Part shown: piece by piece, positions 1 through 34,644 of the stretch
Position numbering within the stretch: position 1 is the stretch's first letter
How the letters are laid out: each line of letters begins with the position of its first letter
Origin: Deltaproteobacteria bacterium
GTDB lineage: Bacteria; Myxococcota_A; Polyangia; Polyangiales; Polyangiaceae
Direction: 5' to 3'
NCBI GenBank assembly: GCA_016875405.1
Contig: VGRJ01000041.1
Span: forward strand, 1 to 34,644
DNA length: 34,644 nt
The notes under the pieces: model-generated
Told to the model about the DNA's origin: nothing
Databases searched by the model: none
What the model saw: only the letters and a program-made list of their open reading frames with translations
Made by a program: the position numbers and the translations under genes

Positions 1-2
1 AC

Positions 3-71
3 GAGCGCGGTGGCGAGCGCAGTGGCGAGCGCAGTGGCGAGCGCGGTGGCGAGCGCGGTGGCGAGCGCGGT
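3..71 (+). repeat. 12-bp in-frame tandem repeat (Glu-Arg-Gly/Ser-Gly)
   Basis: Five direct units of gagcgc(g/a)gtggc run from 3 to 62, with a partial sixth at 63-71. Each encodes Glu-Arg-Gly-Gly or Glu-Arg-Ser-Gly. The array continues beyond the left edge, so the true copy number is unknown. Confidence 0.9.
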
Positions 72-1139
72 GAGTCGCGCGGTGGCCTCCCCGGCTACAC
101 CGCGACGCCGGTCCCCGCCGGTGAGTCGCGCGGTGAGCACGGCGAGCGCGGCGAGCGCGGCGAGCGCGGCGAGCGCGGCGAGCGCGGTGAGCGCGGTGAG
201 CGCGGTGAGCGCGGTGAGCGCGGTGAGCGCGGTGAGCGCGGCGGACGTCGCCACGAGGAGCAGGGCCGCGGTCACCAGGTCGTCGACCTCAGCGCGACCG
301 ACCTAGGGCCGATCGATCAGCTCGCTGGTCGTGAGCTCGCCGATGCGATCGCTCTCGTCCTCGGCTCGTTCGAGCGGTCGTCCGGTCCCGTCTCGCTGCG
401 GCACCTCGCCGAGGCCGCGCAGCGCGCGGGCAAGCTCGCGGGTGAGCCGCAGCTCGCGCAGTCGCAGATCGCCGCGGCGGTTCGTGCCGACGGAGCACGA
501 CGCCTCGCAGCCGGGCTCCGGCCGCGGTTCCGCTTTGCCGGCGGGCGCGTCGGCCTCGCCGAGTGGTTCCTCGACGGCGAGCTCGCGCGCCTCGAGCGTG
601 ACGCGACGCAGGCCCTCGAGCGTTACCGCGACGCGGCACGTCGGGCGTTCGCGTCCAAGGCGGCCGAGCTGCCAGGCCATGCGTTCGTCGAGCTGTGCGC
701 CCTCCTCCTCGAGCGGGTCGGCGTCAGCGACCTTCGGTCCGTGAAGTTCCCGGGTGCGTCCGGGGCCGAGACCCAGCTCACCGGTGTGGTCCACGTGCCG
801 GCGGGGAGCCTGCCGGGGCGCGTCGGCATCGGCGAAGGCCTGCGCATCGCGATCGTCGTCCGCAAAGACGGGCGTGACGTCGGTCGCGAGCGAGTGACCG
901 AGCTGCGGGGCAGCCTCCACCATTACGACAACGCGCGAATGGGATGGATCCTGACCGCAGGCCAGGTGCTCTCCGGGGCCCGCGAGGAGGCGAACGCCGA
1001 GGGCTCGCTGCCGGTAACGCTGCTCGACGGTTCGACGATCGCGCGCCTCTGCGACGAGCACGGTGTCGCGGTGATCCGCGCCATGCACCCGGTCTCGGTG
1101 CCGGACGTCGACCTGTTCGAGGCGCTCCGGTCGTCGTGA
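3..1139 (+). CDS. Mrr-like restriction endonuclease-fold protein, 5'-truncated
   Basis: The frame enters from the left edge, so the start is missing. It opens with Glu-Arg-Gly(-Gly/Ser) repeats, probably a disordered linker. A helical segment with a winged-helix feel follows at 315-600, where HARE-HTH or Mrr_N domains would sit; that reading is tentative. The C-terminal 160 residues match the Mrr catalytic-domain pattern: helix AFVELCALLLERVGV, a Gly-rich turn, strand IAIVVRK with the conserved Lys at 864-866, VTELRGSL where Mrr has F.GAL, a hydrophobic ILTAGQVLSGAREEA strand-helix, then LLDGSTIARLCDEHGVAV, matching the Mrr LIDG..La.L.....vgV ending. Known Mrr enzymes are type IV nucleases with a D..QxK active site. 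Here Thr (780-782) seems to replace the Asp, and the strand reads V-x-K instead of Q-x-K, so cleavage activity is doubtful. The family call is fairly secure; nuclease function is not. Confidence 0.65.
   Translation, partial: ERGGERSGERSGERGGERGGERGESRGGLPGYTATPVPAGESRGEHGERGERGERGERGERGERGERGERGERGERGERGGRRHEEQGRGHQVVDLSATDLGPIDQLAGRELADAIALVLGSFERSSGPVSLRHLAEAAQRAGKLAGEPQLAQSQIAAAVRADGARRLAAGLRPRFRFAGGRVGLAEWFLDGELARLERDATQALERYRDAARRAFASKAAELPGHAFVELCALLLERVGVSDLRSVKFPGASGAETQLTGVVHVPAGSLPGRVGIGEGLRIAIVVRKDGRDVGRERVTELRGSLHHYDNARMGWILTAGQVLSGAREEANAEGSLPVTLLDGSTIARLCDEHGVAVIRAMHPVSVPDVDLFEALRSS
135..242 (+). repeat. 9-bp in-frame tandem repeat (Glu-Arg-Gly), 12 units
   Basis: Twelve consecutive 9-bp units (gagcgcggc or gagcgcggt; the first has cac in place of cgc) encode Glu-Arg-Gly repeats. 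The ggc-type units come first and the ggt-type units after, which looks like stepwise duplication. The reading frame is maintained. It is separated from the 12-bp array by about 60 bp of non-repeat sequence encoding Pro, Gly and Thr residues. Confidence 0.9.
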
Positions 1140-1187
1140 TCGTGACGATGGCTTGAGCCCACGAGCGCGCGCGCTTATGCCCGTGGC

Positions 1188-2069
1188 ATGAGGGCGCGCG
1201 CGGCGGCTGTGGGGGTGGTGCTCGGGTTCCTCTCGGGGTGCTCGAAGTCGCCACCCCCGTCTCGTTTTCCATCCGCCGACGATGCGCTTGCGCGGATGAA
1301 GGCCACCTTCGGCTGCGCGAATGGCGTTCAGGCTCACGGCAAGCTGGATCACTTCGGCGAGCGGGGGCGGATCCGCGGAGAGGTCATCGCGATCGCGGTC
1401 AACCCGGCGCGCGTGCGCGTCGAAATCACGAGCCCGTTCGGCGCCACACCCTACACGTTGACCTCGGACGGCATCTCGTTCGCGCTCAACGATTTACCAA
1501 ACAAACAGTTTCTCGTGGGCCCCGCGAGCGCCTGCAACCTCGCCCGCCTCGTCCAGGTGCCCGTCCCGGGCCACGCGCTCGTCTACCTCCTGCGCGGCGA
1601 GGCGCCTTTGCTGGTTCACGAGCGCGCGACGGCGAGCCTCGGGTGGGAAGACGGGCGCTACCGCGTCGACATCCCGAGTGCGCACGGCGCCGCGCAGACC
1701 GTGCTGCTCGAAGTGTATGACGAGGACTTCTCGCTCGATTGGTCGAAGCAGCGCGTCCGGGTCACAGGCGTCACGACGATGCACGGCGGGAGCGTCGTGT
1801 ATCAGGCGAAGCTCGGGCGCTTCACGCGCGTCTCGACCGCACCGGCGCGCGTCGACGAAGACGGCGTCGAGCCACCGATCCCACCGAGTGGAGGTCCCTG
1901 CGAGCTCGACGTCCCGCGTTCGATCCGGCTCGAGGTCCCGATGACCGGCGACGATGTGCTCTTTCAGTACGATCGCGTCGCCTTGAATCCGCCGCTGCCC
2001 GTCGGGACGTTCACGCAGCCCGAGCCTGCCGGTTCGCTTCGCGTCCCCGTCGAGTGTCGAGACCGCTGA
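1188..2069 (+). CDS. LolA/LolB-like outer-membrane lipoprotein
   Basis: 293-residue lipoprotein precursor. Residues 1-17 form a signal peptide ending in a textbook lipobox, LSGC, with Cys18 as the lipidated residue. The mature part reads as an extended beta protein: a short helix with DALARMKATFGCANGVQAHG, then strands such as VIAIAVNPARVRVEITSPFG and YTLTSDGISFALND. That pattern (lipoprotein, 'MK..f......G' helix, then 'V..aP..vR.e..spfG') is typical of the LolA/LolB/DUF4292 superfamily, whose fold is a half beta-barrel that carries lipids or lipoproteins. The assignment is by pattern and cannot separate LolB proper from the other families. The ATG at 1188 is chosen because the signal peptide starts there. 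It is on the same strand as the following operon, with about 70-80 bp between, so it may be its first gene. Confidence 0.6.
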   Translation: MRARAAAVGVVLGFLSGCSKSPPPSRFPSADDALARMKATFGCANGVQAHGKLDHFGERGRIRGEVIAIAVNPARVRVEITSPFGATPYTLTSDGISFALNDLPNKQFLVGPASACNLARLVQVPVPGHALVYLLRGEAPLLVHERATASLGWEDGRYRVDIPSAHGAAQTVLLEVYDEDFSLDWSKQRVRVTGVTTMHGGSVVYQAKLGRFTRVSTAPARVDEDGVEPPIPPSGGPCELDVPRSIRLEVPMTGDDVLFQYDRVALNPPLPVGTFTQPEPAGSLRVPVECRDR

Positions 2070-2140
2070 CAGGGGGGGCGGTCGTTCGATCGTCGGCGAG
2101 GTACGACGGCGGCGGGCACATGCGCGCGTTTCCGGTTACC

Positions 2141-2557
2141 ATGCGGCGCATGCCAAGACCGTGGGTCCTCTCGGCGCTTGCCTTATGCACCGCCTGCGCC
2201 GCCGCGACGTCCCCGCCGAACGACCCCGGAGGCGCGCCAGCCGCCACCGCATCCGCCTCCGCGAGCGCATCGGCCTGCTACGCGCCAGAGCCCGGCCCCG
2301 AACGCCGTCGCTGGTTCATCGACTCGAAGCGGGTGGGCTGCGAAGGCGAGGGCGTCCGCGAGTGCCTGCGGGCACGAGCCTCGGCGACCGAAGAGTGGTC
2401 CCTGTTCTACCGCACGATCGAGGGCTTCACGTTCGAGCCAGGCTTCGTCTACGAGCTCGAGCTCGAGGCGGTCCCGGCGCCGGATGCGCCGGCAGACGCT
2501 CCGACCACGCGGCTGCGCCTCGTCAACATCCTCTCGAAGACCAAGGAGACTCCATGA
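2141..2557 (+). CDS. DUF4377 lipoprotein
   Basis: Small exported protein of about 138 residues. Candidate ATGs lie at 2141 and 2150; both give a hydrophobic signal, WVLSALALCTAC, with a slightly imperfect lipobox. A low-complexity Ala/Ser/Pro linker follows. The C-terminal 80 residues carry the DUF4377 pattern seen in HslJ-related stress lipoproteins: WFIDSKRVGCEGEGVRECLR, then a W.LFY..IEGF.FEPGF.YEL stretch, a PADAP segment and a closing LRLVNILSKTKETP. The paired Cys residues in GCEGEGVREC are conserved in that family. The molecular function of DUF4377 is not known. The stop codon overlaps the ATG of the astacin gene (ATGA), which argues for translational coupling. Confidence 0.75.
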   Translation: MRRMPRPWVLSALALCTACAAATSPPNDPGGAPAATASASASASACYAPEPGPERRRWFIDSKRVGCEGEGVRECLRARASATEEWSLFYRTIEGFTFEPGFVYELELEAVPAPDAPADAPTTRLRLVNILSKTKETP

Positions 2558-4083
2558 AGCCGCCCATCTTTCGGGCCTTGGGCGCCGTCAGCGCGCTCGT
2601 CTTGGGCGGCCTCGGTTGCCGCGCGACCCTGCACGCGAACGTCCCGACGCCCGGGTACTACGTGGTCGCTCCGACGGCCCCGGGACTCGCGGTCGTGACA
2701 CCGGAGCTCTACGCGCCGCAGGTTGCGTCGCCGCCCGAGCAGGCGACCGCGAGCATCTACCTGCCGGGCTCGACGCGACGGTCGGACGTCCAGTACCGCG
2801 TCGTCGGGGGGATGGCGGTGCTCGAAGGCGACATGGTCCTCGGGCCAGCGCACCTCGTGCCGACGCTCTACGGATTCCCGCGGTTTGCCGGCAACGCGAC
2901 CAACGCACATTACGCGGTCGCGTCCACGCGGAGCTCGCACCGCTGGCCGAACGCGACGATCCCGTACGAGATCGATGCGACCGTAGGACCCCCGCAACGC
3001 CAGTTCGTCGAGTGGGCGGTTCATCACGTCTCGACCGAGTCGGTCCTGAAGATGCGGCCTCGCGCCTCGGGCGACCGCGACTACGTCGTGTTCACCCAGT
3101 CCGGCGGAGGGTGCTCCTCGTACGTGGGCCGCATCGGCGGCCCCCAGTCGATTCAGGTCGGAGGCTGCGGTATCGCAGGCAGCGTGGTCCACGAGATCGG
3201 CCACGCGGCAGGGTTCTTCCACGAGCAAACACGAAACGATCGCGACAACTACGTCACCATCGTGTGGGGCGAGGTGAGCCCCGGTGAAGAGGCGCAGTTC
3301 AAGCTGAACGAGGGCACGATGGACATCGGCCCCTACGACTACGGCAGCATCATGCACTACTCGGCTGGGGCCTTCTCGAGGAGCGGCAGGCCGACGATTG
3401 TGCCGCGCGATCCGAACACGCAGATCGGTCAGCGTGAGGGGTTCTCACCGAACGACAAGGCCGCGCTCGCGGATCTCTACGGCGTCGCCAGGCCGGCGCC
3501 GCTTCCCACCGGGCCGATCCCATCGCCACCGGTCATCCCGACCGTCCCGCCAGAGAAGCCTGGCCCCCCGGCCGTGGCGAGCGGCTTCGGAGGGACGTAC
3601 ACCTCGTCCCGCGGCGAGGTGACCTGCGGTGAGAACGGCGTGCTCGTGAACTGCAGCTTCGCCGGCGGCTCGCTGACGTGCGCCTCGAACGGGCCGCGCC
3701 TCGACTGCAGCTGGTTCGGCGGAGGCAGCGGGCGGGCGGCGTTCTTGCGGCAAGCCAACGGCGACCTCTCGGGAACCTACGGCGACTTCATGTCGTCGGA
3801 CAGCCGCGGCCCATGGGACCTCGTACGCAGCCAAGGACAGACCACGGCGTCGCCCTCGCCGACCTTCCCAGGGATCCCTGGATTTCCCGCGATCCCGGGC
3901 CTTCCCTCGATCCCGGGCCTCCCCTCGATCCCGGGCTCTGTGATTCCAGGCTTCCCCTCCGCTCCATCAGCGACCGGTGCCCCCTCGCCGCCGCAGCCGC
4001 CCGGGAGCCCGCCGCTGCCGCTCCCGCCCATCCCGCCGGGTTGGCCATTCTCTCCGCCCGCGGCGACAGCGCCGCCGCCATGA
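2554..4083 (+). CDS. Secreted astacin-family (M12A) zinc metalloprotease
   Basis: 509 residues. The N-terminus (MKPPIFRALGAVSALVLGGLGC) is a signal peptide, probably of a lipoprotein with Cys22, although the lipobox -3 position is Gly. A pro-like segment runs to about residue 125. The catalytic domain follows: WPNATIPYEID is the usual astacin N-terminal strand. The zinc motif HEIGHAAGFFHEQ has ligands His213, His217 and His223 and catalytic Glu214. The Met-turn is SIMHY, with Met267 and the Tyr269 ligand. After the protease come a Gly/Cys-rich beta segment (about 340-425) and a Pro/Gly/Ile-rich tail with collagen-like PGIPGF and PGLPSI repeats. Astacins cleave extracellular proteins. Because the gene overlaps the DUF4377 stop and precedes the DUF58/transglutaminase/MoxR genes, I infer it processes a substrate of that system. 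Confidence 0.9.
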   Translation: MKPPIFRALGAVSALVLGGLGCRATLHANVPTPGYYVVAPTAPGLAVVTPELYAPQVASPPEQATASIYLPGSTRRSDVQYRVVGGMAVLEGDMVLGPAHLVPTLYGFPRFAGNATNAHYAVASTRSSHRWPNATIPYEIDATVGPPQRQFVEWAVHHVSTESVLKMRPRASGDRDYVVFTQSGGGCSSYVGRIGGPQSIQVGGCGIAGSVVHEIGHAAGFFHEQTRNDRDNYVTIVWGEVSPGEEAQFKLNEGTMDIGPYDYGSIMHYSAGAFSRSGRPTIVPRDPNTQIGQREGFSPNDKAALADLYGVARPAPLPTGPIPSPPVIPTVPPEKPGPPAVASGFGGTYTSSRGEVTCGENGVLVNCSFAGGSLTCASNGPRLDCSWFGGGSGRAAFLRQANGDLSGTYGDFMSSDSRGPWDLVRSQGQTTASPSPTFPGIPGFPAIPGLPSIPGLPSIPGSVIPGFPSAPSATGAPSPPQPPGSPPLPLPPIPPGWPFSPPAATAPPP

Positions 4084-4087
4084 CGCC

Positions 4088-4807
4088 GTGAACGACGCGC
4101 CCGAAACCACCTCCGCGAGGCCACGCGCGGCGACGCTCCGCCCGCGTCGATCGGCGAGCCGCCCGAGCGGATGGGTGGGGCGCACCGTCTCGCGCGGCGT
4201 CGTGTACGGGACCGTCCTCGCGCTGCTCCTTCGCCCCGGCTCGAGCCGCGGCTCGATCGCGGAGCAGCGCAACCGCCTCCCTCCACCCGCGCACTGCGAG
4301 GATCCGATCGAGGGCGAGTGGAAGGCCCATCAGTACAACGACATGTGGAAGCAGTGGGTCATCTTCCGCCTCGAGATCCGTCGCAAGGTCGGAAGCGCCA
4401 ACGAGCTCGTCGGGACGATCCACAACGAGACCTGGGCCGGCACCAAGGCCGATCAGGAGCCAGGAGCGTGCAGCGCGACGGTTCCCTACCGCCTGCGCGT
4501 GTCGATGCCCGAATCATCCGGAACCTTCATCGACGGGAAGGTGTCGTTCCTCGCGCCGGCGTGGAAGTTCGACGAGCTCGTCTGCGGGAAGCTGCCGATG
4601 GGCTTCGGCTATCGGCCCGACCACTTCACGGGGACCGTGGAGGTCGACCGTCAGGAGTTCCAGTCGGTGAACAACGACGGTGGCCGCGCCGTGAACGAGC
4701 CGACGCTCTTCCGTCGCGTGCGTTGCTTCGACGCACCGACCCGCAAGCCGACGAGCCAGGTGAAGCCGCCGCCGTTCGTCCCCCCGGAGCGCAGCGACGG
4801 ATGCTGA
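4088..4807 (+). CDS. Conserved-looking protein of unknown function, possibly exported
   Basis: I do not recognise this protein. The likely start is GTG at 4088, 4 bp after the astacin stop, giving 239 residues; an alternative GTG at 4175 would begin just before the hydrophobic segment VVYGTVLALLL. The first 60 residues are rich in Arg/Ser/Pro/Ala. The remainder is well structured: GEWKAHQYNDMWKQWVIFRLEIRRKVGS, then alternating strands with ELVGTIHNETWAG, GTFIDGKVSFLAPAW and HFTGTVEVDRQEF, ending FRRVRCF. Four Cys residues are spread through it. Alternating strands with recurring G-x-(V/I) and TG-T-x-V turns suggest a lipocalin-like or calycin beta-barrel; this is a guess from pattern. Its last seven bases overlap the start of the DUF58 gene, so it is almost certainly part of the same operon. 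Confidence 0.65.
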   Translation: MNDAPETTSARPRAATLRPRRSASRPSGWVGRTVSRGVVYGTVLALLLRPGSSRGSIAEQRNRLPPPAHCEDPIEGEWKAHQYNDMWKQWVIFRLEIRRKVGSANELVGTIHNETWAGTKADQEPGACSATVPYRLRVSMPESSGTFIDGKVSFLAPAWKFDELVCGKLPMGFGYRPDHFTGTVEVDRQEFQSVNNDGGRAVNEPTLFRRVRCFDAPTRKPTSQVKPPPFVPPERSDGC

Positions 4808-6099
4808 GCCGATGGCGACGCTGGCTCGCGCGCCTCGTGCCGGTCGTCGAGCTCTTCCCCCTCACGCCGCTCGGCGCGGCGGTGCTCGTGGGCGGCTACC
4901 TCGTGCTCCAGCGCTATGGCTACCGACATCGCGATTTGGTGCTGTTCGCCCTCGGCGCGCTCGCGGTGCTGCTCGTTGGCGTCGCGCTTGTCGTCACGCT
5001 GATGGGCACGCTGTTTGTACGCCGAGCCCTCGCTCGAACTGCGACCCCGACCGTCCGAAGGCTCGAGTGCGAGCGCTGGTCGGCGAGCGGCTTCGGCTTC
5101 GCGGCGCCCTCGCTCATCCCGCTCCTCACCGTGATGTGGCGCTGGGACGAGCGCCCGGTGCAGGTGCGACAGCGGCGGGCGCGAGGACGACTCGAGGAGG
5201 AGGTGCGCCCGGTGCGCCGCGCGAGCGTGCCGCGGGTGTCACGCCGCTTCGAGATCGGTGACGCCTTCGGCCTCGCTCGCATCGTGTTTCATCGGGTCGA
5301 GGCCTGCGCGCTCAGCGTCCTCCCGTCGACCGGCGCCCTGCGCCAGCCTCAGGTGATCCGCGGCCTCGCCTCGGGCTCCGACCAGAGCCACGCCGATGGG
5401 CGCGCGGACGGCGATCCTTTCGACACGCGCCGCTACGCACCAGGCGATCCGATCCGCTTCGTTCTCTGGAAGGTGTTCGCGAAGAGCCGCGCGCTCATCG
5501 TGAGGACCCCCGAGCGCGCACTCAGCCCGGTCGAACATACGGTCGCGTATCTCGTCTCCGGGCGCGGGGACGAGCCCTCCGCGGGTGCCGCACGCATCGC
5601 GCTCGATGTCGGAGCCTTTGGCGAAGACTGGCGGATCGGTGCCGACGGCTCGCGGACGCTCGCTCGGACGAAGGAGGAGGCGATGGCGCTCCTGGCCGAG
5701 AGCGCCGACGTCTCGGAGAGCGACGCGGGCATCGGCCTCGGACGATTCCTCGACGAAGCCGGCGCGCTCGGGCGCCTCGTGGTGTTCGTCCCGCCTCGCC
5801 CGGGTCCGTGGCTCGGGCGTGTGTCCGCGCTCGTCCGCGACCACGGTCGTCGCGTGGACTTCGTCATCGGGACCGACGGCTTCGACGTCCGCCCAAAGGT
5901 GCGCCGCTTGCTCGAGCGCACCGATGACCTGCTCTCGCTCGAGCAGGGCACCCCGCTCGAAGAGCTCCGCGCGGTGGTGCGGGCGCTCGGCGGCGGGGCG
6001 CGGGGCGCGCGCGTGGTCGTCGTCGATCGCAGGACGGGGCACGCCTACCTGCCGGAGCAGCTCCCGCGGAGCTCCTCGAGCGTCGGAGAAGCCGCGTGA
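4801..6099 (+). CDS. DUF58 domain membrane protein
   Basis: 432 residues. Two transmembrane helices lie near the N-terminus (about 20-40 and 45-70). A cytoplasmic beta-rich region follows, then the DUF58 signature around residues 200-240: DPFDTRRYAPGDPIRFVLWK, followed by a basic KSRALIVRTPE. This corresponds to the usual DUF58 'D...R.Y..GD..R.I.W..sAR...L.Vr..e' block. The C-terminal part (LVVFVPPRPGPWLG, then VDFVIGTDGF) fits the von Willebrand A-like fold of the family. DUF58 proteins usually sit next to MoxR AAA+ ATPases, as here two genes downstream. The start is the ATG at 4801, overlapping the previous gene by 7 bp. The stop overlaps the next GTG by 4 bp (GTGA). Confidence 0.85.
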   Translation: MLSRWRRWLARLVPVVELFPLTPLGAAVLVGGYLVLQRYGYRHRDLVLFALGALAVLLVGVALVVTLMGTLFVRRALARTATPTVRRLECERWSASGFGFAAPSLIPLLTVMWRWDERPVQVRQRRARGRLEEEVRPVRRASVPRVSRRFEIGDAFGLARIVFHRVEACALSVLPSTGALRQPQVIRGLASGSDQSHADGRADGDPFDTRRYAPGDPIRFVLWKVFAKSRALIVRTPERALSPVEHTVAYLVSGRGDEPSAGAARIALDVGAFGEDWRIGADGSRTLARTKEEAMALLAESADVSESDAGIGLGRFLDEAGALGRLVVFVPPRPGPWLGRVSALVRDHGRRVDFVIGTDGFDVRPKVRRLLERTDDLLSLEQGTPLEELRAVVRALGGGARGARVVVVDRRTGHAYLPEQLPRSSSSVGEAA

Positions 6100-8651
6100 G
6101 CCCACCCCGCGCACGACCTGACACAACGTCAGGTAACGAGCAGAGCCCGCTCGCCTGGGCGCGTCACCCGCTCCGCCTGCTCGTCCTGCTGACCGCGTCG
6201 CTCGCGCTGTCCTGGGAGCTCACGAGCTGGCTCGGGCGTGCGACCGTCGTGCTCGGAGTCGTCGTCGGCGTGCTGCTTGGCGAGCGCCTCGGACGCTCGC
6301 GGTATCGGAGCGCCGTGCTTGCCTGTGGCCCCCTCGTAGGGTTTGCGCTCGTGTCCCTCGTCGGGGATCTCGTCACGCGCTTCGAGCTCGTCGCGGGGCT
6401 CTTCGGCTCGACGACCGCGCTCTCGCTCGGGCTCGTCCTGCGAGCCACCGCCTGGACCGTCGCGCCGCTCGCGGCCTTGCGCGCGTTCACGGTGCGCCGT
6501 CCGGGCCTCGTGTTCCTCGAGGTTGCGTTCGCCGCAGCCGGGTTCGCCGCGCTCTTCGCGTCGCACCGCGGCGGCGTGCTCGCCCGCCCTCTCTGGCTCG
6601 GGGACTGGGCGGTGCGGCACGGCCACGACCCCGCGACCGTGCTCCTCATGGTCGGCGGAGCGGCGTTCGTGACGTTCGCGCTGCTTCTCGCCGCCGAGCA
6701 CGGTCGTCGCACCAGCTGGCTCACGCTCCTCGCCGTACCGATCCTGGCGCTCGTGCTCGTCATGAACGCAGACCTCGAGCGGCTCGCACAGCTCCCGCGC
6801 GCGAGCGACCGTGACCAGCCGCTCACCGCGCACGGCGACCGTCCGAACCAGCTGCCCCAGGCTCCCGAAGCGGACTCGAAACAGACGACCGGGCGTGGCG
6901 AGCGGCAGGATGAGCGCGAGGGCGGCGGCAAAGGCGAGAAGGGTGAGAAGGGCGAGACCAGCGAAGGCAAGTCAAAGGACGGCGACGGGCGCCATGCGCG
7001 CGACGCGAAGAACGACGCCTCCAACGACGAGAAGGGCCAGCGCGAAGGCCGTCCGCAGGAGGTGAACGAAGGCCGCGAGGACGAGCGCGGCGACGCGAGC
7101 GAGCGTCCGCAGGAGCGCGGCGAGAGCGAGGGTCACGACACCGATGCAACGGGGGAGCGACCACCCGACGACCCCTCGCGCGGGGAAGGGCAGGGCGAAG
7201 GCGAGAACGCGCCACCGCCACCCTCCGAGGCGCCCGACCTCGAAGATCCGCCGCCTCGCGACAGCCCGCAGAACCGCGAGCCGATGGCGGTGGTGCTGCT
7301 CGGGGACGACTACGAGCCGCCAGGCCAAATGTTCTACCTGCGACAGGAGACCTGGAGCCAACTCGGCGATCATCGTCTCGTCGCCACGACGCGCCCGGAC
7401 GCCGATCGCGACGTCCCGATCGAGTTCCCAGCGCGACCAACGGCGATCGCGGACGCTCCGCCAGAGGGCGCTCGAAAGCGCATCCGCGGCACCGTGACGC
7501 TCGTCCATCAGCACCGTCGACCCTTCGCCCTCGAGACGCCGGTGTCGATGGCACCCGCGCGCAACCCAAACCCGAAGCGCTTCGCGCGCGCCTACAAATT
7601 CGAGGCTCTGGCGCAGAAGGCGCCGCACGGCTCCTTCGTATCGTCGCGCGTCGGAAACCCCTCGTGGAGCGACGACCTGCGCTCGTACTACACCCGCATG
7701 CCGGACGACGCACGCTTCACGGAGCTCGCCAAGAAGCTCGTCGAGAAGCTCGAGCCGAAGCGCCGCGCGCTGCCGTTCTTGCAGGCGCTGACCGTGAAGC
7801 TGTGGATGGACGAGCAGCTCACGTACTCGACGCGCCACCGCCATTCCGGCGTCGCCGACCCGACCGCCGACTTCCTCTTCGGCGACAAGACCGGCTACTG
7901 CGTCCACTTCGCGCACGCCGCCGTGTACTTGTGGCGCAGCCTCGGCATCCCGTCGCGCGTCGGCGTCGGCTATGCGGTGAACGCCGAGGCACGCGAAGGC
8001 TCGGCCCTCATGGTGCAGAGCGGCGACGCGCACGCGTGGCCCGAACTCTACCTCGAAGACGCAGGCTGGGTGGTGCTCGACATCGCGCCGAAGAAGATCC
8101 TCGACAAGCCGCCGCCCCCCTCGGACCGCGATGTCCAACGAAAGCTCGCGGAGCTGGCCCGCGAGCCCGAGCCGCCGGAGGATGAGGACACGACCGCGAA
8201 GCCTCTTGCGCCGAAGGTGAAGCTTCACATTCCGTGGCGGAAGCTCCTCGTCGCGCTCCTCGTGGGCTCGCTCCTCGTCCTCTACGGCATCAAGGCGTGG
8301 CGCCGCCTCGCCCCTCGCGTCGTACCCCGGCGCTCCTTGCCGCGCGTCGCCTATCGGGCGGCGCTCGATAGGCTCGCGGAGGTTGGCTATGTCCGCGGCG
8401 AGGGCGAGACGCGCGAGGCCTTCGGACGACGGGTCGCCGAAGAGCTCCCGAGCTTCGCGACGATGACCGACTGGCACGTCGCGGATCAGTTCGCCGATCC
8501 GGCGCGCCCCGACCACGGCCGTGACGAGCGCGACCGACGCCGCTGGCTCGCGGCCCTCGCCACGCTCGCCTCCGAGCGACGCTCGCTCGCGAAGACACGC
8601 CGCGCGTGGCTCATGCGCCTCTCTCCCGCATCCTTCCTCGCCTCCAAGTGA
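6096..8651 (+). CDS. Membrane-anchored transglutaminase-like protein
   Basis: 851 residues, GTG start overlapping the DUF58 stop by 4 bp. Residues 1-235 hold about six to eight transmembrane helices (DUF3488-like arrangement). Residues 244-400 are a very charged linker rich in Glu, Lys, Gly, Asp and Arg, including GEKGEKGETSEGK. A transglutaminase core follows: KTGYCVHFAHAAVYLWRSLG with nucleophile Cys602, SGDAHAWPELY with His646, and VVLDIAP with Asp662, so the Cys-His-Asp triad is complete. A further transmembrane helix (KLLVALLVGSLLVLYGI) precedes a C-terminal cytoplasmic domain resembling DUF4129. Such proteins usually place the catalytic domain outside the membrane. The reaction (crosslinking, proteolysis or amidation) is unknown. 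The linker, with its many Lys and several Gln, could itself be a substrate; that is speculation. Confidence 0.87.
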   Translation: MSPPRARPDTTSGNEQSPLAWARHPLRLLVLLTASLALSWELTSWLGRATVVLGVVVGVLLGERLGRSRYRSAVLACGPLVGFALVSLVGDLVTRFELVAGLFGSTTALSLGLVLRATAWTVAPLAALRAFTVRRPGLVFLEVAFAAAGFAALFASHRGGVLARPLWLGDWAVRHGHDPATVLLMVGGAAFVTFALLLAAEHGRRTSWLTLLAVPILALVLVMNADLERLAQLPRASDRDQPLTAHGDRPNQLPQAPEADSKQTTGRGERQDEREGGGKGEKGEKGETSEGKSKDGDGRHARDAKNDASNDEKGQREGRPQEVNEGREDERGDASERPQERGESEGHDTDATGERPPDDPSRGEGQGEGENAPPPPSEAPDLEDPPPRDSPQNREPMAVVLLGDDYEPPGQMFYLRQETWSQLGDHRLVATTRPDADRDVPIEFPARPTAIADAPPEGARKRIRGTVTLVHQHRRPFALETPVSMAPARNPNPKRFARAYKFEALAQKAPHGSFVSSRVGNPSWSDDLRSYYTRMPDDARFTELAKKLVEKLEPKRRALPFLQALTVKLWMDEQLTYSTRHRHSGVADPTADFLFGDKTGYCVHFAHAAVYLWRSLGIPSRVGVGYAVNAEAREGSALMVQSGDAHAWPELYLEDAGWVVLDIAPKKILDKPPPPSDRDVQRKLAELAREPEPPEDEDTTAKPLAPKVKLHIPWRKLLVALLVGSLLVLYGIKAWRRLAPRVVPRRSLPRVAYRAALDRLAEVGYVRGEGETREAFGRRVAEELPSFATMTDWHVADQFADPARPDHGRDERDRRRWLAALATLASERRSLAKTRRAWLMRLSPASFLASK

Positions 8652-8662
8652 AAGACCTCTCC

Positions 8663-9775
8663 ATGACCGACGACCTGCACGACGCCCCCGAGCCGAGCTC
8701 TCACGATCTTCCCGCCCGAGAGGCCCCTCGCGAGGAAGAGGCCGACGGCGCACCGCTGCGGAGCAAGCACGTCACGCGTGAGAAATCCCCTCCGGTGACG
8801 GACCTCGAGAGTGCGTTCAACGTGTTCGCGCGCATGCGTGAGCGCCTTCGCGCCGCCGTGAAAGGGCGCGATGACGTCATCGACTTGATCCTCGTCGCGG
8901 TGCTCGCCGATGGCCACGTCCTCTTGGAGGACTTCCCGGGCTCTGGCAAGACGACCCTCGCGAAGGCCCTCGGAGACTGCATCGTCGACGACGAGCCGGA
9001 TGACGCCATCGTCACCATCCGCCGCATCCAGTTCACGCCCGATCTCCTCCCGTCGGACGTCACCGGCACCACCATCTTCGACCCCAACACGAACCGCTTC
9101 TTCTTTCGTCCAGGGCCGCTCTTTGCTCACGTCGTCCTCGCCGACGAGATCAACCGCACCTCCCCGAAGGTCCAGAGCGCGCTCCTCGAGGCCATGGCCG
9201 AGAAGCAGGTCACGGTCGACAACCGCACCCGTCCGCTGGACGAGCTCTTCCTCGTCATCGCGACGCAAAACCCCCTCGACGTCGCAGGGACGTTCCCGCT
9301 CCCGAACGCCCAGCTCGACCGGTTCCTCTTCAAGATTCGCATGACCCACATCGCGCCGCAGCACGAGCTCGAGCTCCTGCGCTCGTTTCGCGACCTCAAG
9401 CGATTAGGCGACAGGCCAGAGCTCCCGCGGGTGACGCGCTCGGAGATCCTCGACGCTCGAGTTGTCATGTCCCGAGCGGTCTACGTCGACGAGAAGATCC
9501 ATCAGACGCTCGTCGGGATCGCGTCGCGGACTCGCGCCGACGAGCGGATCCTCCAGGGCGCCTCGACGCGCTCGCTCGTCCTCGCGCTCCCCGCCCTGCA
9601 AGCTCGCGCGCTCCTCGCACGCCGAAACTACGTCACGGCCGAGGATGTCGACGCGCTCGCGGTACAGATCTTCACGCATCGCCTCGAATTCGCTCCCGGA
9701 GTCACCGAGCCAGACACGGTCGTGCGACAGCTCACCGGCATGGAGCTCGAGCGACTCGCGCGCGGGAGCGTCTGA
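8663..9775 (+). CDS. MoxR-family AAA+ ATPase
   Basis: 370 residues from the ATG at 8663, 11 bp after the transglutaminase stop. The first 45 residues are acidic and probably disordered. The AAA+ core has Walker A EDFPGSGKTT with Lys96 and Walker B VVLADEINR with Asp161-Glu162. Next come the MoxR-specific stretch SPKVQSALLEAMAEKQV, sensor 1 VIATQNPLDVAGTFPLPNAQ with arginine finger region LDRFLFKI, and a C-terminal lid with STRSLVLALPALQARALL. MoxR ATPases act as chaperones or remodelling factors for vWA/DUF58 partners, often in envelope or metal-insertion maturation. In most operons of this type moxR comes first; here it is sixth. The stop (TGA) shares one base with the ATG of the next gene. 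Confidence 0.92.
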   Translation: MTDDLHDAPEPSSHDLPAREAPREEEADGAPLRSKHVTREKSPPVTDLESAFNVFARMRERLRAAVKGRDDVIDLILVAVLADGHVLLEDFPGSGKTTLAKALGDCIVDDEPDDAIVTIRRIQFTPDLLPSDVTGTTIFDPNTNRFFFRPGPLFAHVVLADEINRTSPKVQSALLEAMAEKQVTVDNRTRPLDELFLVIATQNPLDVAGTFPLPNAQLDRFLFKIRMTHIAPQHELELLRSFRDLKRLGDRPELPRVTRSEILDARVVMSRAVYVDEKIHQTLVGIASRTRADERILQGASTRSLVLALPALQARALLARRNYVTAEDVDALAVQIFTHRLEFAPGVTEPDTVVRQLTGMELERLARGSV

Positions 9776-11808
9776 TGCGCAACCTGCGCGTCATCCTCGG
9801 ACCGTGCCTCGTCGCCCTCGCGGCACTCGTCTCCGTCGTCTCGAGCGGCCTCGCCGAGGAGCCCCGCACCGAGCTCGATCCCGGCGCCACCGCGGAGGAG
9901 AAGGCGCTCCTCGGGCGCCTCGACGACGACGAGCTCATCACCGCGCGGCGAGAAGCCGAAGCCCTGGTGAAGGAGCACCCCGACTCGATCGTCGGCCACT
10001 ACGTCCTCGGCCGCGTCCTGCACGCCGCCGAGGGGAGCCTGCCGCAAGCGATGCGCGAGCTCGGGCGAGCCCGCGAGCTCTACGAGGCGCGCCATCCGCG
10101 CACGTCCGACACCGAAAATTTTCGCCTTCACCAGCAAATTCTTTACTCGACCGCGTGGCTCGCGCTCGAGATGGAGGAGTTCGAGTTCCAGCTCCAGATC
10201 CTCGACTACCACGACGAGCTCTACAACCCGCGCGCGGCAGGCGAGCACGCCTGGCCGCTCCTGCGCCTCGGGCGAATCGATGAGGCGCGCGCCTTCGCCG
10301 ACCTCGCCGCAAAGAGCCGACAGTCGCATCAGCGTGCGCTCGGCAAGAACGCGCTCTGCGCGATCGAAGGAGAGAGCGAGCGCCGCGACGCCTACCAGCG
10401 CGCCTGCCTCGCCGCACTCGAGGAAAAGCGCGCGCTCCCGTCGAAAGACCCGGCGCGCGCCACCCTCGCCGTCGACGCCTACAACGCATCGCTGGCCGCC
10501 CTCGCGAACCTCCGCCCGGATGACGCAGAGAAGCTCGCCCTCGAGGGTACACGGACCTTCTCGCCGACGACCGCAAACCCGTGGCGCCTGCTCGTCTCGA
10601 TGCGCCTGTCACAAGGCCGCACGAGCGATGCCCTCGACGCGCTCCGAGAGATGCTCGCTTGGCGCCGCCGCAGCCCGGCCAACGTGCGCGCTCAAGATCG
10701 CGCGAAGACCGACGCGCTCGCCGCCACTGTCTTTCTCCTTGCGAACGAGGCCGAGCGCGGTCTCGCCCTCGCGGATGGACTGCTCGTCTACCCCGACCGT
10801 CGCGGATTGACCACGATCAGCTCCGAGCAGGCAACGGGCGGACACGCTCTCTTGCGACGCGCTCTGCGTCGCGCCGTGGTCGCGCTTGAGGACGAGCGCC
10901 GCTCCTGGGGGGACCCCGCGGCGCCGAGCGGCTTCGCTCGATTCCGTCTGCTCCTCGACCGCGCCTTCGCCGCGCGGGCCGATGAGGAGCGCATCGTGAA
11001 GAGCCTGCTCGATCGACGGAGACTCCTGTCGACGCTGCGGGCTCACCTCACCCGCGGCCTCGAGGACACGCCGATCTGGCTCGCTGGAGATCTCGTCGAG
11101 GTACTCGGCCCCGGTGTCGTTGGCGCCGCGCTCGACGAGGCTCGAAGCGAAGAGACTCGTGACGACGTGAAGCCCTACCTCGACGCCGTCGAGGCCGAGG
11201 TCGCGTGGCGGGCGGGCGATGAGGAGCGCGCCGTCTCTCTCGCGAGCCGGGCCCTCGAAGCGCTGCCACCGACCGAGGCGCTCCTCCGCGCGCGGACCGC
11301 AGCGGTAGCCTTTGCCGCCCACGACGACACGAGCCCTCGAGCGCTCGGCTACCTCGAGCAGGCGCTGTCCCTCGACGGCGGCATCCTCCGTCGACTGGGC
11401 CGACGCGTCCCGGCACGCCTCGAGCTCCCGAATGATCCGGTTGGCGTCGCCTTGCGTGAGCACCTCGAGCGCTCGCCCCGCCTCGAGGTCGGAGCCGTCG
11501 GCGTCATGATCCGCCTCGACTCGAACGGGCCGAGCCCGAGGGTGTGCCTGCTCGGCGCGAACACCGAAGCTGAGCTGCGGTGCGCGACGCTCGCCATAGT
11601 GAAGGACGCACAGGGGAAACCCGTTGCCGACACCGACGCCGCGCGCGCGCTCGCGGCGCTCGTCCACCTCGAGCTCTTCGCGATCCCGCTCGGGCTCTCC
11701 GGGCTCGACGTGTCCTCACTCGACGGCAGCACCGTAACGGGCGGCGCTGCAGTACGCGAGAAGCTCGAGCGCGTGCTCGAGGCCGACCCACAAGGGGCCG
11801 AGCCGTAG
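9775..11808 (+). CDS. Exported TPR-repeat protein of the MoxR operon
   Basis: 677 residues. A signal peptide (MRNLRVILGPCLVALAALVSVVSSGLAEE) suggests export with cleavage after about residue 27. The rest is almost entirely helical with degenerate tetratricopeptide repeats, for example DSIVGHYVLGRVLHAAEGSL, NPWRLLVSMRLSQGRTSDAL and EVAWRAGDEERAVSLASRAL. A C-terminal region from about residue 560 is less repetitive, with VGVMIRLDSNG and VCLLGANTEAELRC. TPR proteins are commonly encoded beside MoxR/DUF58 genes (the Bat operons are one example) and are thought to scaffold the complex in the periplasm. Its ATG overlaps the moxR stop by one base (TGATG), making it the last gene of the operon; the next gene is on the opposite strand. 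Confidence 0.8.
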   Translation: MRNLRVILGPCLVALAALVSVVSSGLAEEPRTELDPGATAEEKALLGRLDDDELITARREAEALVKEHPDSIVGHYVLGRVLHAAEGSLPQAMRELGRARELYEARHPRTSDTENFRLHQQILYSTAWLALEMEEFEFQLQILDYHDELYNPRAAGEHAWPLLRLGRIDEARAFADLAAKSRQSHQRALGKNALCAIEGESERRDAYQRACLAALEEKRALPSKDPARATLAVDAYNASLAALANLRPDDAEKLALEGTRTFSPTTANPWRLLVSMRLSQGRTSDALDALREMLAWRRRSPANVRAQDRAKTDALAATVFLLANEAERGLALADGLLVYPDRRGLTTISSEQATGGHALLRRALRRAVVALEDERRSWGDPAAPSGFARFRLLLDRAFAARADEERIVKSLLDRRRLLSTLRAHLTRGLEDTPIWLAGDLVEVLGPGVVGAALDEARSEETRDDVKPYLDAVEAEVAWRAGDEERAVSLASRALEALPPTEALLRARTAAVAFAAHDDTSPRALGYLEQALSLDGGILRRLGRRVPARLELPNDPVGVALREHLERSPRLEVGAVGVMIRLDSNGPSPRVCLLGANTEAELRCATLAIVKDAQGKPVADTDAARALAALVHLELFAIPLGLSGLDVSSLDGSTVTGGAAVREKLERVLEADPQGAEP

Positions 11809-11853
11809 GGCTCCGCAGCATCTCTGCCGTCGCACCGGCGGGGGGGCCGTGCC

Positions 11854-12612
11854 CTAAGCGCGCACGTCGCGGGTCTCGTCGAGCAACCGCCTCGCGCCGA
11901 AGGGATCATCGCAGATGAGCGCATCGACCCCGAGCGAGACGAGCCGTCGCTGCTCGTGAGGGTCGTTCACCGTCCACGCTGCGACCCACAACCCGCGAGC
12001 CTTCCAGGAACGCATTCGCGCCTCGCTGACGAGCGCGCGATCGGGATGAACCGCCCGACCGAGACGAGGAGCGAGGACGTCGAGCGGGTAGCGCGCGTCG
12101 GTCTCGGGCTCGAGGAGCAGCGCTGTCGGAACCTTCGGGGCGAGGGCACGAAAGAGTGCGAGCATCACCGGATCGAAGCTCGACACGACGAGGCCCTTCC
12201 CAGGCTCCGCGCGTCCGAGGAGCCGCGCGGCGAGTCGCGTAGCGGCCACGCGAGAGGGGACGTCTCGCTTCAGCTCGACGTTGACGGCGAGCCCCTCGAC
12301 ACGACAAAAGCGCAGCACCTCCTCGAGCGTCGGTACGCGCTCTCCATCGACCCGTACGGTCGCGAGCGCCGCGAGGTCGAGCGCAGCGACCGCCCTCGGA
12401 TCCGAGGCCGTGCGCTCGAGGGTGGGGTCGTGCATCACGACGAGGACCCCGTCGCGAGTGGGCCTTACGTCTAGCTCGACCCCATCGGCCTTCGCGTCAC
12501 GTGCGATCGCGAACGCCGCGAGGGTGTTCTCTGGAGCCGCTCCGCGACAGCCCCGGTGGCCGAAGAGCGCAGGGGAGGGAAGCCCGAGGTAACTGGTCGA
12601 GTCCTCGCTCAT
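11854..12612 (-). CDS. Glycerophosphodiester phosphodiesterase (GDPD/UgpQ type)
   Basis: 252 residues, close to the usual length of UgpQ-like cytoplasmic GDPDs, with no signal peptide. It hydrolyses glycerophosphodiesters to glycerol-3-phosphate and an alcohol, using a metal ion on a TIM barrel. The catalytic motif is FGHRG...PENT with His19, Glu28 and Asn29. DGVELDV carries metal ligands Glu46 and Asp48, and VVMHDPTLERT carries His61. Later strands show VNVELK (a conserved Glu), VVSSFDP, VAAWTVND and GVDALICDDP, all matching the family. The ATG start overlaps the stop of the DHH gene (ATGA), so the two are co-transcribed with the DHH gene first. It converges with the TPR gene, with 45 bp between. 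Confidence 0.92.
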   Translation of the reverse strand: MSEDSTSYLGLPSPALFGHRGCRGAAPENTLAAFAIARDAKADGVELDVRPTRDGVLVVMHDPTLERTASDPRAVAALDLAALATVRVDGERVPTLEEVLRFCRVEGLAVNVELKRDVPSRVAATRLAARLLGRAEPGKGLVVSSFDPVMLALFRALAPKVPTALLLEPETDARYPLDVLAPRLGRAVHPDRALVSEARMRSWKARGLWVAAWTVNDPHEQRRLVSLGVDALICDDPFGARRLLDETRDVRA

Positions 12613-13571
12613 GTCGCGAGCTCCTCGACTACCTCCATCGCGATCCGTCGCGCCTCGTCAAGCCTGTCGAGCGGCACGCTCGCCGCGCCCACGACCGGAT
12701 GCCCGCCGCCTCCGTGGCGCCGGCAGATGTCGGCGATGTCGTGCCGCCGCTCACGCCGACACCACGGGTTGTAGCCCACCGAGATCTTGAAGTGCTGCTT
12801 CATCCGAAGGAGCGCGACCGAGTACATCGCGTCGGGAGCGAGCGCGTAGGCCACGAACTTTCCGCTCGCGCGGAGCGGCGCCTCAACGAGCTCGACGTAG
12901 GACACGTCACCCCGAACGACGAGCGCCTGTCCGATGCGGCGCTGGGTCTCGCTCGCCGCAGTCGCGATCGGTCGCCAGAGCTCCTGCACCTTGTCCGAGG
13001 TCGCGACGTCGACGAGCTCCTTCTCGAGCAGCAGCGGCGCGAGCGCGTCGTAGAGCTCACGGTCCCCGTGCTGCTCGATCACGGCCGCGAGCTGCATGAC
13101 GGGCTCCGCTCTGTCGATCGCCTGCGCCGCGGACTCGAAGCCGGCCGTATCGATGAGATCGGCCCACCGCACGAGCTCACGGTGCTGGTCGAAGCTCACT
13201 CCGAAGCGCGCCTCCCCGACGTCTGCGATGAGCTTCGTGCACGAGCCATACGCCCCGTCGTGAAAGTACCGCTCGCTGCCCGCGATCGCCCGAACGCGCT
13301 CTGCCTCGGAGGCGAAGGCGGTCACGTGATGATCGAAGAACCAAGTGACCCGCTTGCTCGGCGTGAATCGAAAGTCGACGATGGCGTTCTCGTCACCGCG
13401 AAGCCACGCCTCCGGGATCGTCTGCAGGTTCGGCCCGTACCCGCACGAGAGGTAGCGAAAGCGCAGCGACCCGCCGCCCGAGCGCCGACGCAGGTGTGTG
13501 AACATCGCCGCGCTTGCGAGCCCGTCGAAGCAGTGCCCGTGTGCCGCGACGACGACCTTTCTTTCTGCCAC
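12609..13571 (-). CDS. DHH/DHHA1-family phosphoesterase
   Basis: 320 residues, GTG start. The DHH domain shows AHGHCFDGLASA (residues 10-21, metal-site His11 and Asp16), IVDF with Asp66 and WFFDHH with Asp80-His81-His82. A C-terminal GGGGHPVVGA near residue 295 is the DHHA1 substrate-binding motif. Members of this superfamily include RecJ, NrnA/NrnB nano-RNases and cyclic-dinucleotide phosphodiesterases, all cleaving phosphoester bonds with Mn2+. The sequence alone does not decide the substrate; by size it resembles the NrnB-type proteins. It lies 73 bp from the divergent Omp85-like gene. Its stop overlaps the GDPD start. Shared salvage of phosphodiesters is a possible link between the two, but this is inference. 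Confidence 0.85.
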   Translation of the reverse strand: MAERKVVVAAHGHCFDGLASAAMFTHLRRRSGGGSLRFRYLSCGYGPNLQTIPEAWLRGDENAIVDFRFTPSKRVTWFFDHHVTAFASEAERVRAIAGSERYFHDGAYGSCTKLIADVGEARFGVSFDQHRELVRWADLIDTAGFESAAQAIDRAEPVMQLAAVIEQHGDRELYDALAPLLLEKELVDVATSDKVQELWRPIATAASETQRRIGQALVVRGDVSYVELVEAPLRASGKFVAYALAPDAMYSVALLRMKQHFKISVGYNPWCRRERRHDIADICRRHGGGGHPVVGAASVPLDRLDEARRIAMEVVEELAT

Positions 13572-13644
13572 GCCGGCGTCCTACCACGTCCCGGCAAGCC
13601 GCGGGGTCTTTCTGCCTCGAGGCCCGAGGGCTATCGTATCGCCG

Positions 13645-15465
13645 GTGCGACGCCTCGGCATTCTGTTCGTCCTCCTCGCGTGTGAGGCATCCGTTGCGTC
13701 CGCGGCGCCGCCCGAGTCGGGAGCGTTCGGCGCGAAGGGTCGCAAGATCTTCTCGCCGTACGAGGAGCAGACCATCGCGCGGGCGCTCGAGCGACACCGC
13801 GTCGAGCTCGAGCCGTCACCCGAGGGCAAGCGGATCGAGGACATCCACATCGAAGTGCTCGAGGTCATCGAGGCGCGCGATCCGGCCCCAGAGTTCTTGA
13901 ACGCGCTCCACCGCACGACGCGCGACAGCGCCGTTCGTCGCGAGCTCCTCTTTCGTGAAGGTCAGCGTTTCGAGCGCTCGCTCATCGACGAGACCGAGCG
14001 CAACCTCCGAAGCCTTCGCCAGCACTCGCTCGTCGTCATCGTCCCGCTCCGCGCGAAGGGCGCCGATGCGGTGCGTCTCTTGGTGCTTGTCAAGGACGTC
14101 TGGAGCCTGCGCCTCAACTCGTCCTTCAGGCTCACCGGCCAAGGACTCGAGCAGCTGCTGCTGCAGCCGTCTGAAGAGAACCTGTTCGGCATGCGCCGAA
14201 CCCTGTCGTCCACCGTCACCTACGACCCGGCGACCGTGTCGATCGGCGCCACCTACGTCGAGCCTCGCTTGATGGACAGCCGAATCCAGTTCGGCGTCAC
14301 CGCGGGAGTGACCATCAACCACGAGACTGGTCAAGCGGAGGGGACGAGCGGCGCCTTCGAGTACGGAGTCCCGATCTATTCGACCCGGCAGCGCTGGGCT
14401 TGGGGGACGAGCCTCTCATGGCGAGACGCCATCACGAGGCGATTTCGTGGCGTCGCGCTGAACGTCTTCAACGGCGACTCCGCGACCGATCCGACGAACG
14501 ACTGCCCAAACCCAGGACGCTGCATCCCGATTCGCTACGAGAGCGACGTCATCAACGGGACCGTCGGCGTGACGCGCTCCTTCTGGGGACAACACATCCA
14601 GCTCGTCCAGCTCGGAGCGACCGGCGACCGGCGCGCGTTCCACGTCGATGACCTCGAGCGCTACGACGCAGACGTGGCGGCCCGCTTCGTCGCGGAGCGC
14701 CTCCCGCGAAGCGTGACGCGAAACGGTTTCTTCGCGCGCTATCAGATCTACGAGAATCGCTGGGCCAAGCTTCAAGAGGTCGAAACCCTCGGCCTCCAGG
14801 AGAACTATCGCCTCGGCCTCGAGGCGCACGCGCGCGTGTACCCGCTCCTCGGCGTGCTCGGCAGCACGACGTCGCTCATCGGATATGCCGGGTCGGCCTC
14901 GTACACCCATGAACTCGGAGACGGGCTCGTGCGCGTCTACGGAGCTGGCGGTGTCGAGATGACGCCCGATCACGCGACGGTCGTCAACGCGACGGTCCAG
15001 GGCGGCATGCGGCTCGTCACGCCCCGCTTCAAGCTCGGGCGCTTGATCTCCGACGGGACCTTCACGCTGCGCCCAGAAAATCAGCTAAACGCGCTCTCGT
15101 CGCTCGGGGGCGACGGGCGCCTCCGCGGCTACCTGAGCGGCTCGCTGCTCGGCCGCAACCTCGTCGCGGCGAACCTCGAGTTTCGTTCGCGCGCGCTCCA
15201 GCTCTCGACGATCATGCTCGGCGGCGCGCTCTTCTACGACATCGGCGACGCCTTCGACGCAGCCTCCGAGTTCCGCCCGAAGCAGGGCGCAGGCTTCGGC
15301 CTGAGGCTCGGCTTCCCGCAGCTCGATCGCACCGTGATGCGGATCGATCTGGGCTTTTCGCTCACGCCGACGAGCGGCGAGCGGAGCTGGCTCGACGGCC
15401 TCGTCATCACCTTCGACCAAGCGTTCGAGATGCCGCAGGTCACCTCGACGGGCGTCGTCCGGTAG
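13645..15465 (+). CDS. Omp85/BamA-like outer-membrane barrel protein
   Basis: 606 residues from the GTG at 13645, chosen because the signal peptide RRLGILFVLLACEASVASA|A begins there; the frame upstream is open but overlaps the divergent DHH gene. Residues 20-180 resemble POTRA-type modules: SPYEEQTIARALERHRVELE, then RRELLFREGQRFERSLIDETERNLRSL, which matches the typical 'f.l..Gd.f....i..te..L..l' POTRA pattern. From about residue 190 the protein is a series of amphipathic strands. DGRLRGYLSGSLLG contains the RG(F/Y) motif of the Omp85 loop L6, and GGALFYDIGDAF resembles the last strands of the family. It probably inserts or secretes proteins at the outer membrane; it is shorter than BamA, with fewer POTRA domains. 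Confidence 0.75.
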   Translation: MRRLGILFVLLACEASVASAAPPESGAFGAKGRKIFSPYEEQTIARALERHRVELEPSPEGKRIEDIHIEVLEVIEARDPAPEFLNALHRTTRDSAVRRELLFREGQRFERSLIDETERNLRSLRQHSLVVIVPLRAKGADAVRLLVLVKDVWSLRLNSSFRLTGQGLEQLLLQPSEENLFGMRRTLSSTVTYDPATVSIGATYVEPRLMDSRIQFGVTAGVTINHETGQAEGTSGAFEYGVPIYSTRQRWAWGTSLSWRDAITRRFRGVALNVFNGDSATDPTNDCPNPGRCIPIRYESDVINGTVGVTRSFWGQHIQLVQLGATGDRRAFHVDDLERYDADVAARFVAERLPRSVTRNGFFARYQIYENRWAKLQEVETLGLQENYRLGLEAHARVYPLLGVLGSTTSLIGYAGSASYTHELGDGLVRVYGAGGVEMTPDHATVVNATVQGGMRLVTPRFKLGRLISDGTFTLRPENQLNALSSLGGDGRLRGYLSGSLLGRNLVAANLEFRSRALQLSTIMLGGALFYDIGDAFDAASEFRPKQGAGFGLRLGFPQLDRTVMRIDLGFSLTPTSGERSWLDGLVITFDQAFEMPQVTSTGVVR

Positions 15466-15502
15466 CGAAGCGCGGGGCCGAGGTGGTGCTCTAAATTTAC
15501 CG

Positions 15503-15803
15503 ATGCCATCGAGCGACACCACGACCCTCGACGTCGAGGCCGGAGCCGAAGACCTCCTCTCAACCGGAGACATGGCGCGCCTCACCGGCAACACGCTCCG
15601 CACCGTCCGCTTCTACGAAGAGGCCGGCATCCTGCACCCCGAGCGCCGCAGCACCGGAGGGCACCGCCTGTTCACGCACGCGGAGCTCGAGCGCCTTCAG
15701 CTCATCTCGGATCTTCGAGCGGCGGGCTCTCGCTCGACGACATTCGCGCGATGCTCGCGCTGAAGGAGTCGAATCACACGGCCGCGAGCGCTTCGAGCGC
15801 GCC
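15503..15803 (+). pseudogene. MerR-family transcriptional regulator, frameshifted
   Basis: The first 75 residues are a good MerR DNA-binding domain: STGDMARLTGNTLRTVRFYE is the helix-turn-helix and first wing, followed by EAGILHPERRSTGGHRLF and ELERLQLISDLRAAG. The frame then breaks near 15726. Restoring one G in the short run there (ggcggg to ggcgggg) gives GLSLDDIRAMLALKE, exactly the expected MerR continuation. A second single-base gain near 15786 would give HTAAERFERA. Beyond 15803 I see no recognisable dimerisation coiled coil, and the gene runs toward the end of smc on the other strand. The unbroken frame would stop at 15763 (86 residues). Either a real pseudogene or sequencing error in G-runs; target genes are unknown. 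Confidence 0.7.
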
Positions 15804-15903
15804 CCCATCCACTGCCTGCGCTCGCTTGGGTGTCCTCGGACGCGAGCCCCGGGCTCGGCGGGCCCGAACGACGACCGGCGTCGCTCGGACCGCTCGCGCA
15901 CCG

Positions 15904-18900
15904 TCACGCGACCGCCACCTCGTCGATGGCCTCGTCATCGCCCCCGGCGCCCGCCTCCGGGGCGATCGGAGCCTCGTCGGCCTCGGGCTGCGGGGCTGGG
16001 TTCGCGCGCTTGTTCTCGCTGCGCGTCGCGGCCTCGTTGACGCGAACCCCGACCAGCTTCGAGACGCCCGGCTCCTGCATGGTGACGCCATAGAGCACGT
16101 CGACGGCCTGCATCGTGCGCTTCGAGTGGGTGATGATGATGAACTGCGAGCGGTCGGTCATCGCGCGGATCGCCTCGACGTAACGATCGATGTTGGCGTC
16201 GTCGAGCGGCGCGTCGACCTCGTCGAGAATGCAGAAGGGCGAGGGCTTGTACCGGAAGATCGCGAAGAGGAGCGACACTGCCGTGAAGGCCTTCTCGCCG
16301 CCGCTCATGAGCTCGATGTTGCCGAGCCGCTTGCCTGGCGGCTGGGCGAGGATCTCGATGCCGGTCTCGAGCATGTCGTTCGGGTTCGTGAGGCGTAGCT
16401 CGGCCTTGCCACCGCGGAACATCTTCGGGAAGAGCTCCATGAAGCGGCGGTTGATGCCGTGGAAGGCGTGCTCGAAGAGGCGCTCGCTCTCGCGATTCAT
16501 CTGCGAGATCGCTTGCTCGAGGTCGCGCAGGGCAGACTGCAGATCATCGCGCTGGGTCGTGTAGTACTCGTAGCGCTTCGCCTGCTCCTCGTACTCCTTC
16601 ATGGCGTCGAGGTTCACCGCACCCATGCGCTCGATGAGCTGCGACAGCTCCTTGATTCGCGCGCGTTGATCGGCCGTCATCACCGGCCGCGCGTGGAAGT
16701 CGCCCACCACCGTCGGCAGCTCGAGGCCTCGGAAGCGCTCGCGAATCGCCTCGAGGAGATGCTGCTGCTCGAGCTCGAGTCGCGTGAGCTCCATGTCGAG
16801 ATCGCGCAGCGCGGCCTGCACCCCGTCGAGCGAGCTCCGCAGCTGACGGAACTCGGCCTCCGCGAGGGCGAGGCTATGACGAAGATCATCGAGCTCGAGG
16901 CGTGAGCTCTCGGCCTCGGCGCGAGCGCGGCGCTGCGACACGCGCGAGTCGAGCAGCTCGCCGCGCGCCTCGACCATCGCCGCAGCGAGCCTGCCTGCCT
17001 CGGTCGCGGCCTCCGTGCGCGAGAGCTCGAGCTCCTCGATGCGCTCGACGAGGTCGGCGTGCTGGTGTTCGACGCGATCGAGCGCCGACCGAACGGACTG
17101 GACTCGCTCGCGGACCGACGCGAGGAGGACCTTGCGCTCGGTCACCTGCGACTGCTGTCGTGCGAGCTCGTCACGAGCCGCGATGTCCTGCTCTTCGGCG
17201 CTCTCGAGGAGCTCGCTGAGCGAGGTGCGGACCGCCAGGGCATCGTCGAGGATCGCGCGCGTCTGCTCCTCCTTCTCGCGCGACGTCTCGGACTGGAAGT
17301 CGAGCTCGGCGAGCTCATCGGCGACCTCGCCGCGGCGGCGGCTGACGAGCCCGAGCTGCTGCTCGAGCCGCCGCAGATCCTGCTCGGCCGTCACCTTCGC
17401 GAGCTCGGCCTCGTGAGCCCGGCTCTTCGCGGCGTCGAGCTGCTCGCGCAGGCGGACGAGCCGCTCGCGCATCTCGGCGACCTCGGCGCGCTGCTGATCG
17501 ACCTCGCGCACGAGCCCCTCGCAGAGCTCCTGAAGCTCCCGCATCTCGCGCTTCTGCTCGAGCATGCCAGCCGCGAAGGCGTCGCCGGCACCCCCGGTGA
17601 TGCGCCCGTCGCGGTGGAACACGGTCCCATCGAGGGTCACCACGTCGCAGTCGACGGTCTGCGTTCGGAGCCTCTGGGCGTGCTCGGGGCGCTCGACGAG
17701 GATCGCATCGCCGACGAGCGCACGGACGACCGGCTCATCCTCCGGCGTGAAGCGGATCCGGTCGACCATGAGACCGAGGACACCCTCGCCGCCGATCGCG
17801 CGCGTCGACATCGGCCCGAGGAGCTCGAGCGGCGAGTGCACGACGAGATCGAGCGCCGAGGGGAGGGCGCGAGGAATCACCGTGGCCCGGCCGCGACGAC
17901 CATCGGCGAGGGAGCGCAGGAGATCGACCGCGCGGTCGACGTCCGACACGATGACGCACTGGAGTCGATCGCCGACGAGGCCCGCGAACGCGGCCGTGAT
18001 CTCGGCCGGCACCTCGACGCGGTCGGCGATGATGCCGCCGAGCGCCGCGTCCTTGGTCGAGAGCAGGCTCTTCACGCCCGCGCCCAGCCCATCCATGCGC
18101 TCCGAGAGCTCGGTGAGCGCCGCGAGACGGCTGCGGCGACGGTTCAGGTCGCCGGTCTGCTTCTCGAGCGATTGCTCGGCCGCTTGCAGCGTCTTCTGAA
18201 GCAGCGGAAGCTCGATGGACAGCGCGTCGCGCTCGGCCACCACCGCGACCCGCTGCTCGACGAGCTCGGCCGCTCTCACCGCCATCGTCTCGCGCTTGCC
18301 GTCGAGCTCGGACTGCTCGAACGCAAGCCGCTCGAGCTCCTCCGAGAGGCGGAGCCTCCGCCCCGACATCTCGCGCGCGCGCTGCTCGATCGCTTGAAGG
18401 GCCGCCTCGGACCGCGCGATCGTCGCCGAGCTCTCGGCCTGCCGCTGACGCAGCTGGAGCAGGTTGCGGGCCGACGACTCGCTCGCCTGTCGGAGCGCCT
18501 CGAGCTTCTCGGCTTCGGCCTCCACGCTCTGGGTCTCGCGCTCCTCCTCGTTCTCGATGGTGTCGAGCTGGTCGACGAGCACGTCCCGCTCGTCGGCGAG
18601 GGCGGTCGCCTTCTCCTCGAGCGCCACCTGCTCCACGCGCTCACGCTCGAGCCGCTCGACGAGCGAGCCATGCCGATCCCGCGATCGGTCGAGCTCGCTC
18701 TCCCACTCGCGGACGTCGTTGTCCGAGTGGAACGCCTGCGTCTGAGCGCGCTCCGCGGCCTGCTCCGCCTCGTGGGTGCGCTGGCGCGTGACCTCGATCT
18801 CCGCGTCGCGCGTGTCGACCTCGGTGCGCTCGCGCTCGACGCGCTCGGCGAGCTCGCCCCGACCGTTCAGGGCGACGTTGGCGCGCGCGAAGAGCTCGAG

Positions 18901-19626
18901 CCAACGATGCGACGCGTCCCAGAGCGAGAGGTCATCGAGCTCCTCGCGGTACTTCACGTAACGCTCGGCCTTCGCGGCCTGACGCTTCAGGTTGCCGATC
19001 TGGCGCTCGATCTCGCTGACGATGTCATTGACGCGCGTCAAGTTCTGGCGCGTCTGGTCCATCTTCTGCTCGGCCTGCTTCTTCCGGGCCTTGTACTTCG
19101 TGATACCAGCGGCCTCCTCGATGAGGACGCGTCGGTCCTCCGGGCGCGCCGTCACGATGAGGCCGATCTTTCCCTGCTCGACGATCGAGTACGCCTTGCG
19201 ACCGACGCCGGTGCCGAGGAAGACGTCGGTCACGTCGCGCAGGCGGACCGGGATCTTGTTGATGAAGTACTCGTTCGAGCCGTCGCCGTGGAACAGCCGG
19301 CGCGTCACCGCGAGCTCGGGGTAGTCGCGGTACTCGAGCGGCAGCGAATGCGCGCCCGCCGGGTCGCTGTTGTCGAAGGTGATGGTCACCTCCGCGAAGC
19401 CGGCCTGCTGGCGGGTCTCCGAGCCGGCGAAGATGACGTCGCCCATCGCCTTGCCGCGAAGGGCCTTGGCGGACTGCTCGCCCATGACCCAACGGACGGC
19501 GTCGACGACGTTCGACTTTCCGCAGCCGTTGGGGCCGACGATGCCGATGACGTCATGGTCGAAGTGGACGACGGTTCGATCGACGAACGACTTGAACCCG
19601 CAGATCTCGAGCTTCTTGATGTGCAT
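15904..19626 (-). CDS. smc: Chromosome segregation ATPase SMC
   Basis: 1240 residues, a full-length bacterial SMC. The N-terminal ATPase half begins MHIKKLEICGFKSFVDRT, with Walker A GPNGCGKSN at residues 31-39 and the Q-loop region VRWVMGEQSAKALRG. Long coiled coils (about 170-510 and 680-1020) flank a hinge at about 515-670, containing GGIIADRVEVPAEITAAFAG. The C-terminal half has the signature LMSGGEKAFTA at about 1106-1116 and Walker B FCILDEVDAPLDD soon after. The last 55 residues are an Ala/Glu-rich tail of no clear function. SMC forms condensin with ScpA and ScpB, which are not in this window, to compact and segregate origins. A long frame antisense to it is only its high-GC shadow. 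Confidence 0.97.
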   Translation of the reverse strand: MHIKKLEICGFKSFVDRTVVHFDHDVIGIVGPNGCGKSNVVDAVRWVMGEQSAKALRGKAMGDVIFAGSETRQQAGFAEVTITFDNSDPAGAHSLPLEYRDYPELAVTRRLFHGDGSNEYFINKIPVRLRDVTDVFLGTGVGRKAYSIVEQGKIGLIVTARPEDRRVLIEEAAGITKYKARKKQAEQKMDQTRQNLTRVNDIVSEIERQIGNLKRQAAKAERYVKYREELDDLSLWDASHRWLELFARANVALNGRGELAERVERERTEVDTRDAEIEVTRQRTHEAEQAAERAQTQAFHSDNDVREWESELDRSRDRHGSLVERLERERVEQVALEEKATALADERDVLVDQLDTIENEEERETQSVEAEAEKLEALRQASESSARNLLQLRQRQAESSATIARSEAALQAIEQRAREMSGRRLRLSEELERLAFEQSELDGKRETMAVRAAELVEQRVAVVAERDALSIELPLLQKTLQAAEQSLEKQTGDLNRRRSRLAALTELSERMDGLGAGVKSLLSTKDAALGGIIADRVEVPAEITAAFAGLVGDRLQCVIVSDVDRAVDLLRSLADGRRGRATVIPRALPSALDLVVHSPLELLGPMSTRAIGGEGVLGLMVDRIRFTPEDEPVVRALVGDAILVERPEHAQRLRTQTVDCDVVTLDGTVFHRDGRITGGAGDAFAAGMLEQKREMRELQELCEGLVREVDQQRAEVAEMRERLVRLREQLDAAKSRAHEAELAKVTAEQDLRRLEQQLGLVSRRRGEVADELAELDFQSETSREKEEQTRAILDDALAVRTSLSELLESAEEQDIAARDELARQQSQVTERKVLLASVRERVQSVRSALDRVEHQHADLVERIEELELSRTEAATEAGRLAAAMVEARGELLDSRVSQRRARAEAESSRLELDDLRHSLALAEAEFRQLRSSLDGVQAALRDLDMELTRLELEQQHLLEAIRERFRGLELPTVVGDFHARPVMTADQRARIKELSQLIERMGAVNLDAMKEYEEQAKRYEYYTTQRDDLQSALRDLEQAISQMNRESERLFEHAFHGINRRFMELFPKMFRGGKAELRLTNPNDMLETGIEILAQPPGKRLGNIELMSGGEKAFTAVSLLFAIFRYKPSPFCILDEVDAPLDDANIDRYVEAIRAMTDRSQFIIITHSKRTMQAVDVLYGVTMQEPGVSKLVGVRVNEAATRSENKRANPAPQPEADEAPIAPEAGAGGDDEAIDEVAVA

Positions 19627-19695
19627 GCGAGGCGTGCCTCGGGGAGGTGGCGCTGCGCGAGGGGCGTGACCTCGCGCGGCGGTGCTGTGGAGCCG

Positions 19696-19914
19696 TCACG
19701 TGCCGACCCCGACGACGCTCGTCAGGCCGAGGGCAGGAAGATGCCCTCGTCACAGCCGCGGGTGGTAATGTCGACATGCATCGACAGGCGTGTATGGTCA
19801 CCCACGGCGATGTACCGTCACGTGATGCACGGCACGACTACACGCTCGCGCAGTGGGCCGCAAGAGTGCTTCTTTTTCAGCCATTGATTCCAAACACTTG
19901 CATCTTCACGTGAA
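19696..19914. promoter_or_regulatory. Three TCACGTG palindromic motifs upstream of smc
   Basis: TCACGTG occurs at 19696-19702, within the palindrome TCACGTGA at 19818-19825, and within the longer palindrome TTCACGTGAA at 19905-19914. Spacing is 122 and 87 bp. Palindromes of this type are typical binding sites for dimeric regulators, but the binding protein is unknown. The same heptamer also occurs elsewhere in the window (for example near 13323, in the DHH gene), so chance is not excluded. Confidence 0.3.
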
Positions 19915-20006
19915 AGGTAGCTTCGAGGCTTTTCCGCGGCCGCTATGGCGTCACTGGGTGCCCCCGCCACCGCCCGCGGTCTTCATTCCTTCGCGTCCGG
20001 TGGCGG

Positions 20007-20035
20007 TTGACAACGCTCGACCGTGTTTCTAGAGC
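20007..20035 (+). promoter_or_regulatory. Possible sigma-70-type promoter for the FmdB gene
   Basis: A perfect TTGACA at 20007-20012 is followed after 17 bp by TAGAGC (20030-20035), a weak match to TATAAT. Transcription would start only a few bases before the ATG at 20046, implying a nearly leaderless message. The -10 is poor, so confidence is low. Confidence 0.3.
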
Positions 20036-20045
20036 TTCCCCAGCG

Positions 20046-20456
20046 ATGCCTACCTACAACTACGAATGCACGGCCTGCGGCCACGCCTGGGAGGCCGTCC
20101 ACTCGATGAAGGACAGCCCGCTCAAGGACTGCCCGAGCTGTCGCAAGGACACGGCGCGGCGTCGGATCTCTGGCGGCGGCGGCTTCATCTTGAAGGGCGG
20201 CGGCTGGTACAGCGACCTCTACGCGTCCTCGAAGCCACGCTCGGACGGCGGCTCGTCTTCGAGCGGCAGCGCGACCTCGAGCAGCAGCACCTCGTCGAGC
20301 GCGACCACCAACACGTCGTCCTCGTCCGGCAGTGGCTCGTCCGGCAGCAGCTCGTCCGGCAGCAGCTCGTCCGGCAGCAGCTCGTCCGGCAGCAGCTCGT
20401 CCGGCAGTGGCTCGTCCAGCAGTGGCTCGTCCAGCAGTGGCTCGTCGAGCGCCTGA
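20046..20456 (+). CDS. FmdB-type zinc ribbon protein with Ser/Gly repeat tail
   Basis: 136 residues. The start is set at MPTYNYECTACGHAWE, the usual FmdB/CxxC_CXXC_SSSS N-terminus. The zinc ribbon uses Cys9 and Cys12 (CTAC) and the CPSC pair near residue 33, followed by RRRISGGGGFILKGGGWYSDLY, the standard end of the domain. Family members are small putative regulatory proteins; a clear function is not established. The tail from about residue 65 is almost only Ser and Gly, with eight tandem 15-bp units encoding (Ser-Ser-Gly-Ser-Ser)-type repeats, much longer than the short Ser-rich end usual for the family. The gene is divergent from smc and converges with the TPR gene. Confidence 0.88.
   Translation: MPTYNYECTACGHAWEAVHSMKDSPLKDCPSCRKDTARRRISGGGGFILKGGGWYSDLYASSKPRSDGGSSSSGSATSSSSTSSSATTNTSSSSGSGSSGSSSSGSSSSGSSSSGSSSSGSGSSSSGSSSSGSSSA
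20325..20444 (+). repeat. 15-bp in-frame tandem repeat, 8 units
   Basis: Eight units of tccggcagcagctcg or close variants (tccggcagtggctcg, tccagcagtggctcg) lie within the FmdB tail. The four middle units are identical and the outer units diverged, as expected of slippage expansion from the centre. Each encodes five Ser/Gly residues. Confidence 0.93.
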
Positions 20457-20536
20457 CGCTCGTCCTCAGCGTCGGAGCGAAGAGCCTCGGTCGTTCGGGC
20501 CACGGCCTCGAGCCACGGCTCCCGTGGGCCCGCGGG

Positions 20537-21088
20537 TCAGAGGCCGAGCTCGGCGAGGCGCTCGCGCGACCGCAGCTCGGCAAGGCGACGGATCAGCACC
20601 TCGGCCTCCGAGTGATCCGCGCGCCGCCCCTGCAGGTGTACGAGGAGCCGCATGGCGCCGTCGCGGTCCTCGAGGTCGATCGCGAGGTGGGCGAGCGCTG
20701 CGAGAATGTCGGGGTGATCGCCGTGGAACGTCCGCGCGTGGCTGAGGAGGTCCACCGCGCCGACGCGATGCCCGGCCGCGCGGCAGAGCTCGGCGAGGCT
20801 CACGAGCGCGTCGAGGTTCGACGGCTCGAAGTCGAGGACGGCGATGAAGGCATCCTGCGCCTCGAGCGTGCGACCTTGCTCGGCGAGGAGCACCGCGTAC
20901 CGAAGCCGAAGGTCGACGTCCCGAGGCGCGAGCTCGATCGCCATCGCGAGCGCGCTGACCGCATCGTCACGCACCCCGCCGGCGATGGCGTTGGACGCGT
21001 GCGCGAGCAGCTCACCCAAGCGGTGGGTCGGGCGAGGCAGGCGAAACCACGGAGTGGCGCGAGCGACGTCGAGGGCGGGGGACTTCAT
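20537..21088 (-). CDS. Cytoplasmic TPR-repeat protein
   Basis: 183 residues from the ATG at 21088; an upstream TTG at 21106 is possible but less likely. It has no signal peptide or membrane helix. Tetratricopeptide units are clear: DDAVSALAMAIELAPRDVDL, then LRYAVLLAEQGRTLEAQDAF followed by IAVLDFEPSNLDALVSLAEL, then CRAAGHRVGAVDLLSHARTF and a last unit with ILAALAHLAIDLEDRDGAMR. About four TPRs make up the whole protein, so it is probably an adaptor. The partner is unknown. It lies about 110 bp downstream of the end of tex on the same strand and could be its distal operon partner. Confidence 0.75.
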   Translation of the reverse strand: MKSPALDVARATPWFRLPRPTHRLGELLAHASNAIAGGVRDDAVSALAMAIELAPRDVDLRLRYAVLLAEQGRTLEAQDAFIAVLDFEPSNLDALVSLAELCRAAGHRVGAVDLLSHARTFHGDHPDILAALAHLAIDLEDRDGAMRLLVHLQGRRADHSEAEVLIRRLAELRSRERLAELGL

Positions 21089-21196
21089 GGCGACCAGGTT
21101 TGGCAAGCGTCATGCCGACTCGTCACCATGAGATTTCGGCCACTTGAGGCGCGCATGGCGCCAGGAAGCTGACGCTGCCGGCCCTCGATCGTCAGC

Positions 21197-23533
21197 TCAC
21201 GCGCGCTTGAAGCGACCCGCGAACGGGTTGTTTCGGAAGCCGTCCCCCCCGCGCGCCACCTCGGCCTGGGGGCGACTGCCGGGGCGACCGCCGCCCCCCT
21301 GGCGTGGGCGGCCGCCGCGCTCGTCGGACCCGCGTTCGGGCTGCGCGCGGTCGTCCCGAGGTCCGCCTCGCGGGAGCGCCTCTCCACGCTTGGCGGTCAG
21401 CGAAATGCGCCTCCGCTCGAGGTCGACCTCGAGGACCCGCACCTTCAGCTTGTCGCCGACCTTGACCACGTCGGACGGGTTTTGGACGAAGCGGTCTGCG
21501 AGCTGCGAGACGTGCACGAGCCCGTCCTGATGGACGCCGACGTCGACGAACGCGCCGAACGCCGTGACGTTGGTGACGACGCCCTCGAGCTCCATGCCGA
21601 GCTTCAGGTCGTCCATCGTGCGGACGTCGTCGCGGAACTTCGGCGGCTCGAACGACGCGCGCGGGTCGCGGCCCGGCTTCTTCAGCTCGGACAAGATGTC
21701 GTTCATCGTGAACTCGCCGACCTCGGCGCCGACGTAGCGGCGGGCGTCGATGGCCTGCGCGGCCTTCTCGCTCCCGACGAGGTCGGTCACGGCGACCCCG
21801 AGATCGGCCGCGATCCGCTCGACGAGGCCGTAGCGCTCCGGGTGCACCGCGCTCGCGTCGAGCGGGTGCTCGCCCCCGCGGATGCGGAGAAAACCCGCGC
21901 ACTGCTCAAAGGTCCGCGGCCCGACGCCAGCGACCTCAAGGAGCATCTTGCGGCTCTTGAACGCGCCATGCGCGTTGCGGTGATCGACGATGCGCTTCGC
22001 GAGCGTCGGGCCGATCCCGGCGACGCGCGCGAGGAGCGGTGCGCTCGCGGTGTTGAGCTCGACGCCGACCGAGCTCACGCAGCTCTCGACGACCTCGTCG
22101 AGGCGCTTCGCGAGCAGGCCTTGGTAGACGTCGTGCTGGTACTGCCCAACGCCGATGCTCTTCGGGTCCACCTTGACGAGCTCGGCGAGCGGATCCTGGA
22201 GGCGCCGCGCGATGCTGATCGCGCCTCGGATCGTGAGGTCGAGATCGGGAAACTCCTCGCGCGCAACGTCACTCGCCGAGTACACGCTCGCGCCGGCTTC
22301 GCTGACCGCGACGCAGGGGACCGCGCCGAGGCTCTCGGAGGCGAGCAGCTCCCGCACAAACGACTCGGTCTCGCGCCCGTGGGTTCCATTCCCGACGGCG
22401 ACAGCGGAAGGGCCGTATTTCTTGAGGAGATCGCGGACTTTACGCTTCGCGTCGGCGAGCGCGCCCTCGCCTTGGACGAGGTAGACGGTGGTGTGCTCGA
22501 GGAGCTTGCCGGTGTCATCGACGACCGCGCACTTGCAGCCCGTGCGCTGACCAGGGTCGATGCCGAGCACGGTGCGCGTACCGAAGGGCGCCGCGAGCAG
22601 CAGCTCTCGCAAGTTCTGCGCGAACACCTCGACCGCCTGCCGATCCGACTGCATCTTCAGCTCGACGCGGACGTCGGTCTGCACGGTCGGGAGGAGCAGG
22701 CGCTTGACCGCATCGGCGACCGCGGTCTGCAGCTCGCCCGCCCACGGCGACGCCGGCTTCACGCCCGCGAGGCCCGCCACCTGGGGGAGCAGCGTGGTCG
22801 TGTCGAGCTCGAGGTCGACCCTGAGGACGCCCTCCGACTCGCCGCGGCGGATCGCGAGGTAGCGGTGCGAAGGGATGCCGGCGACCGGCTCGCGGAACGA
22901 CGCGTACGTGTCGAACTTGGTGGTCTTCCCCTCGTGCTCGCGCGTCTTGCCGACCGCGATCACGCCCTCGCGCGTGTAGGCTTCACGCACTCGGCGACGA
23001 ACCTCTGCGTGCTCGGCGATGCGCTCGGCGACGATGTCGCGCGCGCCGGCGAGGGCCGCGGCGACGTCCGGGACCTCCTTGGCGGCGTCGACGAAGGCCT
23101 GCGCCTCGCCCGCCGGCTCGCCCTCCGCGGGCTGCTCCCAGATGCGCTCGGCGAGGGGCTCGAGGCCGCGCTCGCGCGCGATGATGGCTCGTGTGCGGCG
23201 CTTCGGCTTGAAGGGGAGGTAGAGGTCTTCGAGGTCGGCCTTGCTCTGGCAACGGCGGATCTTCGCCGCGAGCTCAGGCGTGAGCTTGCCTTGCTTCTCG
23301 ATCTCTCCAAGGACCGTAGCGCGCCTGTCGGCGAGCTCGGCGAGGTAGAGCCGTCGCTCGTCGATGGCGCGGATCTGCACCTCGTCGAGGCCGCCGGTCT
23401 GCTCCTTGCGGTAGCGGGCGATGAAGGGGACGGTCGAGCTCTCGGCGAGCAGCTTGACGACCGCGGCGACGCCCGAGGCGGGCAGATTCAGCTCGGCGGC
23501 GATGACGGAGACGGGATCGGCTTCGTGAGTCAC
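21197..23533 (-). CDS. tex: Tex-family S1 RNA-binding transcription accessory protein
   Basis: 778 residues from the GTG at 23533, matching the roughly 780-residue length of Tex; the frame is open further upstream but that part is Arg/Ser-rich and not Tex-like. The N-terminal helical domain contains STVPFIARYRKEQTGGLDE, a Tex hallmark, and LEDLYLPFKPKRRTRA. A YqgF/RNase H-like domain starts at TVLGIDPGQRTGCKCAVVD. Two helix-hairpin-helix motifs follow (LLARVAGIGPTLAKRIVDHR and MLLEVAGVGPRTFEQC). The S1 domain is near residues 645-715, with GVVTNVTAFGAFVDVGVHQD and GLVHVSQL. A basic Gly/Arg-rich tail of about 60 residues ends the protein. Tex binds nucleic acid and RNA polymerase and affects transcription and toxin expression in some bacteria. 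Confidence 0.95.
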   Translation of the reverse strand: MTHEADPVSVIAAELNLPASGVAAVVKLLAESSTVPFIARYRKEQTGGLDEVQIRAIDERRLYLAELADRRATVLGEIEKQGKLTPELAAKIRRCQSKADLEDLYLPFKPKRRTRAIIARERGLEPLAERIWEQPAEGEPAGEAQAFVDAAKEVPDVAAALAGARDIVAERIAEHAEVRRRVREAYTREGVIAVGKTREHEGKTTKFDTYASFREPVAGIPSHRYLAIRRGESEGVLRVDLELDTTTLLPQVAGLAGVKPASPWAGELQTAVADAVKRLLLPTVQTDVRVELKMQSDRQAVEVFAQNLRELLLAAPFGTRTVLGIDPGQRTGCKCAVVDDTGKLLEHTTVYLVQGEGALADAKRKVRDLLKKYGPSAVAVGNGTHGRETESFVRELLASESLGAVPCVAVSEAGASVYSASDVAREEFPDLDLTIRGAISIARRLQDPLAELVKVDPKSIGVGQYQHDVYQGLLAKRLDEVVESCVSSVGVELNTASAPLLARVAGIGPTLAKRIVDHRNAHGAFKSRKMLLEVAGVGPRTFEQCAGFLRIRGGEHPLDASAVHPERYGLVERIAADLGVAVTDLVGSEKAAQAIDARRYVGAEVGEFTMNDILSELKKPGRDPRASFEPPKFRDDVRTMDDLKLGMELEGVVTNVTAFGAFVDVGVHQDGLVHVSQLADRFVQNPSDVVKVGDKLKVRVLEVDLERRRISLTAKRGEALPRGGPRDDRAQPERGSDERGGRPRQGGGGRPGSRPQAEVARGGDGFRNNPFAGRFKRA

Positions 23534-23640
23534 GGGGGGGCGTGAGTGCCACGAACGTGAACGTTCGTCCAGGCCATGATGCACGTCGCGGCCGAAATTG
23601 CTGAACGAGCGCGCTCCTCGGACGCGAGGGGCCGCGTCGA

Positions 23641-23668
23641 GGCTCAGTGCGCGAGGCTCAGTGCGCGA
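23641..23668. repeat. 14-bp tandem duplication over a stop codon
   Basis: Two adjacent copies of ggctcagtgcgcga (23641-23654 and 23655-23668). The second contains the stop codon and last codons of the exported protein at 23658; the first carries a spare copy just downstream. Confidence 0.85.
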
Positions 23669-24554
23669 GGCCCTGCAGCGTCTGGATGAGCGCGCCGGCC
23701 TGGCTCTTGTCGAGCGAGAGCGACAGATCGAGATCGGGGCCGACATCGCGGACCTCGATCGACTTCATCAGCTCGACGAGCCCGAGCTGCTGGACGGTCT
23801 TGTCCTTCGACGCACCATCGATCGCGCCGCGAATTTCCGTCGCGAGGTTCGCCGCCTGGGAGGGGTTCGAGAAGCGGCCGTGTAGGTGAACCTTGGCGCC
23901 CTCGCTCACGTCGATTCCGAGGGCGAGCGTCTCGAGGTCGCTCGCCCCGAGCATGCCGAGCTGCCCGCGCGCGTCTGGGTTGGTCCGCACGGCGAGCCAC
24001 ACCGGATTCTTCTCGACGGGGCGGCGCACGTCGGCGAGCGCGGCCTTCGGATCGTTCGTCGCCATGGCGCGCTCGATGGGACCGCCGATGAGGACGTACT
24101 TGCCGCGGAACGCGATGTTCATCCGCCCGCCGTCGAAGCGGTAATACTTGCCGGTCTTGCCTTCGACGGCCTCGGGCGCGGCCTTGTCATGCTTCTGGAT
24201 GAAGTCGAGCACGCGCTTCTCCGAGTACTTGCCTTCGAGCACGAACACCACGTCGCGCTGGTTCTTCGTGGCGGTCGGCCCGAGGATCACGGTGAAGCCC
24301 GAGAGGTCCTTCCACGGGTCGACGCCGAGCTGCTTCTTCAGCTCGTCGAGCTCGCGCTTCGCATCCGGGCGCTTCAACATCGAGGCCTGGACCTCCTTGA
24401 AGACCGGCGACTTCCGTAGCCTGTCGACGTCGACGTGGAACACGCCCAGCGAGTCCGCGGTCGCGTACTGGAGGGCAGGGCCGCTGGCGCGTGCGGCGGC
24501 GGGCCACACGAGGGCGACGACAGCGAACAGGAGGACCGTGACGAAGCGAGACAT
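23658..24554 (-). CDS. Exported protein of unknown function
   Basis: 298 residues from the ATG at 24554, chosen because a clear signal peptide (MSRFVTVLLFAVVALVWPAAARAS) begins there. The mature protein has a regular alternation of strands and helices: LGVFHVDVDRLRKSPVFKEV, a Lys-rich helix, GFTVILGP, DVVFVLEGKY, then YYRFDGGRMNIAFRGKYVLIGG and AVRTNPDARG. The layout 'fhVDv.rL..spvf...' with a later 'ivggp..a......' resembles large secreted proteins of planctomycetes and myxobacteria, whose function is not established. No catalytic motif is visible. Export to the periplasm is the only firm prediction. It lies 124 bp upstream of tex on the same strand. Confidence 0.75.
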   Translation of the reverse strand: MSRFVTVLLFAVVALVWPAAARASGPALQYATADSLGVFHVDVDRLRKSPVFKEVQASMLKRPDAKRELDELKKQLGVDPWKDLSGFTVILGPTATKNQRDVVFVLEGKYSEKRVLDFIQKHDKAAPEAVEGKTGKYYRFDGGRMNIAFRGKYVLIGGPIERAMATNDPKAALADVRRPVEKNPVWLAVRTNPDARGQLGMLGASDLETLALGIDVSEGAKVHLHGRFSNPSQAANLATEIRGAIDGASKDKTVQQLGLVELMKSIEVRDVGPDLDLSLSLDKSQAGALIQTLQGLAH

Positions 24555-24691
24555 GAGGGCTCCTCGGTGAATCCGGAGAGGTGGGCGGCCGACGCGGACG
24601 CCCCGATACGGTACCAATTTCGACGGCGCGCGGCCCATGGAATTGCCACGGGCCTCGCCGCAAACGTGCCTGCTGGGTCAGGGGTCTCTTA

Positions 24692-24925
24692 GAGCTTCTT
24701 CGCTCGCTTTTGGACGACGATGAGATGGCAATCGCCGTCGTTCGTGCACACGTACCCCGACTCGCCCTCGAGCGCGCCGCCGCTCGGCATCGGGAACGGC
24801 ACGAAGTTGCAGTCGGGCGCGAAGAAGTCGCCCGTCTTCATGAAGGGGATCTTCGGCGTGGACGCGTCGGCCTCGAGGACATGGATCGAGAAGTCGATCT
24901 GGAGCTTCCCGAGCCCGAACCCCCA
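24692..24925 (-). pseudogene. Relic of a secreted-protein gene
   Basis: This stretch reads GLGKLQIDFSIHVLEADAST, then PKIPFMKTGDFFAPDCNFVP and GALEGESGYVCTNDGDCHLI before a stop at 24689-24691. The composition is clearly protein-like, unlike the Arg/Ser-rich sequence found when the frame is extended upstream past 24925. No start codon or signal peptide can be joined to it. The final Lys-rich sequence stops abruptly after KKL. I recall secreted proteins where this motif continues beyond a similar point, but cannot check. Probably a fragment of a larger gene truncated at both ends. Confidence 0.5.
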
Positions 24926-24928
24926 TTC

Positions 24929-25036
24929 GCGCCGAGCCAATCGATCACGGCCGACGTCGCGCGCAAGCACGGCGGGCACGCCGTCGTCGACGAGATGGCG
25001 ACGGGCACGCGGGTCGTCCTTGAGCTCTTGTCGTGA
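24929..25036 (+). pseudogene. Possible histidine-kinase ATPase tail relic
   Basis: On the plus strand the frame ending at 25036 reads SITADVARKHGGHAVVDEMA then TGTRVVLELLS. The pattern 'sI...i...HGG...v.s....GT...l.L' is the G2-box end of HATPase_c domains in histidine kinases. Only this last segment is present; upstream the frame is antisense to the other relic. The match is short and could be chance. Confidence 0.3.
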
Positions 25037-25044
25037 GCGCTCGG

Positions 25045-25067
25045 GCCTGCCTCGCTCACGGGCAGGC
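25045..25067. terminator. GC-rich hairpin at the end of the lipoprotein gene
   Basis: A 7-bp perfect stem, GCCTGCC / GGCAGGC, encloses a 9-base loop that holds the TGA of the minus-strand lipoprotein gene. There is no T-run on either side, so intrinsic termination is only possible, not shown. Confidence 0.3.
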
Positions 25068-25463
25068 GGAGGCGTCGGGATACGTGATGAGGACGCACTG
25101 CTCGGCGTGGAGCTTCGAGCAGTCGGTCTCCTTCGAGAAGTAGTCGACGCAGTAGTCGACCGTACCCTTGTCATACGTCAAGTTCGGCCCGGCATAGATC
25201 GATTGAAGCAGGCCGGGACAGGGCTTCGACGTCCCGACGCACTTCACCGCGAGCAGGCGGTCGAGCAGCGTCTTCGAGAGGACGTCGCAGGCGTCGGTCT
25301 CGCTCACGCATTCACCGTTCGGGCTCGGCTTCACCCGCGTATCGACAGCGCTGCCAGTGCTGCTGTTCTGGTCGAGCTGGGGGTTGTCCCCATCGTCCCC
25401 ACCACAAGCGGTGAAGAGCACGAAGCCGAGGAGCATGGCGAAGGAGGCTGACTGGCAAAGCAT
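25056..25463 (-). CDS. Small Cys-rich lipoprotein
   Basis: 135 residues. Residues 1-19 are a signal peptide (MLCQSASFAMLLGFVLFTAC) with Cys20 as the lipidation site, followed by the acidic spacer GGDDGDNP. The mature domain of about 90 residues holds ten Cys after Cys20, in a spacing that suggests several disulfides: GECVSETDAC, KCVGTSKPCPG, DYCVDYFSKETDC and EQCVLITYPDASAC. A disulfide-stabilised surface or periplasmic domain is likely. I do not recognise a named family. The ATG at 25463 is 44 bp downstream of the MutS-like stop on the same strand, so co-transcription is possible. Confidence 0.75.
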   Translation of the reverse strand: MLCQSASFAMLLGFVLFTACGGDDGDNPQLDQNSSTGSAVDTRVKPSPNGECVSETDACDVLSKTLLDRLLAVKCVGTSKPCPGLLQSIYAGPNLTYDKGTVDYCVDYFSKETDCSKLHAEQCVLITYPDASACP

Positions 25464-25507
25464 TGTGAGGAAAGTTTAGTCCAACTCCGAGTCGAGGGCC
25501 GACGGAA

Positions 25508-27363
25508 TCAGGGCGAGCCGCGGGCGTCGTCGTCGCACGGCACCACGTCGATCCCCACCTGCCGCATGAGCCGCAGCGCGTTCGAGGTCGCGACCGGCCC
25601 TGGGCGCATGCGGTAGTCGAACCCCATCGTGCCGTCGGCGACGTGCTCCTGGAAATGGACGTTGACGACCTCACCCGCCGTCTCGCCCTCGAGCGCGACG
25701 AGCCCGAGATCGTGAGACGACACCGCGCCGATCGCCCCGCGGTCGACGAGGTGCCGCACCACCGCCTTGGCGCCGAGGATGCGCTCGCGCGAGTTGGTGC
25801 CATGGAGCACCTCGTCGAGCAGGAAAAACACCGGACGGCCGGGCTCGCGCACCGCGTCGACGACCGCCTTGAGCCGGCGCACCTCGGCGAAGAAGTGCGA
25901 CGCTCCGGTGGCGAGGGAGTCGTCGATCCGCATGCTCGTCCAGACCCGAAGCTCGGACATCACGAGGTCGTCGGCGCACACCGGTGCCCCGACCTGCGCG
26001 AGCACGGCCGCGACGCCCATCGAGCGCAGCATCGTGCTCTTCCCCGACATGTTGGAGCCGGTGATCATGAGCGCGCGCACCCGGTCGAGCGAGACGTCGT
26101 TCGTGACGCGCGACCGCGGCGCGACGAGCGGATGGCCGAGACCGCGCGCGACGAACCGAGGTCCTTCGGGCTCGACCCGCGGCCAAGCGTAGTCCGGGTG
26201 CTCGGCGGCGAACGTCCCGAGGGCCGTCAGCGCCTCGAGCTCCGCGAGCGCCTCGAGCCAGCGCGCGACGTCGGCGCCGTGTCGACGCCGCCACCCCTCG
26301 AGCCGAGCGGCGGCGAACACGTCCCAGGAGAGGAACACGTTCGCGACGACCTGGATGAGCGCGTTGTGCCGGACGGCGGCGAACCCGAGGAGCACGTCGA
26401 GATCACTGAGCGCTCGCGCCGCTCCACCACCGCCGCGGAGCACCTCGGCGAGGGCGGCGAGTCGAGCGGCCTCGAACGGCTCACGCTCGGCCCGAGCGAG
26501 CACGGCAGGGTAGCCGCCGAGCGGCGAGTGTCGGGTCGCGATCGGCCCGAGCACGGCCTCGGTCCGGCCGCGGAGCACGACGCCAAGGACGACCTGCGCG
26601 AGCACCGCACCGCCGAACGGCCTCGTCGCCCAAGCGAGGCCTGCGGCTGACAGCCCGCCGAGCACCAGCGTCGCGAGTACGAGCACGAGCGCGATCACGA
26701 CCGGAATCGACTCGCCCCGCTCGCTCGCCCAGCGGAGCGGAGCCGCAGGGTCGTGCGCCGCAAGCGAGCTCCGCACGCGGCGGCCGAGGAGGGCGAGATC
26801 TTCACGAAACGCGGCGCGGCTTGCGAGCTCGCGCACCGCGGCCTGCCGCTCGGCGACGGCCGACGCCTGCGAAGGCTCGAGGAGGGGCTCGGCGAGGCGC
26901 GACCGCCGAGTGGGGTCTCGGTGGTGTCGAGCAGCTCGAAGAGCGAGCGGTCCCCGAAGAGGTCGAGGTCGTTCGCGTAGGGGTGATCGGTCGGGCGATG
27001 CTCGAGGCCGCGGTGCCACGGCTCGCTCGCCGGGGCTCGGTACGTGCCGTCGGTGCGCGCGAGCCCGCGCCGCACGAGGTCAAGGCGACGGGACTCCTCG
27101 AACTCGAGGGTGGCGACTCGCGCGTGCCGCACGACGAGCACGACGAACACCACCGCGAGCGCAAGGAAGGCGAGACCGAGCTCGGGCGTGCGACGCACGA
27201 GACCGACGAGCCCGACCCCGGCCAGGGCGAGGAACGCGAGGCCGCGCGCCCGGCCGATCGAGGCGTCGCGGCGTGCAAGCTCGGAGAGCTGACGCTCGAC
27301 CTCCACGAGCCGCGTCGCGTAGCGCTGACGCACCTCGTTCACCCGGGGCCTCTCTTCACTCAT
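25508..27363 (-). CDS. Membrane-anchored MutS-like ATPase, apparent frameshift
   Basis: Read across one frameshift near 26905 this is a 618-residue MutS-related protein. The first part (27363 down) has two transmembrane helices (GLAFLALAGVGLVGLV and LGLAFLALAVVFVVLVV) and the motif DLDLFGDRSLFELLDTTETPLGG. The second frame (ending 25508) resumes with RLAEPLLEPSQASAVAERQA, a further hydrophobic pair of helices, then the ATPase domain: Walker A TGSNMSGKSTMLRSMG, ASHFFAEVRRLK, Walker B FFLLDEVLHGTNSRER and SSHDLGLVAL. The consensus TPLGR.RLAE..LEP spans the break and is restored by one extra G. Family members lack MutS mismatch-binding domains; their role is not established. The frame break may be a sequencing error. 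Confidence 0.85.
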
Positions 27364-27411
27364 GACGCCGGTTCGTTACCACGGACGAGCGGCCGTGATT
27401 ACAATGCCGCG

Positions 27412-28911
27412 GTGTCGAAAGAGTTCGAGCCGCTCCCACCGATCGCGGTCCCCACCGGCCACCCACCAGGACGCGGCATCTACTGCAACCGAACGCTGAA
27501 CCTCCGGTCGATCAAGGTGATCGGCTACGACATGGATTACACGCTCGTGCACTACCGCGTGCGCGAGTGGGAGCGGCGCGCCTACGAGTACCTCCGCGAC
27601 GGGCTCGCGGTCCGCGGCTTCCCGGTCAACGCGCTCGAGTTCGACCACGATCTCGTGGTGCGCGGGCTCGTCGTCGACGTGCAGCGCGGAAACTTGCTCA
27701 AGGTCAACCGCTTCGGCTTCGTGAAGCAGGGTCTCCACGGCACGACGCCGATCGAGCACGAGCTGCTGCGGCGCACGTACCTCCGCACCATCATCGACCT
27801 GTCGGACCCGCGCTACGTCTTCCTGAACACGCTGTTCTCGCTGTCCGAGGGCTGCATGTACGCCCAGCTCGTCGACAAGATCGACGCGGGCGAGATCCCG
27901 TCGCTCGGTCGACCGGAGGCGCCCGGCGAAGCCCACGCCGGGTACCGCGCCCTCTACGACGCGGTGCGGAGCAGCATCGACGCCGCGCACACCGAGGGGC
28001 AGCTGAAGGCCGAGGTGGTCGCCGACCCCGAGCGCTACGTCGACCTCGACGAGGGGACGGTCCTCGCCCTGCTCGATCAGTTCCACTCGGGCAAGCGCCT
28101 GCTGCTCATCACGAACTCCGAGATCGACTACACCGCGGCGATGATGGGCTACGCGTTCGATAGGTTCCTACCGGGCAACATGACCTGGCGGGAGCTCTTC
28201 GAGCTCAGCGTCTGCGGGGCTCGAAAGCCAGGCTTCTTCGAGTCGCGCGCTCCCTTGCTCGAGGTGGTGGATCTCGAGCGCGGCCTCCTCAAGCCACAGC
28301 TCGGCCCGCTCCGCGCCCATGGCGTCTACTTCGGCGGCAACGCGAGCGCCGTCGAGCAGCACCTGGGCGTCGCGGGCGACGAGATCCTCTACCTCGGCGA
28401 CCACATGTTCGGCGACGTGCACGTCTCGAAGCAGGTGCTTCGCTGGCGCACCGGCCTCATCCTGCGCGAGCTCGAGGACGAGATCGCCGCCGTCGAGGGG
28501 ATGAACGAGACGCACCGCGCGCTCGGCGAGATGATGCGCGAGAAGGAGCGGCTCGAGGATCGCTTCTCGCAGATGCGCCTCGATCTGCAGCGGCAGCGGG
28601 CAGGCTACGCTGCCCGGAACCTCGACTCGCCCGAGAGGCTGACGGTCCGGATGGCTCGCCTTCGCTCCGAGCTCGTCGCGCTCGATGAGCGCATCGCCCC
28701 GCTCGCGGTCGCCTCGTCGCGCGCCCTCAACGATCGGTGGGGTTTGCTCATGCGCGCGGGAAACGACAAGAGCCAGCTCGCGCGGCAGATCGAGCGCTAC
28801 GCCGACATCTACACCTCGCGGGTGTCGAACTTCGTGTATGCGACCCCGTTCGCCTACCTGCGCTCGCCACGCGGCAGCCTCCCGCATGACGCGCTGACCC
28901 CAGGGGAGTGA
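27412..28911 (+). CDS. HAD-superfamily 5'-nucleotidase (cN-II-like)
   Basis: 499 residues from the GTG at 27412; the sequence upstream is antisense to the MutS-like gene. It belongs to the HAD-IG purine 5'-nucleotidase group. Near the N-terminus IYCNRTLNLRSIKVIGYDMD and YTLVHY give the catalytic DxDxT with nucleophile Asp40 and acid/base Asp42. Motif II is LLLITNSEIDYT. Motif III/IV is ILYLGDHMFGDVHVSKQVL, with the acidic metal ligands. Family-specific blocks include DLSDPRYVFLNTLFSLSEGC and the C-terminal VSNFVYATPFAYLRSPRG. It should remove the 5' phosphate from IMP/GMP-like nucleotides in the cytoplasm. It is divergent from the MutS-like gene, sharing a 48-bp promoter gap. Confidence 0.9.
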   Translation: MSKEFEPLPPIAVPTGHPPGRGIYCNRTLNLRSIKVIGYDMDYTLVHYRVREWERRAYEYLRDGLAVRGFPVNALEFDHDLVVRGLVVDVQRGNLLKVNRFGFVKQGLHGTTPIEHELLRRTYLRTIIDLSDPRYVFLNTLFSLSEGCMYAQLVDKIDAGEIPSLGRPEAPGEAHAGYRALYDAVRSSIDAAHTEGQLKAEVVADPERYVDLDEGTVLALLDQFHSGKRLLLITNSEIDYTAAMMGYAFDRFLPGNMTWRELFELSVCGARKPGFFESRAPLLEVVDLERGLLKPQLGPLRAHGVYFGGNASAVEQHLGVAGDEILYLGDHMFGDVHVSKQVLRWRTGLILRELEDEIAAVEGMNETHRALGEMMREKERLEDRFSQMRLDLQRQRAGYAARNLDSPERLTVRMARLRSELVALDERIAPLAVASSRALNDRWGLLMRAGNDKSQLARQIERYADIYTSRVSNFVYATPFAYLRSPRGSLPHDALTPGE

Positions 28912-28948
28912 GCGCACCAGCGCCGGCGCTACGACGGACGATCATCCA

Positions 28949-30049
28949 TCACGCCAAGCGCTCGTGCGGCGCGTCGACGAGCCCGAGCATCAGCGCGCGG
29001 AGGCTTCCGAGCTCGGCGACGAGGGAGCGAGGGCCAGGAAACGCCGCCCCGGTGTGGCCGAACATTCCCGAGAGCGCGACCGCGACGGGCAAGCCCGGAG
29101 GGCACGCCGCCGCGAGCTTCGGCGCCTCGACCCAGGGGATGACGTCGTCGTCGCGGCCGTGCGCGATGAGCAACGGCGCACGCAGTCGGGCGAGCGAGGG
29201 GCGCGGGTCGGCGAAGCCAAAGCGCTCCCCCGCGCGAGCGAGCGCGAGGTCGAGGCAAGCCTCCGCGCCGGGCGCGAGGCCGGCGCCCACGAAGAACAGC
29301 GCGCGCTGCGAGGGCGGGAGCGTTCGAGCGAGCTCGTCGGCGAGCGGCACACGGCGCTCCGGCGGTCGCAGCTCGGGCTTGCCCCAGGTGCGACAGGCCA
29401 TCTCATGCCACGCGGCGACGAGCGGACCACGTGGGCCTTCGACGTCGAGGTAGGGCGCGAGGTTGACGAACAGCGCCGGCGCGTTCAGCGGGTCGTGCGG
29501 CAGCGCGAGCGGCACCCCGCAGTCGTACGCGCGCCCGGTCGCAGCGAAGCGAATCGTGGCGCCGAAGTCGACGTACCCGCCGAACACGATGAGCCCGCCG
29601 ACGAGCCCGCCCTCGAGCGGTCGCGCCGCCACCTCGAGCATCGGCAAGGAGCCGAACGAGATGCTGAGCGCCGCCGGGCGGGGCAGGCCGCGAGCGCGCG
29701 TGAGGTCGGCGAGGAGCCTGAGGGCGACCGCGACGTCCTCGGCCGCGGCGGGCGCGACCTCGAGGGCGAGGTGCGTGCGGACGAACGGCGCGACGACGAG
29801 GAGGCCCGAGTCAGCAAGCACGCGGCAGAACCGGTCGAGCCGCGGATCGTCGGGGCCGCGCGGATGCAACCCCGGCACGACCAGGAGCCCGCCGGTCGCA
29901 CGCCGGCGGGCCGGCTCGAACACGTGAACGTCGAGCGCTCCGCCCGGGGCATCGAGCGCACGACGCACCCGAGAGACCTCACGCGGGCTGCCCTTCGACC
30001 AAGGGCCGAGCCAGGCGGCGAGGCCCGCCGCGCGTCGATGTCGCTCCAT
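28949..30049 (-). CDS. Alpha/beta-hydrolase family protein
   Basis: 366 residues from the ATG at 30049, chosen because the divergent transporter starts just beyond. The order of elements fits an alpha/beta hydrolase: strand GGLLVVPGLHPRGPDDPRLD with the oxyanion region, LLVVAPF, the nucleophile elbow AALSISFGSLPML with Ser131 in S-x-S-x-G, a long helical cap, APLLIAHGRDDDVIPW with a candidate catalytic Asp, and GMFGHTGAAFPG with a candidate His. There is no signal peptide, so it is cytoplasmic. The substrate cannot be told. The 3' end converges with the nucleotidase gene 37 bp away. Confidence 0.8.
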   Translation of the reverse strand: MERHRRAAGLAAWLGPWSKGSPREVSRVRRALDAPGGALDVHVFEPARRRATGGLLVVPGLHPRGPDDPRLDRFCRVLADSGLLVVAPFVRTHLALEVAPAAAEDVAVALRLLADLTRARGLPRPAALSISFGSLPMLEVAARPLEGGLVGGLIVFGGYVDFGATIRFAATGRAYDCGVPLALPHDPLNAPALFVNLAPYLDVEGPRGPLVAAWHEMACRTWGKPELRPPERRVPLADELARTLPPSQRALFFVGAGLAPGAEACLDLALARAGERFGFADPRPSLARLRAPLLIAHGRDDDVIPWVEAPKLAAACPPGLPVAVALSGMFGHTGAAFPGPRSLVAELGSLRALMLGLVDAPHERLA

Positions 30050-30083
30050 GGAATTCACAGCACTTGTAGTAAGACCATTGCGC

Positions 30084-31037
30084 ATGGAAGGCCACTCGAC
30101 CAAGCACGTCGTCACGTCGCTGTTCGTGAACCTCGCGATCACGCTCGCGAAGGGGGTCGCCGCGTTCTTCACAGGCTCGGGCGCGATGCTGGCCGAGACG
30201 ATCCACTCCGCCGCCGACTGCGGCAACCAGGGGCTGCTGCTCGTCGGCATCAAGCGCGCGAGCCGCAAGCCCGACGCGAGCCATCCGCTCGGGTACGGGC
30301 GCGCGCTCTACTTCTGGTCGTTCGTCGTCGCGCTGCTCCTGTTCACCGGCGGGGGCGTCTTCTCGATCTACGAGGGGGTGCACAAGCTGCAGCACCCCGA
30401 AATGCCGGACAACCTGCTGCTCGCAATCGGAATCCTCGTGTTCTCGCTGGTCCTCGAGGGGGGCGCCACGCTCGGCAACATCCGCGCGCTCCACGAGAAG
30501 CGCGGGACCACGCCGTTTTGGACCTACCTCCGCAAGACGACCGACAGCGACCTCGTCGTCGTCTTTGGTGAGAACGCGGCGGCGACGCTCGGCCTCGTCC
30601 TCGCACTCGTCGCGATCCTGGCAAGCCATTTTCTCCGCGATCCGAGGTACGACGCCATCGGGACGCTCGCGATCGGCGTCGTGCTGGTCGGCGTCGCGGT
30701 CTTCCTCGCCGTCGAGGTCGTGTCGCTGCTCGAGGGTGAGGCGGCCGATCCCGCGCTTGAAGCCGCGGCGCTCGAGCTCGCCGGTGCGGAGCCTGCCTTC
30801 AAGCGCGTGCTTCAGCTCTTGAGCGTCCAGCAGGGCCCAGGCGAAGTGGTGATGGCCCTCAAGGTCGAGCTCGCCTCCGACGCCACCTCGGATGAGGTGT
30901 GCCGCGCGATCAACGCCTTCGAGGGCGCGCTCCGCGCTCGGCATCCGGAGCTCAAGTGGGTCTTCGTCGAGCCTGACCGTCCCGAGACGGCGGAGCGCTC
31001 GGTCGCCGCGAAGGGTGGGGCGGTGCGCGCCGACTGA
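30084..31037 (+). CDS. Cation diffusion facilitator (zinc/metal exporter)
   Basis: 317 residues from the ATG at 30084; a second in-frame ATG at 30048 would overlap the divergent hydrolase start, so the later one is preferred. Six transmembrane helices are recognisable. MLAETIHSAADCGNQGLLLVGI carries the metal-site H41xxxD45, typical of zinc-type CDF proteins. HPLGYGRALYFWSFVVALLL is the family hallmark after TM2. The TM5 site reads DLVVVFGENAAATLGL, with Glu-Asn where many members have Glu-Asp, as in the ZnT9-like branch. The C-terminal domain (about 225-300) with VVMALKVELASDATSDEV is the cytoplasmic dimerisation domain. It exports divalent metal by proton exchange. Confidence 0.92.
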   Translation: MEGHSTKHVVTSLFVNLAITLAKGVAAFFTGSGAMLAETIHSAADCGNQGLLLVGIKRASRKPDASHPLGYGRALYFWSFVVALLLFTGGGVFSIYEGVHKLQHPEMPDNLLLAIGILVFSLVLEGGATLGNIRALHEKRGTTPFWTYLRKTTDSDLVVVFGENAAATLGLVLALVAILASHFLRDPRYDAIGTLAIGVVLVGVAVFLAVEVVSLLEGEAADPALEAAALELAGAEPAFKRVLQLLSVQQGPGEVVMALKVELASDATSDEVCRAINAFEGALRARHPELKWVFVEPDRPETAERSVAAKGGAVRAD

Positions 31038-31098
31038 GGCGTCGCTCGCGGTGGTCGGCGTGGCCCGTCCGCCCGGATCGTGGTAGTCCCCTTGCACG

Positions 31099-31347
31099 AT
31101 GAAGTTGTTCTTCGGCGCGCTCTACGGCGTCTCCGCCATCCTGTTCCTCGGCTTCATGGCCTGGATCGTGACGCGGATGATGCACCTCGAGCAAGCGAAC
31201 TACTGGGTCGGGCGCGTCATCGTGTGGGACCTTTACGCCATTGGCGTCGTCGTCTCGTATGTCGCCTTCGTGGGTGGCTTTCACTTGTGGGAGAAGCTCA
31301 CCGGACGCATGGAGCCGGACGAAGGCGACCCGCCGCGCGAGGCGTGA
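31099..31347 (+). CDS. Small two-helix membrane protein
   Basis: 82 residues. Two transmembrane helices are obvious: FFGALYGVSAILFLGFMAWI and GRVIVWDLYAIGVVVSYVAF. The C-terminus is short and acidic (RMEPDEGDPPREA). No family is recognised. It follows the CDF transporter by 61 bp on the same strand and may be co-transcribed as an accessory subunit, but there is no direct evidence. The hydrophobic pattern and codon usage support a real gene. Confidence 0.7.
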   Translation: MKLFFGALYGVSAILFLGFMAWIVTRMMHLEQANYWVGRVIVWDLYAIGVVVSYVAFVGGFHLWEKLTGRMEPDEGDPPREA

Positions 31348-31726
31348 GAGGGTCCGCGGCCCGCGCCTCCGCTCTTACGCGCGGGGGTCATTGGCCGGGG
31401 CAGGAGCGTGCTCCTTTTCCCCGAGCCGCGCGAATCGCCCCTTGAGGTGCATCGGCGGGTGTCGAGGCCGTTCGGTACCAATCGATGCTCGTCCTCTGCT
31501 GCCAGGCACGCCTCCGGTTGAATGCCGGCGCTCTCGTCTCCGTCTCGTGGAGCAGCTCTCGCAGGCATGCTCACTGGGGGACGCCGAATCCTGTCCGTTC
31601 GCGTTGAATCGGCGCCCGTCATGGCGGCGGCAGTTCACGTCACTCGGGCTTCGGCGTGGCATCAGAGACGCATCGGCATGACGACACCACGACGTTAGGC
31701 ACGCGAGTGGTTGGAAAGGACACCCG
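31348..31726. other. Intergenic region with possible gene relic
   Basis: 379 bp without a convincing gene. On the plus strand, around 31540-31620, one frame reads LVEQLSQACSLGDAESCPFA, reminiscent of the 'AC..GDa.sC' spacing of Cys-rich Sel1-like repeats. It has no start and no continuation, so it is at most a remnant. G+C content is visibly lower from about 31430 onward. Confidence 0.4.
31713..31720 (+). promoter_or_regulatory. Strong Shine-Dalgarno site
   Basis: GGAAAGGA lies 6 bases before the ATG at 31727. Most genes in this window have weak or no visible ribosome-binding site, so this one stands out and fixes the start of the lysine-rich gene. Confidence 0.6.
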
Positions 31727-32107
31727 ATGGCACGAAGCAAGAAGAGGTTGTATGCGGTCTGCATCCAAAAGAAGGACGGGGCGCTCATCACCGAGGTGAC
31801 CGAGGCGGTCACCGCAGGCGAGGCCATTGACAACATCATCCATCAGCATCACGCCGGAACCGACCCGGACTGCGAGTGGATCTTGGTACGCTCCGAGGCC
31901 GCGTCCGAGGAGTTGAAGAAGAAGCCTCGACGCGCGCAGAAGAAGAAGAAGGCGTCCGAAACCGTCTCGGACGCGCCTCTCACCGACCAGCAGAAGGAGC
32001 GAGCCCGCCACGCGGTCGCCTCCACCCTCGCGCTCGACTTCGATCCGTCGCTAAGAGACACCTCGATCCTTGACGCTTACGCGCTCGGCATCGCAGAGGG
32101 TCCATAA
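31727..32107 (+). CDS. Lysine-rich protein of unknown function
   Basis: 126 residues with a strong ribosome-binding site. It has no signal peptide or membrane helix. Residues 1-60 look like a small folded alpha/beta domain: KRLYAVCIQKKDGALITEVT, then EAVTAGEAIDNIIHQHHAGT and CEWILVRSEAASEELKK. A highly basic linker (about 64-80, with KKKPRRAQKKKK) precedes an acidic-helical tail with LTDQQKERARHAVASTLALD. The layout 'vyaV.i...dG.li.ev..av.A..A...i' resembles small DUF domains that modulate host functions, but I cannot name one. The Lys-rich composition and more A/T at third positions are unlike neighbouring genes and hint at horizontal acquisition. Confidence 0.7.
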   Translation: MARSKKRLYAVCIQKKDGALITEVTEAVTAGEAIDNIIHQHHAGTDPDCEWILVRSEAASEELKKKPRRAQKKKKASETVSDAPLTDQQKERARHAVASTLALDFDPSLRDTSILDAYALGIAEGP

Positions 32108-32565
32108 AGCCCGAGGCGTGCTTCGCGAGGCTTCATGCTGTGCTCGAAGAGCGAGGCGTGCCGAAAGGAAGGGAGTCGAGCCTGTCCGCGTCGCCTCGGG
32201 ACTTGCGCGCCGAGCCGTCCGCGTTGCGGTCCATGAGGTAGTTGGCTGCGCTCCGGAGCGTGGCAAGGTTGCCCCGAGCGGCACGCCGAGCGGCCCCGCG
32301 AAGGCGAGGAGCGTTCGCGGCCCAGGCGGACTCGAGGACCGAAGCGCAACGCACAAATGGTGCGTGAGCATCGGAGCGCAGCGGCCAACGACGGCCGCGG
32401 CGCTCACACGCCGAGCGGCCCCGCGAAGGCGAGGAGCGTTCGCGGCCTAGGCGGACTCGAGGACCGAAGCGCAACGCACAAATGGTGCGTGAGCATCGGA
32501 GCGCAGCGGCCAACGACGGCCGCGGCGCTCACACGCCGAGCGGTCAAGGGTTCAACCCTCGAGAG
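32108..32565. other. Repeat-rich intergenic region
   Basis: 458 bp holding the 125-bp tandem repeat (described separately) and about 177 bp of upstream sequence. On the minus strand at about 32136-32275 one frame reads GNLATLRSAANYLMDRNADG then SARKSRGDADRLDSLPFG, which is protein-like in composition. It has no start except within the repeat and matches nothing I recognise, so it may be a gene remnant fused to repeat DNA. A short inverted repeat (AGGG-TTCAA-CCCT) lies at 32547-32559, next to the stop of the following gene. Confidence 0.5.
32285..32534. repeat. 125-bp tandem repeat, two full units plus start of a third
   Basis: Units at 32285-32409 and 32410-32534 are nearly identical; a clear difference is c/t at the junction after ttcgcggcc. 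A third unit begins gccgagcgg at 32535 and then diverges. Each unit contains two inverted repeats: CCGCGAA...TTCGCGG around an 11-base loop, and ACGCAC-AAATG-GTGCGT. There are no variable spacers and no CRISPR character. Confidence 0.92.
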
Positions 32566-33348
32566 TCAAGGGAGAGCAGCAGAGCCGGCGCAGCGAAAGC
32601 CAAGGTTGTCGCGCTGGTTCGAGGGAACGCCCCCGTCGCGGGTGGCGGAGCGGACGATCGACGGGTCGTCGCTGAGCCAGCCGCCGCCGCGGTCGACGCG
32701 GGCTGAGCCTGCCTGAGTCGACGTCCACTCCCAGACGTTTCCTGACATATCGTCAAGATCAAACGGCGAGCGGCCCTTGGGGTACGCGCCCACGGGGCAG
32801 GTGGAGCTGGGCTTGCCTTCGCCATAACGATTCCAGCAGAGCTGGTCGCTCGGCGCCGCGTTGCCCCAGGGAAAGAGGCGACCGTCCGTGCCGCGCGCGG
32901 CGTACTCCCACTCCTGCTCCGTGGGGAGGCGCAGGCCCTGGGCCGTGCAGTAGGCGTCGGCCTGGTCCCAGTCGACGCAGTTGATGGGGTGCTGCTCGCG
33001 CCCCGCGACGCCCGCGTTGCAGGTGTTCGTGAAGGTGCCCGCCGGCGTGCACTTGGCTGCCTTGACGCAGGCGGCGTAGGCCGCCGTCGTCACCTCGGTG
33101 CGGCTCATGCAGAAGGCGTCGACCGTGACCTGGCCGGCCTTCGCCGTGTTCTCGTCGTCGCCCATCGTGAAGGTGCCCGCGGGGATGAGGGCCATCCCTT
33201 GCTTGCACGTTGGCTTCGCTACCGGCGTGGGCTTCGCTACCGGCGTGGGCTTCGCTACCGGCGTGGGCTTCGCTACCGGCGTGGGCTTCGCGCATGCCGC
33301 GAAGCCGAGCCCCGCCACCATCGTCCCCACCAGGAGTTGCGTTCGCAT
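32566..33348 (-). CDS. Formylglycine-generating-enzyme-family (SUMF1) lipoprotein
   Basis: 260 residues from the ATG at 33348. The signal peptide MRTQLLVGTMVAGLGFAAC gives lipidated Cys19. Four KPTPVA repeats then form a stalk, encoded by an 18-bp tandem repeat. The SUMF1/FGE-sulfatase domain follows: CKQGMALIPAGTFTMGDDE, VDAFCMSRTEVTTAAYAACV, HPINCVDWDQADAYCTAQGL, LRLPTEQEWEYAARGTDGRL, DDMSGNVWEWTST and RDNLGFRCAG, all in family order. True FGEs convert sulfatase Cys to formylglycine using a Cys pair. Here GFRC has one Cys near the usual place, so catalysis is doubtful; many lipoprotein members of this family are non-enzymatic surface or binding proteins. The gene is bracketed by copies of the 125-bp-repeat core. 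Confidence 0.9.
   Translation of the reverse strand: MRTQLLVGTMVAGLGFAACAKPTPVAKPTPVAKPTPVAKPTPVAKPTCKQGMALIPAGTFTMGDDENTAKAGQVTVDAFCMSRTEVTTAAYAACVKAAKCTPAGTFTNTCNAGVAGREQHPINCVDWDQADAYCTAQGLRLPTEQEWEYAARGTDGRLFPWGNAAPSDQLCWNRYGEGKPSSTCPVGAYPKGRSPFDLDDMSGNVWEWTSTQAGSARVDRGGGWLSDDPSIVRSATRDGGVPSNQRDNLGFRCAGSAALP
33212..33283 (-). repeat. 18-bp in-frame tandem repeat, 4 units
   Basis: Four identical copies of ggcttcgctaccggcgtg (plus-strand reading), with a fifth partial copy at 33284 onward, encode the KPTPVA stalk of the SUMF1-family lipoprotein. Identity at third positions points to recent expansion. Confidence 0.95.
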
Positions 33349-33407
33349 GACGCGCGAGTATGCCGCCGCGCGAGGCCCCTGGGAAGGCGAGCCAGGAGCC
33401 GGCGCGA

Positions 33408-33490
33408 GGCCAACACCGGCCGCGGCGCTCACACGCCGAGCGCGCTGCTTTCCCGCGTGACCGCCGCGAAGGCGAGGAGCGTTCGCGGCC
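33408..33490. repeat. Isolated copy of the 125-bp-repeat core
   Basis: This segment carries the unit-junction sequence found in the array. The 26 bp at 33417-33442 match 32517-32542 exactly. After a 19-bp insertion, the gccgcgaa...ttcgcggc hairpin arm follows (about 33464-33490; 8-bp stem here). The orientation is the same as in the array, on the other side of the lipoprotein gene. Confidence 0.85.
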
Positions 33491-33542
33491 AAAGCTCCAT
33501 CCGGTCACCGGAGGCGCGTAGAACACGGCGCCGAGCGGCTGT

Positions 33543-34502
33543 TCATGGCCTCCTCTTCGCTCCGGCGCGCATGAGGCACATGAGGTCGTCTGGCGCGCAG
33601 CCGTTGCGAGCCGCCTCGGCCTCGGACTTGAGGCGTCGACGCAAGGCGTCTGGGCTTGGCACGGCACGAACGTCATCGGAGTCGTCGGAGCAAAGCGGGT
33701 CTCCGGGCTTGCACGGCTTGCCACTTCGGCCACCACCCATCGAGCCTCGCTCATCGGACTGCTCTTCAAGGGCCCGCAGCTTCGCCTTCAAGCGTTCCCG
33801 CTCGCGCAAGCGCTCCGCGTGTTCTGTCGTCGCAGGCGCCTCTTCAGCCGACGACGTCGCGCCAGCAGTGGCGACGAGCCTGACGGTGACCTCGGTCTCG
33901 TTTCGGTCGCGACGCACCTCGAATGCCTCGCTGCGTGCGAGCGCCCCCGACTCAACCCGTACCTCCCGCCAGCCCGGCTCGACGTCCTTCACGCGACACG
34001 GCAACAAGGTGCACACCGGGCGACCATCGACCGAGACGTGCGCGCTGTCGACGGGCTTGCCATCCCGCTCGGCGTTGATGACGAGCGTCCCGCTCGCAGC
34101 GGGCATTGCCGGAGCGATGACGCGGAGGCCGAGGATGACAGCAACGGTCACGCCCCCGACCGCGGCCATGAGCCTCCGGCCGCTGGAGGGGGAGGCTGGC
34201 TCGAGAGGAGGGCTCGTCGCAGGCGACGAAACGAGGGCAGGCCCTGGGGTCGGCGCGGTCGGTTTCGGGCTCTCGCCGTACAGCTGCGGCACCGGCGCCA
34301 CCGCCACTGTCGCCGAGCCGCCCGTCAGCGCCGCGACGAGCGCGCGAGCCAGCTCTCCGGCCGAGCCGAAGCGTGCCGACGGGTCTTTCGAGAACGCGCG
34401 CGTGAAGAGCGCATCGACCGCGGGGCCGAGGCCGTTCTCGGGGGCGAATGCCTCGGCCCTCTACGTCGCGACGGTGACGAGCACGCCGGCCGCGCCGAGC
34501 AC
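33543..34502 (-). pseudogene. Ser/Thr protein kinase with PEGA-like domain, degraded
   Basis: An open minus-strand frame runs from 34460 to the stop at 33543. Its first part, GLGPAVDALFTRAFSKDPSA then RFGSAGELARALVAALTGG, is the last helices of a Hanks-type kinase domain. A Pro-rich linker, one transmembrane helix (LMAAVGGVTVAVILGLRVIA), a PEGA-like beta domain (GTLVINAERDGKPVDSAHVS and onward) and a charged coiled tail with GKPCKPGDPLC follow. Upstream, the same frame reads VLGAAGVLVTVAT then TAG (34461-34463), with another TAG at 34503-34505. The kinase ATP site and catalytic loop are not found before the window edge. The C-terminal part could still be translated from an internal GTG (for example 34307). 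Kinase/PEGA proteins with this layout are common in myxobacteria. Confidence 0.65.
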
Positions 34503-34644
34503 CTACGACCCTGGCCGCTCGCGCAGGAGCTCGCCCGAACCCGCCGGCCGCGCGTCGACGCGGAGTCGTCGCCCCTCTTGCGAACCGAGCGTCGCCCGTC
34601 GATGCTGAGCCTCATGTCGTCGCCCTGTCACCGCGCGCGGTTCG

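Follow-up and report, generated by a model that had tools for sequence, protein, structure and literature searches.

We found that the gene for an FGE-fold lipoprotein-like protein in the window (the whole analysed stretch of 34,644 nt, contig C41 of genome G000) is very likely a target of a diversity-generating retroelement (DGR), which would have rewritten 33 variable codons of its variable region (VR). This nature of the gene, missed in the initial annotation, is indicated by the substitution pattern, the protein fold and intact DGRs in genomes of the same family. The locus as a whole very likely has two layers, the DGR-rewritten target gene and a small mobile palindrome standing behind stop codons. 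The host genome is a draft assembly of 5.02 Mb in 218 contigs (99% complete). The coordinates of all features are collected in Table 1.

Table 1. Features of the probable DGR target gene and the surrounding repeats (positions in the window).
Feature	Position	Strand	Remarks
Coding sequence (260 aa) of the FGE-fold lipoprotein-like protein, starting MRTQLLVGTMVAGLGFAAC-AKP...	32566..33348	-	stop codon 32566-32568; PF03781
DGR target variable region (VR), RVDRGGGWLSDDPSIVRSATRDGGVPSNQRDNLGFRCA	32587..32700	-	differences from close paralogues almost exclusively at codon positions 1-2, zero synonymous; motif of same-family DGR template repeats
18-bp in-frame array, AKPTPV units	33208..33291	-	linker between N-terminal cysteine and FGE domain; 4.7 copies, 98% matches
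Inverted repeat TCGAGGGTTGAACCCTTGA, candidate post-VR hairpin	32544..32562	-	directly after stop; same or nearly same in C19, C172, C36
Repeat unit nearest the gene	32407..32543	-	core hairpin 32449-32514; in gene orientation 5' end abuts TTGA
Second tandem repeat unit	32282..32418	-	core hairpin 32324-32389
Incomplete repeat on the upstream side	33408..33442	-	corresponds to unit nt 1-35 as read in gene orientation, 94%
Incomplete repeat on the upstream side, containing hairpin A (CCGCGAA...TTCGCGG)	33464..33490	-	100% over 27 nt
Block common to the window and contig C19:1-1001	32518..33490	-	82%; repeat bounds both sides

The gene product is probably a surface lipoprotein with a formylglycine-enzyme (FGE)/C-type-lectin fold. 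Its SUMF1 domain corresponds to the Pfam family FGE-sulfatase (PF03781, E = 1.5e-45), and the start of the protein is shared with its paralogues at an identical MRT. The AlphaFold2 model of residues 50-260 (pLDDT 93) matched the structures of FGE (Z 27), of the Treponema denticola protein TvpA (2y3c; Z 25.6 over 193 residues) and of Mtd, the variable protein of the Bordetella phage BPP-1 DGR (Z 15.8). The protein thus combines this fold with a VR at its C-terminus. TvpA and other FGE-type DGR variable proteins have the same FGE fold, with the ligand loop at the C-terminus holding the variable codons (sequence match to the window protein E = 1.5e-10); here, in contrast, we are dealing with a paralogue family without a detectable reverse transcriptase (RT) or template in the genome. 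The window protein lacks the two catalytic cysteines that an FGE enzyme (SUMF1) has in its C-terminal loop; they are replaced in the alignment by S and I. The 18-bp repeat expansion reported in the initial annotation was confirmed; the linker in which it lies is not expanded in the paralogues on contigs C19 and C172. Other short tandem arrays, with 9-, 12- and 15-bp units, occur in the window at positions 2-241 and 20321-20446.

Altogether 38 FGE-domain matches were revealed in this 5-Mb genome, most of them without the VR pattern. Viral contigs from IMG/VR (L287-L289) also encode FGE relatives, which share 43-44% identity with the window protein. The C19 paralogue (L004, G000:C19), whose VR lies around GGSWGCVDPSCAR, has Cys-x4-Cys exactly at the aligned FGE catalytic cysteines (GGSYMCHRSYC), possibly the result of chance sampling by the DGR.

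Five related genes of G000, located on contigs C41, C19, C172, C16 and C36, end in a common motif. When the copies from C41, C19 and C172 were compared over the 33 codons preceding GFRCA, we found 18-21 differences at first and second codon positions, 1-2 at third positions and no synonymous codons, and the 11 codons that follow the VR were identical in all three. The preceding ~160 codons of the same genes contain 10-19 synonymous differences, so that the contrast with the VR and its tail is significant (Fisher p = 0.0004-0.01). Among the seven VRs compared, A was present in 35 of the 58 variable columns and in only one of the 56 invariant ones. Such a pattern (changes at codon positions 1-2, no synonymous changes, an identical tail) is explained by copying from a common adenine-rich template. 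The C16 and C36 copies are noisier, with third-position changes, and the latter looks frameshifted.

Direct counterparts of this pattern were found in two genomes of the same family belonging to other genera (G018 and G019). They contain intact DGRs composed of a VR gene, an RT with the GxxxSQ motif and an AAC-rich template that reads RGGSWNNNNPSNVRAANRNRNTPTNRNNNLGFRCA or similar, and their target genes carry the same VR motif as the window gene. In the three template-VR pairs, all 16, all 19 and all 20 differences, respectively, fall at template adenines (55 of 55 in total). The template of the host genus was probably also AAC-rich, reading like RGGSWNNDDPSNVRSANR, and the window copy appears to have been rewritten after the paralogues diverged. 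Ordinary positive selection acting on a ligand-binding loop after duplication, with no retroelement involved, would also place variable codons in the FGE/C-type-lectin loop and would agree with the lack of RTs in the genus assemblies. We nevertheless regard it as very improbable given the absence of synonymous changes from the VR and tail of genes that carry them elsewhere, the near absence of A from invariant columns and the fact that in same-family genomes the same motif forms a template/VR pair with purely adenine-directed changes. If the gene is a DGR target, as we believe, its variability is mainly due to template-directed mutagenesis of the 3' end.

The adenine-directed pattern indicated for this family and the inverted repeat behind the VR recall the BPP-1 DGR (PMC3240598). 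The latter differs in its GRNA loop: the loop of the candidate hairpin described here has 3 nt (TGA or TGG), and no RT is located nearby. Nor is the hairpin conserved between genera, since genomes other than G000 retain just its right arm, TTGAACCCTTGA.

Searches of the five genus genomes (G000-G004) with the RVT_1 profile and tblastn revealed no DGR-type RT, and searches of G000 with the VR and the inferred template recovered only the five VR copies. A match in G004 (L091, G004:C11:4320-4580) was rejected as a DGR RT, being a broken, stop-containing fragment with a QGG..SP motif, by eye of the group II intron type. It should be kept in mind that all the genus genomes are draft assemblies, with one genome per species; the missing RT could therefore be an assembly or binning gap, as repeats and VR/template pairs break assemblies. 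Either the system was lost after it had homogenized the VRs, or it acts from a mobile element that escaped binning. The second variant, a DGR still alive in trans on a plasmid or phage missing from the assembly, with the genus keeping a panel of remote targets, is a sub-case of the DGR explanation, and we consider it somewhat less likely than not. It agrees with the presence of 5, 7 and 9 VR matches in G000, G001 and G004, respectively, all without an RT, with the lack of synonymous VR drift between close copies, which implies recent overwriting, and with the location of one VR gene beside a Rep-like protein on the 4.5-kb contig C172. It fits less well with the decay of some VR copies (C36) and with the lack of a template in the phage, plasmid and IMG/VR collections.

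The VR gene on contig C172 (L269, 4533 bp) adjoins genes for a weak Rep_1/IS91-zinc-like (HUH-like) protein and an AAA ATPase, and it is possibly a DGR target carried by a small replicon; the contig had no match in the plasmid collection. Our literature search on orphan DGR targets found nothing specific, and a published DGR survey states that its own approach could not see remote targets (PMC8144416).

The second layer of the locus is formed by the repeats around the gene. As described in the initial annotation, the gene is flanked on one side by two 125-bp units, and all copies on both sides are in direct orientation. The two units, 32282-32406 and 32407-32531, differ by a single mismatch (32323 C/T). 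The 26-bp exact match at positions 32517 and 33417, spaced by exactly 900 bp, was also found, along with a third match at 32392. Longer still is the exact 27-bp match (hairpin A) that connects 32296 and 32421 with 33464. Of the related core copy proposed for the other side, only partial copies are present: instead of a whole unit, there are two separated pieces upstream of the gene, and a covariance-model match spans 33452-33538 (E = 6.6e-4 genome-wide). The 125-bp unit folds much better than its dinucleotide shuffles (z = -4.7, 0/200). The genome search suggested in the annotation revealed hairpin A, with up to two mismatches, at nine genome sites and its reversed control at none; hence, the repeats are not due to chance.

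Using BLAST and a covariance model, we detected about 16 sites with 18-21 copies (at least 18) in G000; for 10 of the 16 sites, the distance to a contig end is no more than 1.3 kb (p = 1.4e-6), and the copies are therefore probably under-counted. Within the order, the core model matched 18 of the 57 genomes. Most relatives contained 0-1 copies, while at least 91 copies each were found in G008 and G075 and 50 in G068; three genomes belonging to another family had 23-35. Outside the class, one of 61 genomes was matched, with seven matches, and the repeat is nearly absent elsewhere in the phylum. Thus, the repeat is dispersed genome-wide and in relatives, contrary to the two outcomes envisaged earlier, that it occurs only here or reflects simple local duplication.

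The repeat unit has a length of about 118-130 nt, with the ends GACCGC...GCGGTC. Stem sequences differ among the copies from six genomes of the family, while their pairing is kept: in an alignment of 20 cores from these genomes, 89.4% of the cells are paired and 16 of 18 pairs show a double compensatory change. The covariation score was 0.468, compared with 0.144 for shuffled alignments; with slid partners it did not exceed 0.115. Many copies fold as a single rod (z down to -9.1). No credible match was found in Rfam, and our literature search on such repeats in myxobacteria gave nothing specific. Two known structures were considered and rejected: (i) the intrastrand triplex motif of the E. coli type (PMC4666352), whose consensus differs from that of the repeat, and (ii) integron attC sites, suggested by the placement at stop codons and the varying stems. 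By eye, the ends lack an RYYYAAC...GTTRRRY core, and the copies stand behind unrelated dispersed genes.

In gene orientation, the G000 copies are located behind the stop codons of different genes. A co-oriented gene lies directly upstream of 32 of 45 copies in G008 (p = 0.003; genes called by a simple ORF rule). We compared the flanks of 50 complete copies from G008 and G075: TGA or TAGA stands before 27 of them and GA before 35, and TC follows 37; the part between the flanking GA and TC comprises 116-120 nt, and no clean target duplication could be read. One copy is inserted into the P12 helix of the RNase P RNA gene (L192:1234-1760; G008:C20:33957-34483). At one orthologous gene end, the element stands directly behind the TGA in G075 and is absent in G008; the intergenic DNA has diverged here, and neither a clean insertion scar nor a target duplication could be read. 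A second orthologous site is occupied in both species by their own versions of the repeat (GGGGCC/GGCCCC versus GGCGGC/GCCGCC), which suggests homogenization or re-insertion.

Taking together its dispersal, covarying structure, position and one presence/absence site, we interpret the repeat as most probably a small mobile palindrome, non-autonomous and comparable to ERIC and RPE, although unrelated to these in sequence. ERIC/RU-1 (127 bp) and RPE (105-146 bp) are likewise dispersed small palindromic repeats with long stem-loops, for which fusions to RNA genes have been reported (PMC2229807); the family described here differs in its sequence, freely varying paired stems, strong stop-codon placement and occurrence in Polyangiaceae relatives. 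The earlier suggestion of a mobile or REP/BIME-like element is supported as to mobility, given the dispersed family, the presence/absence site and the RNase P copy, and is not supported as to the link with RAYT and the REP size. REP/BIME sequences associated with RAYT are also short dispersed intergenic palindromes, but classic REPs have a 20-40-bp unit with a GTAG or CGTC tag (PMC3733652), compared with about 120-130 nt and different ends here. The RAYT/TnpA-REP transposase anticipated nearby was not detected: no Y1_Tnp protein was found in G000, G001, G003-G006 or the copy-rich G008. Movement would depend on a transposase not linked to the repeat so far, and behind genes the repeat may be passive or mRNA-stabilizing.

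Strong covariation, gene-sense orientation with stop-codon adjacency and the site occupied in two species could also point to a cis-acting RNA or terminator kept in place by selection and not mobile at all. We find this unlikely in view of the patchy copy number between related genomes (from 0 to at least 91), the insertion inside RNase P RNA, the presence/absence at an orthologous site and the tandem copies.

The mobile palindrome and the DGR target meet at two related loci. The C19 gene copy has the same repeat-gene-repeat layout as the window copy, and the homology between the two starts and ends inside the repeats, as expected if repeats bounded a duplication. It is therefore plausible that the gene block was duplicated via the flanking or tandem repeats. 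At both loci the post-VR sequence TTGAACCCTTGA is closely followed by the repeat, while in G001 and G004 it is followed by other DNA, so that the repeat was probably added in the G000 lineage. Although they supply homology around the target gene, the repeats do not belong to the DGR. That the repeat belongs to the DGR target site itself, as the hairpin required behind the VR, could be supposed from its position ~20-35 nt behind the stop of three VR genes (C41, C19 and C107) and from the need of DGRs for a hairpin there (PMC3240598). The distribution of the repeat largely refutes this, the least probable of the explanations considered: it stands behind many unrelated genes, is abundant in G008 and G075, and is absent at the VR genes of G001, G004, G018 and G019.

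According to the two-layer explanation, a template RNA would be reverse-transcribed with errors at adenines and the mutated copy would replace the 3' ends of the target genes, the window copy having been rewritten after the paralogues diverged. The RT and template would then have been lost or would act from an unbinned mobile element. The mobile palindrome would fold as one long rod hairpin and settle just behind stop codons, its tandem and flanking copies giving homology for duplication of gene blocks. A more far-reaching version, which we put forward with considerable reserve, is that a chromosomal panel of DGR targets in a bacterial genus is kept diverse by a retroelement that arrives on a mobile element and acts in trans, and that some of these targets are bracketed by mobile rod hairpins, members of a new family present across the order, which help to duplicate them as gene blocks.

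Targets with a DGR mutational signature in a genus whose five genomes contain no DGR RT make the choice between action in trans and recent loss directly testable. The repeat family, large, strongly covarying and absent from Rfam, provides a clear model for studying how a small mobile element is selected for its structure, more than for its sequence, and for insertion where it does no harm, directly after stop codons.
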